DNA of 64,000 bases from Segatella cerevisiae (lineage in GTDB: Bacteria; Bacteroidota; Bacteroidia; Bacteroidales; Bacteroidaceae), in NCBI RefSeq assembly GCF_024054555.1, contig NZ_JAMXLY010000001.1:149656-213655 (forward strand), in the 5' to 3' direction. Under the pieces are notes generated by a model. It was not told the origin of the DNA. It worked only from the letters and a program-made list of their open reading frames with translations, and ran no database searches. Both the position numbers and the translations under genes were made by a program. Numbering within the stretch: the first letter of the stretch is position 1; each line of letters starts with the position of its first letter. Below are positions 1 to 64,000 of the stretch, piece after piece.

Positions 1-2
1 TC

Positions 3-1946
3 ATCCCAGTAGCGCCTAATTTGAAGCGCCGCATCCGGGGCATCGTCCACGACGAGTCAGCTACCGGAAAAACCGTTTTCATCGAACCTGAAGAGGTGGT
101 AGACGCCAATAATAAGGTCAGGGAACTGGAAGGTAAAGAACGGCAGGAAGAGATCCGCATCCTGAAAGAAGTCGCCAAATTCATCCGCCCTTATGCGCGT
201 GAGTTGCTTGACGCTTGCCGGTTCATGGGGGACATCGACTTGATCTATGCGAAAGTGGCATTGGGAAAGTCCATGCAGGCGAATGAGCCGACGGTGGAAG
301 ACCGCCCCGCCATTGACTGGGTGCAGGCCAGGCATCCGCTTCTGAAAAAGTCTTTGGAGAAAAAAGGTGACGGGACTCATCGACTGATCCCTCTTGACAT
401 TACACTCAAAAAAGACGCCAGGATCTTAATCATCTCAGGTCCTAATGCAGGCGGAAAATCAGTTTGTCTGAAAACTGTCGGACTCCTCCAATATATGTTG
501 CAATGCGGACTACCTGTGCCGATTGCAGAAAACTCCCATGCAGGCATCTTCCACGACATCATGATCGATATCGGTGATGAGCAAAGTCTGGAAAATGACC
601 TGAGCACCTATTCGTCACATTTGCTTCATATGAAAAACATGATGAAGCAAGCTAACAGTCAGACACTTTTTCTCATTGATGAATTCGGGAGCGGAACGGA
701 GCCTCGCATAGGAGGAGCCATAGCTGAATGTGTCCTCAACCGACTTCTGGAAAAGGGAGCGTGGGGTGTCATCACAACCCACTACTCCAATCTCAAGCAC
801 TTTGCCGACTCGCACCAGGACGTCGTCAACGGTGCCATGCTGTATGACCGCCATCAGATGCAGCCTCTTTTCCAATTGGCAATAGGTCAGCCCGGCAGTT
901 CTTTCGCTATCGACATCGCCCGGAAGATCGGACTCCCGGAAGAAGTCATCAAGAATGCTTCTGAGATCGTGGGCAACGATTATATTCAGAGTGACAAATA
1001 CCTTCAGGATATTGTCCGGGACAAACGTTACTGGGAAAGCAAGCGGCAACAGATCCATCAAAGAGAAAAGGAAATCGAGAAGATGGCAGCCCAATATGAA
1101 GAAGGTCTCCAGAACGTCGAGGAACAACGCCGGGACATTCTGAACAAGGCCAAAGAGGAAGCAAAATCTCTCTTGGCAGACAGCAACAAACGGATAGAAA
1201 ATGCCATCAAGACGATCCGGGAGAGTCAGGCTCAGAAAGACATTACGAAGAAAGCCCGTCAAGACTTGGCTGATTTCAAACAGGACATTGAGGCCAAACC
1301 GGCAACTGACGAGAATGAGATTGCACGGAAGATCGAGAAGATTAAACGACGTCGTGAACGTCGTGAAAAACGCAAGACAGAAAAGGTACAAGGGCAGCCG
1401 AATGCCCAAGGAGCAAAAGCCTCAACTGCAAGTCCTCATGAATTGGCAGCCGGCGACTATGTCCGGATGAAAGGCATGAGCCAGGTCGGCCGCATCGAAA
1501 GTTTAAGCGGAAAATCTGCTCGTGTCATATTCGGGGAAATACATACGAGCATCAACAAGGACAAACTCGAACAGGTCTCCGGACCTGTCAAAGCAACATC
1601 TTCCGAAAGCGAAAGCACCTCGAAACAGAACGCTATCGTTGACAGATTGCGGAGTGCGGCAATAAGCAAGACAACTCAGGATACGATCGATGCCCATAGA
1701 AGCCAATTCCGCCAAGACTTGGATGTCAGGGGCATGAGAGGAGATGAAGCCCTTCAAACTGTCCAACGTTTCATCGACGATGCCATCCTGATGAATATTC
1801 CACGGGTAAGGATACTCCACGGAAAAGGTAACGGTATTCTGAGAAATCTGATCAGGGAATACCTTTCAAGCCTACCGAACGTTACACATTTTGCCGACGA
1901 ACAAGTTCAGTTTGGCGGTGCAGGTATCACCGTCGTCGATCTTTGA
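3..1946 (+). CDS. mutS2: Endonuclease MutS2, 5'-truncated by the window
   Basis: MutS2 is a MutS-family ATPase with a C-terminal Smr nuclease domain; family roles are suppressing homologous recombination and, in some bacteria, rescuing collided ribosomes. The reading frame is open from base 3, so the N-terminal part lies outside the window and the TTG at 21 is not a real start. Visible are the core-domain motif HDESATGKTVFIEP, the Walker A motif GPNAGGKS (438-461), a Walker B motif LFLIDEFGSGTEP (about 667-705), a long charged coiled-coil (about 1030-1400) and the Smr domain with LDVRG (about 1719) and HGKGNG (about 1819). The gene is complete at its 3' end and followed by about 250 bases without a gene. 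Confidence 0.95.
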   Translation: MPVAPNLKRRIRGIVHDESATGKTVFIEPEEVVDANNKVRELEGKERQEEIRILKEVAKFIRPYARELLDACRFMGDIDLIYAKVALGKSMQANEPTVEDRPAIDWVQARHPLLKKSLEKKGDGTHRLIPLDITLKKDARILIISGPNAGGKSVCLKTVGLLQYMLQCGLPVPIAENSHAGIFHDIMIDIGDEQSLENDLSTYSSHLLHMKNMMKQANSQTLFLIDEFGSGTEPRIGGAIAECVLNRLLEKGAWGVITTHYSNLKHFADSHQDVVNGAMLYDRHQMQPLFQLAIGQPGSSFAIDIARKIGLPEEVIKNASEIVGNDYIQSDKYLQDIVRDKRYWESKRQQIHQREKEIEKMAAQYEEGLQNVEEQRRDILNKAKEEAKSLLADSNKRIENAIKTIRESQAQKDITKKARQDLADFKQDIEAKPATDENEIARKIEKIKRRRERREKRKTEKVQGQPNAQGAKASTASPHELAAGDYVRMKGMSQVGRIESLSGKSARVIFGEIHTSINKDKLEQVSGPVKATSSESESTSKQNAIVDRLRSAAISKTTQDTIDAHRSQFRQDLDVRGMRGDEALQTVQRFIDDAILMNIPRVRILHGKGNGILRNLIREYLSSLPNVTHFADEQVQFGGAGITVVDL

Positions 1947-2165
1947 AAGTGGGTCGGACAACTTTCTGCCCTTCAGATTTTCGATAGGCCTCCTGTTCTG
2001 AAAACCGGTGAGATCTCTGATTGAATGACCGGCAAATTCTGCGTTCCGGCGTTGCCTACCCCCTCACCTTTCTATAGGGAAACGGACAGAAAAGAGGATT
2101 CCATAGTGATAGTGTTAAAAATGAGAAAAACCGACAGAATGCTTTTCCATTTGAAATAAATTTCT

Positions 2166-2173
2166 TATCTTTG
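2166..2173 (+). promoter_or_regulatory. Promoter -7 box for the SRP RNA gene
   Basis: TATCTTTG matches the Bacteroidota -7 consensus TAnnTTTG and lies about 22 bases before the predicted 5' end of the SRP RNA. No good -33 TTTG at 19-21 bases upstream is seen; a TTTG at 2150 is too close. The bases from 1947 to 2165 hold no gene I can recognise. Confidence 0.6.
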
Positions 2174-2194
2174 CAGACGCTTGCAAAAGCATAC

Positions 2195-2290
2195 GGGCAA
2201 GTCTCTTACGGCCAGCTCCCCTCGAATCCCCCAGGTTGGGAACGAAGCAAGGGTACTGGGTTGTAGCGGCGCGCTAAGAATCGCTTGCCC
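2195..2290 (+). ncRNA. ffs: Signal recognition particle RNA, small bacterial (4.5S) type
   Basis: This RNA binds Ffh and targets nascent membrane proteins to the translocon. The 5' end GGGCAAG (2195-2201) pairs with CTTGCCC at the 3' end (2284-2290), closing a hairpin of about 96 nt. The apex carries the conserved helix 8: CAGG on the 5' side, a GGAA tetraloop and AGCA on the 3' side (about 2231-2256), which form the Ffh-binding symmetric loop. It ends only four bases before a tRNA-like structure and has no terminator of its own, so both are probably made as one transcript. Confidence 0.9.
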
Positions 2291-2294
2291 ACCC

Positions 2295-2365
2295 GCCTTC
2301 TGAAGCTCATAGGAAGAGCACAAGATTTATCTTGGAGGTTTGTCGGTCCGATTCCGACAGAAGGC
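2295..2365 (+). ncRNA. tRNA-like structure with a shortened anticodon loop, fused in transcript to SRP RNA
   Basis: The 71 bases fold as a cloverleaf: acceptor GCCTTCT (2295-2301) with AGAAGGC (2359-2365); D arm GCTC/GAGC with loop ATAGGAA that keeps the G18-G19 pair; and T arm GTCGG/CCGAC with loop TCCGATT. The anticodon arm is abnormal. CAAGA pairs with TCTTG around only four bases (TTTA), three short of the seven needed for an anticodon. The T loop also has C where position 55 is normally U. The 3' tail reads ACA, not CCA. It cannot be an ordinary decoding tRNA. It could be a processing signal, a non-decoding tRNA-like RNA, or a decayed tRNA gene. Confidence 0.7.
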
Positions 2366-2377
2366 ACAATAGAAGAA

Positions 2378-2416
2378 GGCAGTCAGACTATGATAAATAG
2401 GAAGATTGCCTTTTTT
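2378..2416 (+). terminator. Intrinsic terminator of the SRP RNA / tRNA-like transcript
   Basis: GGCAGTC (2378-2384) pairs with GATTGCC (2404-2410) and is followed directly by six T residues. It is the first terminator after the SRP RNA promoter. Confidence 0.75.
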
Positions 2417-2530
2417 ATTTTCTGTCATGCTTCTCTCCGCTTTTTCAGAGAGGACGATGAGGGAAACCTAGTGTTTATTCAAAAAAGGTAAATTTTCCAT
2501 TCATCCCTCTTTTTTATGAAGGATTTTAAG

Positions 2531-2538
2531 TATTTTTG
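2531..2538 (+). promoter_or_regulatory. Promoter -7 box ahead of the DUF4199 operon
   Basis: TATTTTTG fits TAnnTTTG and would start transcription near 2545, giving a 5' leader of about 130 nt before the ATG at 2675. Confidence 0.5.
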
Positions 2539-2557
2539 CAGAGGATAAACGGGCTTT

Positions 2558-2645
2558 GATGGAGGTATTGATACTGTAACAACAGATCTATTTTTCGTTG
2601 TAAAGGCAAGTCACATCTTTTCCATAGCGGAGTCCAACCTCCATC
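2558..2645 (+). other. Inverted repeat spanning the leader of the DUF4199 operon
   Basis: GATGGAGGT (2558-2566) is perfectly complementary to ACCTCCATC (2637-2645), separated by 70 bases. The repeat would close most of the leader into one domain ending 29 bases before the start codon. Function is unknown. Confidence 0.4.
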
Positions 2646-2674
2646 GCTCTTTAAAAGAGAATATAAATTCGAAC

Positions 2675-3238
2675 ATGATAACATCTCAAAATATCACACA
2701 AGTAAGAGCTTTTGCACGGCAAGATGGAGTTTTTCTCTCTGTGTTGTGGATCGCAGGTTTTCTCTGCACCATGTTGACGACTCAGATGCCTATATTGGCC
2801 CCTATCGCAGATCTGGCAGTCCTGGCTACTCCATTCTTTGTCGCTTTCAGATTGAAAAAATTCCGGGACACCGCCCTTGACGGCGTCATATCCTTCAGGA
2901 GAGGATTTCTCTATACGGCAGAAACATTCTTCCATGCAGCTCTCATCTTGGGTGTTGTACAATACCTCTATTTCAGATTCGGAGACATCAGCGGGTTCCT
3001 GCAACAGTGGAATGAATCGTATTCCGTCGTTGCAAAAGTCTACAACCTCAGCGGTACGCAGGCACAACAACTCAAGGATGCCGTCGGCATGATGAGTCCG
3101 CTGGCATGGGCATCGATGTTCTTTATCCTTGAACTGTTCGGTGCCGTGATTGTCAGTCCTATCGTGGCAGCAATCATGGCTCGGCGAATCCCCCGCAAGG
3201 ACATCCAGAATCAGAAAGACAATTCAGAGAATAATTGA
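2675..3238 (+). CDS. DUF4199 family membrane protein
   Basis: This 187-residue protein matches my knowledge of DUF4199, a Bacteroidota family of small integral membrane proteins with no established biochemical role. Hydrophobic segments lie at about residues 20-38, 42-60, 84-103 and 145-168, consistent with four membrane helices. The C-terminus is short, basic, then acidic and asparagine-rich. It is the first gene of a likely operon; the glycosyltransferase start follows 19 bases after its stop. The same pairing of DUF4199 with a GT2 enzyme is common in Bacteroides, which suggests that it assists transfer of a lipid-linked sugar, but this is inference. Confidence 0.85.
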   Translation: MITSQNITQVRAFARQDGVFLSVLWIAGFLCTMLTTQMPILAPIADLAVLATPFFVAFRLKKFRDTALDGVISFRRGFLYTAETFFHAALILGVVQYLYFRFGDISGFLQQWNESYSVVAKVYNLSGTQAQQLKDAVGMMSPLAWASMFFILELFGAVIVSPIVAAIMARRIPRKDIQNQKDNSENN

Positions 3239-3257
3239 AATCTACTTTTTATAAGAA

Positions 3258-4226
3258 ATGAATATATCAGTCATCATACCTCTTTACAACGAAGCAGAAT
3301 CCCTGCCGGAACTTTACAACTGGATTGTACGGGTCATGGACGCCAATCACTATACCTATGAAATCATTTTTATCAATGACGGATCTACAGATGACTCTTG
3401 GAAAATCATCCAAAATCTATCTGAGAAGTCTGATAGGGTGAAAGGGATCAAATTCCGCCGCAATTATGGGAAGAGTGCAGCATTATACTGTGGATTCAAG
3501 GCTGCCCAGGGAGATGTCGTCATCACGATGGACGCGGATCTTCAGGACTCTCCTGACGAAATTCCCGGACTGTACAAGATGATCACTGAAGACAACTATG
3601 ACATGGTCTCCGGTTACAAGAAGAAACGGTATGATCCGCTCTCGAAGACCCTGCCTACCAAACTCTTCAATGCGACGGCACGGTGGATCAGTGGCATACA
3701 CAATCTCCACGACTTCAACTGCGGACTGAAAGCTTATAAGAAAGTTGTCGTCAAGAATATAGAAGTGTACGGTGAGATGCATCGCTATATCCCCTATCTG
3801 GCCAAGAATGCAGGATTTGATAAAATCGGAGAAAGGGTCGTACATCATCACGCACGGAAATACGGCAAATCCAAATTCGGGGTCAACAGGTTCTTCAACG
3901 GTTACCTCGATTTGCTCACGCTATGGTTCCTGACCAATTTCGGGAAAAAGCCGATGCATGTCTTCGGATTCCTGGGTTCAATCGTCTTCTTCATCGGTTT
4001 TATAGCTCTCATTATCCTGGGAGCTGACAAATTGGTTGCCCTCCACTATGGGATATACGGGAACCTGATTACAGAGTCACCCTATTTCTTCATCGCCCTG
4101 ACGACGATGGTGCTGGGTACACAACTCTTTCTCGCTGGATTTCTGGGAGACCTGATCAGCCGGCAAAACGAGAGAAGGAACGATTACCAGATCGAGGAAG
4201 AAATTCATTTAAATGAAAAAAACTAA
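3258..4226 (+). CDS. Family 2 glycosyltransferase, DPM1/GtrB type, membrane anchored
   Basis: The enzyme likely moves a sugar from a nucleotide donor to a polyprenyl phosphate at the inner face of the cytoplasmic membrane. The GT-A fold starts at residue 1 (SVIIPLYNEA), with the donor motif NDGSTDD at 40-46 and the metal-binding DADLQD at 92-97. Two C-terminal membrane helices lie at about 235-257 and 274-298, as in GtrB and ArnC relatives. Length (322) is normal. The sugar cannot be read from sequence. It sits between DUF4199 and DUF6452 genes on the same strand. Confidence 0.92.
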   Translation: MNISVIIPLYNEAESLPELYNWIVRVMDANHYTYEIIFINDGSTDDSWKIIQNLSEKSDRVKGIKFRRNYGKSAALYCGFKAAQGDVVITMDADLQDSPDEIPGLYKMITEDNYDMVSGYKKKRYDPLSKTLPTKLFNATARWISGIHNLHDFNCGLKAYKKVVVKNIEVYGEMHRYIPYLAKNAGFDKIGERVVHHHARKYGKSKFGVNRFFNGYLDLLTLWFLTNFGKKPMHVFGFLGSIVFFIGFIALIILGADKLVALHYGIYGNLITESPYFFIALTTMVLGTQLFLAGFLGDLISRQNERRNDYQIEEEIHLNEKN

Positions 4227-4313
4227 AAGGGAAATAGATCCTACAGAATATTCCGGGTTGTTCATCATGCCGATGTATTGTGCGAAGGTCGTTTTCTTTT
4301 GGAATAATAATTT

Positions 4314-4841
4314 ATGAAAACAAAAAAGAGACAAGGCAAATCAAGCAAGGAGAAGACGCTCAGAGCCGCTGCCCTGATCATGATACTGGCAGGCATTGTC
4401 CTTGCCGGTTGCTCCAGTTTGGATTGCCCATACATGAACAGGGTGTACACCAAATACCAGTTGGAAGGGGATGTCAAGACCCTTGCTGACACGCTCACGG
4501 TCACGACCAGTCGCCTCACCGACGATTCCGACACCATACTGTTGAATCAAGCCATAGGTGTAGACAGTTTTGAACTCCCCGTCAGTTATATGGGAGATCA
4601 AGATGAATTCCACTTCCATATCAAGAGAGCAGACGGCGAGACCTTCACCGACACTGTAAAAGTTAAAAAGACGAATCAGACTCACTTCGAATCTGTGGAT
4701 TGCAACCCCTCGTATTTCCATACACTTACCTCTGTGAGTTATACTAAACACACCATTGACTCTATTGTCATCCATAACGCTCAAGTGAACTATGATGCTT
4801 CACAACCACATTTCTATATTTATTTCCGCTATCACGATTGA
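4314..4841 (+). CDS. DUF6452 family lipoprotein
   Basis: This 175-residue protein has a basic N-terminus, a hydrophobic segment (about 20-32) and a lipobox ending LAGC at about residue 33, so it is probably an envelope lipoprotein. The conserved start of the mature part, SSLDCPYMNRVYTKYQ, and the next gene are what I associate with DUF6452; function is unknown. The ATG at 4314 gives an unusually long charged n-region of 18 residues. Its last 50 bases overlap the next gene in another frame, which suggests translational coupling. Confidence 0.75.
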   Translation: MKTKKRQGKSSKEKTLRAAALIMILAGIVLAGCSSLDCPYMNRVYTKYQLEGDVKTLADTLTVTTSRLTDDSDTILLNQAIGVDSFELPVSYMGDQDEFHFHIKRADGETFTDTVKVKKTNQTHFESVDCNPSYFHTLTSVSYTKHTIDSIVIHNAQVNYDASQPHFYIYFRYHD

Positions 4842-5514
4842 CCTGCTGCTCTTCTGCAGTTGTCCCCTGAATGCTCAGAGGAAGACTCAGGAGCCTAAAA
4901 AGCAGACCACGTCACGTACACCTGCGGGATTGAAAAACGACACGACAGCTACCTTCAGAAGTTTTGAAGTAACTGTGGATCTTCTGGGGGCTGCTCAAAT
5001 GTGGCTCAGTGACTACGGTCAGTATGAAGCAGCAGTGAGGGTGGACCTCAAAGACAAATACTTTCCCATTATAGAAGTTGGCTATGGAAAGGCTGACGCC
5101 AAAGATGTCTCGACCAACCTGCATTACAAGACAGGTGCTCCGTATGTCCGCATAGGACTGGATTTCAATATGCTCAAGAACAAGCACGACATCTATCGGT
5201 TGTACGGCGGGTTCAGGTATGGCATGACTTCCTACAAATTTGATGTGACAAGTACCGGTGTGACGGACCCGGTCTGGGGAAATGTCGTACCCTATGAAGC
5301 CAAGGATGTCAAAGCCAATTACCAATGGCTAGAGGCAGTGGCAGGCGTGGATGTCAAGATCTCAGGACCTATCCATTTAGGATGGAGCATCAGATGCAGG
5401 CGACGCCTCACTCATAACGACGGGGATATCGGGAACACATGGTATGTACCGGGATACGGGAGACAGGGAGGCAGCAGATTGGGAGGCACCTTTAATCTGA
5501 TATTCCAGTTTTAG
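4792..5514 (+). CDS. DUF6048 family outer-membrane protein
   Basis: The 240-residue protein starts with a signal sequence (about residues 1-28, ending PLNA) and continues as alternating amphipathic strands with a terminal aromatic residue (LIFQF), the pattern of an outer-membrane beta barrel. I place it in DUF6048, which usually follows a DUF6452 gene in Bacteroidales. The ATG at 4792 or 4795 lies inside the upstream coding region, 50 bases before its stop. Role unknown; the pair may form one envelope complex (inference). Confidence 0.78.
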   Translation: MMLHNHISIFISAITIDLLLFCSCPLNAQRKTQEPKKQTTSRTPAGLKNDTTATFRSFEVTVDLLGAAQMWLSDYGQYEAAVRVDLKDKYFPIIEVGYGKADAKDVSTNLHYKTGAPYVRIGLDFNMLKNKHDIYRLYGGFRYGMTSYKFDVTSTGVTDPVWGNVVPYEAKDVKANYQWLEAVAGVDVKISGPIHLGWSIRCRRRLTHNDGDIGNTWYVPGYGRQGGSRLGGTFNLIFQF

Positions 5515-5524
5515 AAATGATACC

Positions 5525-6277
5525 ATGGCCGAACTAAGAGCATATAATCAACTTCTGAAGTTGCCCCTCTTCTTAGGGCTTGGCCGTGAAGACCTCTCGC
5601 AGATCATTTCCCATACGCCTTTTGGCTTCGTAAAATACCATAAGGGAAAAAGGATAATAGAAGAAAATGACGCCTGCGACCAACTCTATTTCTTATTAAA
5701 CGGCAGTTTGTACACTGAAACTACTGCCGATGATCACAGCTACCGCTTCATAGAAGAACTGTCAGCTTCGGATGTCTTGCAACCTGAACGGTTGTTCGGA
5801 CTGCACCAGCGCTTCACGAAAGCCTTCATCAGCAAGACAGAAGTCAGTTTGATGACATTGGACAAATGTGAAGTCATGAAACTTTCTGAGGAATTCGAGA
5901 TCTTCCGCCTCAACCTCCTCAATATGATCAGCGCACAAACTCAGAAACTCTCCAGACGGCCTTGGAAGCAGGCGCCCCATGACCTGACACACCGCATCAT
6001 CCGATTCTTCGAATCTCACTGCAATCGTCCGGCAGGTCCTAAAACCATTTATATCCGGATGATCGACTTGGCGGAAGAACTCAATGAGAATCGGCTGGAA
6101 GTGTCACACGCCCTCAATCAACTGGATGCCGAGGGCCTCATCGAACTAGGACGCGGAAAAATAGTTATACCTGCACTGGAAAGATTGCTGACCTTGAACA
6201 ATCCGGGGAACAACGTGCATCATTATCCTGTCGGACAGTCTGTTCCGCCAATGCCCGTACACGACAACAAAACCTGA
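5525..6277 (+). CDS. Crp/Fnr family transcriptional regulator
   Basis: The 250-residue protein has an N-terminal cyclic-nucleotide-binding-type beta roll (about 10-120) and a C-terminal winged helix (about 150-215), with the recognition segment around IDLAEELNENRLEVSHALNQL. There is no cysteine cluster of the FNR type, and the phosphate-binding cassette of CRP (an RxxS motif) is not evident, so its ligand is unknown. It follows the DUF6048 gene by 10 bases and is probably the last gene of that operon. Confidence 0.88.
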   Translation: MAELRAYNQLLKLPLFLGLGREDLSQIISHTPFGFVKYHKGKRIIEENDACDQLYFLLNGSLYTETTADDHSYRFIEELSASDVLQPERLFGLHQRFTKAFISKTEVSLMTLDKCEVMKLSEEFEIFRLNLLNMISAQTQKLSRRPWKQAPHDLTHRIIRFFESHCNRPAGPKTIYIRMIDLAEELNENRLEVSHALNQLDAEGLIELGRGKIVIPALERLLTLNNPGNNVHHYPVGQSVPPMPVHDNKT

Positions 6278-6409
6278 TCCTGACAACAAATTCATTCAAC
6301 TTTTCTTTCGACTTATCTCGTTTATTCATTTTCCCGCACAGAATGTACAATTGGGATGAAATAGATGTTAAATTCATCTATTTAATGCGTGTCAAGCAAC
6401 TATTTTCAC

Positions 6410-6417
6410 TATCTTTG
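6410..6417 (+). promoter_or_regulatory. Promoter -7 box for the dcp operon
   Basis: TATCTTTG fits TAnnTTTG and lies 22 bases before the ATG at 6439, giving a short leader. The region 6278-6409 shows no gene. Confidence 0.65.
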
Positions 6418-6438
6418 TAACAAAAATAGAGTACGAGC

Positions 6439-8553
6439 ATGACGAATGATGATATAGAAAAGAAAAGACACCTGAATCCATTTTTCGCTCCTTATAATAC
6501 GCCGCATCAGACCGTTCCTTTTAATCTCATTTCTTCAAAAGATTATGAAGAAGCTATTTTAGAAGGTATCCGTCGTGAAAATGAGGAAATCGATCAAATC
6601 ATAAATAATCCAGAGCCACCTACTTTCGAAAATACCCTCGACTGGGATGACAAGAGCAAGGGAGACCATTACTATGATCTTCTGGACAGGGCGTCTACTG
6701 TCTTTTCATGCATGTTGAGTGCTGAAACGAACGACGATCTCGAAGCGCTCGCACAAAAACTCAGTCCTGCATTGACGAAGCATGCCAATGACGTCAGCCT
6801 GAACCAGAAATTATTCGAAAGGACAAAATACGTCTACGACCACCACAAAGCGCTCACTACTGAAGAACAAACACTTCTGGACAAGAGTTATGAGGGTTTT
6901 GTACGCAGCGGTGCCTTGCTGGACGACAAAGGAAAAGCCCGGTTGAGAGAACTGACGGAACAATGCAACCTCCTGACCCTCCAATTTTCCAAAAACCTGT
7001 TGAAGGAAAACAAGGCCTTTGTCCTCAATATCACTGACAAGAAAGACCTCGACGGACTGCCACAGTCTGCCTTGGATGCTGCAGAGCATACGGAAAACGG
7101 GAAAAAGGTCTGGACATTCACTCTTGACTATCCCAGTTATTCCCCGTTCATGACTTACTCGACACGCCGCGAACTCCGTGAGAAGATGTACCGCGCCAAG
7201 AATACAGTCTGCACACACGACAATCCGGAGAACAACATCGAGATATGCCGCCAAATCGTCAATCTCAGACTGGAGACGGCCCGTCTCCTGGGTTACAAGA
7301 CTTATGCTGACTATGTTCTCCAAGAGCGTATGGCTGGGGACACTAAAACAGTTTATCGGCTTTTCGATGACCTGATTTCCGCCTACAAACCTGCCGCTTT
7401 AAAAGAAGTGGAGGAGGTGGAATCTATCGCACGCAAGAAAGAAGGCGCTGATTTCAAATTAGAACCTTGGGATTTCAGTTTCTACTCCCATCAACTTCAG
7501 ATGGAGCGATACAATCTGGATGCAGAGATGCTCCGCCCCTATTTCGAATTATCGAGGGTCATAAAGGGCGTCTTTGGACTGGCCACACGCCTGTACGGCA
7601 TTACCTTCAAGCAAAATACTGCTATTCCTATCTACCATCCCGATGTGAAAGCCTATGAGGTATTCGACAAGGACGGCAGTTTTCTCGCCGTGCTCTATAC
7701 CGACTTCCACCCTCGGAAAGGTAAGAAGGAAGGTGCATGGATGACAGAATTCCAAGGCCAATGGATCAAGAAGGACGGTACAAATGTCCGTCCTCAGGTC
7801 AGTTTGGTCATGAACCTCACAAAACCTGTGGGAGATAAACCTGCCCTGTTGACGTTGGGAGAAGTGGAGACCTTCCTCCATGAATTCGGGCACGCCCTCC
7901 ACGGCATGTTCGCCAACACCCGTTTCTCCAGTCTCTCAGGAACAAATGTATGGTGGGACTTCGTCGAACTCCCATCACAGTTCATGGAAAACTTTGCCGT
8001 AGAGAAGGATTTTCTGAAAACTTTCGCCTTTCATTATAAGACCGGAGAGCCTATCCCTGACGAACTCATCCAACGCATTATAAAAAGCCGGAACTTCCTG
8101 GCCGCTTACAGTTGTATGAGACAGGTCAGTTTCGGACTCCTCGACATGGCCTATTACACGCTGAATAAACCGCTTGAAGGCGATTTCGTCGCATTCGAGA
8201 ACAAAGCACAGGAACAGGCACGGATTCTGCCCCTGTTACCTGAAGGTTGCATGACGACACAGTTCTCCCACATCATGTCAGGAGGTTATGCCGCCGGCTA
8301 TTACAGTTATAAATGGGCTGAGGTCCTCGATGCAGACGCCTTCAGTGTGTTCAAGAAAAACGGGATCTTCGACCGTACGACGGCCCAACGCTTCCGCGAC
8401 TGCATCCTGTCAAAGGGAGGCACAGAACATCCGATGACCCTCTACAAACGTTTCAGAGGTCAGGAGCCTACTATTGATGCACTCTTGGAACGTAATGGCA
8501 TCAAGCGTCAGGAGGGTCCTAAGCATCAAGACAATGACACAAGAAGAAATTAG
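6439..8553 (+). CDS. dcp: Peptidyl-dipeptidase Dcp, M3 family zinc metallopeptidase
   Basis: Dcp removes C-terminal dipeptides from peptides. The 704-residue protein has the M3 zinc site HEFGH at residues 481-485 and a downstream glutamate ligand within ELPSQFMENF (about 505-515). The C-terminal signature SGGYAAGYYSYKWAEVLDADAF is typical of Dcp and oligopeptidase A. No signal peptide is seen, so it is probably cytoplasmic, though some Bacteroidota Dcp proteins are exported. The last 20 bases overlap the dCMP deaminase gene, and the four genes from here to 11337 form one operon. Confidence 0.95.
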   Translation: MTNDDIEKKRHLNPFFAPYNTPHQTVPFNLISSKDYEEAILEGIRRENEEIDQIINNPEPPTFENTLDWDDKSKGDHYYDLLDRASTVFSCMLSAETNDDLEALAQKLSPALTKHANDVSLNQKLFERTKYVYDHHKALTTEEQTLLDKSYEGFVRSGALLDDKGKARLRELTEQCNLLTLQFSKNLLKENKAFVLNITDKKDLDGLPQSALDAAEHTENGKKVWTFTLDYPSYSPFMTYSTRRELREKMYRAKNTVCTHDNPENNIEICRQIVNLRLETARLLGYKTYADYVLQERMAGDTKTVYRLFDDLISAYKPAALKEVEEVESIARKKEGADFKLEPWDFSFYSHQLQMERYNLDAEMLRPYFELSRVIKGVFGLATRLYGITFKQNTAIPIYHPDVKAYEVFDKDGSFLAVLYTDFHPRKGKKEGAWMTEFQGQWIKKDGTNVRPQVSLVMNLTKPVGDKPALLTLGEVETFLHEFGHALHGMFANTRFSSLSGTNVWWDFVELPSQFMENFAVEKDFLKTFAFHYKTGEPIPDELIQRIIKSRNFLAAYSCMRQVSFGLLDMAYYTLNKPLEGDFVAFENKAQEQARILPLLPEGCMTTQFSHIMSGGYAAGYYSYKWAEVLDADAFSVFKKNGIFDRTTAQRFRDCILSKGGTEHPMTLYKRFRGQEPTIDALLERNGIKRQEGPKHQDNDTRRN

Positions 8554-9037
8554 ACATCAGAAGAAACAACACCTCCTGGACCTGAGGTACCTGCGGATGG
8601 CTCGTATCTGGGCAGAAAACAGCTACTGCGAGAGACGTAAAGTCGGTGCGCTGGTCGTCAAGGACAAGATGATCATCAGCGATGGTTACAACGGTACTCC
8701 CAGTGGATTCGAAAATGTCTGTGAGGACTCGAACGGTCTGACCAAACCCTATGTGCTCCACGCTGAGGCCAATGCGATCACCAAACTGGCGAGGAGTTCC
8801 AACAACAGTGACGGGAGTACCCTGTATGTCACGGCATCACCTTGTATCGAATGTGCCAAACTGATCATACAAGCCGGCATAAGAAGGGTTGTCTATGCTG
8901 AAAAATATCGCCTTAACGATGGCATCAATCTGCTCACTCGTGCAGGCGTCAAAGTAGAATACTTGAATCCGGATGAGGAAAAGCAATCCTCTCCACAATC
9001 TAATAAGCAACTGTTTACTCATGATGAATGTAAATAA
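8534..9037 (+). CDS. Deoxycytidylate (dCMP) deaminase
   Basis: The enzyme converts dCMP to dUMP for thymidylate synthesis. The 167-residue product has the cytidine-deaminase zinc site HAEAN (76-80) and PCIEC (103-107), and the early motif YLRMARIWAENSYC seen in Bacteroidota homologues. The ATG at 8534 is preferred to in-frame ATGs at 8474-8477, which would add 20 residues with no counterpart in the family and lengthen the overlap with dcp. It overlaps dcp by 20 bases and the S41 protease gene by 17. Confidence 0.93.
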   Translation: MTQEEIRHQKKQHLLDLRYLRMARIWAENSYCERRKVGALVVKDKMIISDGYNGTPSGFENVCEDSNGLTKPYVLHAEANAITKLARSSNNSDGSTLYVTASPCIECAKLIIQAGIRRVVYAEKYRLNDGINLLTRAGVKVEYLNPDEEKQSSPQSNKQLFTHDECK

Positions 9038-10796
9038 ATCCAAACGTTTCATGCCGATTATTATGGCGGTATGCGTCATTATCGGTATTGTCATCGGCTC
9101 GTTCTTCTCCAATCACTTCGGAGGAAACAGACTCAGTATCATCAATTCGGGGAGTAACAGACTCAATAACCTGCTCCATATCATTGATGATCAATATGTC
9201 GATCCGGTCAACATCGACTCTCTGGTCGATAAAGCCATTCCTGCTATCCTTGCCCAATTGGATCCGCACTCTGTCTATATCAGTGCCAAGGATGCCCAGG
9301 AAGCCAACGACGACCTCAAAGGTTCTTTCGCAGGAGTCGGCATTGAATTTACTATCCGGAATGATACCATACACGTAGAGAATGTCATCAAGAACGGCCC
9401 TGCTGAACGTGCGGGGATTCTCGCAGGAGACAAGATCGTGCAGGTCAACAACAAGAACTTCACCGGAAAAGGCGTTACCAATGAGGAGGCCATGCACCGC
9501 CTGAAGGGTCCTAAAGATACGAAAGTTGAAATAGGTGTCATCCGTTTCGGCAGCAAGAAGATCCATCAGTTTACAGTCACTCGTGGCGAGATTCCACAAA
9601 AGAGTGTCACCACAACATACATGTTGAATGATGAGACCGGTTATATCCGCATCAAGGACTTTGGTGAAACGACCTATCCGGAGACGTTGATCGCCTTGGC
9701 CAAACTCTCACAGAAAGGATTCAAGAACTTGGTCATCGATCTGCGTGACAATACTGGCGGATACCTCGAAAGCGCCGTTCAGATTGCCAATGAGTTCCTG
9801 CCGAAAAACAGGCTCATCGTTTATACTGAAGGCAGGAGAAGTCCGAGACAAGACTACCGAAGCAACGGCAACGGAAGTTATCAGAACATCCCTATGGTTG
9901 TCCTCGTCAACGAAGGCACGGCTTCAGCAGCAGAGATCTTCTCGGGGGCCATGCAGGATAATGACCGTGCGACGATCATCGGCAGAAGGACTTTCGGCAA
10001 AGGCTTAGTGCAACAGCAGATTGCCTTCCCTGACGGCAGTATGATCCGACTGACAATCGCCCGCTATTATACGCCTTCAGGACGCTGCATACAGAAACCT
10101 TACTCCTTGGGAGATGACAAGGATTATGAAGAAGACCTCCTCAACCGTTACGAGCATGGCGAATTCTTCTCTCGTGACAGCATCAAGCATCACGGCCCTG
10201 CTTACCACACGAGGATCGGACGTGTCGTCTACGGCGGCGGAAGTATCACGCCTGACATCTTCGTACCTGAGGATACGACGGGAATGACTTCTTATTTCAA
10301 AGAAGCTGCCATGAGCGGACTCATCATGCAGTACGCTTTCACCTATACTGACGACAACAGACCGAAACTCAATAATTTCAAGGAAATGCAGGAACTTGCA
10401 GACTACCTGGATAGACAAAAACTGGTAGACAAGTTTGCCTCTTATGCAGCCTCCAACGGTCTGAAGCGCCGCAACTTACTGATACAAAAGTCGCACAAAC
10501 TCCTCCAGCGCTACATCAACAGCCGCATCATCTACAACATGCTAGATGAAGAGGCTTGGAATGAATACATCAACCAGGATGACCCAGTCATCCGAAAGGC
10601 TCTCGAGGTGTTCCGTAACCACGCAGCTTTCCCCAAACGGCCTGTCGCTCGTCCTAAACGGGCTAAGAAACCTTTGTCCAAAGTTAAAGTAAACGCTAAA
10701 CAAGCGCGTCCAAGACATAAGGGGAAGATCGCTTCGGCTCCCCTTATTCTGAGACCGCAATATATGAACACCTGGAAAGAGCAACCTCATGCTTGA
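9021..10796 (+). CDS. S41 family carboxyl-terminal processing protease
   Basis: This is a CtpA-type serine protease of the periplasm. After an N-terminal signal anchor (about residues 10-28) it has a PDZ domain (about 90-180) and the S41 catalytic domain with Ser302 in TASAAEIF and Lys327 in FGKG, the normal Ser/Lys dyad spacing of 25 residues. Residues from about 535 form a lysine- and arginine-rich tail of roughly 50 residues that is not part of the protease fold. The start at 9021 (or 9024) is chosen because earlier in-frame codons lie deep in the deaminase gene. It overlaps the next gene by 8 bases. Confidence 0.92.
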   Translation: MMNVNKSKRFMPIIMAVCVIIGIVIGSFFSNHFGGNRLSIINSGSNRLNNLLHIIDDQYVDPVNIDSLVDKAIPAILAQLDPHSVYISAKDAQEANDDLKGSFAGVGIEFTIRNDTIHVENVIKNGPAERAGILAGDKIVQVNNKNFTGKGVTNEEAMHRLKGPKDTKVEIGVIRFGSKKIHQFTVTRGEIPQKSVTTTYMLNDETGYIRIKDFGETTYPETLIALAKLSQKGFKNLVIDLRDNTGGYLESAVQIANEFLPKNRLIVYTEGRRSPRQDYRSNGNGSYQNIPMVVLVNEGTASAAEIFSGAMQDNDRATIIGRRTFGKGLVQQQIAFPDGSMIRLTIARYYTPSGRCIQKPYSLGDDKDYEEDLLNRYEHGEFFSRDSIKHHGPAYHTRIGRVVYGGGSITPDIFVPEDTTGMTSYFKEAAMSGLIMQYAFTYTDDNRPKLNNFKEMQELADYLDRQKLVDKFASYAASNGLKRRNLLIQKSHKLLQRYINSRIIYNMLDEEAWNEYINQDDPVIRKALEVFRNHAAFPKRPVARPKRAKKPLSKVKVNAKQARPRHKGKIASAPLILRPQYMNTWKEQPHA

Positions 10797-11337
10797 CAAG
10801 CGACAACTCCGGCAATGGATCAGAGAACAGAAAAAGTTGTCTGATCCTCTGCTAAGGGAGAGGCAGTCTGAAGCCATTACCCAAACTGTTCTCCATCACC
10901 CCCACGTCAGAACAGCAAAAGTGATCCTGCTCTATAAGGCTTTGCCTGATGAAGTCGAGACCCAAATGCTCCTTGACCAATTGGAAGAAGAGGGGAAAAC
11001 TGTTCTCCTGCCTGTCGTCATTGGTCCGGACAAACTCGAACTGAGACTGTACGAAGGTATTGGAAAGATGCGTGAAGGTACCTACAATATCCAGGAACCA
11101 GTGGGAAAAGCTTTCCTGAATTTAGCACAGATAGACACAGCTGTTGTTCCGGGAATGGCATTCGACAATACCGGCAATCGACTGGGTAGAGGCAGAGGCT
11201 ATTATGACCGACTCCTCCGGCAAATGCCGAACTGTTATAAAATCGGCATTTGCTTCGATTTCCAAAAATGTCCTCAGATTCCCATCGATCCCAACGATGT
11301 AAGGATGGATGAAGTCATCACTTATTCCCTTTCCTAA
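10789..11337 (+). CDS. 5-formyltetrahydrofolate cyclo-ligase
   Basis: The enzyme turns 5-formyl-THF into 5,10-methenyl-THF using ATP. The 182-residue length is typical, and the ATP-binding signature RLGRGRGYYDRLL (about 127-139) is clear. The gene starts 8 bases inside the protease gene and is the last of the operon. A short imperfect hairpin at 11332-11353, between this gene and the convergent DUF721 gene, may help end transcription, but it lacks a clear T tract. Confidence 0.93.
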   Translation: MLDKRQLRQWIREQKKLSDPLLRERQSEAITQTVLHHPHVRTAKVILLYKALPDEVETQMLLDQLEEEGKTVLLPVVIGPDKLELRLYEGIGKMREGTYNIQEPVGKAFLNLAQIDTAVVPGMAFDNTGNRLGRGRGYYDRLLRQMPNCYKIGICFDFQKCPQIPIDPNDVRMDEVITYSLS

Positions 11338-11369
11338 TCCTATAAGGATAAGGACATTGGGTCTTATTT

Positions 11370-11660
11370 TCAATAAAAATGGATATCGGTAATCACCCTA
11401 CTGCCGATCTTCGCATTTAATTTTTCCACCAGTGCAGATTTCATCATTGATAAATCTGCGGATAGAGCCGGACTGAGTAATTTCACAAACAGCACCTGAT
11501 TTCGGATAAACAGATGAGCCGTATATTTTTCGATGACGGGCCCGGTCGTCTTCCCCCACTCATTGATGAGCCTTCGCTGCTGCAGGGGAGTTTCCAGACC
11601 GTCCTTGCGGAGCGCCTGACGAATCACATCTTCTACCGATTCCACTTTCCTTCTGAACAT
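11370..11660 (-). CDS. DUF721 (DciA-like) protein
   Basis: The 96-residue protein belongs to DUF721/DciA. In bacteria without DnaC-type loaders DciA helps load the replicative helicase DnaB; whether this short Bacteroidota form does so is inference. It is basic at the N-terminus (FRRKVESVEDVIRQAL), followed by a compact alpha/beta segment with LFVKLLSPALSADLSMMK. It lies 11 bases after recF in the same direction, an arrangement common in Bacteroidota, which fits a replication or repair role. Confidence 0.85.
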   Translation of the reverse strand: MFRRKVESVEDVIRQALRKDGLETPLQQRRLINEWGKTTGPVIEKYTAHLFIRNQVLFVKLLSPALSADLSMMKSALVEKLNAKIGSRVITDIHFY

Positions 11661-11671
11661 CTGAAAACCCT

Positions 11672-12838
11672 TTACTCATTCAACTTATTTTCCACAACCG
11701 GGCGGCTATTGCTCTCGTCAGAGATGACACTGTTCCCCATACGCTCGGAAATCTCTCCGTCTTTTACGGAGAAAATGCGATAGTCGCCGTCCACTTGTCG
11801 CAGGATACTGTCCAGATGATCCCTGTTCGTATCTGTAATGAAGATCTGGCCAAAATGATTGCCTGAGACCAACTGCACAATCTTCTTTACACGGAAGGCA
11901 TCCAACTTGTCAAAAATGTCATCCAACAACAGAAGGGGCATCGACTCGTTGGTCCTGTGCCTGAGAAAATCAAACTGGGCCAATTTCAGGGACAGCACGA
12001 AAGACTTCAATTGTCCCTGGCTGCCCTCGCGCTTCAAGGGATACCCTCCTATCAGCATCTCCAAGTCATCCCGATGAATGCCGTGAAGAGAATGACCGAC
12101 GATACGGTCCTTGTCTCTGCCGGAGCGAAGGAGTTCCAACAGATTGCCTTCACTGGCGTGCGAGAGATAACGCAGAGAAACTTCTTCCTGTTGATTGGAA
12201 ATATCACAGTAGATCCTTTGGAATACAGGAATGAGCGCCTGGATAAAATCCTGACGCTTCTCAAAAAGGATGTTACCTTGCTGAGCCATTTCCTCTTCCA
12301 GAATATCCATGAGCATGGCATCAGGCTCCGACTCTCCTTTCAGCGAAGCATTGCGCTGCTGCAAAGCCTTATTATAGCGCAACAAAGCATCCAGATAAAT
12401 ATGGTCATATTGGGAGATTGCCACATCCATAAATTTTCGCCGTTCCTCTCCCCCGCCTATGACGAAGGAGATATCAGATGGAGAGATCAGGATAAGAGGA
12501 ATCAAACCGATATGCTGGGATAACCGCTTGTAATCCTTACCATTGCGCTTGAAATGCTTCTTATGACCCTTTTTGACAGAACAGGAAATCACCTCATGGG
12601 CGTCATCGGCAGAACCGTATTTCCCTTCTATCATAAAGAAATCCTTGTCGTGCTCGACCAACTGTACATCAGGAGTTCCGGAAATACTATGGCAGAATGA
12701 CAAATAGTAGACTGCATCCAGAAAATTCGTCTTGCCGGCGCCATTAAGGCCGATAAAACAGTTCATCTTCGGCGACAGATCAAGATCCACTGCAGCGATA
12801 TTCTTGAAATTGACGATGGAAATCCGATTGAGAGTCAT
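11672..12838 (-). CDS. recF: DNA replication and repair protein RecF
   Basis: RecF is an SMC-like ATPase that with RecO and RecR loads RecA at gapped DNA. The 388-residue protein has Walker A GLNGAGKT (30-37), the ABC signature region EGSQGQLKSFVLSLKLAQ and Walker B LLLLDDIFDKLD (about 300-311). Length is slightly above the family average because of a short C-terminal tail. A promoter box lies 34 bases upstream. Confidence 0.97.
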   Translation of the reverse strand: MTLNRISIVNFKNIAAVDLDLSPKMNCFIGLNGAGKTNFLDAVYYLSFCHSISGTPDVQLVEHDKDFFMIEGKYGSADDAHEVISCSVKKGHKKHFKRNGKDYKRLSQHIGLIPLILISPSDISFVIGGGEERRKFMDVAISQYDHIYLDALLRYNKALQQRNASLKGESEPDAMLMDILEEEMAQQGNILFEKRQDFIQALIPVFQRIYCDISNQQEEVSLRYLSHASEGNLLELLRSGRDKDRIVGHSLHGIHRDDLEMLIGGYPLKREGSQGQLKSFVLSLKLAQFDFLRHRTNESMPLLLLDDIFDKLDAFRVKKIVQLVSGNHFGQIFITDTNRDHLDSILRQVDGDYRIFSVKDGEISERMGNSVISDESNSRPVVENKLNE

Positions 12839-12871
12839 ATCTTAAAACCTTCCTGATGCTTTACTTTCTTG

Positions 12872-12879
12872 CAAAGTTA
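12872..12879 (-). promoter_or_regulatory. Promoter -7 box for recF
   Basis: On the minus strand the sequence reads TAACTTTG, a match to TAnnTTTG, 34 bases before the recF start. Confidence 0.6.
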
Positions 12880-12943
12880 ATTCTTTTAGTCATGAAAAAC
12901 GAAAAAAGTGCCCGATATATTTCAATATTTGGGAAAATATAAG

Positions 12944-12951
12944 TAATTTTG
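12944..12951 (+). promoter_or_regulatory. Promoter -7 box and structured leader of the TPR-ribH operon
   Basis: TAATTTTG fits TAnnTTTG and gives a leader of about 150 nt. The leader can fold: GCTGCC (12977-12982) with GGCAGC (13011-13016) enclosing GTGAGTG/CACTTCAC, then GGAT (13035-13038) with ATCC (13042-13045). It does not carry the conserved elements of the FMN riboswitch that I would expect for a ribH gene. Confidence 0.5.
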
Positions 12952-13108
12952 TCACGACAAAACTGTGGGATAATAAGCTGCCACCACAACCTGTGAGTGA
13001 ACACTTCACCGGCAGCCGCCAAGCACGTGCCAAGGGATGAAATCCTCGAAACAGTGAAAAGACGATGACCTGCAGTTCAATGATGAAACAATAAATTAAT
13101 TAACAATA

Positions 13109-13813
13109 ATGGCAAAAAACAAGAAACAGGGTTCTATAGACATGGATGATACCCTCAATAGATCTGAAGCAACCTTTATAAAAAACAGAAAACTCCTCAC
13201 ATGGGTTGTCGTAGCCATCATCGTGATTATCGGCGGCATCATAGCTTACCATAATCTCATTGCTGTTCCTAATGAAAACAAAGCCAGTACAGAACTCGGC
13301 CGGGGTCAGGAATACTTTGATAACGAGATGTACGACAAGGCACTCAATGGGGATGGAGCAGGCTATAACGGTTTTCTGGCTATTGCTGACAACTATGGCA
13401 GCACGGATGCCGGCAATCTGGCTAACCTTTACGCAGGTCTGTGCTATGCCAATCTGAACAAATGGGCTGATGCCTTGGAATATCTTAAGAAATATGACGC
13501 TAAAGGCGATCAGATGGTCAGTCCGGCTGCTATAGGGGCTTTAGGCGATGCCTATGCTCACAACGGGCAACTCGACAAGGCTATTGACAACTTCAAGAAA
13601 GCTTCAGAAATGGCTGACAGACATGCGATGGATCATCGGAACAACAGTCTCTCTCCTACCTTCCTGATCAAAGCCGGAGAAATTCTGGAAAGTCAAGGCA
13701 AGAAAGACGACGCCCTGAAGATCTATCAGGACATCAAGAAGAAATATGTCAACTCTGCTCTCGTCCAAAGCCATGAAATCGATAAATATATAGAAAGGGC
13801 TTCTACGAAATAA
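13109..13813 (+). CDS. Membrane-anchored tetratricopeptide-repeat protein
   Basis: The 234-residue protein has a short cytoplasmic basic/acidic N-terminus, one membrane helix (about 29-50) and a periplasmic domain with TPR-like repeats: helical pairs around 90-115, 120-150 and 195-225, with [24 protein letters not shown] as the clearest unit. The layout resembles YfgM-like proteins that contact the SecYEG exit side, but the match is architectural only. Its stop overlaps the ribH start (TAATG), so the two are translationally coupled. Confidence 0.85.
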
Positions 13814-14289
13814 TGGCAACAGCATTACATCATCTTTCAGATTACGATTTTAACAGTGTTCCTGATGCCAGCAATATGTGCTTCGGTATTGTAGTGGCGG
13901 AATGGAATCATGATATTACAGGCGCTATGCTAGACGGAGCAGTGAAGACATTGGAAAAGCATGGTTGTCTTTCTGAAAATATTCACATCAAGAAGGTTCC
14001 CGGGAGTTTTGAATTGATTTACGGCGCTCACCAAATGGTATTGAACGGTGGCTATGACGCTGTTATCATCCTGGGAAGCGTCATCAGAGGCGATACACCT
14101 CACTTTGATTATATTTGCCAAGGCGTGACAAACGGAATTGCCCGACTGAATGCCACTCAGGAAATTCCCATTATCTACGGCCTTCTCACGACAAATGACC
14201 ATCAGCAGGCGCTTGACCGCTGTGGGGGCAAATTAGGAAATAAAGGAGATGAATGTGCCATTGATGCTATCAAGATGGCAAAATTCTAA
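13813..14289 (+). CDS. ribH: 6,7-dimethyl-8-ribityllumazine synthase
   Basis: RibH makes the lumazine precursor of riboflavin and assembles into large capsid-like or pentameric shells. The 158-residue protein has the typical segments [40 protein letters not shown] with the catalytic His, and [21 protein letters not shown]. Length and order are normal. No other riboflavin gene is nearby. Confidence 0.97.
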
Positions 14290-14290
14290 T

Positions 14291-14325
14291 AAAAAGGCTG
14301 AAATCCATCGGATTCCAGCCTTTTT
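14291..14325. terminator. Bidirectional terminator between ribH and the convergent lipoprotein gene
   Basis: AAAAAGGCTG at 14291 pairs with CAGCCTTTTT ending near 14325, with a small ATCG loop and a single internal mismatch. A T tract follows on both strands, so it can stop ribH and the minus-strand gene. Confidence 0.85.
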
Positions 14326-14352
14326 ATTTATATCTTTCTACGGGTTATTTCT

Positions 14353-14925
14353 TTAATCTTCATCTTCTGACTGCATATCAGAACCGGTATCCATACTACT
14401 GTCTTCACTGATGCTGACCGAACCTGAATGTGAGATCTTCAGGTCCAAAGGAATGTATTCATCACTCGTAGCGTCCGGAGAACCCACACTTACTGCAAAC
14501 TGCAGGGCATCGCCGTCGACTTTCACGAATACGACTCCCAGTAAGGCGCCATTGCTTTTTGTATCGGCATCAAGATAACTGGCAAAATCAGACTTGGTGA
14601 ACGAACGGTTGAAAAAGACTCCTCCGTCCTTACGAAACACTTTCACCGTTATTCTGTTATCATAGTATTTCGTACTCTCATCGACTTGTGCCAGAGGCAA
14701 TGAAGTATCTGACTTCCGGAGTACATCTATGGTATAGGTCTCCCCCATCCAAGAAGTCGTACGGATGTCATGTGAAGTACTCATACTCTGAGTTGCCTTT
14801 TTCTTGGCAGGAGCTACAACGCTTTTCGGCACAATGATGTCATTGCTCTTCTTTTTGTTGGAACAGGAGCTAAATACTCCGTCAAACAAAACAAGCATTG
14901 CTGCTGCGTATACAATCTTTTTCAT
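14353..14925 (-). CDS. Small lipoprotein, probably DUF4738 family
   Basis: The 190-residue product has a lipoprotein signal with cysteine at residue 21 (FSSCS) followed by a lysine-rich linker, then a compact beta-rich domain (about 55-170) and an acidic tail rich in Ser, Asp and Glu. I associate the domain (TYTIDVLRKSDTSLPLVDES-like pattern, KVFRKDGGVFFNRSFTK) with DUF4738, a Bacteroidales family of unknown function, but without a search this is tentative. Confidence 0.7.
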   Translation of the reverse strand: MKKIVYAAAMLVLFDGVFSSCSNKKKSNDIIVPKSVVAPAKKKATQSMSTSHDIRTTSWMGETYTIDVLRKSDTSLPLAQVDESTKYYDNRITVKVFRKDGGVFFNRSFTKSDFASYLDADTKSNGALLGVVFVKVDGDALQFAVSVGSPDATSDEYIPLDLKISHSGSVSISEDSSMDTGSDMQSEDED

Positions 14926-14948
14926 TATTGTTTACTCTTTGTATTTTA

Positions 14949-14956
14949 CAAAGGTA
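14949..14956 (-). promoter_or_regulatory. Promoter -7 box for the DUF4738-like gene
   Basis: The minus strand reads TACCTTTG, a TAnnTTTG match 23 bases before the ATG. Confidence 0.6.
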
Positions 14957-15848
14957 ATAAAAAAAAGTTAGATATTCTCCCCTCCCATTGATTTGTTTGG
15001 TACTCGTGGGAGCCGACTTATCCATAGAGTGGAATACAGAAGGGAAAGAAGCGGCGGATCTGTCGCAGAAGCTACATTTTCTGCCAGGGATATTTCGGTT
15101 GACTGTCAGAGGCTTTCAATCCACCGGATCTGGATGATCCAAGGAAGGAAACACGTTCTCCGAAGAGAGTTGAGAAGAAATGAGGCGGGCATTAAAACTT
15201 TCTTAAAAAGAATTGTCTTTTGGTAATAGGGACTGATAGCCTTTAGCACATACTCGAAAGGAAAACAGAATCGGACACTTGTCTATGAAATCAGCATGCC
15301 TTGAATTGCCGTGCCTATTTATCCAAGATGACATACAGGAAAGGATCGGGAATCTTACTCTAAAACATCTGCGCATCTCACTTATAAAGAGAGAATATTA
15401 TCTGCTAATTTCAGGTTGAGTCATCTCCCTTTTTAGGCTGAGTCACAGTAATAGAAAAAAGCGGTTTGACCCTTCCTGAAAGCAGAAATGGTAGTTTCTC
15501 GAAAGGCGGGCGTCTCTTTCGAGAAACAAAGCGCTAACTTTCGAGAAACATAAAGCGCTGTTTCACTGAAGGTAAAAGGGCTTGTTTTACTGAAGACAAA
15601 AAAGGGAGTTTCACGGAAAGGGAAAAAGAGATTCCTGTGATCTTAAATTGAGACGGCCAGAGGGACAACAGAACATTCGTCAATCCAATTACTGATCCTT
15701 ATAAGAAGACGTCCGGGGCCCGCTAAATAAACGTATTTCTTGGTATTCAACTCACCTATCCCCACATTTCCACAGGCAAAAAGAACGGACAGATAAGACA
15801 CAAACATCAAAAAATAATAAAAAAGTCAAGTAATTTAACTTTTTTCAG
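14957..15848. other. Long non-coding stretch
   Basis: About 890 bases between two divergent promoters hold no gene I can support. An open frame at 14993-15226 shows no domain, signal peptide or promoter and is not called. The only structure seen is the palindromic repeat group at 15492-15620 and a short direct repeat (GGTTGAGTCA / GGCTGAGTCA near 15415 and 15436). Confidence 0.6.
15492..15620. repeat. Cluster of GTTTCnCGAAAG-type palindromic repeats
   Basis: Six related units occur in 130 bases: GTTTCTCGAAAG (15492), CTTTCGAGAAAC (15516), CTTTCGAGAAAC again (about 15538), then GTTTCACTGAAG, GTTTTACTGAAG and GTTTCACGGAAAG. The first two form a perfect 12-base inverted repeat around a 12-base spacer. 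AAAGCGCT-like bases recur between units. Spacing is irregular (about 20-25), so this is not a CRISPR array. Confidence 0.65.
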
Positions 15849-15856
15849 TATATTTG
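15849..15856 (+). promoter_or_regulatory. Promoter -7 box for the DUF4230 pair
   Basis: TATATTTG matches TAnnTTTG and lies 20 bases before the ATG at 15877. Confidence 0.65.
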
Positions 15857-15876
15857 TAAAAACAAGAGACCTCCAT

Positions 15877-16551
15877 ATGAAGAAATCCATCCTGTTCTTA
15901 TCCGTTTTGATCCTGACATTAATGTCATGCGGAAAGAACCATACAGCACAAAACAATGAATCCTATGATTCTTTGTCAATGCTGATGATGCAAATCAAAA
16001 AATGCTCACGGTTGTATACGGCAGAATATAAAGTCCGGAAAATCGTCACTCACAAGGACCAAATGCAATTGAAAGGTTCTTTATTGCACCAGTCCTTTGA
16101 CATCCATATCCCCGCTGGGACACGAAGGATCGCCATTCCCATGACAGCCACATTGAAAGCATATATTGATTTCAATGATTTTTCGAAGAGAAATATCAAG
16201 AAACATTCAGGTCAATTGGAGATTATTCTTCCTGACCCCAAGATCGAAATTACCAGCACTAAGATTGACCACCAGGGGATACGCTCAAGCGTCCCGCTTC
16301 TGCGCAGCGGGTTCAATGAGGATGAACTGTCAGCATACGAACAGCAGGGCAGAAATGCGATATTAGAAGACATCCCTCACATGGGTATCATTGAAACGGC
16401 ACGTCAGAATGCAGCCAAGATACTGATACCGTTAGCCGAGGCAATGGGGTATTCACAGGAAAACATCAAGATTACTTTCAGAAAAGATTTCACCGCAGGT
16501 GATATTCAACAACTTTTGAACACAAACAGAATAGAACATGAAAAAGAATAA
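15877..16551 (+). CDS. DUF4230 family lipoprotein
   Basis: The 224-residue protein has a lipoprotein signal with cysteine at residue 18 (LMSCG) and a DUF4230 domain over the rest. It shows the family pattern of an early YTAEYKVRKIV strand, LEIILPDPKIEITSTKID in the middle and a C-terminal helix of the type ARQNAAKILIPLAEAMGY. DUF4230 has no established function; its secondary structure resembles SPFH/LEA-type envelope domains (inference). It overlaps the next DUF4230 gene by 14 bases. Confidence 0.87.
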   Translation: MKKSILFLSVLILTLMSCGKNHTAQNNESYDSLSMLMMQIKKCSRLYTAEYKVRKIVTHKDQMQLKGSLLHQSFDIHIPAGTRRIAIPMTATLKAYIDFNDFSKRNIKKHSGQLEIILPDPKIEITSTKIDHQGIRSSVPLLRSGFNEDELSAYEQQGRNAILEDIPHMGIIETARQNAAKILIPLAEAMGYSQENIKITFRKDFTAGDIQQLLNTNRIEHEKE

Positions 16552-17170
16552 TATCCTTTCATCTTTCTTGAAAGGGACCTTACTGAAAATAAGTTTGCTG
16601 ATTATCGGTATTATCGTTCTAGTCTTTGTCGTCCGTCTGATCGTCAAAGACAACCATTTCTCTTTCTCTCAAAACGGCAATACCCTTATCACGCCTGCCC
16701 AAATAGAATCTATAAAGAATATCGGTCAATGGGAATTTCTGTCTGTCAGTGACGAAGAACTGGTCGACACCATCCGACACGGCTTTTTCGGTGACGACGA
16801 ACTTATGAACATCTACTATGGAACCATCAGACTGGGAATTGACATGAAGGATACGGAAAAGAACTGGATCAGCAGGGATCATGATACCCTGACCTGTCTG
16901 CTTCCTCCCATACGACTCCTGGATAATGAATTTATAGACGAAGCGCGCACCAAGACCTTCTTCGAGAGCGGCCATTGGAATGCAGACGACCATGATGCGC
17001 TCTATAATCGGGCTGTCCATCTCATGAAGAAACAATGTCTTACACCTGATAACCTGGCAAGTGCCAGACTCAATGCAAGTGACCGCTTCTATAATCTCTT
17101 CAAGTCGATGGGCATCCCGTTCGTCAAGATCAAATTTGCCGATGACCCTCAGGGTCAAAGGAAAAACTAA
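16538..17170 (+). CDS. DUF4230 family membrane-anchored protein
   Basis: The 210-residue protein has one N-terminal membrane helix (about 11-35) and a periplasmic DUF4230 domain beginning ITPAQIESIKNIGQWEFLSVSDEELVDTI. It differs from its upstream partner in being anchored by a helix and not a lipid. Such lipoprotein/helix-anchored DUF4230 pairs recur in Bacteroidales, which suggests a two-part envelope complex. It ends 15 bases from the convergent GH2 gene with no visible terminator. Confidence 0.87.
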   Translation: MKKNNILSSFLKGTLLKISLLIIGIIVLVFVVRLIVKDNHFSFSQNGNTLITPAQIESIKNIGQWEFLSVSDEELVDTIRHGFFGDDELMNIYYGTIRLGIDMKDTEKNWISRDHDTLTCLLPPIRLLDNEFIDEARTKTFFESGHWNADDHDALYNRAVHLMKKQCLTPDNLASARLNASDRFYNLFKSMGIPFVKIKFADDPQGQRKN

Positions 17171-17185
17171 CCAATAATAACTTGC

Positions 17186-19645
17186 CTATTCTGACACGAG
17201 GTGCAGGGCATCTGATTTCAAGTCCACACCTTTGGCAGTGAGCGTCACTTGACCTGGGGTCTTTGCAGATTCCAGTACGACCAGACATTTCCCGAAGAAA
17301 GCTTTCCGCTTATTGTCCTTGAAACGTTCCATGGAAAATTCACTTCCGTTATCAACGCCAGCAATCGTAGCTGCACCGTCTACATCAAAATAGATCTCGT
17401 TTTCTGCATTAGGACAGAGATTTCCATCTTTATCCACGACCTCAACCGTCACAAAAGCCAAACTCTTCCCATTGGCAAGGAGTTTCATGCGGTCTGTCGT
17501 CAGTCGGATATGATCAGGAGCACCTGCAGTATGGATTTCCTGTTCACGGACAACTTTTCCATTCCGGCGCGCAACAACCTTTACTGTACCCGGTTCAAAT
17601 TTCACACGCCACATCACGTGATACTGATGGTCATTGGCTTTCTTGCGGACGCCCTGACTTTTACCGTTAACGAACAATTCCACCTCATCGGCATGATTGT
17701 AATAGCACCACATATCGATCGTCTGACCCGGCAGCCAGTTCCAGTGTGGGAACAAATGCAGGACATCGCGGTTGGTCCATTCGCTCTGATACATGTAATA
17801 TACATCCTTGGGAAATCCTGCGAGGTCGATGATACCGAAATAACTGCTTCGGGCAGGGAAACTATAAGGTGTCGGTTCCCCGATGTAATCCCAACCAGTC
17901 CAGATAAACTGTCCGCAACAATAAGGCGTGTGTTTCACGACGTCCCAAGTTTCCTCATGTGTACTACTCCATGGCGTATGCATATTGTCATAAGCTGAGC
18001 ACATCATAGAAGGATCGGTATAAGAACGGTCCCATCTGTTGGGGACAACGAATATAGAATCCGAAGGCATCTGGTAATACCCCCTTGTCATCAGCGCACT
18101 CACGCTTTCTGTCATCAAGAAAGGTTTATTCGGGAAATTCTTAGGTACATCCTTGATCCACTGATGGTGGTAGTTATACCCAATGATATCCAAAGCCCCG
18201 CTTTTGAAAAGGTGATTATTCGGATTAGGTTCATTACAACCTGCCGTAATAGGACGTGTCCGGTCGTATTTCTTCACAATATCTGCCAAGTGAATGGTGA
18301 GCAAAGAATTCGGGGAGAGTTTGCTGGATTGAGCAAGTGTCGAAGCATCATGGCCGGCGTTGAGCAGCAAGTTTGCCTGTTCCAAAGTCAACTCGTCATT
18401 TCCTTTAGACGTCCACTGTTCCAGGACCTCGTTGCCGATACTCCACATCAAGATGGAAGGATGATTGCGGTCCCGGATAACCATATCGGTCAGATCCCTT
18501 TCGTGCCATTTGTCGAAGAAGCGGGCATAGTCATTCTTTGTCTTCTTTCTCCGCCACATATCAAAGGCCTCGTCCATGACAATGAAGCCCATGGTATCGC
18601 ACATATTCAGGAGTTCCGGTGCTGGAGGATTATGGGAACAGCGGATGGCGTTGCATCCCATATCTTTCAACATCTGCAACTGGCGATGGAGTGCATCCTC
18701 ATTCAGTGCAGCCCCGAGACATCCGAAATCATGATGGTCGCAAACCCCATTGAGTTTGATGTTCTTTCCATTCAACCAGAAACCGGTTTTAGGGTCAAAG
18801 CGGAAAGCCCGGAAACCTGTTGTCGTCGACTCCGTATCGACTACTTGGCCGTGCAGAAGAACCTGAGCGGTCACCTGATAGACACAAGGATGGCTGATGG
18901 ACCATAACTGTGGCGCACGGACTTTCAGTTGTATTGATTGCCGGCTGCTCTCCTTCTTGGCAACGACACGTCCCGCAGGATCCAATACGGTATATCGAAA
19001 AACAGGAGACTGACCATTGGCGACTTTGCCTTCCAGAGCGACATCCACATTCATACGTCCATTCGCCTGAGAGATCACGTGCATTCCCCAGTGTGCAATA
19101 TGGAGGTCAGATGTACCCACGACCCACACATGCCTGTAGATGCCGCAACCACTATACCAGCGGGAATTAGGCTGGTCACTGTTGTCCACCTTTACAGCCA
19201 GGACATTCTCACCCGTCTTATTTAAATAAGGTGTAAGTTCATAGCGGAAGGAACTGTATCCATAAGGCCGGTTACCCAATTCATGACCATTCAGATAAAC
19301 CGTTGAGTTCATATAAACACCATCGAAATCGATATAGTAATGTGCAGCCTTACCTTGACCAGGAAGATCGGATACCGTGAAATGCTTGCGATACCAACCT
19401 ATCCCCCCGGGAAGGGCACCGCCCCCCGCACCACTGGGATTGGAATCACTGAAGTCCCCCTCTATAGCCCAGTCGTGGGGCAGGTCGAGTTTTCTCCAGT
19501 TAGCATCCTGAAAACCCTCTGATGACATTTGGGCATCATTGCCGAGGAAAAATAACCATCCATTATCAAAACAGTTTTTCTCCCCTGCCTGAATTCCAAG
19601 CGAACAGATCCATAAAAGAAATACGGACATTACCCATTTTTTCAT
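17186..19645 (-). CDS. Glycoside hydrolase family 2, probable exported beta-galactosidase
   Basis: The 819-residue enzyme has a signal peptide (1-20), a GH2 sugar-binding domain (about 25-180), an immunoglobulin-like domain (about 185-285), a TIM barrel (about 290-590) and C-terminal DUF4982-type and Ig-like domains (about 600-815). The predicted acid/base is Glu406 in WSIGNE and the nucleophile Glu513 in FLMTES. GH2 covers beta-galactosidase, beta-mannosidase and beta-glucuronidase; the DUF4982 layout favours beta-galactosidase. It follows the GH31 gene by 83 bases on the same strand, so both are probably one operon. Confidence 0.92.
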   Translation of the reverse strand: MKKWVMSVFLLWICSLGIQAGEKNCFDNGWLFFLGNDAQMSSEGFQDANWRKLDLPHDWAIEGDFSDSNPSGAGGGALPGGIGWYRKHFTVSDLPGQGKAAHYYIDFDGVYMNSTVYLNGHELGNRPYGYSSFRYELTPYLNKTGENVLAVKVDNSDQPNSRWYSGCGIYRHVWVVGTSDLHIAHWGMHVISQANGRMNVDVALEGKVANGQSPVFRYTVLDPAGRVVAKKESSRQSIQLKVRAPQLWSISHPCVYQVTAQVLLHGQVVDTESTTTGFRAFRFDPKTGFWLNGKNIKLNGVCDHHDFGCLGAALNEDALHRQLQMLKDMGCNAIRCSHNPPAPELLNMCDTMGFIVMDEAFDMWRRKKTKNDYARFFDKWHERDLTDMVIRDRNHPSILMWSIGNEVLEQWTSKGNDELTLEQANLLLNAGHDASTLAQSSKLSPNSLLTIHLADIVKKYDRTRPITAGCNEPNPNNHLFKSGALDIIGYNYHHQWIKDVPKNFPNKPFLMTESVSALMTRGYYQMPSDSIFVVPNRWDRSYTDPSMMCSAYDNMHTPWSSTHEETWDVVKHTPYCCGQFIWTGWDYIGEPTPYSFPARSSYFGIIDLAGFPKDVYYMYQSEWTNRDVLHLFPHWNWLPGQTIDMWCYYNHADEVELFVNGKSQGVRKKANDHQYHVMWRVKFEPGTVKVVARRNGKVVREQEIHTAGAPDHIRLTTDRMKLLANGKSLAFVTVEVVDKDGNLCPNAENEIYFDVDGAATIAGVDNGSEFSMERFKDNKRKAFFGKCLVVLESAKTPGQVTLTAKGVDLKSDALHLVSE

Positions 19646-19728
19646 TGTCTATTTGTTTCTAAAGTTGATATTATATGACTTAAATGATTTCATTCCAATT
19701 CATCTAACACATGTTGCAAAGCCCGAAT

Positions 19729-22677
19729 TTACTGAAGCCTGACGCTCACTTCCTGCCCGTCGTAAGCGATCATAACTCCGTCTGAATGTTCCAGATCCAA
19801 AGGATGAGACTGACCGGGACGTACGAAGACAACATGGAAACGCCGCTTGCGCAACATCCCTTTAAAAGAGCCCTTACGCTTGCCGATCGTCAAAGTTTTA
19901 TGCGCTTCACTGTAAGAAAGAGGGATCTCGGCATACTCCCCTTTCTCATAATTATAATTGACACCCTCATCCTCATAGAGCATGAATTTTCCATCAGTTC
20001 CCTGATAGACATACAAGTCTATCAATTCTGCCGGCGTCTCGTCACTCCACTCTACAGCAGGTCCGAAAGGAATGATCGCCCCCTCCGGAACAAAGACAGG
20101 GATACGGCTATAAGGGGCCGCAGCCACAATCGTCTGTCCTCCGGCATAATGCTTCCCAGACCATAGGTCATACCATCCCCGTTGTTTAGGCAGATACACA
20201 CGACGGCAGCGTGCCAGGTAGCGTGTCACAGGACAAGCCATGAAAGCAGGACCGAACATCCACTGATCCTTGATGTCATACACTTTCGGATCCCCATTGA
20301 AATCCATCACCAATGCTCTCATCAAGGTATAGTCCCGGAAGTGGACAGCCCCGTCCAAACTGTACAAATAAGGCATCATCCGATAGCGGAAACGGTCTGT
20401 GGAAACAATTGCCTGATAGGCAGGATGATTATCTGGAGCAATGTTCCAGACTTCCCGTAAAGGCCATTGTCCGTGTGTACGATAGAGGGGGACAAAGCAA
20501 CCCAATTCGTTCCATCTTGTCTGTAGTTCCCGCCATTCCTTGAGATCCTTGTTCTCGTTCCCAGTCCGGTCAAAAAGAGCCTGGGCAGCCATATACCTAT
20601 TTTCCACGGAGAAGCCTCCTATATCCATGCCCCAGAAGGGCAGTCCGGACAAGGAATAGTTCAGTCCGGCCGTAATCTGAGCACTCATGTCTTCCCAACG
20701 GGTCCCAATATCTCCGCTCCAAGTTGCTGTACCATAACGTTGCAGACCGGCGAAGCCACTTCGGGTCAGAAGAAAGACCCGCTGATCCGGATTCGCCTGA
20801 CGCTGCCCATTGTAAATGGCCTCTGCGTTCATGAGCGCATAGGCATTGAAATATTCCGTACTCGAACCCAAATAGGTAGGACCACACAGGGCTTTACGAT
20901 ACCACATCGGCGTGCAATCCCGAACATTCGGCTCTGAAGCATCCATCCACCAGGCATCGATTCCAAAATGGTATTTACTGTACAAACTGTCATTCAATTG
21001 ATTCCAGAACATCTGCCGGGCTCCGGGAGCATAGGCATCATAGAAAGAGCCAGTATAGCCCAACCAGTCCTTGATGGAATCTTCTACAGCCTGATGATAG
21101 ATCCAACCGTGTGAATCAAGTTCCTTGTAGTTCTTGACAGTGGTATAGAATTTCGGCCAAACAGAAATCATAAAACGCCCGTGCAACTGATGGATGCTGT
21201 CCAGCATGGCCTGGGGATTGGGATAACGGGCCGCCTCGAAAGTATGGTCGCCCCATGAATCGATCTTCCAGTAATTCCAGTCCTGCACGATATTGTCAAC
21301 GGGGATATGCCGCTTGCGAAATTCCGCCATGGTTTGCTCAACTTCAAAACTGTTATGATAACGTTCCCGACTCTGCCAGAAGCCTAAAGTCCATTTTGGA
21401 TAGACCGGTGCTTTTCCTGTAAGCGTACGATAACCGGATATGACATCATCCAGATTCTCACCTGCCACAAAACAGTAATCTATATCCCGGCTCATCTCAC
21501 TCCAAATACTCAGTTTGCCCTGCTCGACATCACTCTCAGGTGTTGCAGCCCGCAGACCACAATAACTGACATCACCGTCAGGACTCCACTCTATGCGCAC
21601 AGGTACCTTCAGGCCCTTCTTCAAATGGAAAATGAATTTCCAGGCATTTGGATTCCAAGCTGCACGCCAGCGCTCCGGGACAACCAATTTGCCTCCCAGA
21701 TACATTTTGATATAACCGGCATAGTAAAGGATAAAATGATAATTATTATCAACAGGTGCCTGCAGGTAACCTTCATAGACGACCTTCGCCCCACTCAGGG
21801 AAAAACCTTGGGGAAAGTTCTGTATCCCGCCATGGTCAGTAGCATTCGCTATCTTCGATTGGGGCGGACAAGCATATTCAAAATAGAGGGAATCTTCCCG
21901 CCGGACCAAAGTCTTGCCCGCCTTATCCGTATAGACTCCCGTCAACGCTCCCGCCTTCCCGTTCCTGTCATACAAAGTGAATGCATGATTAAGTTGCTGA
22001 TAAGGATTGGGATTTCCAAAGCGGCAATAGGAATAACTGTCCCATAAGATCCCATAATTGTGGTTGCTCACGACAAAAGGGACACTCACCTTGGTATTAT
22101 ACTGGAAAAGGTCTTCATTGAGTCCTTTCATATCCAGTTCTCCTGCCTGATGCTGTCCTAACCCATAGAAAGCCTCATCAGAAGGACTGTCAAAGAGAAT
22201 CCGATAAGACCAGCCTTTTCGCTGCGCATCCGTAAGATGTCCCACGCCTATATCACGAGTCGGCACAACATAGGGTCGGATCATCTTGCCGCCATGAGCC
22301 GTCTCCTGAAGGTAAAGACGGTTATCAGGATGATAGAATGCGACACGGCCTGTCTTCAAGTTGACCCCTGCCTTTATCTTGGAAGTCCGGACAACGACAA
22401 TATCCCCCTCTCTGGCAACCCGAAAATCAGGGCTGACGGTCTGAGGCACGATAATCAGACTCTGCTTGACAGAAAACGAGTCCTCTGCGGTAGCACGTAC
22501 ACGTATGATTTGGTCGCCTACCACCTGAAGACAAACCAATCGAGGTCCATCTTGTTCAGGAGATTGGAGACGGACAATAATTTGATTGCCGTTCTGCACG
22601 AAATCTGCTGCTGAAACTGCGGCAGCAAATAAAAGGAAAACGGCGGAGAGCATCCATTTAGTGATCTTCATGTTCAT
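19729..22677 (-). CDS. Glycoside hydrolase family 31 with PA14 insert, probable alpha-xylosidase
   Basis: GH31 enzymes release alpha-linked glucose or xylose. The order is a signal peptide ending AVSA, an N-terminal beta-sandwich, a PA14-like insert (about residues 263-380), the TIM barrel with nucleophile Asp579 in DAWWMD and acid/base Asp656 in WSGDIG, and C-terminal beta domains. The PA14 insert is the arrangement of Bacteroides xyloglucan alpha-xylosidases, so that substrate is likely but not proven. The start is ATG 22677 (or 22671). An earlier in-frame TTG at 22698 falls in the promoter -7 box and cannot be used. Confidence 0.92.
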   Translation of the reverse strand: MNMKITKWMLSAVFLLFAAAVSAADFVQNGNQIIVRLQSPEQDGPRLVCLQVVGDQIIRVRATAEDSFSVKQSLIIVPQTVSPDFRVAREGDIVVVRTSKIKAGVNLKTGRVAFYHPDNRLYLQETAHGGKMIRPYVVPTRDIGVGHLTDAQRKGWSYRILFDSPSDEAFYGLGQHQAGELDMKGLNEDLFQYNTKVSVPFVVSNHNYGILWDSYSYCRFGNPNPYQQLNHAFTLYDRNGKAGALTGVYTDKAGKTLVRREDSLYFEYACPPQSKIANATDHGGIQNFPQGFSLSGAKVVYEGYLQAPVDNNYHFILYYAGYIKMYLGGKLVVPERWRAAWNPNAWKFIFHLKKGLKVPVRIEWSPDGDVSYCGLRAATPESDVEQGKLSIWSEMSRDIDYCFVAGENLDDVISGYRTLTGKAPVYPKWTLGFWQSRERYHNSFEVEQTMAEFRKRHIPVDNIVQDWNYWKIDSWGDHTFEAARYPNPQAMLDSIHQLHGRFMISVWPKFYTTVKNYKELDSHGWIYHQAVEDSIKDWLGYTGSFYDAYAPGARQMFWNQLNDSLYSKYHFGIDAWWMDASEPNVRDCTPMWYRKALCGPTYLGSSTEYFNAYALMNAEAIYNGQRQANPDQRVFLLTRSGFAGLQRYGTATWSGDIGTRWEDMSAQITAGLNYSLSGLPFWGMDIGGFSVENRYMAAQALFDRTGNENKDLKEWRELQTRWNELGCFVPLYRTHGQWPLREVWNIAPDNHPAYQAIVSTDRFRYRMMPYLYSLDGAVHFRDYTLMRALVMDFNGDPKVYDIKDQWMFGPAFMACPVTRYLARCRRVYLPKQRGWYDLWSGKHYAGGQTIVAAAPYSRIPVFVPEGAIIPFGPAVEWSDETPAELIDLYVYQGTDGKFMLYEDEGVNYNYEKGEYAEIPLSYSEAHKTLTIGKRKGSFKGMLRKRRFHVVFVRPGQSHPLDLEHSDGVMIAYDGQEVSVRLQ

Positions 22678-22695
22678 TAAGTAATAGTTACTTTG

Positions 22696-22703
22696 CAAAG
22701 ATA
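22696..22703 (-). promoter_or_regulatory. Promoter -7 box for the GH31-GH2 genes
   Basis: The minus strand reads TATCTTTG, 18 bases before the chosen GH31 start. Its last three bases are the TTG that would otherwise look like a start codon. Confidence 0.65.
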
Positions 22704-22799
22704 GCTACAATTTTCCGAATATCATAGATCATAATGTTGCTAAAAAAGGAATGAGATGATGACATTTGCTGAACATGCTCTATATTGTTAAGTAGATAT

Positions 22800-23813
22800 T
22801 TATTGTTTCTCAGAACTTTCACGGATTTTCAGGATCATCGGGACAACTTCCTGGCGCACACCCGACTCTCCAGCAATATTCTCAAGGAGGAGTTGGCAGG
22901 CTTTGCACCCCGTCTCATGTGCCTGATCCATAATTGCCGAAAGTTTCGGGGTTACAAAAGCGGCACTATCACCGTCAGTAAAACCGATAATCGCTACATC
23001 TTCAGGAATATGCAACTCACAACTCTTGATGGCATCGAAAGCGGCATAAGTGATGATATCGTTAAAGGCCAAGATGGCATCAGGCCGATGCTCACTCTTC
23101 AAGAGTTCAACCGTATGGCTGCGGGCAATATCAAAATCGATCTTGTCACAGATCACCAACGACCGGTCTATGGGTATTCTGTTTTCCCTTAAAGCCTGCA
23201 GATAACCGTGTTTACGGCGTCTGACCATGTTCAACGTGTTCGGACCGCCAATGAAAGCAATCCGTCTCGACCCTTTATCTATCAGATGCTGTGTGGCCTC
23301 CTGTGCGGCGACATCGCCATTGGCCACGACCGTCGAAAACTTGTCCTCCAAACAGGTTCGTCCGAAGAAGACCAAAGGTTCTCCCATCTTGTGAAGCATC
23401 TCATAATGGCTGTAATCTACCGTATCCTGTGCCAGACAGGCGATGATACCCTCCACGTGCATATCCAGGAAATTGTCTATAGCGCGGTCTTCACGCAGAT
23501 GACTTTCGTGGGAGTTGGCGGAAATGACAGAATAACCTTTTTTGGAAGCATAGTCCTCGACCCCATCCAAGACAGCGGCGAAATAATGCGTCACAAGATT
23601 CGGTACAATCACGCCTATCACTTTGGGCGCCTCTTTCCGAAGGCTTTGGGCAAAAGGGTTCGGGCGGTAATTCATCTGTTTGGCAAGAGCCTTGACCCTC
23701 GCCGTCATTGCCTCGCCCACCTCATGACTGTCCCGCAATGCCCTGGAGACGGTAGCGATACTTACTCCAAGTTTGTCGGCCAAGTCTTTCAAAGATGTAC
23801 GATGCTGCTTCAT
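22800..23813 (-). CDS. LacI family transcriptional regulator
   Basis: The 337-residue protein has the LacI helix-turn-helix at residues 6-30 (SLKDLADKLGVSIATVSRALR), the hinge helix around NPFAQSLRK and a periplasmic-binding-protein-like sensor domain (about 62-335). It lies upstream of, and in the same direction as, the GH31 and GH2 genes, with a separate promoter for those, so it probably controls them in response to a released sugar. Ligand unknown. Confidence 0.93.
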   Translation of the reverse strand: MKQHRTSLKDLADKLGVSIATVSRALRDSHEVGEAMTARVKALAKQMNYRPNPFAQSLRKEAPKVIGVIVPNLVTHYFAAVLDGVEDYASKKGYSVISANSHESHLREDRAIDNFLDMHVEGIIACLAQDTVDYSHYEMLHKMGEPLVFFGRTCLEDKFSTVVANGDVAAQEATQHLIDKGSRRIAFIGGPNTLNMVRRRKHGYLQALRENRIPIDRSLVICDKIDFDIARSHTVELLKSEHRPDAILAFNDIITYAAFDAIKSCELHIPEDVAIIGFTDGDSAAFVTPKLSAIMDQAHETGCKACQLLLENIAGESGVRQEVVPMILKIRESSEKQ

Positions 23814-23893
23814 TGATCACATTTTTAATGGTATTGTTCCGTCAGCAATCCCGCAACTTATAATGAGGGATTTACGGAACCATATATTTTCCA

Positions 23894-23936
23894 CAAAGAT
23901 AGCAAAAGTATGGAAAAAGCGCTAACGTTTACGTAA
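23894..23936 (-). promoter_or_regulatory. Promoter and candidate operator of the LacI-family gene
   Basis: The minus strand has a -7 box TATCTTTG (23894-23901). Just upstream, where the -33 element would be, plus-strand bases 23918-23936 contain AGCGCT, AACGTT and TTACGTAA, three short palindromes in a row. The AACGTT core is of the kind bound by LacI-family proteins, so autoregulation is plausible. I do not see the same sequence ahead of the GH31 gene. Confidence 0.5.
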
Positions 23937-24038
23937 GTTTTTGTCATTTTTTGAATACAAAGATCGTCTAAATATACTATATTTGCAGGAAAAGCATGTG
24001 AATGTGTAATGAAGATAATAAGTTAGTTGGAAACAAAA

Positions 24039-24072
24039 AGGCTTAAAATTGTCGGGAGACACTTTTAAGCCT
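24039..24072 (-). terminator. Intrinsic terminator of the response regulator gene
   Basis: AGGCTTAAAA and TTTTAAGCCT form a 10-base stem; read on the minus strand it is followed by five T residues. It lies 60 bases after the stop of the gene at 24133. Bases 23937-24038 hold nothing recognisable. Confidence 0.8.
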
Positions 24073-24132
24073 TCATCATTCTTTAGGGTTGGTCTGGAAA
24101 AAGAACACAGACAAACGCTGCGCTTTTTCAAG

Positions 24133-24771
24133 TCAGATATAATACTCAGCTGAATCCACAAGTCCTGCACGGAGTGCATATCTCGTCGCTTCATGGATAT
24201 TGTTGACACCCAACTTACGAAAGATATTCTTACGGTGGGTATTGATGGTATGGAAACTGGAGAAGCGTTTGGCAGCAATCTCTTTTGTCGTCATCCCCAA
24301 GGCAATATCTTTCAGGATCTCCGTTTCTGTCTTAGTCAATTTTACGGTTTCCTCATCGTTGTTTTCCGGTTTCAGCAGCATCTCCGTGACCATCTGGCAA
24401 ATATACCGCCTGCCACGGATCGCAAAGCTTATCGCTTCCCGGATCTCAGACATGGGAGATTCCTTCAGAAGGATACTGAAATCATTATTGCTGGCAAGGA
24501 TACGGCGGACGAAATCCAAACTCAGGTTTTCTGAGAAAAGCAACCAATGGACCTTTGGAAAACGGGAATTAAGGATCAGAAGTTCTTCGATGTCATTAAT
24601 ATCAAAAAGCGTATAGTCAAGGATGACCACAGCCTTCTCCTGAACTTTCAAAGCTTCCAGAAGTTCATCTTTATCTTCAGTATACTTGTACTCTGTGCCC
24701 GTTATACCATCAATGACATAAATCAATCCTGCACGAGTGATATCTTGTTTATCAGCGAGGTATATCTTCAT
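24133..24771 (-). CDS. LuxR-type response regulator with an atypical receiver domain
   Basis: The 212-residue protein has a receiver-like domain (1-120) with the likely phospho-acceptor Asp52 in VILDYT and conserved Lys in LLKESP, and a C-terminal LuxR helix-turn-helix (about 147-205; LTKTETEILKDIALGMTTKEIA). The usual second acidic residue after Asp7 is Lys8, so magnesium binding and phosphorylation may be altered. No histidine kinase is adjacent. The start is ATG 24771; an earlier TTG at 24792 lies in the promoter box. Confidence 0.88.
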   Translation of the reverse strand: MKIYLADKQDITRAGLIYVIDGITGTEYKYTEDKDELLEALKVQEKAVVILDYTLFDINDIEELLILNSRFPKVHWLLFSENLSLDFVRRILASNNDFSILLKESPMSEIREAISFAIRGRRYICQMVTEMLLKPENNDEETVKLTKTETEILKDIALGMTTKEIAAKRFSSFHTINTHRKNIFRKLGVNNIHEATRYALRAGLVDSAEYYI

Positions 24772-24789
24772 TAGTATTACAATTTGTCG

Positions 24790-24797
24790 CAAATATA
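24790..24797 (-). promoter_or_regulatory. Promoter -7 box for the response regulator
   Basis: The minus strand reads TATATTTG, 18 bases before the ATG at 24771. Confidence 0.6.
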
Positions 24798-24874
24798 GTA
24801 ATTTCTATTGAGAAATAAAAGTATTTTTGACAAAAAGTAAGTATTATGACATTGCTGATTGTCTTTTGACACCA

Positions 24875-27457
24875 TCAGAAACTGGCATCGAAGCTAAACC
24901 GCACGCCCCATTTATGGACATTCTGATTGTTCAGGTAAGTCAACCGCCGTACAAATTCAACAGTAAAGAAGTTCAGGATATTGCGAACACCGAATGAAGC
25001 TTCCCAATACGGTTGGTGAGACATCACGTGAGAATTTTTCGGGAAGAGATAGATATCAGGATCTGCCTGATTTTGCTCTAAGAACGGGTTATTCTTTTCC
25101 GTAAGATGACCGATCATCCCTTTGATGGCAAAGTATTCCCGCCAATGGAGTTTCTTGATCAACGGAAGGCGGTTCAATATCTTTCCGTTCATGTCCCATG
25201 CAGCCGACCAGAAGAGTTGACGGTCATTGATGAATTCCCAGTCACGCATCATACTGAACGTGTTTTCAAGCATGAAATAACTCATGTTGTAAGGTGGCAT
25301 CACCAGCATTGGGAACGGAACTTTCTTCCATTGTGCCTTAGCAGTGGCATGCGTGTCAATATTTCCCCAACTTCCCAGCCAGAAGCGATAATAGATACCG
25401 GCTTCCGTAATGGAACTGTTGAACTGTCCCCCAAGGAAATGCTTCAAGCCCAATGTCTGTGAAATATAGAAATCAGGCGAATCCAGATTGACGGGGAATC
25501 GCTGCTGCTTCGTATTGACAAAAGTAACCCCCGGATTGTAGTGCAGCGTCAGGTCTGCATCTGTCATCCGTATTTTGCGTGCTTCCGCATCTACTCCTGC
25601 GATGACCGATTGAGGAGACTTCGGCATATAGTAATAATGCAGGTTCCCGGCAGTCCGATTGCTCTCTGTCTGAATGCCGCCGCTGACACTAAATCCCCAG
25701 TCGGTCTCATAGATAGAACTCAGACGCTGGCGGTTATAGGCAAACATCTGATCTTCTGTGGAAGAACGGAGGGTCATAAAGATATTATCCTTATTGTGGA
25801 CCAAGTTGCGGTCGGCATCAGACATGACATCAGAGGTCGTCTCAAACTCAATGTTCCGTTGCGGGAACTCAAAAGAAGAATGCTTCTTCTTATTGAAAGC
25901 ATACGACACTTTGCCTCCATAATACCATTTTTCGCTCTTTGTGCCATAAGCGCCATAGCCGTCGAAAAACAGATGAGGGTTCAATGCAGCCGTCGTCCGT
26001 CCTGCAAAGCGCAGTCGAAGTCCGTCCACATAATTACTGGAGACATACGTGTTGAGAGGTCCAAGATCAAATTTGCTGGGCGTCTTCTTGGAGCCTGTCT
26101 CCAGATAATTCTCAGCAAATATTCTGGCACCCGTAATGATGTATTTCCATCCATGCGACTGGGTCATCCGCTCAATGAATGTGTTCATCGACGATTCGCC
26201 CTTGGTCAACTGTACCGACCGGTATTGCTTCCAGAAATCCTCGCCCTGGTTCATTTCGTTGACGTCGTGCTTGACGAGTGCCCTCCCCTTGAAGAGTTGG
26301 CTCGGCAGTTCATCAAAGGAATAATTGCTCAGTCTCGTATTCCTGACGACGAGCGCTTTGGACAGAAAGTCCGTAAGGCGCATCTCCGCGATCATATCAT
26401 CCTTCGTCAGCACCCATTCCCCGTCACTCAAACGCGTATATTCCTGTTCGATCTTCATATCATCGACCCAGTCAATATCGGAATTATGAGGCATATAGAG
26501 ATTGCACTTCTTGACATGCAGCGTACTGTCGGCCAATACCCATAATTCGCCTCGAAAACCGAAATCCTGGGAATTAGCCGGTATGAAATCCAAGTGAATA
26601 CACTTGTCACGGTCTACATAGACTGTATCGTCTATATAAAAATGGTAGAATGAAATAGCCGTATTCCCGATAGGTGAAGGGAAAGGAAACTGAAGGAGCC
26701 GCACATGGTCTTCATAGATATCCACATCCGTGAAGATTTCCTTCAACATCGTATTCAGAATAGCACCGGTCTGCAAAAGTTTGCCGACACCCGTACTCTG
26801 TTGACCTTTGATGATGTCCTTTTCTTTTTGAGGGCTTTTCCGGTAGATGTGCTGGCTGACCGTTTCATCAACAGACAACGGCAGTACAAGTTTATTGTTA
26901 TAAGGTGAAGTTTCCACCTGGTCTTGCAAATATTTCCGTCGCTTGAAGAATTTATTCTTCAGCGTCTCCGGTTTCAAGTCATTGATAGCCAAGGTGATCT
27001 TCTGATACTTGTCGTAGGTATAGTAATCGTGGTTCCTCAGATCCGTACGCTTCTTTGCAGCGATGACACGTCTCATCAGTTCTACAGCCGGATTGTCTTT
27101 CCTACGGTAGCGCCCCCTTTTCGACTTGACCACCACTTCGCCAATGCTGCGGCTGTCGTCTTTCAGAGTTACAGAAAGAGGATTGTTATCAGCCGTCACT
27201 TTCACGGTTTGAGATTTGTATCCCAAACAAGATATCGTGAGATTCCACCCTACGTGGCGATCTATCTGGAATTGACCATCGGAGTCACTGGACACAGCGA
27301 TATGGTGTCCCTTATAAGAAACACTGGCGAAAGCGATGGCATTGCCAGACTCATCCAGAATTTTCCCGGTAACCTTCTGATCCTGTGCATGGACCTGAAT
27401 AACAACCAACAGCAGCAAAAAAAAGATGCAAACTGATTTTTTTATAACACTCTCCAC
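24875..27457 (-). CDS. DUF5686 outer-membrane protein with carboxypeptidase-like N-terminal domain
   Basis: The protein of about 860 residues starts with a signal peptide (ending VHAQ), then a carboxypeptidase-regulatory-like domain (KVTGKILDESGNAIAFASVSYKG, about residues 28-105), then the long DUF5686 region, whose last 350 residues look like a beta barrel ending in phenylalanine. Function is unknown; relatives are surface or outer-membrane proteins of Bacteroidota. There is no ATG start. The most likely start is GTG at 27457, because the only earlier candidates are a TTG at 27475 and a TTG at 27499 that overlaps the promoter box. Confidence 0.88.
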   Translation of the reverse strand: MESVIKKSVCIFFLLLLVVIQVHAQDQKVTGKILDESGNAIAFASVSYKGHHIAVSSDSDGQFQIDRHVGWNLTISCLGYKSQTVKVTADNNPLSVTLKDDSRSIGEVVVKSKRGRYRRKDNPAVELMRRVIAAKKRTDLRNHDYYTYDKYQKITLAINDLKPETLKNKFFKRRKYLQDQVETSPYNNKLVLPLSVDETVSQHIYRKSPQKEKDIIKGQQSTGVGKLLQTGAILNTMLKEIFTDVDIYEDHVRLLQFPFPSPIGNTAISFYHFYIDDTVYVDRDKCIHLDFIPANSQDFGFRGELWVLADSTLHVKKCNLYMPHNSDIDWVDDMKIEQEYTRLSDGEWVLTKDDMIAEMRLTDFLSKALVVRNTRLSNYSFDELPSQLFKGRALVKHDVNEMNQGEDFWKQYRSVQLTKGESSMNTFIERMTQSHGWKYIITGARIFAENYLETGSKKTPSKFDLGPLNTYVSSNYVDGLRLRFAGRTTAALNPHLFFDGYGAYGTKSEKWYYGGKVSYAFNKKKHSSFEFPQRNIEFETTSDVMSDADRNLVHNKDNIFMTLRSSTEDQMFAYNRQRLSSIYETDWGFSVSGGIQTESNRTAGNLHYYYMPKSPQSVIAGVDAEARKIRMTDADLTLHYNPGVTFVNTKQQRFPVNLDSPDFYISQTLGLKHFLGGQFNSSITEAGIYYRFWLGSWGNIDTHATAKAQWKKVPFPMLVMPPYNMSYFMLENTFSMMRDWEFINDRQLFWSAAWDMNGKILNRLPLIKKLHWREYFAIKGMIGHLTEKNNPFLEQNQADPDIYLFPKNSHVMSHQPYWEASFGVRNILNFFTVEFVRRLTYLNNQNVHKWGVRFSFDASF

Positions 27458-27496
27458 TACCTTAATAATAACCAATGAACCAATAATTACAGCACA

Positions 27497-27504
27497 CAAA
27501 GATA
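27497..27504 (-). promoter_or_regulatory. Promoter -7 box for the DUF5686 gene
   Basis: The minus strand reads TATCTTTG. It excludes the upstream TTG as a start and supports the GTG at 27457, with a leader of about 30 nt. Confidence 0.6.
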
Positions 27505-27556
27505 CGTATTATTTGAGAAATACATAAAACATTTTTCGTTATTTACGTTTTTTTAT

Positions 27557-27564
27557 TAATTTTG
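27557..27564 (+). promoter_or_regulatory. Promoter -7 box for the inositol-lipid operon
   Basis: TAATTTTG fits TAnnTTTG and lies 29 bases before the ATG of the phosphatase gene at 27594. It is divergent from the DUF5686 promoter 53 bases away. Confidence 0.6.
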
Positions 27565-27593
27565 CAAACCAGAAAAGAATAGTACCCTTATTC

Positions 27594-28157
27594 ATGGGAG
27601 AAAAAGAAATAGACAAAGAAAAGAGCAGGCATTTACGACCCCTCAAGCCAGTCTCCACCTTACCCAAGATCATAGGTACAGGATTCGGGAGCGGCTATTT
27701 CCCGCTATGTCCGGGGACAGCAGGAGCAGTCCTGGCACTATTGATATGGATTCTTTTAGGGGAACTCATTCCTCTCCCTGCAAAAGAGTCCTTTCCTGTC
27801 GCACTGGAATGCTTTACGTTCGTCCTGATCATTGTATTTACGATAGCCGGGGTATGGGCAACGGCAAAGTTGATGCCATCTTGGGGGAATGACCCCAAGC
27901 GAGTCGTCGTAGACGAAATGGTGGGACAGTGGACAGCCTTGCTGGCGGCACCGGCTTTTATATACGAAAATCGGATATGGATGGCATTGGGTGCACTGAT
28001 ACTTTTCCGTTTCTTCGATATTTTCAAACCCCTCGGAATAAGAATTCTGGACCGGAAGGTAGGTGCTTTCTGGGTAATGGCAGATGATCTGCTTGCAGGA
28101 ATCTATTCTATGATCATCTTAATTATAGTAGGTAATATTCCCGGATGGGTCATTTAA
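27594..28157 (+). CDS. PgpA-family lipid phosphatase, probable phosphatidylinositol-phosphate phosphatase
   Basis: The 187-residue membrane protein has the PgpA pattern: GTGFGSGYFPLCPGTAG near residues 26-42, the VVDEMVGQW motif around 103-111 and four hydrophobic segments. PgpA enzymes dephosphorylate phosphatidylglycerophosphate, but here the gene begins an operon with a GtrA-like gene, a CDP-alcohol phosphotransferase and an AUR1-like enzyme, as in the Bacteroides thetaiotaomicron inositol-lipid cluster. There the homologue dephosphorylates phosphatidylinositol phosphate. That role is inferred from context. It overlaps the next gene by 13 bases. Confidence 0.85.
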   Translation: MGEKEIDKEKSRHLRPLKPVSTLPKIIGTGFGSGYFPLCPGTAGAVLALLIWILLGELIPLPAKESFPVALECFTFVLIIVFTIAGVWATAKLMPSWGNDPKRVVVDEMVGQWTALLAAPAFIYENRIWMALGALILFRFFDIFKPLGIRILDRKVGAFWVMADDLLAGIYSMIILIIVGNIPGWVI

Positions 28158-28690
28158 ATCAAATCAGACACGAGATATGGTTGATCAGCAAGGCTGAAAT
28201 GAGCGCCTCTGTTGCAAGTATCATCGACTTCGGTCTGTCTATCGGACTCACAGAGGCAGAATATCTGCCTTATATGTGGGCTAACCTCATTGGGGTCATC
28301 AGCGGGGGCATTACCAACTGCTGTATCAATTACCGTTATGTTTTCAAGAATACAAGAAGAAACAAAAGAAGCATTGCCCTGAGATATTTTATGATATGGA
28401 GTGGAAGTCTGTTTCTGAACGGTGGCGGTACAGATCTGGTCACTTACCTGATCGGAAAGGACTATTTCATCGTCGTCAAGTGCATCATCTCCATATTCGT
28501 AGCTTTACTATGGAACTATCCCGGACAGAGGAAATTCGTATTCTCTTACAAAGAACCGCATCCTCTCAAGGCTTCCGCCAATCCTGCATCTGTACCGGAA
28601 GAAGCGCAATCCCAGTCAGGGGCCATACAAGGGAAGTCCTATGAGAGGTTGGAATCGGCAGATCAGAAATCAACGGAGACGAGACAATGA
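28145..28690 (+). CDS. GtrA-like membrane protein
   Basis: The 181-residue protein has four predicted membrane helices (about 18-36, 42-62, 80-98, 107-126) and the GtrA-type segment NYRYVFKN, plus WNYPGQRKFVF near the end of the fourth helix. GtrA proteins are thought to flip or present lipid-linked substrates. In this operon it could move an inositol lipid intermediate, which is inference. The last 45 residues are polar and variable. It overlaps the phosphatase gene by 13 bases. Confidence 0.83.
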   Translation: MGHLNQIRHEIWLISKAEMSASVASIIDFGLSIGLTEAEYLPYMWANLIGVISGGITNCCINYRYVFKNTRRNKRSIALRYFMIWSGSLFLNGGGTDLVTYLIGKDYFIVVKCIISIFVALLWNYPGQRKFVFSYKEPHPLKASANPASVPEEAQSQSGAIQGKSYERLESADQKSTETRQ

Positions 28691-28722
28691 TTGGACAATA
28701 ATAGAAATCTAAAATTAAAAAT

Positions 28723-29523
28723 ATGAATTACAGAGATTTCCTTCAAAAAATGATCTATAAGATCATTGATCCTCTGATTAACGGCATGTTCAGACTGGGT
28801 ATCACCCCGAACATGGTCACCACAGTAGGATTCATCGGCAATCTGGTTGCAGCGGGGATATTCATACATGCGGCCTATATCATGGGAGCAGTCGTTGTGG
28901 ATGCCAACACTGTAATAATTGGACTTCATGAGATCGGCTGGGGAGGCGGCGTCCTTATCTTCTCGAGCCTTTTCGACTTAATGGACGGGAGACTGGCAAG
29001 GAAAGGACATCTGTCAAGTACTTTCGGTGCGATGTGGGATTCCACGTTAGACAGGTACAGTGAACTGGTTTCTCTGTTCGGCATTTGCCTGGTTTTCCTC
29101 CGCTTCCAACCTGATCCTTCCGAATTTGAAGTTTCTTCTTCCATTGGACCTTCTGAAGGGTTTTGGTGGGGTGTCATCACCTTTGCCGCAATGGTCGGTT
29201 CAGTCATGGTCAGTTATGTCCGCGCCCGCGCTGAGGGTTTGGGCATAGAGTGCAAGGTAGGACTGTTGCAACGCCCCGAGCGTGTCGTCATCACTTCCAT
29301 TACCGCTATTCTGACCGGTTGCACAGAGAGTCTTTGGTGGGTAGCAGGAGGAATGGCTCTGATTGCGCTCCTCGCCAACATTACGGCTTTCTGGAGAGTG
29401 GCCTACAGCCACAAGGCACTGAAAGAAAAGGAACTCCGGGAAGAGGGGCAAATGCCGGAGCCTGCAAACAAAGATACAGAGGACCGGAAATCAAAGAACA
29501 AAGACCATAGGAAAAAGTCATAA
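28723..29523 (+). CDS. CDP-alcohol phosphotransferase, probable phosphatidylinositol-phosphate synthase
   Basis: The enzyme joins CDP-diacylglycerol to an alcohol or alcohol phosphate in the membrane. The 266-residue protein carries the complete family motif: Asp85, Asp88, Gly89, Ala92, Arg93, Gly102, Asp106 and Asp110 (FDLMDGRLARKG...STLD). Four to six hydrophobic helices follow. The neighbours and the inositol-3-phosphate synthase gene nearby point to inositol phosphate as acceptor. The C-terminal 30 residues are charged and lysine-rich. It precedes the AUR1-like gene by 8 bases. Confidence 0.87.
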   Translation: MNYRDFLQKMIYKIIDPLINGMFRLGITPNMVTTVGFIGNLVAAGIFIHAAYIMGAVVVDANTVIIGLHEIGWGGGVLIFSSLFDLMDGRLARKGHLSSTFGAMWDSTLDRYSELVSLFGICLVFLRFQPDPSEFEVSSSIGPSEGFWWGVITFAAMVGSVMVSYVRARAEGLGIECKVGLLQRPERVVITSITAILTGCTESLWWVAGGMALIALLANITAFWRVAYSHKALKEKELREEGQMPEPANKDTEDRKSKNKDHRKKS

Positions 29524-29531
29524 CAACAAAT

Positions 29532-30416
29532 ATGCTTTCTATTTATCTCATTATTGTCTATATCGCACTGGTCATCTGGAAAAAGAGCAGAAAACTGGCT
29601 CTCTATTTTCTACCTTGGGCGATCTTCGGTGTGAGTTATGACATGATGCGACTCTGCCCGAATTACAAAGTGAGTCCCATTGACGTCGGACACCTTTATG
29701 ATCTGGAGAAGTCCTTCTTCGGAATAGCTGCCAGTGGCATGGAAGAAATCCACAAAGCCGCAGAAGTTTGCAAAGGTTCTGCCGAAGCCATCTATGACAG
29801 TGGAGTCCTTATCCCGGGAGAATACTTTGCAATCCATCACACGGCATGTCTGGATTTTCTTTCCGGTTTATTCTATCTATGTTGGGTCCCCGTTCCTTTG
29901 GCTTTTGCCTTCTATCTGTTTTTCAGGAAACAGTACCAATGGTGTCTGAAATTCTCGTGGTCTTTTCTATTCGTCAATGTTTTAGGATTTATCATATATT
30001 ATATCCACCCTGCTACCCCACCTTGGTATGTCATGAACTATGGTTTCCATGCCTTCCTCAACACGCCGGGAAATGTCGGTGGCCTGGGGCGTTGGGATAC
30101 GCTGACCGGCCTCCCTCTGTTTCATCTGATCTACGGAGAGAATGCCAACGTATTTGCAGCTGTCCCCAGTCTGCATGCAGCATATATGCTCATTACGACC
30201 TATTATGCCATTCGCAGTCATAAACCGTGGTACACCGTAACACTGTTTGCGATCATCTGCATGGGTATATGGTTCACAGCAGTCTATGCCGGACACCACT
30301 ATATCATCGATGTCATTCTGGGTATTCTGACAGCCATTGTGGGACTGCTCATTACAGAACTCGGCATTTACAGGATTCCCCCACTCAGGAGATTCCTGCA
30401 AAGCAGATCGAAATAG
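29532..30416 (+). CDS. AUR1-like PAP2 protein, probable inositol phosphorylceramide synthase
   Basis: The 294-residue polytopic protein belongs to the PAP2/AUR1 group. It has IHPATPPWY at 158-166, a motif shared with eukaryotic inositol phosphorylceramide synthases, VPSLHAAY at 211-218 with catalytic His215, and AGHHYIIDV at 253-261 with His256 and Asp260. It likely transfers phosphoinositol from phosphatidylinositol to ceramide or dihydroceramide, as shown for the Bacteroides homologue. Ceramide genes are not in this window. It is the last gene of the operon, followed by a strong hairpin. Confidence 0.85.
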   Translation: MLSIYLIIVYIALVIWKKSRKLALYFLPWAIFGVSYDMMRLCPNYKVSPIDVGHLYDLEKSFFGIAASGMEEIHKAAEVCKGSAEAIYDSGVLIPGEYFAIHHTACLDFLSGLFYLCWVPVPLAFAFYLFFRKQYQWCLKFSWSFLFVNVLGFIIYYIHPATPPWYVMNYGFHAFLNTPGNVGGLGRWDTLTGLPLFHLIYGENANVFAAVPSLHAAYMLITTYYAIRSHKPWYTVTLFAIICMGIWFTAVYAGHHYIIDVILGILTAIVGLLITELGIYRIPPLRRFLQSRSK

Positions 30417-30431
30417 GAAGTATCAACATAA

Positions 30432-30500
30432 AAGAATCGATGAACTTTTCATGAATTATGCACTGGTGATCAGTGATAACAGAAAAGTTCATCGATTCTT
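30432..30500. terminator. Long hairpin after the inositol-lipid operon
   Basis: Bases 30432-30450 and 30482-30500 are a perfect 19-base inverted repeat with the core AATCGATGAACTTTT. The 31-base loop contains a nested CACTG/CAGTG hairpin (30461-30475). It has no clear T tract on the plus strand, so it may be a terminator or an RNA-stability element. The rest of the gap to 30686 shows nothing. Confidence 0.6.
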
Positions 30501-30686
30501 CGTTTCAAGATAAGTGTCTTTCTCGCACCTTGAGAGACATCAGATCAATGGTAAAGGTCCATCCTTAGAGGGAAGGGAAAGTCACTGCACCTTTGCCAGA
30601 GACACCTTTTCTCCCTTGCACGTATAAGGCAATTGAGCGTCCCTTAACGTATGCCAACAAGATAGGGATCTCTACCGTATCCGAGT

Positions 30687-31454
30687 TTATTTGACATGGA
30701 TAGATCCAAGTCCTGAACGGTCTTTCTTGAGATTCTTATAATTCCCTTTGACCGTGATGCTGCCCATACCGGAGGACAAGAGGTTGACGTCTCCGCCTTT
30801 CTGAATATCCAACAGGATATCACCCGTTCCGGACGTCTCTGCGCTGATAGAGGCCGCTACAATCTGTCTCAATGTAACATCACCGGTACCGGCAGTTTCA
30901 ACTTTCAGTCGGTTAGCCGAGAGTTTTGTAGCTTCCACGTCACCTGTCCCAGAAATCTCAACATTAGCGTCACCTTGCAGTTTCACTTCCTTGAAATCGG
31001 CATCTCCGGTACCATTGATACTCACATGGAAACTCTTGGCTTGAATTCCATTCCGTGCAGTAAAATCTCCGGTACCGTCTATATCCACCCCATTCAGTTG
31101 TGGAGAGGTCACATAGACTACAACTCTTTTGCTCTTCCGCAAATTGAAAAATGAGACTTCGTGTTTCCGCTCGGAAATGACCAAAGTTCCATTAGAGACA
31201 TTCAGTTTGACGAAGTCCACGGACTTTTTAATGCCGGAGACCTTCACAGCAGGAGTTTGACCGGTAGTGTACACCACATCCGCAGTACCCTGAATGCTGA
31301 TTCTGTTGAAATCACCTAAGTTCAAACTCTTGGTTATCTGCTCATCGTCCGATGCTGTTCCGTTGTCATCAGATGTCGATGTCCTCGTTCCCTGGCAAGC
31401 TGTAACAGCCAATGCCAAAGGGATCAATAATAAAAGAAATTTTATATTCATCAT
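30687..31454 (-). CDS. DUF2807 (head GIN domain) lipoprotein, GTGD-repeat type
   Basis: The 255-residue protein has a lipoprotein signal with cysteine at residue 20 (VTACQG) and a DUF2807 domain predicted as a right-handed beta helix. The turn motif is repeated about every 20 residues: IQGTADV, DGTGDF, NGTGDA, SGTGDV, AGTGDV, SGTGDI, then SGMGSI and SGLGSI. No enzymatic motif is seen. DUF2807 proteins are envelope proteins of unknown role, often linked to stress or PspC-type systems. It follows a paralogue by 8 bases. Confidence 0.87.
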   Translation of the reverse strand: MMNIKFLLLLIPLALAVTACQGTRTSTSDDNGTASDDEQITKSLNLGDFNRISIQGTADVVYTTGQTPAVKVSGIKKSVDFVKLNVSNGTLVISERKHEVSFFNLRKSKRVVVYVTSPQLNGVDIDGTGDFTARNGIQAKSFHVSINGTGDADFKEVKLQGDANVEISGTGDVEATKLSANRLKVETAGTGDVTLRQIVAASISAETSGTGDILLDIQKGGDVNLLSSGMGSITVKGNYKNLKKDRSGLGSIHVK

Positions 31455-31462
31455 TGCTCGTT

Positions 31463-32221
31463 TTATTTAGTTCTATTAATAATCAGATCACCAGACCCCG
31501 ACTTATCCTGGGACAGATGATTGAAAGTCCCGTTGACCTTCAGGTCTCCACTGCCCGATAAATCGGCCTCAACTTCATCCCCTTTGAGGAAATCCAGTAT
31601 GACATCACCGCTGCCTGAGAGAGATGCCAAAGTCTTGAGAGATTGGACATTCCGATAAATAGCATCCCCGCTGCCATCACATTCAGCAGAAAGGTATGAA
31701 GCGGTCAGATTGGACATCTTCAGGTCACCGCTTCCCGAGAGTTCGGATTTACAACTGTCACAGACTACTTTTCCGAACAGGATGTCTCCACTTCCTACAA
31801 GGTCGACATCCAGGTTGTCGGTATCAATATTTCCCTTCGAATAGAAATCGCCTGATCCAATAAGGCTCACACCCAACAAGTCGGGGGAAGACACATAAAT
31901 CTTTACGCCCTCATTATAGGAAAAAAAGTCTATATTCAAACGATGGTCTTCTATTTCCGATAACTCCAGCGTACCGTCGTCAGACACATCCGCCTTGACG
32001 AGTGGCAAACTCTCTTTCGGTCCTACGACCTTGACAGACCAGGTGCTGTCCTGGGTGTAGATCACATCCATAGAACCGTCTACCTGAATACGATTGAACC
32101 CCTTGACAGACAGTTGCTTCGAGAACTGTTGGGATCTGCCGGCGTTCACTCGTACGCCCCGGCAGGAACAGAGTGCAATGATCACCACAGCCAGCGCCAT
32201 TAAAAATACATTCTTTTTCAT
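31463..32221 (-). CDS. DUF2807 (head GIN domain) lipoprotein, GSGD-repeat type
   Basis: The 252-residue paralogue of the next gene downstream also has a lipoprotein signal (cysteine at residue 18 or 20, ALCSCRG) and beta-helix turns, but here the motif is GSGD at nearly every turn (GSGDFY, GSGDIL, GSGDLK, GSGDAI, GSGDVI, GSGDLK, GSGDLI). The ATG at 32221 is preferred to an earlier codon at 32272, because it places the basic residues directly before the hydrophobic signal. It lies between the inositol-3-phosphate synthase gene and its paralogue on the same strand. Confidence 0.87.
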   Translation of the reverse strand: MKKNVFLMALAVVIIALCSCRGVRVNAGRSQQFSKQLSVKGFNRIQVDGSMDVIYTQDSTWSVKVVGPKESLPLVKADVSDDGTLELSEIEDHRLNIDFFSYNEGVKIYVSSPDLLGVSLIGSGDFYSKGNIDTDNLDVDLVGSGDILFGKVVCDSCKSELSGSGDLKMSNLTASYLSAECDGSGDAIYRNVQSLKTLASLSGSGDVILDFLKGDEVEADLSGSGDLKVNGTFNHLSQDKSGSGDLIINRTK

Positions 32222-32349
32222 CTTTATCTTGTTAATTAACTTTCTACCTATTAGACGCTGCTTCCTGACCAAAAGTTGCAGAAAAGACCAACAAACAATT
32301 TTTTTGTGGTCTTTTCTCTAAATATTCTTCGTAAAATGCGGTAAAGCGG

Positions 32350-33660
32350 TCAATCTATTTCCTCATCAGGGTCATAACCTCCCATCTCACGAATGGCATT
32401 TTTCAGCATGACGTACTGGTCAAAGAGATTATTGACAGCATCTTCGCCCTTTGTAAAATCATGCATAGGACTCTTGAAGAAGAAACCCAGGAACCGCTGT
32501 ATGCCATAACGGCCGTCACGTGCTGCAAGATCCATGAGCAATGTGAGGTCCAGAAGTAAAGGAGCAGCAAGAATGGAATCCCGGCACAGGAAGTTGATCT
32601 TTATCTGCATGGGATACCCCATCCAACCGAAGATATCAATATTGTCCCACCCTTCCTTATTGTCATTGCGTGGCGGATAATAATTGATGCGGACCTTATG
32701 ATAGATATGCCCATAGAGGTCAGGCTGGTCATCCTTTTTCAGGATTGTCTCCAAGGTCGAAAGTTTGCTGACCTCCTTTGTCCTGAAATTAGCAGGTTCA
32801 TCGAGGACCAGTCCGTCCCTGTTACCCAGGATATTCGTGGAGAACCAGCCATTCAGCCCAAGATTTCTGACCTTCAGGATAGGCGCAAAACCTGATTTCA
32901 CCAACGTCTGCCCTGTCTTGAAGTCTTTGCCTGCGATAGGCATTTTCACTTTTTCGGCCAACTCCCACATTGCTGGTATGTCCACCGTCGTATTAGGAGC
33001 GCCCATAATGAAAGGAGCGCCCTCTGTCAGTGCAGCATAAGCATAGCACATGGAAGGAGCGACATGCTCGCGGTCATCTGCTTTCATTGCCTGTTCCAAA
33101 CTTTCCAATGACCCATGCACGTCTTCGTCATAAGGCACATAGATCTCTGTAGAGGCTGCCCAGATCACCACGATCCTGGAACAGTTGTTTTTCTCCTTGA
33201 ACGTCCGGATGTCAGCCTTCAAAGCCTCCACCATTTCCCAACGGCTCTTACAGTCTTTCACGTTGTCTCCGTCTATACGCTTGGCGTAGTTCTTGTCGAA
33301 AGCAGCTTTCATTGGCACGATTTTCTCCAATTCATCCCTGACCGGCTCAATGTCCTTTGCTTTCAACACTTCTGCGTAGACTGCTGCCTGATACGCATTT
33401 TGAGGATAGACGTCCCATGTTCCGAAGACGATATCGTCAAGACGGACCAAGGGAACGATGTCTCCATAGTGAAGATATTTCTTATCAGGGCCCTTACCAA
33501 CACGTATTTTGTCATACTGGGTCATGGAACCTATCGGTTTGGCAAGTCCCTTTCGTACCATCAAGACTCCAGTCATAAAGGTTGTGGACACTGCCCCACA
33601 ACCGACGACTAAAATACCTAATTTTCCTGTCACAGGTTTCAGATTAGTCACTTTTTTCAT
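32350..33660 (-). CDS. ino1: Inositol-3-phosphate synthase (MIPS)
   Basis: The enzyme makes myo-inositol-3-phosphate from glucose-6-phosphate using bound NAD. The 436-residue protein opens with a Rossmann motif (ILVVGCGAVSTTFMTGVLM, about residues 16-34) and has the family segments GAPNTTVDIPAMWELAEK, GKDFKTGQTLVKSG and NLGLNGWFSTNILGNRDG around the active site. It is of the bacterial type related to Bacteroides and actinobacterial enzymes. It supplies the head group for the divergent inositol-lipid operon 2 kb away. It has its own promoter. Confidence 0.94.
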   Translation of the reverse strand: MKKVTNLKPVTGKLGILVVGCGAVSTTFMTGVLMVRKGLAKPIGSMTQYDKIRVGKGPDKKYLHYGDIVPLVRLDDIVFGTWDVYPQNAYQAAVYAEVLKAKDIEPVRDELEKIVPMKAAFDKNYAKRIDGDNVKDCKSRWEMVEALKADIRTFKEKNNCSRIVVIWAASTEIYVPYDEDVHGSLESLEQAMKADDREHVAPSMCYAYAALTEGAPFIMGAPNTTVDIPAMWELAEKVKMPIAGKDFKTGQTLVKSGFAPILKVRNLGLNGWFSTNILGNRDGLVLDEPANFRTKEVSKLSTLETILKKDDQPDLYGHIYHKVRINYYPPRNDNKEGWDNIDIFGWMGYPMQIKINFLCRDSILAAPLLLDLTLLMDLAARDGRYGIQRFLGFFFKSPMHDFTKGEDAVNNLFDQYVMLKNAIREMGGYDPDEEID

Positions 33661-33703
33661 GTTTTTTCTTTTTATTAAGTCTATTAAATATTAAAAAATT
33701 GAA

Positions 33704-33711
33704 CAAATGTA
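33704..33711 (-). promoter_or_regulatory. Promoter -7 box for inositol-3-phosphate synthase
   Basis: The minus strand reads TACATTTG, a TAnnTTTG match 43 bases before the start at 33660. Confidence 0.55.
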
Positions 33712-33955
33712 ATTGAATTAATTCGATTCGAAAAACTTTTTAAGCTTTATTTGTATTTTGGCGAATTAATGAACAATTGACATCCCTTAAACGGCTATCA
33801 AATCCGTTTTCAATTCATTTCCCCTATTCCGGACAAGTCATTTGATCACCCCTCACCATAAAACCTATGAGAAACAAGAAGATGAAGTATTGAAAAGGAG
33901 AGGATCAAAGATCATGATCAGAACTCAAATTATCTACAAAAAGTCGATTGGAAAT

Positions 33956-33986
33956 TTTGCATATATGACGAAATTGGTTAACTTTG
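33956..33986 (+). promoter_or_regulatory. Promoter with both elements ahead of the dehydratase activase gene
   Basis: TTTG (33956-33959) and TAACTTTG (33979-33986) are separated by 19 bases, the expected spacing for the Bacteroidota housekeeping sigma factor. It gives a leader of about 340 nt before the ATG at 34332. An open frame at 33842-34066 runs through this promoter and is not called. The rest of 33712-34331 holds nothing I can name. Confidence 0.7.
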
Positions 33987-34331
33987 CAGTTGACAGATTT
34001 CATGCTGCCGGAACTGATTTCTACAAGAGACCGGACAGAAGAGTTCACACTGAAATCCTTTCGTAAAAATATTCAAATGGTATTGTGCAAAAGGACTTTC
34101 TATCCTTCCTAAGGTAGATTTCTCAGGACTACCGCACAAGTTTCACCTGCATGTTTTGTCTTGTTTTTGATTTGAAACAGGAATGACTTGCTGAGAAAAC
34201 TCTATGCCGTGTCAGAAGGTAAAAGGATAACGAAGGGAAATATATCGTTTGGCAATAACCGAATCTGTCTGAAGCAGAAAAGCTTTGAACTAGAATTTAT
34301 TTTAAAAGACAATAGAATAAGGACAGGAAAT

Positions 34332-37300
34332 ATGAAGAATGACTTCTACAGAATAGGCCTTGATGTAGGTTCAACAACTGCAAAGATAGCTGTTTTAGAC
34401 CAGAATGACAAACTCGTATATTCGCGTTATGAACGACATAACGCGCATGTGGGGGAATGTGTCCGGTCTTATTTCGTCGACTTGCAGAAAAAAATCGGCG
34501 ATCAGCCTTTGAGACTTTGCGTGACCGGTTCTGTAGGAATGTCCACAGCAGAGCAATTGCAGATCCCTTTCGTTCAGGAAGTAGTAGCTGCAACTGTCTT
34601 TGCCAAACAGCGTTATCCTCAAGCCAAAGCCCTCATTGACATCGGTGGGGAAGACGCGAAAGTAGTCTTCTTCAACGGGAAAAATATGGAACTGCGCATG
34701 AACGGCAATTGCGCAGGCGGCACTGGCGCTTTCCTTGACCAGATGTCTGTCTTGATGGGCGTTGACAACAAGACCATGAGTGATCTGGGATTGAAGGCTA
34801 CTCATATCTATCCGATGGCTGCCCGCTGCGGTGTGTTCGCCAAGACGGATATCCAGAACCTCATGAGCCGTGACCTGCCCAAAACTGATATTGCCGCAAG
34901 TATATTCCATTCCGTAGCCGTACAGACTGTCGTCACACTGTCACACGGGTGCTCTTTCAACTCCCCGATATTGCTTTGCGGCGGTCCTTTGTCTTTCTTG
35001 CCGGCACTGCAAAAAGCCTTTGCCGACTACCTCCATATGGATGTCCGAAAGGATTTCATCATTACGGAAAACGGACAACTCATACCGGCATTGGGGTGCG
35101 CCATCCGTTCCGGCAAAGCTGATACGAAAGAAGACGAGGGCAAGACGACAACGCTGGCCCAACTGATCCTGAGGATGGATACACATACCATGCCGAAATG
35201 GAAGAGTACGCTCCAACCTCTTTTCAAAAACGAGAAAGAGCATCAGGACTGGCTCGACTCCAAGAGACGCTATGCCATCCCTATAAGACCTTTATCCAAG
35301 GGCAAACAGAAAGTGGTGATCGGCATAGATTCAGGTTCTACGACAACTAAGATCGTTGCCGTCAAAGTCCCTTCCGATAAGGCAGCCGATTCCTCCAAGA
35401 ATTTGGAAATCGTGTTCACAGACTACCGCCCCAACCTCGGAGACCCGATCAAAGCTGTAGCTGAAGGGCTGCAGAGCCTTCAGGAAAAGGCAGAGACTGC
35501 CGGAGCGGAACTCGAGATCATGGGCAGTTGCTCTACCGGATATGGCGAAGAACTGATCAAGACGGCATTCAACCTAGACAGCGGTATCATTGAAACGATG
35601 GCCCACTATCGCGCTGCTGCGCAAATGAGGCCTGACGTATCTTTCATCCTCGACATCGGCGGTCAGGACATGAAAGCCATATTCGTAGAAAAAGGCGCCG
35701 TTGTCAGAATGGAACTCAATGAGTCCTGTTCTTCAGGATGCGGCACATTTATCCAGACTTTCGCCAGCAGCCTCGGTTATTCTGTGCAAGACTTCGCACA
35801 ACTGGCTTGCCAGGCAGATGCGCCCTGTGACCTCGGCACACGTTGTACGGTATTCATGAACTCGAAAGTCAAACAGGTCCTTCGGGAAGGCGCATCTATC
35901 GCAGACATCTCCGCCGGAATATCCTATTCTGTAGTGAAGAACTGTCTCTATAAAGTATTAAAACTCCACGGCAACGAAAAACCTGAAGGCGAGATCGTCG
36001 TCCAGGGAGGCACCATGAGGAATGATGCCGTCGTCCGGGCTTTCGAGTTGCTTACAGGCGCAAATGTTTCCCGCAGCAATATGCCTGAACTGATGGGAGC
36101 TTTCGGGTGTGCCCTGCATGCCCTTTCGGGAATCCGGAATGTACAGGAGACACAGGGTAGGGCCATAGCGGAACTGGTAGAAAGATCGTCTTACGAGACG
36201 CGTCAACTGCGTTGCCACGGCTGCGAGAATCAATGCTACGTGAGCATGTATACGTTCAAAGGCGGCAACAAATTCTATAGCGGCAATAAATGTGAACGTA
36301 TTTTCAACAATCATGGCAAGAGCAAAGAGAAGGGAGAAAACATCTACATCTTCAAATATCATCAACTCTTTGACCGGCCTACAGAACCTGTACCTGAAAC
36401 AACAGGCACAGCGCCTAGAAAGATAGGCATCCCCCGGATCCTCAACATGTATGAAGACTATCCTTTCTGGAATGCTTTGCTCAGAAACGCCGGATTCACC
36501 GTTGTGTTGTCGTCGCCTTCTACCTTCTACCATTATGAAGGAGCCCTGAATACCGTCATGGCAGACAACATCTGTTTTCCTGCAAAACTCGTCCATTCTC
36601 ACATTGCGGAACTGGAGGGAAACAAAAGCCTTGAACGCATATTTATGCCTTATGTCGTCTATGAGCATAATGATGACAAACGGACGATCAATTCCTACAA
36701 CTGCCCCATTGTCTCAGGCTACTCTGACGTCATCCGCGCAGCTATGGAGCCCCAAATACCTATAGACTCCCCGGTCATCAATTTTTCAGACATCAAACTC
36801 CTGGAGAGGGAGATCATTGCTTACCTCAAGACGCTGGGTGTCTCCAAGAGCAGAGCAAAGAGCGCTTTCACTGCAGCCTTGGCTGCTGAAAAAGAATATA
36901 CGACTGCCCTCACTCAAGAGGTTAAAGACATTCTTGACCGAAGTCAGCAAGCCGGTCATCTGACTATCGTCCTTGCAGGCCGCCCTTACCATACAGACCC
37001 TCTCATCCAGCACAAACTATCGGAAATGGTCGCATCACTGGGTGTAGACGTGATCAGTGACGATATCGTCAGGGGCAATGACAAGATCAACAGTGGGGAG
37101 ACCTATCTGGTGAAGCAATGGGCTTATATGAACCGCATCATCAAGAGCGGTCAATGGGCTGCCGAGCAGGGGGACCGTGTCCACTTCGTCCAAATGACTT
37201 CTTTCGGGTGTGGTCCGGATGCCTTCATCCAAGACGAGATACGCGATATTCTGAGAAGGCATGGCAAACCCTACACTCTGTTGAAGATCGATGATGTCAG

Positions 37301-38630
37301 CAACATCGGAAGTCTGAAGTTGCGTGTCAGATCTCTTGTGGAAAGTCTCCGCTTCCATGTGGAACGCCCCAACAATGAACCGTTTGTCACGACACGGGTT
37401 TTCAGAAAACCAGATGCCCGAAGAAAGATCCTCGCCCCTTACTTCACGGAATACCTCACCCCTATCCTCCGTCCTGTACTGAAACTCATGGGCTATGATG
37501 TAGAAGTACTGCCGATGTCCAATCAGGAGAGTGCTGACCTCGGGTTGAAATATGCCAATAATGAGATCTGTTATCCGGCTACGCTGATCGTGGGTGACAT
37601 CATCAAGGCATTGAAAAGCGGAAAGTATGATTTGAGGAATACAGCAGTAGCCATGAGCCAGACCGGAGGGCAATGCAGGGCGACCAACTATGCCGGTCTC
37701 ATCAAGCGGGCTATGATTGCCAATGGGTTCAAAGACGTGCCTCTCGTTACACTCGGTGTGACTGCACATGAAGACGGAGGGGAAGAAAACGAGCAAGAAG
37801 GATTCGAAATCCATTGGGCCAAATATGCCGCCATCATCGTCAACTGCCTGCTCTTCGGAGATGCGATCTCTGAAATGTACAACGCTACCATTGTCCGTGA
37901 AGACCAACCTGGTATTTCCATGAAACTAAGGGAGAAATACATGGCTTCGGCAGGAAAATACGTTGAGAGCAATGACCCTAAGGGAATTGTCAGACTGCTG
38001 GCAAAGGCCGCCGAAGAATTCGACAGTCATGCCGTTACCAAAGAGGTGCCGAAAGTGGGAATAGTCGGGGAAATCTTCCTGAAGTTCAATCCTTTCTCAC
38101 ATGAGTTTATCGAGAAACATATCATTTCCAAAGGTATCGAGGTTGTCCCCCCGCTGCTGACACCGTTCTTCCTACAGGAATTTGTCAACGTGGAAGTCAG
38201 AAAGCATCTCCGTCTGACGTGCTCCCGCACACCGGATTTTGTCATCAACGGCATCTACCAGGCACTGATCGGCAAGCATATCAACAAGTTTAATAAGGTC
38301 GCTTCCAAGTTCCGCTATTTCCGTCCGTTCAGCAATATCTATGATGATGCCAGACAAGTGAAAGGCATCGTCTCTTTGGCTGCCCAATTCGGAGAAGGAT
38401 GGCTCCTGCCTGCAGACATCGTCAGTTATATCCGTGACGGCATCAAGAATGTCATCAGTCTCCAGCCTTTCGGGTGTATTGCCAATCAGGTGGTATCCAA
38501 GGGAATTGAGAAAAAACTGCACAAACTTTATCCTGATCTCAATTTGGTCTCTCTTGACTTCGATCCCGGAGTCAGTACAGTCAATGTCATCAACCGTTTG
38601 CTGCTTTTCCTGGATTCCATAGCTGTATGA
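34332..38630 (+). CDS. Giant 2-hydroxyacyl-CoA dehydratase activase-related protein
   Basis: The 1432-residue protein is a fusion. It holds two ASKHA-type activase ATPase domains (about 5-265 and 327-590), each with a DxGSTTxK motif and a cysteine motif for a bridging iron-sulfur cluster (GNCAGGTG near 124, NESCSSGCGTF near 463). A cysteine segment HGCENQC follows near 630, then a DUF2229 domain (about 695 on) and an HgdB-like domain (about 1040-1280, with SQTGGQCRATNY). Activases pass an electron to dehydratases at ATP cost. The substrate of this fused form is unknown. ATG 34332 is chosen; an earlier TTG at 34188 would add 48 unrelated residues. Confidence 0.88.
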   Translation: MKNDFYRIGLDVGSTTAKIAVLDQNDKLVYSRYERHNAHVGECVRSYFVDLQKKIGDQPLRLCVTGSVGMSTAEQLQIPFVQEVVAATVFAKQRYPQAKALIDIGGEDAKVVFFNGKNMELRMNGNCAGGTGAFLDQMSVLMGVDNKTMSDLGLKATHIYPMAARCGVFAKTDIQNLMSRDLPKTDIAASIFHSVAVQTVVTLSHGCSFNSPILLCGGPLSFLPALQKAFADYLHMDVRKDFIITENGQLIPALGCAIRSGKADTKEDEGKTTTLAQLILRMDTHTMPKWKSTLQPLFKNEKEHQDWLDSKRRYAIPIRPLSKGKQKVVIGIDSGSTTTKIVAVKVPSDKAADSSKNLEIVFTDYRPNLGDPIKAVAEGLQSLQEKAETAGAELEIMGSCSTGYGEELIKTAFNLDSGIIETMAHYRAAAQMRPDVSFILDIGGQDMKAIFVEKGAVVRMELNESCSSGCGTFIQTFASSLGYSVQDFAQLACQADAPCDLGTRCTVFMNSKVKQVLREGASIADISAGISYSVVKNCLYKVLKLHGNEKPEGEIVVQGGTMRNDAVVRAFELLTGANVSRSNMPELMGAFGCALHALSGIRNVQETQGRAIAELVERSSYETRQLRCHGCENQCYVSMYTFKGGNKFYSGNKCERIFNNHGKSKEKGENIYIFKYHQLFDRPTEPVPETTGTAPRKIGIPRILNMYEDYPFWNALLRNAGFTVVLSSPSTFYHYEGALNTVMADNICFPAKLVHSHIAELEGNKSLERIFMPYVVYEHNDDKRTINSYNCPIVSGYSDVIRAAMEPQIPIDSPVINFSDIKLLEREIIAYLKTLGVSKSRAKSAFTAALAAEKEYTTALTQEVKDILDRSQQAGHLTIVLAGRPYHTDPLIQHKLSEMVASLGVDVISDDIVRGNDKINSGETYLVKQWAYMNRIIKSGQWAAEQGDRVHFVQMTSFGCGPDAFIQDEIRDILRRHGKPYTLLKIDDVSNIGSLKLRVRSLVESLRFHVERPNNEPFVTTRVFRKPDARRKILAPYFTEYLTPILRPVLKLMGYDVEVLPMSNQESADLGLKYANNEICYPATLIVGDIIKALKSGKYDLRNTAVAMSQTGGQCRATNYAGLIKRAMIANGFKDVPLVTLGVTAHEDGGEENEQEGFEIHWAKYAAIIVNCLLFGDAISEMYNATIVREDQPGISMKLREKYMASAGKYVESNDPKGIVRLLAKAAEEFDSHAVTKEVPKVGIVGEIFLKFNPFSHEFIEKHIISKGIEVVPPLLTPFFLQEFVNVEVRKHLRLTCSRTPDFVINGIYQALIGKHINKFNKVASKFRYFRPFSNIYDDARQVKGIVSLAAQFGEGWLLPADIVSYIRDGIKNVISLQPFGCIANQVVSKGIEKKLHKLYPDLNLVSLDFDPGVSTVNVINRLLLFLDSIAV

Positions 38631-38697
38631 TGGATGAGTCGTAAAATACCCGTTACTTTTTTATAGTTTCCCTTGATGAGTTGTATTGATTTTTTTG

Positions 38698-38705
38698 TAC
38701 CTTTG
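38698..38705 (+). promoter_or_regulatory. Promoter -7 box for the cysE-rlmL operon
   Basis: TACCTTTG fits TAnnTTTG, 26 bases before the ATG at 38732; a TTG at 38673 is a possible -33 element at 22-base spacing. Confidence 0.6.
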
Positions 38706-38731
38706 CAGGAAATTATTGATACACCACTTTA

Positions 38732-39688
38732 ATGAGTAGAAACGATTGGACTCATAAACTAACGGATACGATAGAGGCCCTTTCCAAGCCCGAAGCCTTA
38801 AAAGGACTCTTTCATCAGCAGCGTACGGGGAATCCGCTGCCTTCAAGCAGAGCACTTGAGGAAATTATATCCTTGTCACGTTCAATCCTCTTTCCCGGTT
38901 ATTACGGGAAATCACAAGTGAATTTCAGGACTATCAGATATCAGACGGGGGTAGATGTGGAAAGACTGCATCACCTGTTGTCTGAACAGATACTTGCCGG
39001 ACTTTGCTTCATGCAGCCGGAAGAGGAGGATGACGAAAGATCATTTAGGAATCTTTCTGAAAAACACGAAAAGGCGGAAGAGATAACGATCGGTTTAATT
39101 TCCAAACTCCCGGAAATCAGAAAGGTTCTGGCTACAGACATCGTAGCAGCCTACAACGGAGACCCCGCAGCAGGCAGTTTTGAGGAAGTCATCTCCTGCT
39201 ATCCTGTCATCAAGGCGTTGACCAATTACAGGATAGCCCATCAACTGGTATTGCTGCATGTGCCGCTTATCCCTCGCATGATGACGGAAATGGCACATTC
39301 CGAAACAGGAATAGATATCCATCCTGCCGCTACAATAGGAAATTATTTCACGATTGACCATGGAACAGGTGTTGTCATTGGCGCCACCTGTAAGATCGGC
39401 AATAATGTCAAACTCTATCAGGGTGTAACTTTGGGAGCCAAGAGTTTTCCCCTTGACGCCAAAGGAAATCCGATCAAAGGCATCCCCCGCCATCCGATTA
39501 TTGAAGATGACGTCATCATCTATGCCAATGCGACGCTCCTCGGCAGGATCACCGTTGGCAAAGGGTGTGTCATCGGAGCCAACGTATGGGTTACCAAAGA
39601 CATGGCTCCCCATACGAAGAAATACAGGAAAGACAAGAAAGAAAATCTCAATTTAGACTTAGAATTTAATAATGGAACAGGAATTTGA
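38732..39688 (+). CDS. cysE: Serine O-acetyltransferase
   Basis: The enzyme acetylates serine for cysteine synthesis. The 318-residue protein has an N-terminal helical domain (about 1-190) and a left-handed beta helix (about 195-285) with the active-site motif FTIDHGTGVVIGATCKIGNN and the terminal repeat GRITVGKGCVIGANVWV. It is the longer EpsC/SrpH-like form common in Bacteroidota. No cysK gene is adjacent. Its last 17 bases overlap rlmL. Confidence 0.92.
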   Translation: MSRNDWTHKLTDTIEALSKPEALKGLFHQQRTGNPLPSSRALEEIISLSRSILFPGYYGKSQVNFRTIRYQTGVDVERLHHLLSEQILAGLCFMQPEEEDDERSFRNLSEKHEKAEEITIGLISKLPEIRKVLATDIVAAYNGDPAAGSFEEVISCYPVIKALTNYRIAHQLVLLHVPLIPRMMTEMAHSETGIDIHPAATIGNYFTIDHGTGVVIGATCKIGNNVKLYQGVTLGAKSFPLDAKGNPIKGIPRHPIIEDDVIIYANATLLGRITVGKGCVIGANVWVTKDMAPHTKKYRKDKKENLNLDLEFNNGTGI

Positions 39689-41288
39689 ACTCATAGCCAA
39701 GACTTTTATGGGACTTGAACCGGTTTTGGCTCAGGAGCTCACAGGGCTGGGTGCCCACAATGTACAACAAGGTAGACGAATGGTATCTTTCACCGGTGAC
39801 AAGGAGATGATGTACCGTGCTAATTTTCAGTTGCATACAGCCATTCGTATACTGAAGCCCATCAAGCACTTCAAGGCCCATTCCGCCGATGAAGTCTACG
39901 ATGAAGTAAAGAAGATCCAGTGGGATCAATATCTGGATAACCACAAGACTTTCGCCATAGACTCTGTCGTCTATTCTGAGAATTTCCGCAATTCTCTCTT
40001 TGTCACTTACCGGGTCAAGGATGCGATCACTGACTGGTTCAGAGAGAAGACGGAATCACGCCCGAATATCAGTGTCAGCAATCCTGACATCCGGTTCAAT
40101 ATCCATATATCCGACGAGGATGCCACCCTGTCTCTGGACTCTAGTGGGGAAAGCCTGCATCGCCGCGGCTATCGCCAAGAGAGTGTGGAAGCCCCTATCA
40201 ATGAGGTGCTGGCTGCAGGGATGATACTGATGACCGGATGGCGGGGAGACTGCGATTTCATTGACCCGATGTGTGGCTCCGGTACCTTCCTCATTGAAGC
40301 TGACCTTATCGCACATAATATGTCACCCGGAATTTTCCGTAAAGGCTATGCCTTCGAGAAATGGCCGGACTATGACCAGGACCTTTTCGACAAGATCTAC
40401 AACGACGACAGCAAGGAAAAAGAATTCAACCACCATATCTACGGGTATGATATTGATATGAAAGCTGTCAATACAGCAAAGATCAATATCCGTGCCGCAG
40501 GCCTGAGCAAGGACATCACGGTAGAGCAAGCTGACTTCAAGGATTTCACGCACCCTGCCGAAAAGAGCATCATCGTCATGAACCCTCCTTATGGTGAGCG
40601 TATCTCCACGCCGAATCTGTTGGGGACCTACAAGATGATCGGAGAGCGACTCAAACATGCTTTTCAGGGCAATGACGCATGGATCGTCAGTTACCGCGAG
40701 GAGTGTTTCGAACAAATCGGTCTGAAACCTTCTCTCAAAATCCCTCTGTACAACGGAAGTTTGGAATGTGAATTCCGGAAGTACAGTATCTTTGAAGGAA
40801 GGATGAAGGAGTTCAGATCTGAAGGCGGTGTCGTCAAGACAGACCAGGAAAGAGAAGAAATGTCTGAAAGGCACTTCAAGGCTCACCGGGAATTCAAACA
40901 GGGCATCGACGTCACCCAGGAAGAGAATGAAGAAGGTGATATCCGTTCTTTCCAGTTCCGTTCCATCATTGACGAGAAAAAGCGCCAGGACGAGGAACGC
41001 AGGAAGTCTCGTGATCATGACGACCGGAGATTCGGCAGAGATAGCGAACACGGTGAGCGCAGATACGGTAGGGATGACAGAAGGGGCTTTGGAGACGATC
41101 ATAAAGACACCAGGGAAAGTTATGGAGAGCGTCACTTCAAATCCAGGTTCAGTGACGACCATTACGGCGATCATAAAAGACCTTCACGCTTCGGGAGCAA
41201 CCGACGTGACTCAGCAAGAGGCGATCAGGATGGTGAAAAGAAATTTAGAACACCACACAATTTCAAGAAAGAAGATGATAAAGAATAG
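39672..41288 (+). CDS. rlmL: THUMP-domain 23S rRNA guanine-N2 methyltransferase, RlmL-like
   Basis: The enzyme methylates a guanine of 23S rRNA (G2445 in Escherichia coli). The 538-residue protein has an N-terminal THUMP domain (about 45-155), a SAM-binding motif DPMCGSGTFLIEA (198-210) and the catalytic NPPYGER (304-310). It lacks the second methyltransferase domain (RlmK) of the E. coli protein. From about residue 420 the tail is charged, rich in Arg, Asp, Gly and His, with repeated RRYGRD/RRFGRD units, probably disordered and RNA-binding. It overlaps the DPP IV gene by 14 bases. Confidence 0.92.
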   Translation: MEQEFELIAKTFMGLEPVLAQELTGLGAHNVQQGRRMVSFTGDKEMMYRANFQLHTAIRILKPIKHFKAHSADEVYDEVKKIQWDQYLDNHKTFAIDSVVYSENFRNSLFVTYRVKDAITDWFREKTESRPNISVSNPDIRFNIHISDEDATLSLDSSGESLHRRGYRQESVEAPINEVLAAGMILMTGWRGDCDFIDPMCGSGTFLIEADLIAHNMSPGIFRKGYAFEKWPDYDQDLFDKIYNDDSKEKEFNHHIYGYDIDMKAVNTAKINIRAAGLSKDITVEQADFKDFTHPAEKSIIVMNPPYGERISTPNLLGTYKMIGERLKHAFQGNDAWIVSYREECFEQIGLKPSLKIPLYNGSLECEFRKYSIFEGRMKEFRSEGGVVKTDQEREEMSERHFKAHREFKQGIDVTQEENEEGDIRSFQFRSIIDEKKRQDEERRKSRDHDDRRFGRDSEHGERRYGRDDRRGFGDDHKDTRESYGERHFKSRFSDDHYGDHKRPSRFGSNRRDSARGDQDGEKKFRTPHNFKKEDDKE

Positions 41289-43509
41289 TTTTTTTCTGTT
41301 CGTGTTTCTCATGACTGCATTGACTGCATCCGCACAAACAAATTCAGGTTCACTTAAGACCTTGACACTGGAAGACCTCAACTTCGGAGGCAACAACTAT
41401 GCTCGCATGACTCCGAAGAACCGGTGGACCACATGGTGGGGCGACCAACTTGTCCGGCAGGACATGGAAGCCTGCTATTTGGTCAACCCGACTACGGGGA
41501 AAGAGAAAGTACTCTTTACTTTGGAAAATCTGAACCGCTGGATAGGCGCGTCCGATTCTAATAAGGTGCACTCCCTCTATTATGTCTCGTTCCCCTATGC
41601 CGATAAAAGTCTGGCACTGGTACAAACACCTAAGGAGCGGATCCTGGTCAACTTCAAGTCAGGTAAAGTATCATGGCGCCAGAATAGTTCAGGTGAAACT
41701 CATCAGGAATGGTGCCCGGCATCCAAAGCCGTTGCCTTTGTCAAGGATAATCAACTCTTTGTCGCTGATGCCAAAGGCAAGGTGAACCAGTTGACGACGG
41801 ACGGCTCCCGAGATATTGTCTATGGTCAAAGCGTACATCGGGACGAGTTTGGCATATCCAAAGGTACATACTGGAGTCCTGACGGACAAAAACTGGCATT
41901 CTACAGAATGGACCAGAGCATGGTCACTGACTATCCTCTGGTGAATATCCCTGAACTGGACTGGACTCCCGAGAAGGGTCAAAGCAGGATGGCGACACTG
42001 GCTCCGGAGAAATACCCTATGGCAGGAGAAACTTCCCATAAGGTCACTGTAGGAGTCTATGACCTCAAGACCGGACACATCGTCTATCTGAAAGCCGGTG
42101 ATCCGACAGACCGCTATTTCACAAATATCGCCTGGAATCCTGCAGGCACAGTCATCTATATATTCGAACTGAACCGTGACCAGAATGACTGCAGACTGGT
42201 GAGTTATAATGCCCAGACCGGAGATAAGATAGCCGAACTCTACAGAGAGACGGATGACAAATATGTAGAACCCCTCCACCCTGTCACGTTTCTGCCTTGG
42301 AATCCTGAGGAATTCCTCATCCAAAGCAGGAAAGACGGCTACAATCATTTCTACCTCTTCAATACACAAGGCAAACAACTCAAGCAGGTCACCTCAGGGA
42401 AATGGGAAGTGCTGAACTTTCTAGGTTTCAATACGAAAGAACACGCTATCATCATAGAATCCAACGAGTGCAATCCCATTCAGAAAAACATCTTCATGGT
42501 CAATATTGACAATGGCAAACGCACGTTGATGGATGCTGACGGCAAAGGATGGCATGACGGTTCTGCCAGTACGGGTGGAAAATATATCTACGACAACTAC
42601 TCCACCCCTACTATCCCAAGAAAAATTGCCATTGTAGATACAGAGAACGGACACAAGACACCTTATTATACAGCAGCAGATCCCTGGAAGGGATATACAG
42701 TACCAACGTATGAATGTGGCACGATCAAAGCGGCAGACGGGGTGACAGATCTCTACTACCGTATGGTCAAACCGATCCATTTTGATCCGAAAAAGAAATA
42801 TCCGACCATCATTTACGTCTATGGCGGACCTCACGCTCATAATGTTGACGCTAGGTGGCACTACTGTTCTAGAGGTTGGGAGACCTATATGGCAGAACAC
42901 GGCTACCTGCTCTTCATCCTCGACAATCGGGGCAGTGAGAACAGAGGCAAAGCCTTCGAGCAAGTGACGTTCCGGCATCTGGGCCAAGAAGAGATGAAAG
43001 ATCAGATGAAAGGCGTGGACTTTCTGAAGAGTCTGCCTTATGTAGACGCTGACAGATTAGGTGTCCACGGCTGGAGTTTCGGCGGATTCATGACCGTTTC
43101 ACTGATGACCAATTATCCGGACGTCTTCAAAGTTGGAGTCGCCGGCGGTCCTGTGATCGACTGGAAATTCTATGAGGTCATGTATGGGGAACGCTATATG
43201 GATACGCCCCAGACCAACCCGGAAGGTTATAAACAAACAAGTTTGCTGTACAAAGCCAAAGACCTGAAAGGCAAACTGGAGATCATCATGGGGACGAATG
43301 ACCCTGTAGTGCTGCCGCAGAACGAACTCTCATTCCTGAAAGCCTGTATTGCAGCCGGCACACAACCCGATTTCTTCGTCTATCCGGGAGAGCCTCATAA
43401 TATGCGTGGGCACCAAAGCACACACCTGCACGAAAGAATCAGCCAGTACTTCTTCGATTACCTTCCCTCTGATCCGGAATATAGTCAGAAACCGACTGTA
43501 AAACCTTGA
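41275..43509 (+). CDS. Dipeptidyl peptidase IV, S9B family, exported
   Basis: The enzyme cleaves X-Pro dipeptides from peptide N-termini in the periplasm or at the surface. The 744-residue protein has a signal peptide (about 1-20, ending ASAQ), an eight-bladed beta-propeller (about 50-480) and an alpha/beta-hydrolase domain with the triad Ser601 (GWSFGG), Asp676 (GTNDP) and His708 (GEPHN). The start is the ATG at 41275, inside the end of rlmL; the open frame extends further upstream but only as an off-frame reading of the rlmL tail. Confidence 0.94.
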   Translation: MIKNSFFLFVFLMTALTASAQTNSGSLKTLTLEDLNFGGNNYARMTPKNRWTTWWGDQLVRQDMEACYLVNPTTGKEKVLFTLENLNRWIGASDSNKVHSLYYVSFPYADKSLALVQTPKERILVNFKSGKVSWRQNSSGETHQEWCPASKAVAFVKDNQLFVADAKGKVNQLTTDGSRDIVYGQSVHRDEFGISKGTYWSPDGQKLAFYRMDQSMVTDYPLVNIPELDWTPEKGQSRMATLAPEKYPMAGETSHKVTVGVYDLKTGHIVYLKAGDPTDRYFTNIAWNPAGTVIYIFELNRDQNDCRLVSYNAQTGDKIAELYRETDDKYVEPLHPVTFLPWNPEEFLIQSRKDGYNHFYLFNTQGKQLKQVTSGKWEVLNFLGFNTKEHAIIIESNECNPIQKNIFMVNIDNGKRTLMDADGKGWHDGSASTGGKYIYDNYSTPTIPRKIAIVDTENGHKTPYYTAADPWKGYTVPTYECGTIKAADGVTDLYYRMVKPIHFDPKKKYPTIIYVYGGPHAHNVDARWHYCSRGWETYMAEHGYLLFILDNRGSENRGKAFEQVTFRHLGQEEMKDQMKGVDFLKSLPYVDADRLGVHGWSFGGFMTVSLMTNYPDVFKVGVAGGPVIDWKFYEVMYGERYMDTPQTNPEGYKQTSLLYKAKDLKGKLEIIMGTNDPVVLPQNELSFLKACIAAGTQPDFFVYPGEPHNMRGHQSTHLHERISQYFFDYLPSDPEYSQKPTVKP

Positions 43510-43558
43510 ATGGCATACCCATAAAACAAAGATTGTCTATCATAAAAACGGATGAGTT

Positions 43559-44827
43559 ATGAAAATACTATTGTTAGGAGGAGGGGGCAGAGAACACGCT
43601 TTGGCGTGGAAGATTTCACAGAGTAAGAAAACCTGCAAACTCTATATTGCTCCCGGTAATGCAGGTACGGCATCTTTAGGGGAAAATGTTGCATTGGATG
43701 AAAACGACTTTGACAGCATCAAGACTTTTGCCTTGGAGAAATCTGTCGATATGGTTGTAGTAGGTCCTGAAGTCCCTTTGGTGAACGGCATCGCTGACGC
43801 GTTCAAGAAAGATCCGAAGACCCGCAATATCATGTTCATAGGCCCATCTGCAGCAGGAGCCAAACTCGAAGGTTCCAAGAACTTTGCCAAAGGTTTTATG
43901 ATCAGACATCATATTCCTACAGCCAGATACCAGACTTTTGACGGTGCTCACATTCAGGAAGGTCTCCACTTTCTGGAAACCATCCGTCCCCCTTATGTCC
44001 TGAAAGCTGACGGACTGGCAGCAGGAAAGGGCGTCCTCATTGTCAATGACCTGAAAGAGGCTCAGAAAGAATTTCAGGAAATGCTGCATGGCCTATTCGG
44101 CAACGCCAGTGCATCGGTTGTCATAGAAGAATTTTTGAAGGGCATTGAATGTTCCGTTTTCGTCCTGACTGACGGCCTTCACTATCAGATCCTTCCGGAA
44201 GCAAAAGACTATAAGCGCATCGGTGAACACGATACCGGTCTGAACACCGGCGGAATGGGAAGTATCTCTCCCGTTCCTTTTGCAGATAAGACATGGATGA
44301 AAAAGGTCGAAGATCGTATCATCCGCCCTACTATACAAGGGCTGCAGGAAGAGAAACTGGACTACAAGGGGTTCATCTTCTTTGGACTGATCAATGTCGA
44401 AGGTGAACCGATGGTCATCGAATACAACTGTCGTATGGGAGACCCGGAGACACAAAGCGTCATGCTCCGTCTGAAAACGGACATTGTCGATCTCTTTGAA
44501 GGTGTCGCACATGGAAATCTCGATGCCTACCATATCGAGCAAGATCCCCGCAGCGCTGCCTGTGTCATGCTCGTCAGCGGAGGCTATCCTCAAGATTACA
44601 CCAAAGGTTATCACATCACAGGACTGGGCCAAGTCGAAGGCAGTATCGTCTTCCACAGCGGTACAACAGCCAAGGACGGCAAGGTCATCACTGCCGGAGG
44701 ACGAGTCCTGTCGGTAGTAAGTTTGGGAAAGGACAAGAATGAAGCGCTGCGGAAGACTTACGCAGAAGTGCAGAAGATACATTGGAAGGACCAGTATTAT
44801 CGCAAGGATATAGGTCAGGACTTATAG
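43559..44827 (+). CDS. purD: Phosphoribosylamine-glycine ligase
   Basis: PurD catalyses the second step of purine synthesis, joining glycine to phosphoribosylamine with ATP. The 422-residue protein starts [18 protein letters not shown] and has the ATP-grasp features [28 protein letters not shown] and the signature [13 protein letters not shown]. Length is standard. It lies 49 bases after the DPP IV gene and before a membrane-protein gene. Confidence 0.96.
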
Positions 44828-44891
44828 TTTCCACACTTATCAGGATATCTGCTCATAGATAAAGGATTGCAAAGGCAACACTTCAAGGATT

Positions 44892-45836
44892 ATGTATTAC
44901 AGAAAGAGATTACAAAACAGAATTGCAGAGAGCCGCTATGCTTTACCTGTAGCCTCTGTTTACGGTATCATCATATGGCTCGCCGGCGGACTGATCAGCC
45001 GGCAGTTGTGGCTTTCCTTTGTATTAATGGTCATCAACACCTATCTCATGATGGAACTCAACAACAGGAATGCCCTGATGCGTATCTATAGCAGAATGGT
45101 CTCCTGTTCGTTCCTCGCTCTAGCCGTCATGGCAAGTTTTGTATTTGACCAGCCCGCAGTATGGGCCATCGGCATTTGCTCTGTCCTCTCCTATCTGTTG
45201 CTTTTCAATGCATATCAGGACAAAGGCGCCAGCAGATGGACTTTCTATTCGTTCCTCGTCCTAGGCATCGCCTCACTGTTTTTCATACAGATCCTCTACT
45301 TTATCCCAGTCCTCTGGATCCTCTTTGGCAGTAAGATCATGGGGTTGAGTTGGCGGACATTCTGGGCATCCATAATCGGATTGATCGTGCCTTACTGGTT
45401 TTATGGGGGCTATTATTTCTATATCGGTTCCTTTGGACAACTCATCACGCACTTTGCGGAATTGGGCAACTTCTCCGGATTACTGGAGGTGAGACTGCTG
45501 TCCAGTTATCAGGTTCTGACCTTTATTTTCATCACCCTGTTAGGCATCCTGGGCATCGTACATTTTGCCAGGAGCACCTATAAGGACAAGATCCGTACAC
45601 GTATGCTCTATGAGGTCTTCAGCACGATGGAGATACTGACAATGCTGTTCATTATCCTCCTGCCACGCCTGTACGACCAGTTGCTGCCGATCTACATCGT
45701 GAACACAGCACCTCTGATTGCACACTTTATCGCACTGAGCCATACCAAGGCGACCAATATTACGTTCTGTGTCATATCGGTCATTGCCATCGCACTTACC
45801 ATCTACAATTTATGGGGACCATCATTGACATTCTGA
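44892..45836 (+). CDS. Polytopic membrane protein of unknown function
   Basis: I do not recognise this 314-residue protein with certainty; it may belong to a Bacteroidota family such as DUF6427. About ten hydrophobic segments are visible from residue 17 to 307, with short polar loops and a basic cytoplasmic loop (RSTYKDKIRTR, about 228-238). A basic N-terminus (YRKRLQNR) fits the inside-positive rule. No catalytic motif is seen. It overlaps the next gene by 25 bases, which suggests translational coupling. Confidence 0.75.
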   Translation: MYYRKRLQNRIAESRYALPVASVYGIIIWLAGGLISRQLWLSFVLMVINTYLMMELNNRNALMRIYSRMVSCSFLALAVMASFVFDQPAVWAIGICSVLSYLLLFNAYQDKGASRWTFYSFLVLGIASLFFIQILYFIPVLWILFGSKIMGLSWRTFWASIIGLIVPYWFYGGYYFYIGSFGQLITHFAELGNFSGLLEVRLLSSYQVLTFIFITLLGILGIVHFARSTYKDKIRTRMLYEVFSTMEILTMLFIILLPRLYDQLLPIYIVNTAPLIAHFIALSHTKATNITFCVISVIAIALTIYNLWGPSLTF

Positions 45837-46270
45837 ACAATTGGGGATATTGGGGCATGTTCCTGACAGCGTTCCTGTCAGGCAGTCTTCTCCCTTTCAG
45901 CAGTACGACACTACTGATAGCATTCCTTGCCGCCGGGCTCAAACCTTGGGAACTCCTGATCTGGGCATCAGTGGGAAATCTGGGCGGTTCCATGCTCAAC
46001 TACTATATAGGGCGATTAGGCAAAATAGAATGGGCGACAAAATACATGCACATGAAACCCCAGAATATCACCAAAGCCCAAAAATTCATGTCCGGTCATG
46101 GGGCGTGGATCGGCTTCTTCTCCTTTCTCCCGGTCATCGGTGCAGCCATCACCGTCCTGTTAGGTTATATGCGGGCGAATGTCGCGGTTTCTGTCACCAG
46201 CATGACCATCGGGAAAGTCCTACGTTATGGCATCGTCATATTAGGGGCCACCTTGCTCTTTCCGCATTGA
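45812..46270 (+). CDS. YqaA-family (VTT/DedA-like) membrane protein
   Basis: The 152-residue protein has the core of the VTT/SNARE-associated family: a first re-entrant segment SGSLLPFSSTTLLIAFLAAG, then GNLGGSMLNYYIGRLG near 53-68 and GAWIGFFSFLPVIGAAITVLLGYMR near 94-118. DedA relatives flip or recycle polyprenyl phosphate and phospholipids; the short YqaA branch has no proven role. It starts within the preceding gene. Confidence 0.87.
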   Translation: MGTIIDILNNWGYWGMFLTAFLSGSLLPFSSTTLLIAFLAAGLKPWELLIWASVGNLGGSMLNYYIGRLGKIEWATKYMHMKPQNITKAQKFMSGHGAWIGFFSFLPVIGAAITVLLGYMRANVAVSVTSMTIGKVLRYGIVILGATLLFPH

Positions 46271-46349
46271 AAAGAGAAAGTCTCACTTAGGTATTCACTC
46301 AGCCTTTGGCAAAGGGATCGTCATCTCCTCTATTCTAAAAGAAAGCCTT

Positions 46350-47189
46350 ATGAAAAAGATCGTATCACTCATAATCTTGGGTTTGTTATCCCTCGCCTCC
46401 TGCAAAGGACCTGCAATCAGCGGGAAACGCATGATTATGGTGACGATAGAACCGCTGCGCTATTTCACCGAACAGATTGCCGGGAACAAATTCAAGGTCG
46501 AGACCATGGTCCGTCCCGGTTATAGTCCTGAAGACTATGAACCGACACCCAAGCAAATGGTCGAACTTTCTCACACCTTATTATATATAAAGGTAGGTTA
46601 TATCGGTTTTGAACAAACTTGGATGAACCGGCTCAAGAAAACAGCACCGCAGTTGAAAATCATCGATACCTCGAAAGGGATCAGACGCATTTATTCAGCC
46701 CCCGGAATACCTGACCCGCACACGTGGATGAGTTGTAAGAATGCCAGGATCATAGCCCTGAACATTTATCAGGCTCTGGTCAGGGAAGCCCCTCGGGACA
46801 AGGCACTATTCCAAAAGAATCTAAAGAAATTATTGAAGACCATCGGGCAGACCGACAAGGCTGTAAGACAGATCTTAGCCCACAACTCAGAAAAGAAGTC
46901 CAAGGCTTTCGTCATCTATCATCCTGTCCTCACCTATTTTGCCAACGAATACCATCTCATCCAACTCCCGATGGAACAAGAGGGAAGAGAGCCGAGTACG
47001 AAGGAAATGCAGGAACTGATCCTGAGAGCCAAACAACTCCATGTAAAAACCATTTACATCCAGCAGCAATTCAGTCCCCGGGACGCCATGGCCATTGCCT
47101 TCGTGACAAAAGGGCAACCGGAAAACATAGAACCACTGAACTATAACTGGAATCAGGAGATGCTGCTCATCGCCCGTTTATTCCGGTAA
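46350..47189 (+). CDS. Zinc/manganese ABC transporter substrate-binding lipoprotein, ZnuA-like
   Basis: The 279-residue protein has a lipoprotein signal (LASC, cysteine 18) and the cluster 9 binding-protein fold. Expected metal ligands are partly changed. The first, usually His in PHxYEPTP, is Glu61 in SPEDYEPTP; His124 (DPHTW) and His191 (YHP) are kept. The His-rich loop of zinc-specific forms is absent. Metal identity is therefore open. It precedes an ATPase gene by 24 bases, but no permease gene follows. Confidence 0.87.
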   Translation: MKKIVSLIILGLLSLASCKGPAISGKRMIMVTIEPLRYFTEQIAGNKFKVETMVRPGYSPEDYEPTPKQMVELSHTLLYIKVGYIGFEQTWMNRLKKTAPQLKIIDTSKGIRRIYSAPGIPDPHTWMSCKNARIIALNIYQALVREAPRDKALFQKNLKKLLKTIGQTDKAVRQILAHNSEKKSKAFVIYHPVLTYFANEYHLIQLPMEQEGREPSTKEMQELILRAKQLHVKTIYIQQQFSPRDAMAIAFVTKGQPENIEPLNYNWNQEMLLIARLFR

Positions 47190-47213
47190 AATGCGAATTT
47201 GATAAAAGACAGT

Positions 47214-47921
47214 ATGATGGAACAACCACTCATAAAAGTACACGACATCACAGCCGGTTATGGTGAAAAGATCGCTTTGGAACATGCAAGTTTCACAATC
47301 TACGACCACGACTATCTCGGAATCATAGGCCCCAATGGTGGTGGCAAGACAACGCTGATGCGGGTTATTTTGGGATTGAAAAAGCCGATGTCCGGAACTG
47401 TCGAGTATTTCAAGGACGGTCATCAGGTCAAGGAAATCATGATGGGGTATCTGCCCCAATACAATTCCATCGACCAGGCTTTCCCTATCTCCGTTGATGA
47501 AGTTATCCTCTCCGGCCTCAGCCGACAGAAGCGTTTTCTGAGACCTTATACGAAACAGCAGCGGCAGCAAGTTGCTGAAACCATAGACCGAATGGAACTG
47601 ACAGGACTCGAGAAACGGCCGATAGGTGCACTAAGTGGCGGGCAATTACAGCGGGTACTCCTGGCAAGGGCAGTGGTCTCGAGACCAGACGTTATCATGC
47701 TGGATGAACCGAATACGTATATCGACAAGCGTTTTCAGGAACAGATGTATCAAATGCTGGCCGACCTGAACAAAGAGAGCGCCATCGTCATCGTCAGCCA
47801 TGACATTGCAGAAACTCTGGCTAATGTCAAGCATGTGGCCTGCGTCAACCGCAAACTCCATTATCATGAGAGTCCGGATATCCCCAAGGAAACGCTGGAA
47901 GAACATTTCCTGAATATCTGA
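47214..47921 (+). CDS. Metal ABC transporter ATP-binding protein, ZnuC-like
   Basis: The 235-residue ATPase has Walker A GPNGGGKTT (about 40-48), the signature LSGGQLQRVLLARA, Walker B DVIMLDEP and the switch histidine in IVSHD. It best fits the zinc/manganese importer group, together with the binding protein just upstream. ATG 47214 (or 47217) is taken because the earlier in-frame codon at 47199 is a TTG. The cognate permease is missing from the window. Confidence 0.9.
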   Translation: MMEQPLIKVHDITAGYGEKIALEHASFTIYDHDYLGIIGPNGGGKTTLMRVILGLKKPMSGTVEYFKDGHQVKEIMMGYLPQYNSIDQAFPISVDEVILSGLSRQKRFLRPYTKQQRQQVAETIDRMELTGLEKRPIGALSGGQLQRVLLARAVVSRPDVIMLDEPNTYIDKRFQEQMYQMLADLNKESAIVIVSHDIAETLANVKHVACVNRKLHYHESPDIPKETLEEHFLNI

Positions 47922-48305
47922 GATGAAATTCTAACTGCAAAAAGACCACCTTCCCATAAAGCCTCTCTGGAAATCCGAGAGACAGCCAAAGTCGCTCTCC
48001 AAATTCTTCCATAACAAAAGATTGACCTCTCCAACACCTTTAGGTCTTTCTCAGGATCAAGAGATGCGAATTCATAAGTCTCGTACAATCAGAAAGTTTA
48101 GATAGAGTTTCCGTATCAATTTATTGTTCTTGCAGACCAAAAGCCCTTTTCATCACACCTGAATCAGACGGCATCCATCGGATACAAGTTAACGGATATG
48201 CTCAGAAAAGGATAATATGGTTAAAAAAACTTCTATAAAGACTTTTTCTCTTTACTTTTTATTATCTTTGCATGCATATTTTGAAGTAACACGTTTTTTA
48301 TATTA
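47922..48305. promoter_or_regulatory. Intergenic region with promoter for the DUF2723 gene
   Basis: A -7 box TATCTTTG (48263-48270) lies 35 bases before the ATG at 48306. The remaining bases have no coding support; a 74-codon minus-strand frame at 47864-48088 overlaps the end of the ATPase gene and is rejected. No znuB-type permease is encoded here. Confidence 0.6.
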
Positions 48306-51300
48306 ATGAAAAAGTACAAATTAGTGGACAACATACTCGGCTGGGTTATTTTTGTTATCGCAGCCTTTACGTATTGTTCCACCATTGAACCAACAGCCAG
48401 TTTCTGGGATTGCCCCGAGTTTATTGCAACTGCTTTTAAACAGGAAATCGGTCACCCACCTGGGGCACCTTTCTTTGGATTGGTTGCCAATTTGTTCACA
48501 CAACTTGCTTCAGACACTTCCCATGTCGCAAAAATGGTGAATACGATGAGTGCTCTCTTGAGTGCTGTCTGTATTCTGTTCCTTTTCTGGACCATTACGC
48601 ATCTGGTGCGCAAACTGATTCTGAAGAGTTGGGATGACCTCACTCTTCCGAAATGGATTGCCATCGAAGCATCCGGTGTGGTCGGTGCATTGATCTATAC
48701 GTGGAGTGATACTTTCTGGTTCAGTGCCGTCGAAGGAGAGGTGTATGCCTTTTCGAGTGCGTTTACGGCTATTGTATTCTGGTTGATCCTGAAATGGGAA
48801 GACCATGCCGACGAACCTCACAGTGACAGATGGCTGGTACTGATCACCTATATGACAGGTCTCTCAATCGGTGTCCACCTGTTGAACCTGTTGTGTCTGC
48901 CGGCAATTGTATTGGTCTTCTATTACCGGAAATTCAAGAATGCCAATCTGAAAGGCTCTTTGATCGCCTTGCTTGTCGGTTTTATACTTATAGCAGCTGT
49001 ACTCTATGGCGTCGTACCGGGAATCATCACCGTAGGTGGATGGTTTGAACTGTTCTTCGTCAATGTCTTAGGCTGTCCGTTCAACACCGGTGAAATCGTC
49101 TATATCGTACTCCTGATCGCAGCCATGATCTGGGCGATCTACGAGACCTATACCAATAAGAGTTTCAAGCGTCAGAATCTTGCAGCCGTAATTGCCGTAG
49201 CCATGCTGGGTATTCCTTTCTATGGTTATGGCTGGAGTGCTGTACTCATTGGAATCATCGTCTTGATCGTACTCTGGTATGTCCTCAACTACCGCAAAAA
49301 GGGAAAAGAGAACACACCCCTGGTGTCGGCCAGGATCAAGAATACAGGATTGCTGTGTATGCTGATGCTGCTGATCGGCTATTCAAGTTATGCCTTGATT
49401 CCTATCCGCAGTATGGCCAATCCGCCAATGGACGAGAACTCTCCGGAGGACATCTTCACATTAGGCAGTTATCTGAGTCGTGACCAATATGGTGACCGTC
49501 CCCTATTCTATGGACCGGCATATACCTCACAGGTCAAACTCAAGAATGACGGCAACATGTGTTCACCGGTCATGAAATCCGGTGCACCTGTATACCAACG
49601 TGTAGAAAAGAAATCCAAGGCCGAAAAAGACCGTTACTTCATTGTCAGCCGCAAGTCCTCTTACGTCTATGCCCAGAACATGCTCTTCCCTCGTATGTAT
49701 GACCAGGCACATGCCCAGGCATACGAAGACTGGATGGGTGGTGTAGACGGCACACAAGTACCTTATGACAGATGTGGTGAGAACGTCATGGTGAAAGTTC
49801 CTACGATGTGGGAAAACATGAGGTTCTTCCTCTCTTACCAGTGCAATTTCATGTACTGGAGATACTTCATGTGGAATTTTGCCGGCCGTCAGAACGACAT
49901 TCAGGGAAATGGAGAACCTGAGCACGGCAACTGGATCACAGGTATCCAGTTCCTGGATAATGCCCGACTGGGGAATCAAAGCAAACTCCCGGATGAGCTC
50001 AAGGCCAACAAAGGGCACAATGTCTTCTATTGCCTGCCTCTGATCCTTGGACTTGTAGGACTCTTCTGGCAAGCCTATAGAGGCAAGAAGGGCATCCGTC
50101 AATTCTGGGTCGTCTTCTTCCTGTTCTTCATGACAGGTCTGGCCATTGTCGTCTATCTGAATCAGACGCCGATGCAACCTCGAGAACGGGATTACGCATA
50201 CGCGGGATCGTTCTATGCCTATGCGATCTGGTGCGGAATGGGTGTCGCGGCAATATCAGAACTATTGAAGAAACATCTGCATCTCAGCGGCACCATTGTA
50301 TCGGCAGTCGTCGCGGTACTCTGTCTTCTGGTACCTATCCAGATGGTCAGTCAGACCTGGGATGACCATGACCGGAGCAACCGTTATACCTGCCGTGATT
50401 TCGGACTGAATTACCTCATGTCCTTGCAGGAAGGTACTAAACCGATCATCTTCACAAATGGAGATAATGACACCTTCCCACTCTGGTACAATCAGGAAGT
50501 AGAAGGTGTAGGAACCAATGCGAGAGTTTGCAATCTGAGTTATCTGCAGACCGACTGGTATATCGACCAGATGAAACGTCCTGCATACGATTCACCGTCA
50601 GTACCTATCAAATGGCCCCGACTTGACTATTGTTCGGGAACGAATGAATACGTGCAAGTAGAACCTTCACTGAAACAACAGGTCCTCAAGTTCTATAAGG
50701 AGAACCCTGCAGCAGCAAAGGCCCAGTTCGGAGACAACCCGTTTGAAGTCAAGAATATCATGAAGTATTGGGTTCGTTCCAAGAATCCGAATATGCATGT
50801 CATTCCTACGGACACCGTCTTTGTCACCATAGACAAGAATGCCGTGAGAAAGAGTGGAATGCTGATGCCTACCAAGAACATCCCTGACAAGATGGTGATC
50901 TCTCTGACTGGCAAGAGCGCATTGTACAAGAGCGACCTGATGATGCTGGAAATCATTTCCCAGTGCAATTGGACTCGTCCTGTCTACGTCGCCCTCACGG
51001 TAGGTCAGGAAAATTACATGAACTTGGGAGACAACTTTATGCAGGAAGGTCTGGCAAACCGCATCACACCATTCCTGACGACTAAAGGCAAGGGCGTAAC
51101 CAACTTTGATGCAGACAAAACCTATCACAATGTGATGACAAGGTTCAAGTTCGGAAATCTGATTCACCCGGGACTCTACATTGACGAAACGACGATGAGG
51201 ATGTGTGATACGAACAGAAGACTGTTTGGACAACTCGCCCTCCATCTAATTGAGAAAGGTGAAAAGGGAAAGGCTCTGAAAGCACTGCTGTATGCAGAAA

Positions 51301-51656
51301 AGCAGATTCCTGAATACAATGTTCCGATCAACTATCTCAGCGGCGGACTCGATTTCGCTCAGGCATTTGCTCTCTGCGGACAGAAAGCCAAAGCCAGAAG
51401 TTATGCGAACAAAGTGTTCAATACAGCTTCTCAATATATGACCTATTACCTGTCGCTGGGCAATGACCGGTTCCTGCAAAGTCAGGAAGACTGCATGCAG
51501 CAGTTGATGATCATGGAGCAGACAGCCGAGATTGCAGGTATAGTAGACAAGAATTTGTCTAGACAGATGTCTCAGAAAGTTAATGCGTACTACACTTACT
51601 ACCACGGACGTGGCGGAAGAATTCCCCAACAGGAAGGTGCAGAGCAACAACAGTAA
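48306..51656 (+). CDS. DUF2723 membrane protein, protein O-mannosyltransferase-like (TMEM260 type)
   Basis: The 1116-residue protein has an N-terminal domain of about 12 membrane helices (about 10-680), with the acidic motif FWDCPEFIATA near 34-44 and HPPGAPFF near 51-58. This is the DUF2723 signature, related to GT-C enzymes; the animal homologue TMEM260 is an O-mannosyltransferase. A soluble C-terminal part (about 700-1100) includes TPR-like helices. It may glycosylate exported proteins of Bacteroidota, which is inference. It leads a run with a deacetylase and queG. Confidence 0.9.
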   Translation: MKKYKLVDNILGWVIFVIAAFTYCSTIEPTASFWDCPEFIATAFKQEIGHPPGAPFFGLVANLFTQLASDTSHVAKMVNTMSALLSAVCILFLFWTITHLVRKLILKSWDDLTLPKWIAIEASGVVGALIYTWSDTFWFSAVEGEVYAFSSAFTAIVFWLILKWEDHADEPHSDRWLVLITYMTGLSIGVHLLNLLCLPAIVLVFYYRKFKNANLKGSLIALLVGFILIAAVLYGVVPGIITVGGWFELFFVNVLGCPFNTGEIVYIVLLIAAMIWAIYETYTNKSFKRQNLAAVIAVAMLGIPFYGYGWSAVLIGIIVLIVLWYVLNYRKKGKENTPLVSARIKNTGLLCMLMLLIGYSSYALIPIRSMANPPMDENSPEDIFTLGSYLSRDQYGDRPLFYGPAYTSQVKLKNDGNMCSPVMKSGAPVYQRVEKKSKAEKDRYFIVSRKSSYVYAQNMLFPRMYDQAHAQAYEDWMGGVDGTQVPYDRCGENVMVKVPTMWENMRFFLSYQCNFMYWRYFMWNFAGRQNDIQGNGEPEHGNWITGIQFLDNARLGNQSKLPDELKANKGHNVFYCLPLILGLVGLFWQAYRGKKGIRQFWVVFFLFFMTGLAIVVYLNQTPMQPRERDYAYAGSFYAYAIWCGMGVAAISELLKKHLHLSGTIVSAVVAVLCLLVPIQMVSQTWDDHDRSNRYTCRDFGLNYLMSLQEGTKPIIFTNGDNDTFPLWYNQEVEGVGTNARVCNLSYLQTDWYIDQMKRPAYDSPSVPIKWPRLDYCSGTNEYVQVEPSLKQQVLKFYKENPAAAKAQFGDNPFEVKNIMKYWVRSKNPNMHVIPTDTVFVTIDKNAVRKSGMLMPTKNIPDKMVISLTGKSALYKSDLMMLEIISQCNWTRPVYVALTVGQENYMNLGDNFMQEGLANRITPFLTTKGKGVTNFDADKTYHNVMTRFKFGNLIHPGLYIDETTMRMCDTNRRLFGQLALHLIEKGEKGKALKALLYAEKQIPEYNVPINYLSGGLDFAQAFALCGQKAKARSYANKVFNTASQYMTYYLSLGNDRFLQSQEDCMQQLMIMEQTAEIAGIVDKNLSRQMSQKVNAYYTYYHGRGGRIPQQEGAEQQQ

Positions 51657-51673
51657 AGTGAAGAGAAAGTAGC

Positions 51674-52285
51674 ATGATCATAGAGCAGCCAGCAAAATGG
51701 TTGCGCTGGATCTATCCCAGTGCAACCTGGAGAATGGACAAGCATGTACACGCTGTTTACCTTACTTTTGACGATGGCCCGATACCGGAGAGTACGCCTT
51801 TCATTCTGAAGACACTTGCCGAATACGGTGCCAAGGCGACTTTCTTCATGGTAGGAGAAAATGTCCTCCGCTATCACGACCTGTACAACCAGATCGTGGA
51901 GGAAGGACATCAAGTGGGCAACCACACTTTCAACCATATCGGGTCGCTCCGGCACATGGCCCTCAGTTTTGGAGAGAATGCCCAAAAGGCCAATGACCTG
52001 ATCCATGCCCACCTATTCCGCCCCCCTTACGGGTGGATGAGACCGAGTGTCTATTGGTGGATTGGGAGGAAGTACCGGATTGTCATGTGGGATCTCCTGA
52101 CGCGTGATTATTCTAAATGGATGACCGCTCAGGACATCTTCAACAATGTGAGAAGGTATGCGCGGAACGGCAGTATCATCACTTTCCATGATTCACTCAA
52201 GAGCATTGACAAACTTCATTATGCCCTGCCCAAGGCTTTGGAATGGCTGAAGGCGCAAGGTTATGAATTCAAGACTTTCGAATAA
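51674..52285 (+). CDS. Polysaccharide deacetylase family protein
   Basis: The 203-residue protein has the NodB fold: Asp33 and Asp34 in LTFDDGP, His84 and His88 in NHTFNH, the RPPYG motif at 116-120 and a late histidine in TFHDS. These are the metal-binding and catalytic residues of CE4 enzymes, which remove acetyl groups from N-acetylglucosamine polymers. No signal peptide or membrane anchor is evident, so the place of action is uncertain. It lies 17 bases after the DUF2723 gene. Confidence 0.9.
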   Translation: MIIEQPAKWLRWIYPSATWRMDKHVHAVYLTFDDGPIPESTPFILKTLAEYGAKATFFMVGENVLRYHDLYNQIVEEGHQVGNHTFNHIGSLRHMALSFGENAQKANDLIHAHLFRPPYGWMRPSVYWWIGRKYRIVMWDLLTRDYSKWMTAQDIFNNVRRYARNGSIITFHDSLKSIDKLHYALPKALEWLKAQGYEFKTFE

Positions 52286-52355
52286 AAAGGAAAATTCCCT
52301 TCGTCATCTGATTCTTTATTGAAGGAACAAAAGATCTTTAAACCATTGAGCAGCG

Positions 52356-53324
52356 TTGAAAGATAGTCCGGAATATTTGAAAGATCACGATAAAGCAGTT
52401 TCCCTGAGCAGGGAGATAAAAGCCGGGGCAAGAGACCTCGGCTTTTTTGCCTGTGGCATAGCCGAAGCAAGACCGGTGGATCCTGATACCTCTGTACATA
52501 TCAGGCATTGGCTGGCAACTCACGGCAATGCAGACATGGACTATATGGGAAACTATACCGACAAACGCCTCAACCCGACATTGCTCATGGACGGACTGAA
52601 AAGCATTGTGAGTGTAGCCCTCAATTACACCCCGGCAAAGGCCCTCCCAAAAGGACAGTTCCAGTTGTCTGCGTATGCCTTGGGAGAAGATTACCATGAC
52701 ATTGTCAAGGGGAAATTAAGACGCCTCGCCGAGCGTCTCCATTTCGAGCACTACCGTGCCTTCTGTGATTCCGCCCCAGTTCTAGAACGTTACTGGGCAG
52801 AGAGAGCGGGTTTGGGATGGACCGGAAGAAACCACCAACTCATCATCCCACATGCCGGCAGTATGTTTTTCTTAGGCGAACTCTTTTTGGATCAGGAACT
52901 CGCCTATGATCAGCCGATGAAAAACCATTGCGGCAATTGCCATCGGTGTATAGATGCCTGTCCGACTCATGCTTTGCGTCAGGGGCAAGAAATAGATGCC
53001 AAACTCTGCCTGAGTTATCAACTCATTGAAAACCGCGGTGAACTGTCAGAACAAGCCAGAGATAAAATGGGCAATGTCATCTATGGTTGTGACCGATGCC
53101 AGTTAGCTTGCCCTTGGAATCAATTTGCCACACCCAATCAGGTTCCGGAACTGCAACCACGTGAATCACTCCTGAAAATGACAAATAAAGACTGGGAAAA
53201 CCTGACCATCGAGGAATACCGAAAACTCTTTAAGGGCAGTGCTGTCCAAAGGGCAAAATATACCGGGCTGATGCGTAATATCAGGGCTGCCCAAAATTCA
53301 TCTAAAAAGAAGAAAGACAAATAG
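52356..53324 (+). CDS. queG: Epoxyqueuosine reductase
   Basis: QueG reduces epoxyqueuosine to queuosine in tRNA using cobalamin and two 4Fe-4S clusters. The 322-residue protein has the N-terminal reductase domain with YWAERAGLGWTGRN (about 146-159) and two ferredoxin-like motifs: CGNCHRCIDACP (about 192-203) and CDRCQLACP (about 246-254). The start is TTG 52356; an in-frame stop lies two codons upstream and the first ATG is about 60 codons in, inside the conserved domain. It follows the deacetylase gene by 70 bases. Confidence 0.93.
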   Translation: MKDSPEYLKDHDKAVSLSREIKAGARDLGFFACGIAEARPVDPDTSVHIRHWLATHGNADMDYMGNYTDKRLNPTLLMDGLKSIVSVALNYTPAKALPKGQFQLSAYALGEDYHDIVKGKLRRLAERLHFEHYRAFCDSAPVLERYWAERAGLGWTGRNHQLIIPHAGSMFFLGELFLDQELAYDQPMKNHCGNCHRCIDACPTHALRQGQEIDAKLCLSYQLIENRGELSEQARDKMGNVIYGCDRCQLACPWNQFATPNQVPELQPRESLLKMTNKDWENLTIEEYRKLFKGSAVQRAKYTGLMRNIRAAQNSSKKKKDK

Positions 53325-53458
53325 ACAGCCTAAGTCCCGAAAGTTGATACCCACGGACGATAGGAAATAATATCTTGGAAAATACCGTCACAAGGAAACC
53401 GGGTCATTAATGAAAAATCCAGTTTTCGTATATATCATAACCATCCAAAACAAAAATA

Positions 53459-54541
53459 ATGGATACGATCAACACCACAAACACTTCAGTCGCCCACAAG
53501 CGTCTGTTATCCCTTGACATACTGCGCATATTAGCATGTTTTTTGGTTATGTTCCAACATTCCAGTGAATTTTTCTATATTGGTGCCGGAGGAAAGGTTG
53601 CCGATGCCGGTATTGCCTTCAATGTAGGCATCCTCTCCAGTCTGGACCGGATCTGTGTACCACTGTTTGTCATGCTTTCAGGGTATCTGCTCCTGCCTAT
53701 GAAAGTGCATACCTCAGCATTTCTCAAGAAGCACATCATACGTGTAGCCGGACCTTTTCTATTCTGGTGCATAGGTTATGCCGTCTATTACGTGTTCTAT
53801 AGAGGAGATTCCATCACACTGATGATGGAGCACATCTTCAGCATACCCGTCAATTTTGGTACAGACGTAGGGCACTTATGGTACATCTATATGATACTGG
53901 GACTGTATCTACTGATCCCGATACTGTCACCCTGGTTGGAAAGATGCTCTAAAAAAGAGCTCCAGGGATATTTAGTCATCTGGCTCCTGACCACATTCCT
54001 CCCCTATTTTCATCTGATTTTTCCTCAAATCTTGGGAGAATGTTATTGGAATCCCACGCCATTGCTGTATTACTTTACAGGTTTTGCAGGATACTTGATT
54101 TTAGGTTATTACTTCAAGAAATACGGATCCTTTTCCACCGCCAGTTCATTGGCGATGACCATAATCGGATACCTGTTCACAGCAAGCATTTTCTGCCTGA
54201 GAGCGGATAAAGTTGTCAACGTGGCAGACCTGGAACTAAGTTGGTCTTTCTGTTCCATTAATGTAGTGATGATGACGGCCGGCGTATTCTCCTTCATCCA
54301 GTCCATTACCCGGAAGAAAAGATGGAATACCCATCCATTCCTAGCAGATCTCTCCAATAAAACCTATGGGATGTTTCTGGCACATATCATGATACTGAAT
54401 TTCTACCATGACCTCTTTACTGGCATGTCCCTTTCCTTATGGGTAGAAATCCCGATGCTGGCTCTCTGCACCTTCATTACCATCTATATCATCATCTCAC
54501 TCCTGTCATTCTTGCCGAAGAGTCATTATTGGATAGGCTGA
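53459..54541 (+). CDS. Acyltransferase family 3 membrane protein
   Basis: The 360-residue polytopic protein has about ten hydrophobic helices and the family start LDILRILACFLVMFQHSSE, in which the histidine is the likely catalytic base, plus the loop LWYIYMILGLYLLIPIL. Members O-acetylate surface polysaccharides, peptidoglycan or lipids. The acceptor here is unknown. It stands alone between queG (134 bases upstream) and a convergent outer-membrane gene. No promoter box was found. Confidence 0.87.
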   Translation: MDTINTTNTSVAHKRLLSLDILRILACFLVMFQHSSEFFYIGAGGKVADAGIAFNVGILSSLDRICVPLFVMLSGYLLLPMKVHTSAFLKKHIIRVAGPFLFWCIGYAVYYVFYRGDSITLMMEHIFSIPVNFGTDVGHLWYIYMILGLYLLIPILSPWLERCSKKELQGYLVIWLLTTFLPYFHLIFPQILGECYWNPTPLLYYFTGFAGYLILGYYFKKYGSFSTASSLAMTIIGYLFTASIFCLRADKVVNVADLELSWSFCSINVVMMTAGVFSFIQSITRKKRWNTHPFLADLSNKTYGMFLAHIMILNFYHDLFTGMSLSLWVEIPMLALCTFITIYIIISLLSFLPKSHYWIG

Positions 54542-54839
54542 ATGATCTTGTAAAAAGACTGACTCAAAATTAGAATTAAAAGTTACGTGAATCGAAATAG
54601 CAAATGAGTACTGATTTGGAGAACAGTCATCGTCAATTTCGCATGACGCAAAAGAAGGCATCTGTATCTGAAGATCTAAAATCTGAAAGATACTGTTCTT
54701 TAAAGTATTGGAAACAGGAACTGTCTATAAAAAACTGAATGTCGGTTTCTCCTCCATGTATGTTTCTTCAGGACTTCTTGTCTGGTAGCCCGATCTTATG
54801 CTATCATAAGATATGAAGGTCACCTTTACCTATTCAAGA
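54542..54839. other. Intergenic region with a short hairpin
   Basis: The only structure is ATCTTATG/CATAAGAT (54793-54812), an 8-base stem with a CTAT loop, between convergent genes. There is no T tract, so terminator function is weakly supported. Confidence 0.4.
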
Positions 54840-56897
54840 CTAGAGATTTCTCATTATTGCGCTATTGATGCTCTTATTGATATCCAGATCATCACGCTTT
54901 TCTTTCTTCCCATAACCGATACTATAGGTTAATTTGAGATTAAGATTGCATCCATCAGGTTCATTGTAGCTCCAGGTATCCCGCTGGTAACAACCATAAT
55001 CCATCGTAATATGCCGGTCATCATATTTGGAAAAAGGATTATTGATGAAGGCCTCAACTGCCCACGCCTTGTGATTCCAACTGACAGTCAATTCATAACA
55101 GGGACAGCAACGTATCAGATAAGGCTCACGAATATCCAATGACGTATAGGAAGAATGATAATCGAACTTCATCATCCAATCACCCTCCAAATAAGTAACC
55201 GATGCAATAAGCCGAACATCATTCTTTGATTTTTTATAGATTTTCCCCCTTATAACATTGTTCTCGTCGAGAACTGTCGTACTGAGAAGGAGTTTGTCAT
55301 GAAAAGCGCTATAAGTATAGGTGGAAGTAAGCATATTACCATAAAAGTTTCCATCGTTAATCCGTGCATTATAGATCGTGTCATTACTGGCAGTATATTG
55401 ATGAACGACGTTTTTAAAATAGATGCTATTGTCATACGAAATAGAAATTTTAGATTTGCCGAATTGTCCGTTATAAACAAGCGTATTACCCAAAATTTTT
55501 ATAGGAGTCATATTGGGATTCCCCCGTACCGCCTCAAAAAACGATGTCGGAACAGTCATCGAATTTTTGGTCGACGGATCAAATAACGTATGGGTGAACA
55601 ATCCGTCTAATGAAAACGCTTGATTTCTATTTAAAGCATAGTTGAAGCCATAGAATGCCACAGGCACAAAATAATTATAATGTGTGCCATTCAGAGATAT
55701 AGCTGAATTAGATACTCCCGCTGTGACATAATAGTAATATTTCTCATTAGAACCGCTGATTTTCACTAGCCCCCTTGTCACATCAGTTGTCAGCCGTTGA
55801 GTACCGGTTGATGATCCGGCATAAATATCTTTAAAACGGTTATGGTCATTGGTCAGATAGCCGGACAGGGTCACGCCACTTTTCCAGGATTTGGAATATT
55901 GGGCTATCCCTTTGAACGCATCATTATTCTCAGTTACCATTGACGACATAGCAGACTGCCCTGTTTCATTGTAATTGCTATGGTATTTATTATGACCGAA
56001 TAAGAAAGAGCCAGTAAGATCCAGACTCTGGTTGTGGGGCAGCCAGACAGTGTAGGCTGCATATAATGACGGAGCAAGATTTTGGCTATTTGTCGTGACC
56101 TGGCGTTTTGTCAAGAAAGTATACCGTCCCGTATATTGATTGTTCATCATTAGACCAACGTAAGGTTCTCCTTGTCGGGTTATATTAAGGTAAGAGACAA
56201 ATCGGTATTTAGTTCCGGTTGCAGTCAGTTTGACTCTACCGGTTTGATGGTTGCTTTTATGTAGAGAATATTCATTGGTAAAATTATGTGTTAATGTTGT
56301 GTTGTTCGCAAATTGGAACACATCTTGCCCATCTGTATAACTATGGTCATGGTTCCAATCACCTGATGCAGTCACAGATAGAGTAAGTTTATTAATCGTA
56401 AAATCTGTAAAGCCCAGATAATCCCCATTCTTGTAAGCGAATCCTTCATTGGCAGATAAATAGACATTTCCACCATATTTTAGTTGCTTGGTAATAAAAT
56501 TGATAAGTCCAGCTTTACCTGCATATTTTCCAGTCGGGGTACGTATATATTCAATGCTCAGGATATTGTTGGCACGAAGGGTCGCGACATCTTCAGGAAG
56601 AGCCGCCATCCCATTAATGCAAAGTACAACTTCTCCACCACTTTTTGTAGTAATACTTTTTGTCCGCGGTGACACATCCAATTCCGCCATCTGCATTACA
56701 TTAATTAAATCGAAGCCATTGGCAGCATGTTTTTTCTCCCGAGTTGTAGGAGAATAAATGACTTTCCCTGCTGTTTCTATCTGACCTTTGCCTTTAACGA
56801 CAACATCTTGTAACGATTTTGTTATCGTACTGTCTTTTTGGGCATACGCCGTAGCTACATTAGTTATAAGAAAGAGTACAAAAATCTGTATTTTCAT
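54840..56897 (-). CDS. Outer-membrane beta-barrel protein, TonB-receptor-like
   Basis: The 685-residue protein has a signal peptide (ending TAYAQ), a plug-like domain (about 30-140, with SLQDVVVKGKGQIETAGKVI and NVMQMAELDVSP) and a long barrel of alternating strands. I assign it to the Bacteroidota family of CarboxypepD/TonB-like barrels (OMP_b-brl_3). It lacks the N-terminal carboxypeptidase-like domain that most members have. Substrate unknown. The C-terminus does not end in the usual aromatic residue but in RNL, after a polar tail. A related, larger protein lies at 61012. Confidence 0.85.
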   Translation of the reverse strand: MKIQIFVLFLITNVATAYAQKDSTITKSLQDVVVKGKGQIETAGKVIYSPTTREKKHAANGFDLINVMQMAELDVSPRTKSITTKSGGEVVLCINGMAALPEDVATLRANNILSIEYIRTPTGKYAGKAGLINFITKQLKYGGNVYLSANEGFAYKNGDYLGFTDFTINKLTLSVTASGDWNHDHSYTDGQDVFQFANNTTLTHNFTNEYSLHKSNHQTGRVKLTATGTKYRFVSYLNITRQGEPYVGLMMNNQYTGRYTFLTKRQVTTNSQNLAPSLYAAYTVWLPHNQSLDLTGSFLFGHNKYHSNYNETGQSAMSSMVTENNDAFKGIAQYSKSWKSGVTLSGYLTNDHNRFKDIYAGSSTGTQRLTTDVTRGLVKISGSNEKYYYYVTAGVSNSAISLNGTHYNYFVPVAFYGFNYALNRNQAFSLDGLFTHTLFDPSTKNSMTVPTSFFEAVRGNPNMTPIKILGNTLVYNGQFGKSKISISYDNSIYFKNVVHQYTASNDTIYNARINDGNFYGNMLTSTYTYSAFHDKLLLSTTVLDENNVIRGKIYKKSKNDVRLIASVTYLEGDWMMKFDYHSSYTSLDIREPYLIRCCPCYELTVSWNHKAWAVEAFINNPFSKYDDRHITMDYGCYQRDTWSYNEPDGCNLNLKLTYSIGYGKKEKRDDLDINKSINSAIMRNL

Positions 56898-57213
56898 ATT
56901 TTAGCTTTTTGTCCAGACAACAAATTCCAACAATTCTCTTACAGATCGTTTAGAACCAAAGTCTCCCTATTGATAAAGAACACGGGCACAAGAACCACTT
57001 CTCCCATGGGAGTTGCCAATTGCAACGTTTTGTAGAGTTAATTTACGATAAAACAGTCCGGAACCACGTCAGACATCTGACTTTTGTTAACTGTATGCAG
57101 TTCAGAACGGTCAGATATAATCAAATAAACGTTATAGAAGTCCTTTTCTATCATTCATAGCAATCACATACGAATGATACGATCTCCTATCGCAGTTTTA
57201 GCCTTAGTGCCTG

Positions 57214-57221
57214 CAAAGTTA
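57214..57221 (-). promoter_or_regulatory. Possible promoter -7 box for the barrel gene, with long leader
   Basis: The minus strand reads TAACTTTG. It would give a leader of about 310 nt before the start at 56897. Nothing else is recognisable between 56898 and 57522. Confidence 0.4.
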
Positions 57222-57522
57222 CGTCATCTAGAATTTATCTCCTAATTTTATAACTATTTACTATGTTTTGAAACTCCAATTAACTTTTGGCACATTTTGT
57301 AAAGAGCATTTAGATATACCAGAGAGAAAAACATATAGAGGTTCCCACTATTTTTTCACATATCAAGCCACGCTGTCAACATTAAATGACGGAAAGAGTG
57401 ATATAAGACGTTGCACAGATCATTGGCTGTTAACAACCTAATTGTGATAAAACCTCCACGTACAGTTCACCGTGTGGCAGCCTATACACAACTTCTTTGT
57501 GACAATTTTGTATGCTTTAGAT

Positions 57523-58009
57523 ATAAATGTAAAAAACAAGACATTAAATATTCTGAAGAGAGTCGTAGTATACAGCCACTTGCAGGTAAAGTCACGTAAT
57601 CACTACCAGCTCCTCAGCTTTTCTGTCGCAGAGACAGATCAAGAACAAGTTGAAAACAAATCCGTTCCCTTCCGTTCCCTCCTCGTTCCCTCTTCGTTCC
57701 CTATTTGGGCTTTTGGTTGACAAAACGGTTGGGGCAATCTGTCGACGTGCGTTATTAGGGTGCAAGGACGTACGTGATCAGAACCTCATAAAGCACGTGA
57801 ACAGAACCTCATAAAACTTATCAACAGAATCTCATAAAACCCATCAATAAAACCTCATGGAACGGTGAACAGAACGTCTAGTTATACAGCAACACAATGA
57901 ATGGATAAGTGACAACACCATGAATGGACGTGCAGCTTCAGAAGCAAAGACGTGCACCGACAGAAACGAAAAATGTCATACTCTGTCAGAACAAAATAAA
58001 ATCATTTTC
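57523..58009 (+). repeat. Composite non-coding repeat, left copy (487 bases)
   Basis: This stretch is repeated in direct orientation at 60361-60881. Inside it are four blocks of short repeats: GTTCCC units (four, period 10-11, 57664-57702); GACGTACGT motifs; AACAGAACCTCATAAA units (about four, period near 20, 57777-57880); and CAACACnATGAATGGA twice (57890-57930). The block after about 57917 is identical in both copies for nearly 90 bases, while the tandem parts differ in unit number. A 30-codon frame starting MNGRAASEAKTC is shared but shows no other coding sign. Confidence 0.85.
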
Positions 58010-58140
58010 CGTAATGATGCAAAACTAACTACAGAACTGTTTTCCATGATTGTTGCAAGAATCAAAGCATTTGCAATTCTATTAATCGCCAACCGATTGG
58101 GAGAGTTAAATGCGCTCCGGATTAATTCCGCCAACTGTTT

Positions 58141-58443
58141 TTATATATCCTTATCTCTGAGATTTTTTAGGACTCCCTTGGAATAGGCTTGTCCCCGAGG
58201 TATCAGATATTGAAAGAATACAATATCGTCCACAATCTCTATATGGAAAATGAAAAAAGCCCTATAACTACCAATTCTGATACGATAGACGTTCTTATAG
58301 TCAGAAAGTCTGATACAATCAGTTATTTTCTCTATATTCTGGGCATTCTTGACTTCTGTAATCGTGTTTTTTAAACTCTCCAACATCTTTCCAGATAACT
58401 TTTTAGAGACTTTGATAAATGGCTTAGAATAGGCTACTTTCAT
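58141..58443 (-). CDS. RelE/ParE-type toxin
   Basis: The 100-residue protein has the RelE fold pattern: KPFIKVSKKLSGKMLESLKNTI at the N-terminus, then LSDYKNVYRIRIGSYRAFFIFHIEIVDDIVFFQYLIPRG. Such toxins cleave mRNA in the ribosome or inhibit gyrase. The start is ATG 58443, which overlaps the antitoxin stop as ATGA; a start at 58455 is also open. It is downstream of its antitoxin, the usual order for ParDE-like pairs. The bases between it and the repeat (58010-58140) have no gene. Confidence 0.82.
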   Translation of the reverse strand: MKVAYSKPFIKVSKKLSGKMLESLKNTITEVKNAQNIEKITDCIRLSDYKNVYRIRIGSYRAFFIFHIEIVDDIVFFQYLIPRGQAYSKGVLKNLRDKDI

Positions 58444-58691
58444 ACTCCAAGCCACTTTTCAAAGTCTTCCTGCTCCTTTTTACTAGCCATCTTTTTACCT
58501 TCCGGAACATTCTTAATGAGCCAGGTATAGAGTTTGTTATCATCATTAGTTTCAGCCACATGATCAAGAATACTTTCAATAAACTTCTTGAGATTAGTTC
58601 CCCTACTAGCTGCCATGACTGATAGAGATCGAAACGTATCTCCCTTGATATCAATAACTTTACGTCTGTTTTTTATAATCGATGATTCCAT
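58440..58691 (-). CDS. Antitoxin of the RelE/ParE-type pair
   Basis: The 83-residue protein has an N-terminal segment RKVIDIKGDTFRSLSVMAASRGTNLKKFIESIL that reads as a ribbon-helix-helix DNA-binding domain, followed by an acidic and lysine-rich C-terminus that would wrap the toxin. It overlaps the toxin gene by four bases, so the pair is translationally coupled. Family assignment is from pattern and context only. Confidence 0.8.
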   Translation of the reverse strand: MESSIIKNRRKVIDIKGDTFRSLSVMAASRGTNLKKFIESILDHVAETNDDNKLYTWLIKNVPEGKKMASKKEQEDFEKWLGV

Positions 58692-58712
58692 AATAAAAAG
58701 TTTTATTCGTTA

Positions 58713-58744
58713 CAAATATATAGTATATATACAATATATACAAA
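58713..58744 (-). promoter_or_regulatory. Promoter and candidate operator of the toxin-antitoxin operon
   Basis: The minus strand has TTTG (58741-58744), a 20-base spacer and TATATTTG (58713-58720). Within the spacer GTATATATAC (58723-58732) is a perfect palindrome and could bind the antitoxin. Confidence 0.6.
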
Positions 58745-58771
58745 TATTAGAAGATATTTTTTATTTTACTC

Positions 58772-60358
58772 AACTTTCGCAAGTGAATAACTTACGAAGC
58801 GACTTTATAAATATTCAAAAGTTTATGGAACTTGGGATTTTCTTCAATCAAGGCTGAGAGCAGTTCACCGGCATCAGCGGACACGATTTCTGCCACTTCA
58901 AGAACGGCATCCAGGATAAGTTCCCATATTTTGTCCGTTACGGACAATTCCAGAGTGTTCCCGGTAGTCTCATTAAAGAGTTCACCGAGCGTTTCATACG
59001 ATTCAAACCGTTTGACCGTACACAGTATATTGTACTGCATCATGGCCAGTGTAATACCGGCTATCTGTGCTGAGAAGTGAACGGACTGGCATTTTCCAAA
59101 TCCGAACAGGGACTTTTCATCGTGATAGGCTACTTCCGTGGCCCATCTCATGGAGTAAATCCTGTATGCCCTTAGGAAACTGAGACTCAGGTCTGTAGTC
59201 AACAGTCCGTTCCATTGTCCGTTGCGTCCTCTCTTACAGAAGAACAGGCGGACCGTAGTCCGGGCAAACTTCACGTCGATCGTCAGATAAGTGCATTTGA
59301 GCGTAGCATTATACTTGCAGAGCTTCCTGCCGTGGAACTTTCGTATGATTTCCTTGGCCGTAAGAAGTCCGTATTCGGTTTGATAACGGGTCTTGCCCAG
59401 TTTGACCATGCCCAGAAGGTTACATTTGATATGACGGGAAGTAATCAGACGGACGAAACCGGCATTGGTAAACCAGCTGTCCATCAGCAGATAATCGAAC
59501 CGGATTCCCCTCCTAATGGCGTACTTCACCATCTCGATGGCCTTGTCTGTCTTTTTCATACTGTATTCCATAATGCGCCGTGTCACTTCCCGCCCGTCAT
59601 GATTCTCGCTAAAACGGGCATCACGCTCCTTTTTGGTGAGCCCCTGCTTCCTGTCCGGGTTCTTTCCGTTCTCTCCATGGAGGGAGAAATCGAGCATCAG
59701 CCGGCCCATGCCGTCAGAGAGCAACAGGGTAAGGCACTTGTAGCCAAGGATACTCCCATGACGGCCGTGAGAGTATATCCGACCGATTAGCTCGGATTTC
59801 CTGCCAGTCTTCGGGAGATCAGTATCATCTATTATTAGACAGACCGGCTTATCATGGGGCGACACGGTATTCCTGCTGATTTTCCTGAGCAGCTGAAGAT
59901 TCATCGAATAAAGCAGGCTGCGCCACTTGACATTGTCATCATTTATAAAACGATAGAACATGTCCTTCTCACACAGAAACATCCTGCCCAGTGAGGAACA
60001 GGAATACCTGAATGCATTCTTCACCGCGAAGAACGGGAACAACATGAGCAGGCTGAGCACCTGTAGGCTGGTAAACCGGCAGTTTTCTTTCTTTCCTGCT
60101 CCTATTTGTCCGGGACGTATGTTTATATGTTCCCTTACACTCATTATACTGTTTATTGCACGATTGTTGTCACTTTCTGAGAAAAAACTTCTCAAATCTG
60201 ATAGAATTGTAGTATCTTTGTTCACGGCTTCAAAGTTTGTGCTTTATTCTTTTGCGATTATAAAGTTACTCATTTCCAATGAGTTATACAAATTTTGAAA
60301 CCTCTTTTATTCCAAATTTACGTTAACTTATGCAACTGGTTCTTCACTTGCGAAACTT
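58772..60358. mobile_element. IS4-family insertion sequence
   Basis: The element of about 1.59 kb has imperfect terminal inverted repeats: left 58772-58791 and right 60339-60358 share TTTCGCAAGTGAA and match at 18 of 20 positions. One transposase gene fills it and its stop codon abuts the left repeat. No clear target-site duplication is visible. It lies between the toxin-antitoxin promoter and the right copy of the composite repeat, ending two bases before that repeat. Confidence 0.85.
58792..60225 (-). CDS. IS4-family DDE transposase
   Basis: The 477-residue transposase has catalytic Asp in LIIDDTDLPK, Asp in LLMDSWFTN and the IS4 signature Y-x2-R-x3-E-x6-K in YSMRWATEVAYHDEK. The first Asp is followed by the usual insertion-domain segment. 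The frame is intact from 60225, so the element may be active. The start lies about 114 bases inside the right end. Confidence 0.95.
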   Translation of the reverse strand: MNKDTTILSDLRSFFSESDNNRAINSIMSVREHINIRPGQIGAGKKENCRFTSLQVLSLLMLFPFFAVKNAFRYSCSSLGRMFLCEKDMFYRFINDDNVKWRSLLYSMNLQLLRKISRNTVSPHDKPVCLIIDDTDLPKTGRKSELIGRIYSHGRHGSILGYKCLTLLLSDGMGRLMLDFSLHGENGKNPDRKQGLTKKERDARFSENHDGREVTRRIMEYSMKKTDKAIEMVKYAIRRGIRFDYLLMDSWFTNAGFVRLITSRHIKCNLLGMVKLGKTRYQTEYGLLTAKEIIRKFHGRKLCKYNATLKCTYLTIDVKFARTTVRLFFCKRGRNGQWNGLLTTDLSLSFLRAYRIYSMRWATEVAYHDEKSLFGFGKCQSVHFSAQIAGITLAMMQYNILCTVKRFESYETLGELFNETTGNTLELSVTDKIWELILDAVLEVAEIVSADAGELLSALIEENPKFHKLLNIYKVAS

Positions 60359-60360
60359 AA

Positions 60361-60881
60361 ATAAATATAAAAAACAAGACATTAAATATTCCGAAGAGAG
60401 TCGTAGTATACTGCCACTTGCAGGTAAAGTCACGTAATCACTACCAGCTCCTCAGCTTTTCTGTCGCAGAGACAGATCAAGGACAAGTTGAAAACAAATC
60501 CGTTCCCTCCCGTTCCCTTCTCGTTCCCTGTACGTTCCCTCCCCGTTCCCTATTTGGGCTTTTGGTTGACAAAACGGTTGGGGCAATCTGTCGACGTGCG
60601 TTATTAGGGTGCAAGGACGTACGTCATTAGGGTCTCATGTCGTACGTCTTGACAGTGTAAGGACGTACGTAAACAGAACCTCATAAAGCACGTGAACAGA
60701 ATCTCATAAAACCCATCAATAAAACCTCATGGAACGGTGAACAGGACGTCTAGTTGTACAGCAACACGATGAATGGATAAGTGACAACACCATGAATGGA
60801 CGTGCAGCTTCAGAAGCAAAGACGTGCACCGACAGAAACGAAAAATGTCATACTCTGTCAGAACAAAATAAAATCATTTTC
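60361..60881 (+). repeat. Composite non-coding repeat, right copy (521 bases)
   Basis: This is a direct copy of 57523-58009. It has five GTTCCC units against four, an extra stretch of GTACGT motifs (CAAGGACGTACGT, TCGTACGTC, GTAAGGACGTACGT at 60612-60671), and fewer AACAGAACCTCATAAA units. The flanking parts are nearly identical. The two copies diverge after CATTTTC at 60881. From 60882 to 61011 there is no gene. Confidence 0.85.
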
Positions 60882-61011
60882 AATATCAGTAGTAGAATTG
60901 CCCCAATCCTCAGACATCACGATAACCCGGCATAACCCCTATAGTGATAAATAAATCAAGGAAGAGGTCGTCAAGAACTACTTTGATGTTGAGAGGGACG
61001 ATGATAACATC

Positions 61012-63750
61012 TTATTTATTCTTACCTTTTATAAGGTTAAAGGATAGCGAGAACATCAAATAGCGAGGGATACTATTATACCATGTTTCAGTTCTTCCTT
61101 GAGCATTAACGGTATAGTTGGTCGTCTTCAACTGATGAAGGAGGTCAAAAGCCTGAAGTTTAGCCACAATCCTGCCTTTAACAAAAGGATAGGTTAACTG
61201 GGCATTCCACACGAAATCATTGGTATTCATCTGTCGGGCATCATATCCCCGTCGACTGTACATCGTAACATCCGTCGCCAAAGTGAGATTGACGAGAGGA
61301 ATCGTATACATGAAGTTTCCCCCATATTGATAATCACAGGCGTTGATGGCAGCAAAACCAGTTCGATCACTTCTCGAAAACCTCCCTGAAACTTTCCCGA
61401 TTATCCCCGCAGAGATCGTCCTGTCGTGATACGTCAATTTAGTATTCAGAGCTGCACCTAAAGTTTTTACCAAACTCAGATTTGTATTGGCATCATCGTA
61501 CGCGATATCAAAATCGACATTATGATCATAAGTCAGACTTCCGTCAAGGTCAAGGCTGAGCCGCTTCTTTTGATCAAGAGATTTCTCCAATCCAGCTTCT
61601 AAACTACCTCGCCAGTTGTGCTTCGAGACATTATCCATTCTATACGTGTAAGTTCCTGTCCGTGTATCGTAATTGATACGGTTACCCCATTCGTGGAGAG
61701 TGTAGGTTGCACCGGTTTTTATCCACCAAGTCAAGTCGATGGAATCATTACGGACAATCGTACTCGCTTGAAAGTCGTGGGTTATCCTACTTTTCAGATT
61801 GGGATTGTTGACGACTAATGCCAAGGGATTGATACTGTTGGTATAAGGCATGAGAAGGGCGAACGACGGCTGCTTCACGTTCATATTGTAGTTGAAAGTG
61901 TACTTGTTCTTTCCAAAATGACTATACCACAAAACGGGATTGAACAACACTTTGGAGCGTCTGGCAAGTGTATCAACAACTGTTTGATGATAATACATCT
62001 GCTCCTTGTCCCTTTCTATAGGTATTTTCAAAAAGAGCATGGCATGAGCAGTGCTCATCCCAACATTCAATGCTGCCTGATATTTCCGTACTGTAGAACG
62101 GAAGTTGTAACTATTAGGGGCTATCGTATGTTCTGAAGAGTCTTGAGGGAAATATTCATTGTCATTACAATTTTGACTTTGGCCAAAAGAAAAAGACGGA
62201 CCGAAAGACCAACCCTTACGGAGTTTAATATTATATTTCAATTCCGTCGAATAAGAGTACTGATGATTGGAGTTGTCATTAAGAAATCCCAGATTATCGT
62301 ATTTGTTATTTTCCACATAATAAACAGACTGGGTTGATGTCGTTTCACTTGGTTTATTGTTCGTATAACCGCCATTGAGATCCAAACTGAGATAATGGTG
62401 CCAGGGTAAATAAAAGCCGACGTTCAGATGAAGCCGGGTATCAAACATCTGATGCTTATTACTTGCAAGATAGTCCTCCATATTAACCAAGCGGTTCTCG
62501 AAAAGCGAATCCGTACGCAGAGTGTTTTCTTTCTTATGATTATAGTTAAGGAAAAATTCCGTACTGAAATTAATGTCCCCCTGGTGACTGTAACTTTGAG
62601 TTAATGATAAACTCAAGTTCTTATCACGGCTATTGGACGTGGTATGATTCAGAAGATTACCGTCTGAAGAGAAAGACTCTTTGCGTTCGGTCCCCCTGAC
62701 ATCGTCATCATCCCATTTCGCCAGCACGTCAAGATACTCACGATTACTGTATTCATCCGTATTTCTCTCCAGCGTAGCCCCAACCTGACGCGTCGTTTCG
62801 ACACCTTTATGGGAAGATGCCGGATTCCAGTCTCCATCCATTCCCGGACGCCGATCCTCGTTGACGTTGTTGAGACTACTAAAGGCAGCGACATGTGTCT
62901 CATTACCCATCATCAGGCCAAAAAGTCTGGCACTCCATCTGTTCTTGGTTCCCATACCCGCTTCGCCATTAAGTAGAGAACTGTTGATGTACGCCTTTTT
63001 AAGTCGGACATCCATCACATAGTCCTTCCTGTCCAGCATATCCTTCTGGTCGGCCAAAGGCTTTTCCCTATGATAGACCTTAAGATCCTTGATCGTGAAA
63101 TAAGGAAGATTATCCAAGACGATTTTATTCTTGCCTTTGAAAAAGTCATTTCCATTCAACGTGAGATAGTCAATTTTCTCTCCGTGAACAAAAATCTCAC
63201 CTTTGTCATTGATGCGGGCTCCGGGCAACTGTCTGACCAAGGCGTCAAGCATAGAGCCTTCAGGGAGATTGAAGGCCGAGGCGTCATAAACGATTGTATC
63301 CCCGCGATAAGTCACCTGAACTCTAGTGGCTTTTACAACGACCTCATCAAGATCGACATTCTTCCTGAAACTCTTTTTCATGTGATGGGACGTGACATAA
63401 TGCTCATCTTCCCACTTTCGGGGTTTTAAAGTGAAGGAAAAATAGTCATCCTCATAACCCGGGCTGGAACATTTTACTATATATTTTTTCTCAACAGCCG
63501 GCACATGAAAGTAATATCTGGAGAATATCTGTTCCATTTGACAAGTCGTAGTATCGATGACAGCAGAATCCTCAGACATCAATGTGACCTTCGCTTTGAT
63601 CGGCAAGTTCTTGATGAACCCATCAAAGACATTTCCTAGCAACAAGACGGTCCTCTTTTTCTTTTCCAACTGATTAGGATTGGATGCAAATCCAAGACTA
63701 CAACCGGTAAAGATCAGGAATACGACTATCCCAATATCTCTATATTTCAT
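61012..63750 (-). CDS. Outer-membrane beta-barrel protein with plug-like domain
   Basis: The 912-residue protein has an N-terminal signal sequence, a carboxypeptidase-like beta domain (about 35-115, VFDGFIKNLPIKAKVTLMSEDS), a plug-like region (about 130-250; VDLDEVVVKATRV, LVRQLPGARINDKGEIFVHG) and a barrel of about 600 residues. It belongs to the same wide TonB-receptor-like group as the protein at 54840, and is longer. ATG 63750 is preferred to 63768 because it puts Lys-Tyr-Arg next to the hydrophobic signal. Substrate unknown. Confidence 0.85.
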   Translation of the reverse strand: MKYRDIGIVVFLIFTGCSLGFASNPNQLEKKKRTVLLLGNVFDGFIKNLPIKAKVTLMSEDSAVIDTTTCQMEQIFSRYYFHVPAVEKKYIVKCSSPGYEDDYFSFTLKPRKWEDEHYVTSHHMKKSFRKNVDLDEVVVKATRVQVTYRGDTIVYDASAFNLPEGSMLDALVRQLPGARINDKGEIFVHGEKIDYLTLNGNDFFKGKNKIVLDNLPYFTIKDLKVYHREKPLADQKDMLDRKDYVMDVRLKKAYINSSLLNGEAGMGTKNRWSARLFGLMMGNETHVAAFSSLNNVNEDRRPGMDGDWNPASSHKGVETTRQVGATLERNTDEYSNREYLDVLAKWDDDDVRGTERKESFSSDGNLLNHTTSNSRDKNLSLSLTQSYSHQGDINFSTEFFLNYNHKKENTLRTDSLFENRLVNMEDYLASNKHQMFDTRLHLNVGFYLPWHHYLSLDLNGGYTNNKPSETTSTQSVYYVENNKYDNLGFLNDNSNHQYSYSTELKYNIKLRKGWSFGPSFSFGQSQNCNDNEYFPQDSSEHTIAPNSYNFRSTVRKYQAALNVGMSTAHAMLFLKIPIERDKEQMYYHQTVVDTLARRSKVLFNPVLWYSHFGKNKYTFNYNMNVKQPSFALLMPYTNSINPLALVVNNPNLKSRITHDFQASTIVRNDSIDLTWWIKTGATYTLHEWGNRINYDTRTGTYTYRMDNVSKHNWRGSLEAGLEKSLDQKKRLSLDLDGSLTYDHNVDFDIAYDDANTNLSLVKTLGAALNTKLTYHDRTISAGIIGKVSGRFSRSDRTGFAAINACDYQYGGNFMYTIPLVNLTLATDVTMYSRRGYDARQMNTNDFVWNAQLTYPFVKGRIVAKLQAFDLLHQLKTTNYTVNAQGRTETWYNSIPRYLMFSLSFNLIKGKNK

Positions 63751-63910
63751 TAGGGAGTGTGACGTCATAACGTTTAGTTCAATGAAATCAAGAATATATT
63801 CATATCTGATTATTCTCTGCTGAAAAGTAGGACGAAAGTTGAAGTGTGAAAAACAAAATCAATTAGATATAGAACTCAAGTTTCGGAAGTAAGAATTATC
63901 AACAACCTGC

Positions 63911-64000
63911 TATACTGCGATTTTTTCGTAGAAGTTTACAAACCGGTTCATCTTATCAGCCTTGTAGATAATTTTGTACATGATTCCGTCATCAAATCCG
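63911..64000 (-). CDS. Possible 3' end of a gene that runs out of the window
   Basis: On the minus strand a frame is open from the window edge to a TAG at 63911, encoding GFDDGIMYKIIYKADKM and 12 more residues ending EKIAV. The composition looks coding and there is no better explanation, but 29 residues are too few to assign a family. The gap 63751-63910 has no gene. Confidence 0.35.

Follow-up and report, generated by a model that had tools for sequence, protein, structure and literature searches.

A conserved anticodon-less tRNA-like element behind the SRP RNA gene of Segatella cerevisiae, a candidate processing signal of probable tRNA-Thr(UGU) origin

Why should a cloverleaf that resembles a tRNA, yet offers no anticodon, lie directly behind the gene of the signal recognition particle (SRP) RNA? 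This arrangement occurs in the window, i.e. the 64,000-nucleotide stretch of Segatella cerevisiae DNA analysed in this study, on the forward strand of which the parts of the SRP RNA and cloverleaf unit are located. An earlier note on this DNA had proposed two roles for the cloverleaf: it could be the site at which RNase P forms the SRP RNA 3' end, or an RNA that does not decode but serves some separate function. The SRP RNA gene (ffs; 2188-2294) was identified as a member of the small SRP family of Bacteroidales (Rfam RF04183; 109.8 bits, E 3.2e-22, gathering score 55.2). RF04183 was the sole Rfam family shown at the gathering score in the whole window, and the SRP RNA gave a single match in the genome. 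The closing helix of this RNA ends at 2290 and a spacer of four bases, ACCC (2291-2294), precedes the cloverleaf, which confirms the tandem of the two RNAs described in the note. According to Pfam, the 5' neighbour of ffs is a MutS2-type gene (mutS2; MutS domain V and Smr domain) that ends at 1946, and on the 3' side lie a DUF4199 gene (2675-3238) and then a gene of a family 2 glycosyltransferase.

The cloverleaf (2295-2365; 71 nt, plus the discriminator A2366) is the minimum-free-energy fold of its own sequence (2295-2369; -26.4 kcal/mol, z -2.7, with 2 of 200 shuffled sequences folding as well) and also the minimum-free-energy structure within 2188-2420; when the SRP RNA and the cloverleaf are folded together, each retains its own fold. 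It is composed of an acceptor stem of 7 bp (5' strand 2295-2301, paired with 2359-2365), a D arm of 4 bp (2305-2319; loop AUAGGAA, with G2312-G2313 at the place of G18-G19), a hairpin of 5 bp at the anticodon position (2321-2334; loop UUUA, 2326-2329, without an anticodon) and a T arm of 5 bp (2342-2358; loop UCCGAUU, 2347-2353, with C2348-C2349 at the place of 55-56). The 3' strand of the acceptor stem extends with the discriminator over 2359-2366, and CCA is not encoded. The good acceptor, D and T arms, the anticodon loop of only four bases and the C at position 55 that had been read from the sequence were thus all recovered in the predicted fold.

Measured against a standard tRNA, the element has the acceptor, D and T arms of the usual length (7, 4 and 5 bp), G18-G19 and C56. 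It lacks the seven-base anticodon loop with its anticodon, U8 and U55. ARAGORN recognized neither tRNA nor tmRNA genes in the window, and a tmRNA was not found by Rfam at the gathering score either. The element scored 28.1 bits with the tRNA model RF00005, just under the cut-off of 29, and 46 matches in the same genome lie above this cut-off (46.1-75.2 bits).

Both RNAs appear to be bracketed by one promoter and one terminator, as the note had stated, although a simple promoter/terminator scan returned 0 of either, and the signals were identified by motif search and folding instead. The predicted single promoter of the unit is the box TATCTTTG (2166-2173; pattern match), which we take to be of the Bacteroidetes -7 type; the pattern TAYCTTTG occurs 14 times in the window (4.9 expected). 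A predicted intrinsic terminator, consisting of a 12-bp hairpin (2373-2415; fold z -6.1) and a T run, extends over 2373-2416; the simple scan probably missed it owing to a stretch between the stem strands longer than the scan permits. A second promoter would not fit between the SRP RNA and the cloverleaf. The two are predicted to form a single transcript unit. A short leader hairpin (2179-2190; fold of 2175-2194, -3.8 kcal/mol, z -2.0) lies between the promoter box and the SRP RNA.

A second example of the element was found by scanning genome contigs with the DUF4199 protein, using exact peptide patterns that reach only close relatives; one locus was returned (L157). It is located in a metagenome-assembled genome deposited as Prevotella sp. 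UW_MP_PREV4_1 and has the same gene order as the window (mutS2, ffs, element, DUF4199 gene). Its SRP RNA exceeds the gathering score of RF04183 (104.4 bits). Its element was likewise rejected by ARAGORN, scored 23.2 bits with RF00005 and folds into a cloverleaf (z -4.2, 0 of 200 shuffles as good). The hairpin at the anticodon position has a longer stem there, 7 bp against 5 bp in the window; its loop comprises four bases in either species (GUUU in L157). In both, position 8 is G or A, one extra base precedes the D stem, position 55 is C, and ACAATA lies 3' of the acceptor stem. Since a second species retains it, the element is more than a chance structure, as judged from sequence. The promoter box TATCTTTG is also present upstream of ffs in L157, and a different hairpin (z -5.9) occupies the place of the terminator. 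The leader hairpin is kept in both species (L157 2512-2527; 5 bp, z -5.7), with differing stem length and loop. The L157 locus also matched a plastid 5' UTR family of Rfam, on the opposite strand and with 25.8 bits against a cut-off of 65.7, and this match was rejected.

The conservation of the element approaches that of the SRP RNA itself. Between the window and L157, 65 of 70 ungapped positions of the element are identical (93%; 65/75 by all columns), and the corresponding values for the SRP RNA are 101 of 106 (95%) and 101/108. By contrast, the two species are far apart at four-fold degenerate sites, only 65 of 194 of which are identical in mutS2 (34%) and 22 of 59 in the DUF4199 gene; the encoded proteins share 500 of 640 residues (MutS2) and 140 of 178 residues (DUF4199 protein). 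The upstream and downstream spacers are identical in 110/248 and 221/336 columns, respectively; counted by ungapped positions these values rise to 84% and 83%, and the column figures are fairer because the aligner is free to open gaps. The D loop, the T loop and the acceptor stem show no difference between the two species, and the length of the hairpin at the anticodon position varies. This length change and the five substitutions sit where the fold permits: at the unpaired position 8, in the variable loop, in the anticodon-position stem (A-U to G-U) and on both sides of a T-stem pair (U-A to C-G). In both species 21 of 21 cloverleaf pairs hold, and the D loop keeps its GG and the T loop its CC.

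We analysed what follows ffs in relatives, in a survey of 131 entries (130 genomes of the window's genus, including its own, plus L157), 129 of which could be parsed (G007 and G412 were left unparsed). The surveyed loci are not a random sample, since they comprise the best-scoring matches and hand-chosen places. A complete standard tRNA-Thr(UGU) follows ffs in 101 of the 129 parsed entries, and in a further 17 the tRNA-Thr runs up to a contig end. Two entries (G157, G214) carry a variant tRNA accepted by ARAGORN, one record (G167) ends in the first bases of the tRNA, and two (the window and L157) carry the anticodon-less element. In the remaining six (G203, G415, G398, G218, G035, G228) the tRNA is lost or broken and ARAGORN found none; such losses may be over-represented, because 20 survey loci were chosen partly for low DNA match. 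Only the last tRNA bases remain in G203, followed by a hairpin with a T run, and in G415 a hairpin-like stretch adjoins ffs, with a piece of the 3' part of the tRNA further downstream; these hairpins were read by eye. There is a T run behind ffs in G218, the 5' part of the tRNA is deleted in G398, and G035 and G228 have tRNA deletions of 6 and 7 bases. Among the 101 complete cases the spacer between the SRP helix and the tRNA measures 4 bases in 90, 5 in 10 and 6 in 1. A MAFFT alignment that took in the SRP sequence of two relatives was excluded from the counts.

The same linkage extends beyond the genus. In other genera of the family, tRNA-Thr lies directly behind ffs in six of seven records (L281-L286); the seventh stops 15 bases behind the SRP helix, with no tRNA start within those bases. 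In other families of the order it was detected in 4 of 22 genomes with a match (L002, L003, L004, L013), which represent four families. Of the 18 others, 16 show a run of at least five T within the first 15 bases after the closing helix of the SRP RNA; with a T run directly behind it, this helix would let the SRP RNA itself serve as the terminator hairpin. The T-run cases outside the genus include L022, L029, L032, L038, L040 and L042.

The tRNA-Thr(UGU) genes behind ffs in this family and in other Bacteroidales share the place and the spacing of the element and are homologous to it (55 matches in the alignment); they differ from it in having a seven-base anticodon loop, U8 and U55, and in being recognized by ARAGORN. 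Both elements also match tRNA-Thr(UGU) best when compared with the 40 distinct tRNAs encoded in the window's genome. Compared with this tRNA, the window element carries 8 stem substitutions, none of which breaks any of the 21 pairs; the single U-U mismatch present in the tRNA has become a pair. Only 7 of 200,000 random draws of 8 substitutions in the same stems left no broken pair, under a null model that presumes descent from tRNA-Thr(UGU) through point changes. Three pairs were changed on both sides (C-G to U-A, U-A to C-G and G-C to A-U), two of them in the acceptor stem.

Each of the two genomes has another complete tRNA-Thr(UGU) gene (G000:C29:36939-37012 in the window's genome and G422:C10:83631-83704 in that of L157), and the copy behind ffs was thus spare. 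Both remaining genes have the standard sequence and lie in a Thr-Tyr-Gly-Thr cluster, which in the window's genome is followed by a reading frame with an EF-Tu-like start, by which we presume it to encode EF-Tu. Because relatives carry tRNA-Thr(UGU) behind ffs and the genome keeps another copy, the element likely began as a spare tRNA and, judging by these comparisons, was likely derived in place from the redundant gene.

A blastn search with the element in 398 genomes of the genus gave no further example: 27 of them had a match at E 0.1 or better, and all except the window's own were partial, scored at most 37.4 bits and were judged to be due to chance. A repeat draw of 348 genomes (those listed being the same as before) yielded 29 other loci, all tRNA-Thr, 27 complete and 2 running to a contig end. 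In a draw centred on G011, made up of mostly the same genomes, 233 of 388 had a match, the best reaching 50 bits at 74% identity; 19 of the 20 loci fetched from it are in genomes with the tRNA-Thr intact, or intact to the contig end, and the last, in G412, is unparsed. A pattern search allowing up to 3 mismatches in 394 genomes of the family found 1 match, in the window's own genome. These blastn and pattern draws overlap, and diverged copies would escape them. No second copy was found in the window's genome, nor was the element found in the phages and plasmids searched, or any part of it in viral contigs.

Of the two roles proposed in the note, the RNase P site is the better supported, and we favour it with moderate confidence: the conserved element may be a processing signal, and a cut by RNase P at its 5' edge would give the SRP RNA its 3' end. 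Where relatives carry tRNA-Thr behind ffs, 5' maturation of this tRNA by RNase P would free the SRP RNA simultaneously. In the lineage of the window the decoding job was lost, with the anticodon loop gone, and sequence and predicted fold retain the stack of acceptor and T arms and the elbow of D and T loops, features against which both RNase P and RNase Z are known to gauge their substrates and which they would presumably recognize here. RNase P would then cut after 2294 (2294/2295) and RNase Z behind A2366, and the freed cloverleaf would be trimmed away or persist as a by-product. What is inferred here is the descent of the element, its joint transcription with the SRP RNA, both cuts and the advantage they would bring.

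Several features are consistent with this processing signal. The 12 bp stacked from acceptor and T arms are intact in the element, as are the two G of the D loop and the two C of the T loop, and an RNase Z gene scored above the cut-off in both genomes. The T runs behind the SRP helix in most of the genomes of other families that lack the tRNA also fit, as the SRP RNA would there end by its own terminator. RNase P has been described as gauging the distance between the elbow, with its stacked G19 and C56, and the 5' terminus of the acceptor stem (PMC11693755, PMC4919913). A C at position 55 could make each of the two elbow contacts a G-C pair, for which pseudouridine would not be required. Against it stand the loss of U8 and the replacement of U55 by C, both of which RNase P must tolerate, as well as the fact that there are two examples only. 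Furthermore, if the assemblies are right, the six entries of the genus without an intact tRNA indicate that ffs 3' ends can form without a cloverleaf; since ffs would then not need one, the benefit in the window's lineage would be local or of another kind.

The identical D and T loops also fit selection for a role in trans, which is the basis of the second idea of the note. The cloverleaf may be cut out and stay as a stable non-decoding small RNA that, for example, binds a tRNA-handling protein or competes with tRNAs. We regard this as unlikely, though it is the alternative that survives best: neither the D and T loops nor the acceptor stem differ between the two species, while the hairpin at the anticodon position varies in length, and the fold is better than that of most shuffled sequences in the window and of all of them in L157. 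However, the conserved parts are equally those needed by RNase P and RNase Z, so the conservation of the D and T loops does not separate a stable RNA from a processing signal, and the element is present in a single copy in the genome. Bacterial Y RNAs of the YrlA type are non-decoding, contain a tRNA-like module and work with Ro60. The element resembles them in being a bacterial RNA with a tRNA-like part that does not decode, but a comparable role is unlikely, as a TROVE/Ro60 protein (PF05731) was found in neither of the two genomes (1 of 14 control genomes was positive).

It is improbable that the element stays attached, uncut, as a 3' domain of the SRP RNA. The gap of just four bases, the independent folds of the two RNAs when folded together and a conservation near the SRP RNA's own would all suit such a domain, but the tRNA at the same place in relatives has to be released before it can function, and the element retains what RNase P reads. 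The suggestion that this tRNA gene was rebuilt as a permanent 3' domain, a tRNA-like head that touches the translating ribosome and does the job of the Alu domain in an Alu-less SRP, is one to which we attach very little probability.

According to the note, an ordinary tRNA with a seven-base loop in relatives would reduce the window's copy to a decayed tRNA gene. The survey did place tRNA-Thr(UGU) there, and plainly broken copies exist in G035, G228 and G398, but the conclusion does not hold, as L157 keeps the anticodon-less cloverleaf even though four-fold degenerate sites are near saturation between the two species. True decay, as seen in the broken copies, takes the form of deletions through the stems, whereas all 21 pairs are kept here, and the ungapped identity to the sister element is 93%. 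On these sequence comparisons a decaying pseudogene is very improbable and nearly refuted.

Alanine tRNAs are marked by a G3-U70 pair, and serine and leucine tRNAs by a long variable arm; the element has none of these, so that charging by an anticodon-independent synthetase, with the amino acid donated outside translation, is extremely improbable, despite the acceptor stem and discriminator A being the same in both species.

Elements of the proposed kind, i.e. tRNA-like signals for processing, are known. In the available text of PMC11658184, the t-elements of plant mitochondria are tRNA-derived, can define the ends of neighbouring RNAs, and are tailed but not charged. They adjoin mitochondrial mRNAs and rRNAs, whereas the window element is bacterial, lies behind an SRP RNA and is known here from its sequence and predicted fold. 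A likeness is also offered by the human mascRNA and menRNA (of MALAT1 and MEN-beta, respectively), in which acceptor and T arms are kept together with a small D arm with two conserved G, and where the anticodon position carries a longer stem with a compact loop, a length shared only by L157 (7 bp) and not by the window (5 bp) (PMC11693755). mascRNA is cut by RNase P and RNase Z, and in this pair the RNA upstream receives its 3' end through RNase P (PMC11693755), as proposed here for the SRP RNA. Both are parts of human long non-coding RNAs, and homology to the window element is not claimed.

The linkage of an SRP RNA gene to a tRNA gene has an archaeal parallel in the 7S RNA and tRNA-Ser of Methanothermus fervidus, known from a title cited in PMC3035299. 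In the open-licence literature, as judged by title and start of abstract among the matches listed, we found no report of a bacterial ffs-tRNA tandem or of a tRNA-like element behind a bacterial SRP RNA, which is no proof of absence. The available text on Rfam 15 names the SRP family and cites for it the Bacteroides thetaiotaomicron transcriptome paper, in the main text of which the terms 'SRP', '4.5S', 'ffs' and 'signal recognition' do not appear. The kind of element is thus known, and its bacterial, SRP-linked setting and origin in place appear new to us.

If the processing signal is real, this locus would represent a natural split of the two jobs of one tRNA gene, with the decoding loop lost and the features used by processing enzymes retained, and would give bacteria an equivalent of the plant t-elements and of human mascRNA. 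It would also point to tRNA punctuation as the means by which a housekeeping RNA acquires its 3' end across a large bacterial family. Moreover, tRNA-Thr, the two elements and the broken copies would form a series of substrates with which the requirements of RNase P could be addressed.

Some minor observations are worth mentioning. In another genus of the family (L282, G434) two tRNA-Thr(UGU) genes are arranged in tandem behind ffs. The 17 contigs of the genus that end inside or at the ffs-linked tRNA-Thr cut ffs off from its neighbour in the assembly, perhaps because of an identical copy elsewhere in the genome. In G007 (L051) the SRP RNA is without its 3' strand and runs directly into the D arm of tRNA-Thr, which is perhaps a misassembly or a deletion. 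Finally, the genome of the window contains another weak match to RF00005 (L101, G000:C98:4878-4933; 21.5 bits over part of the model), a tRNA-like remnant that is rejected by ARAGORN and is possibly the copy of an attachment site.
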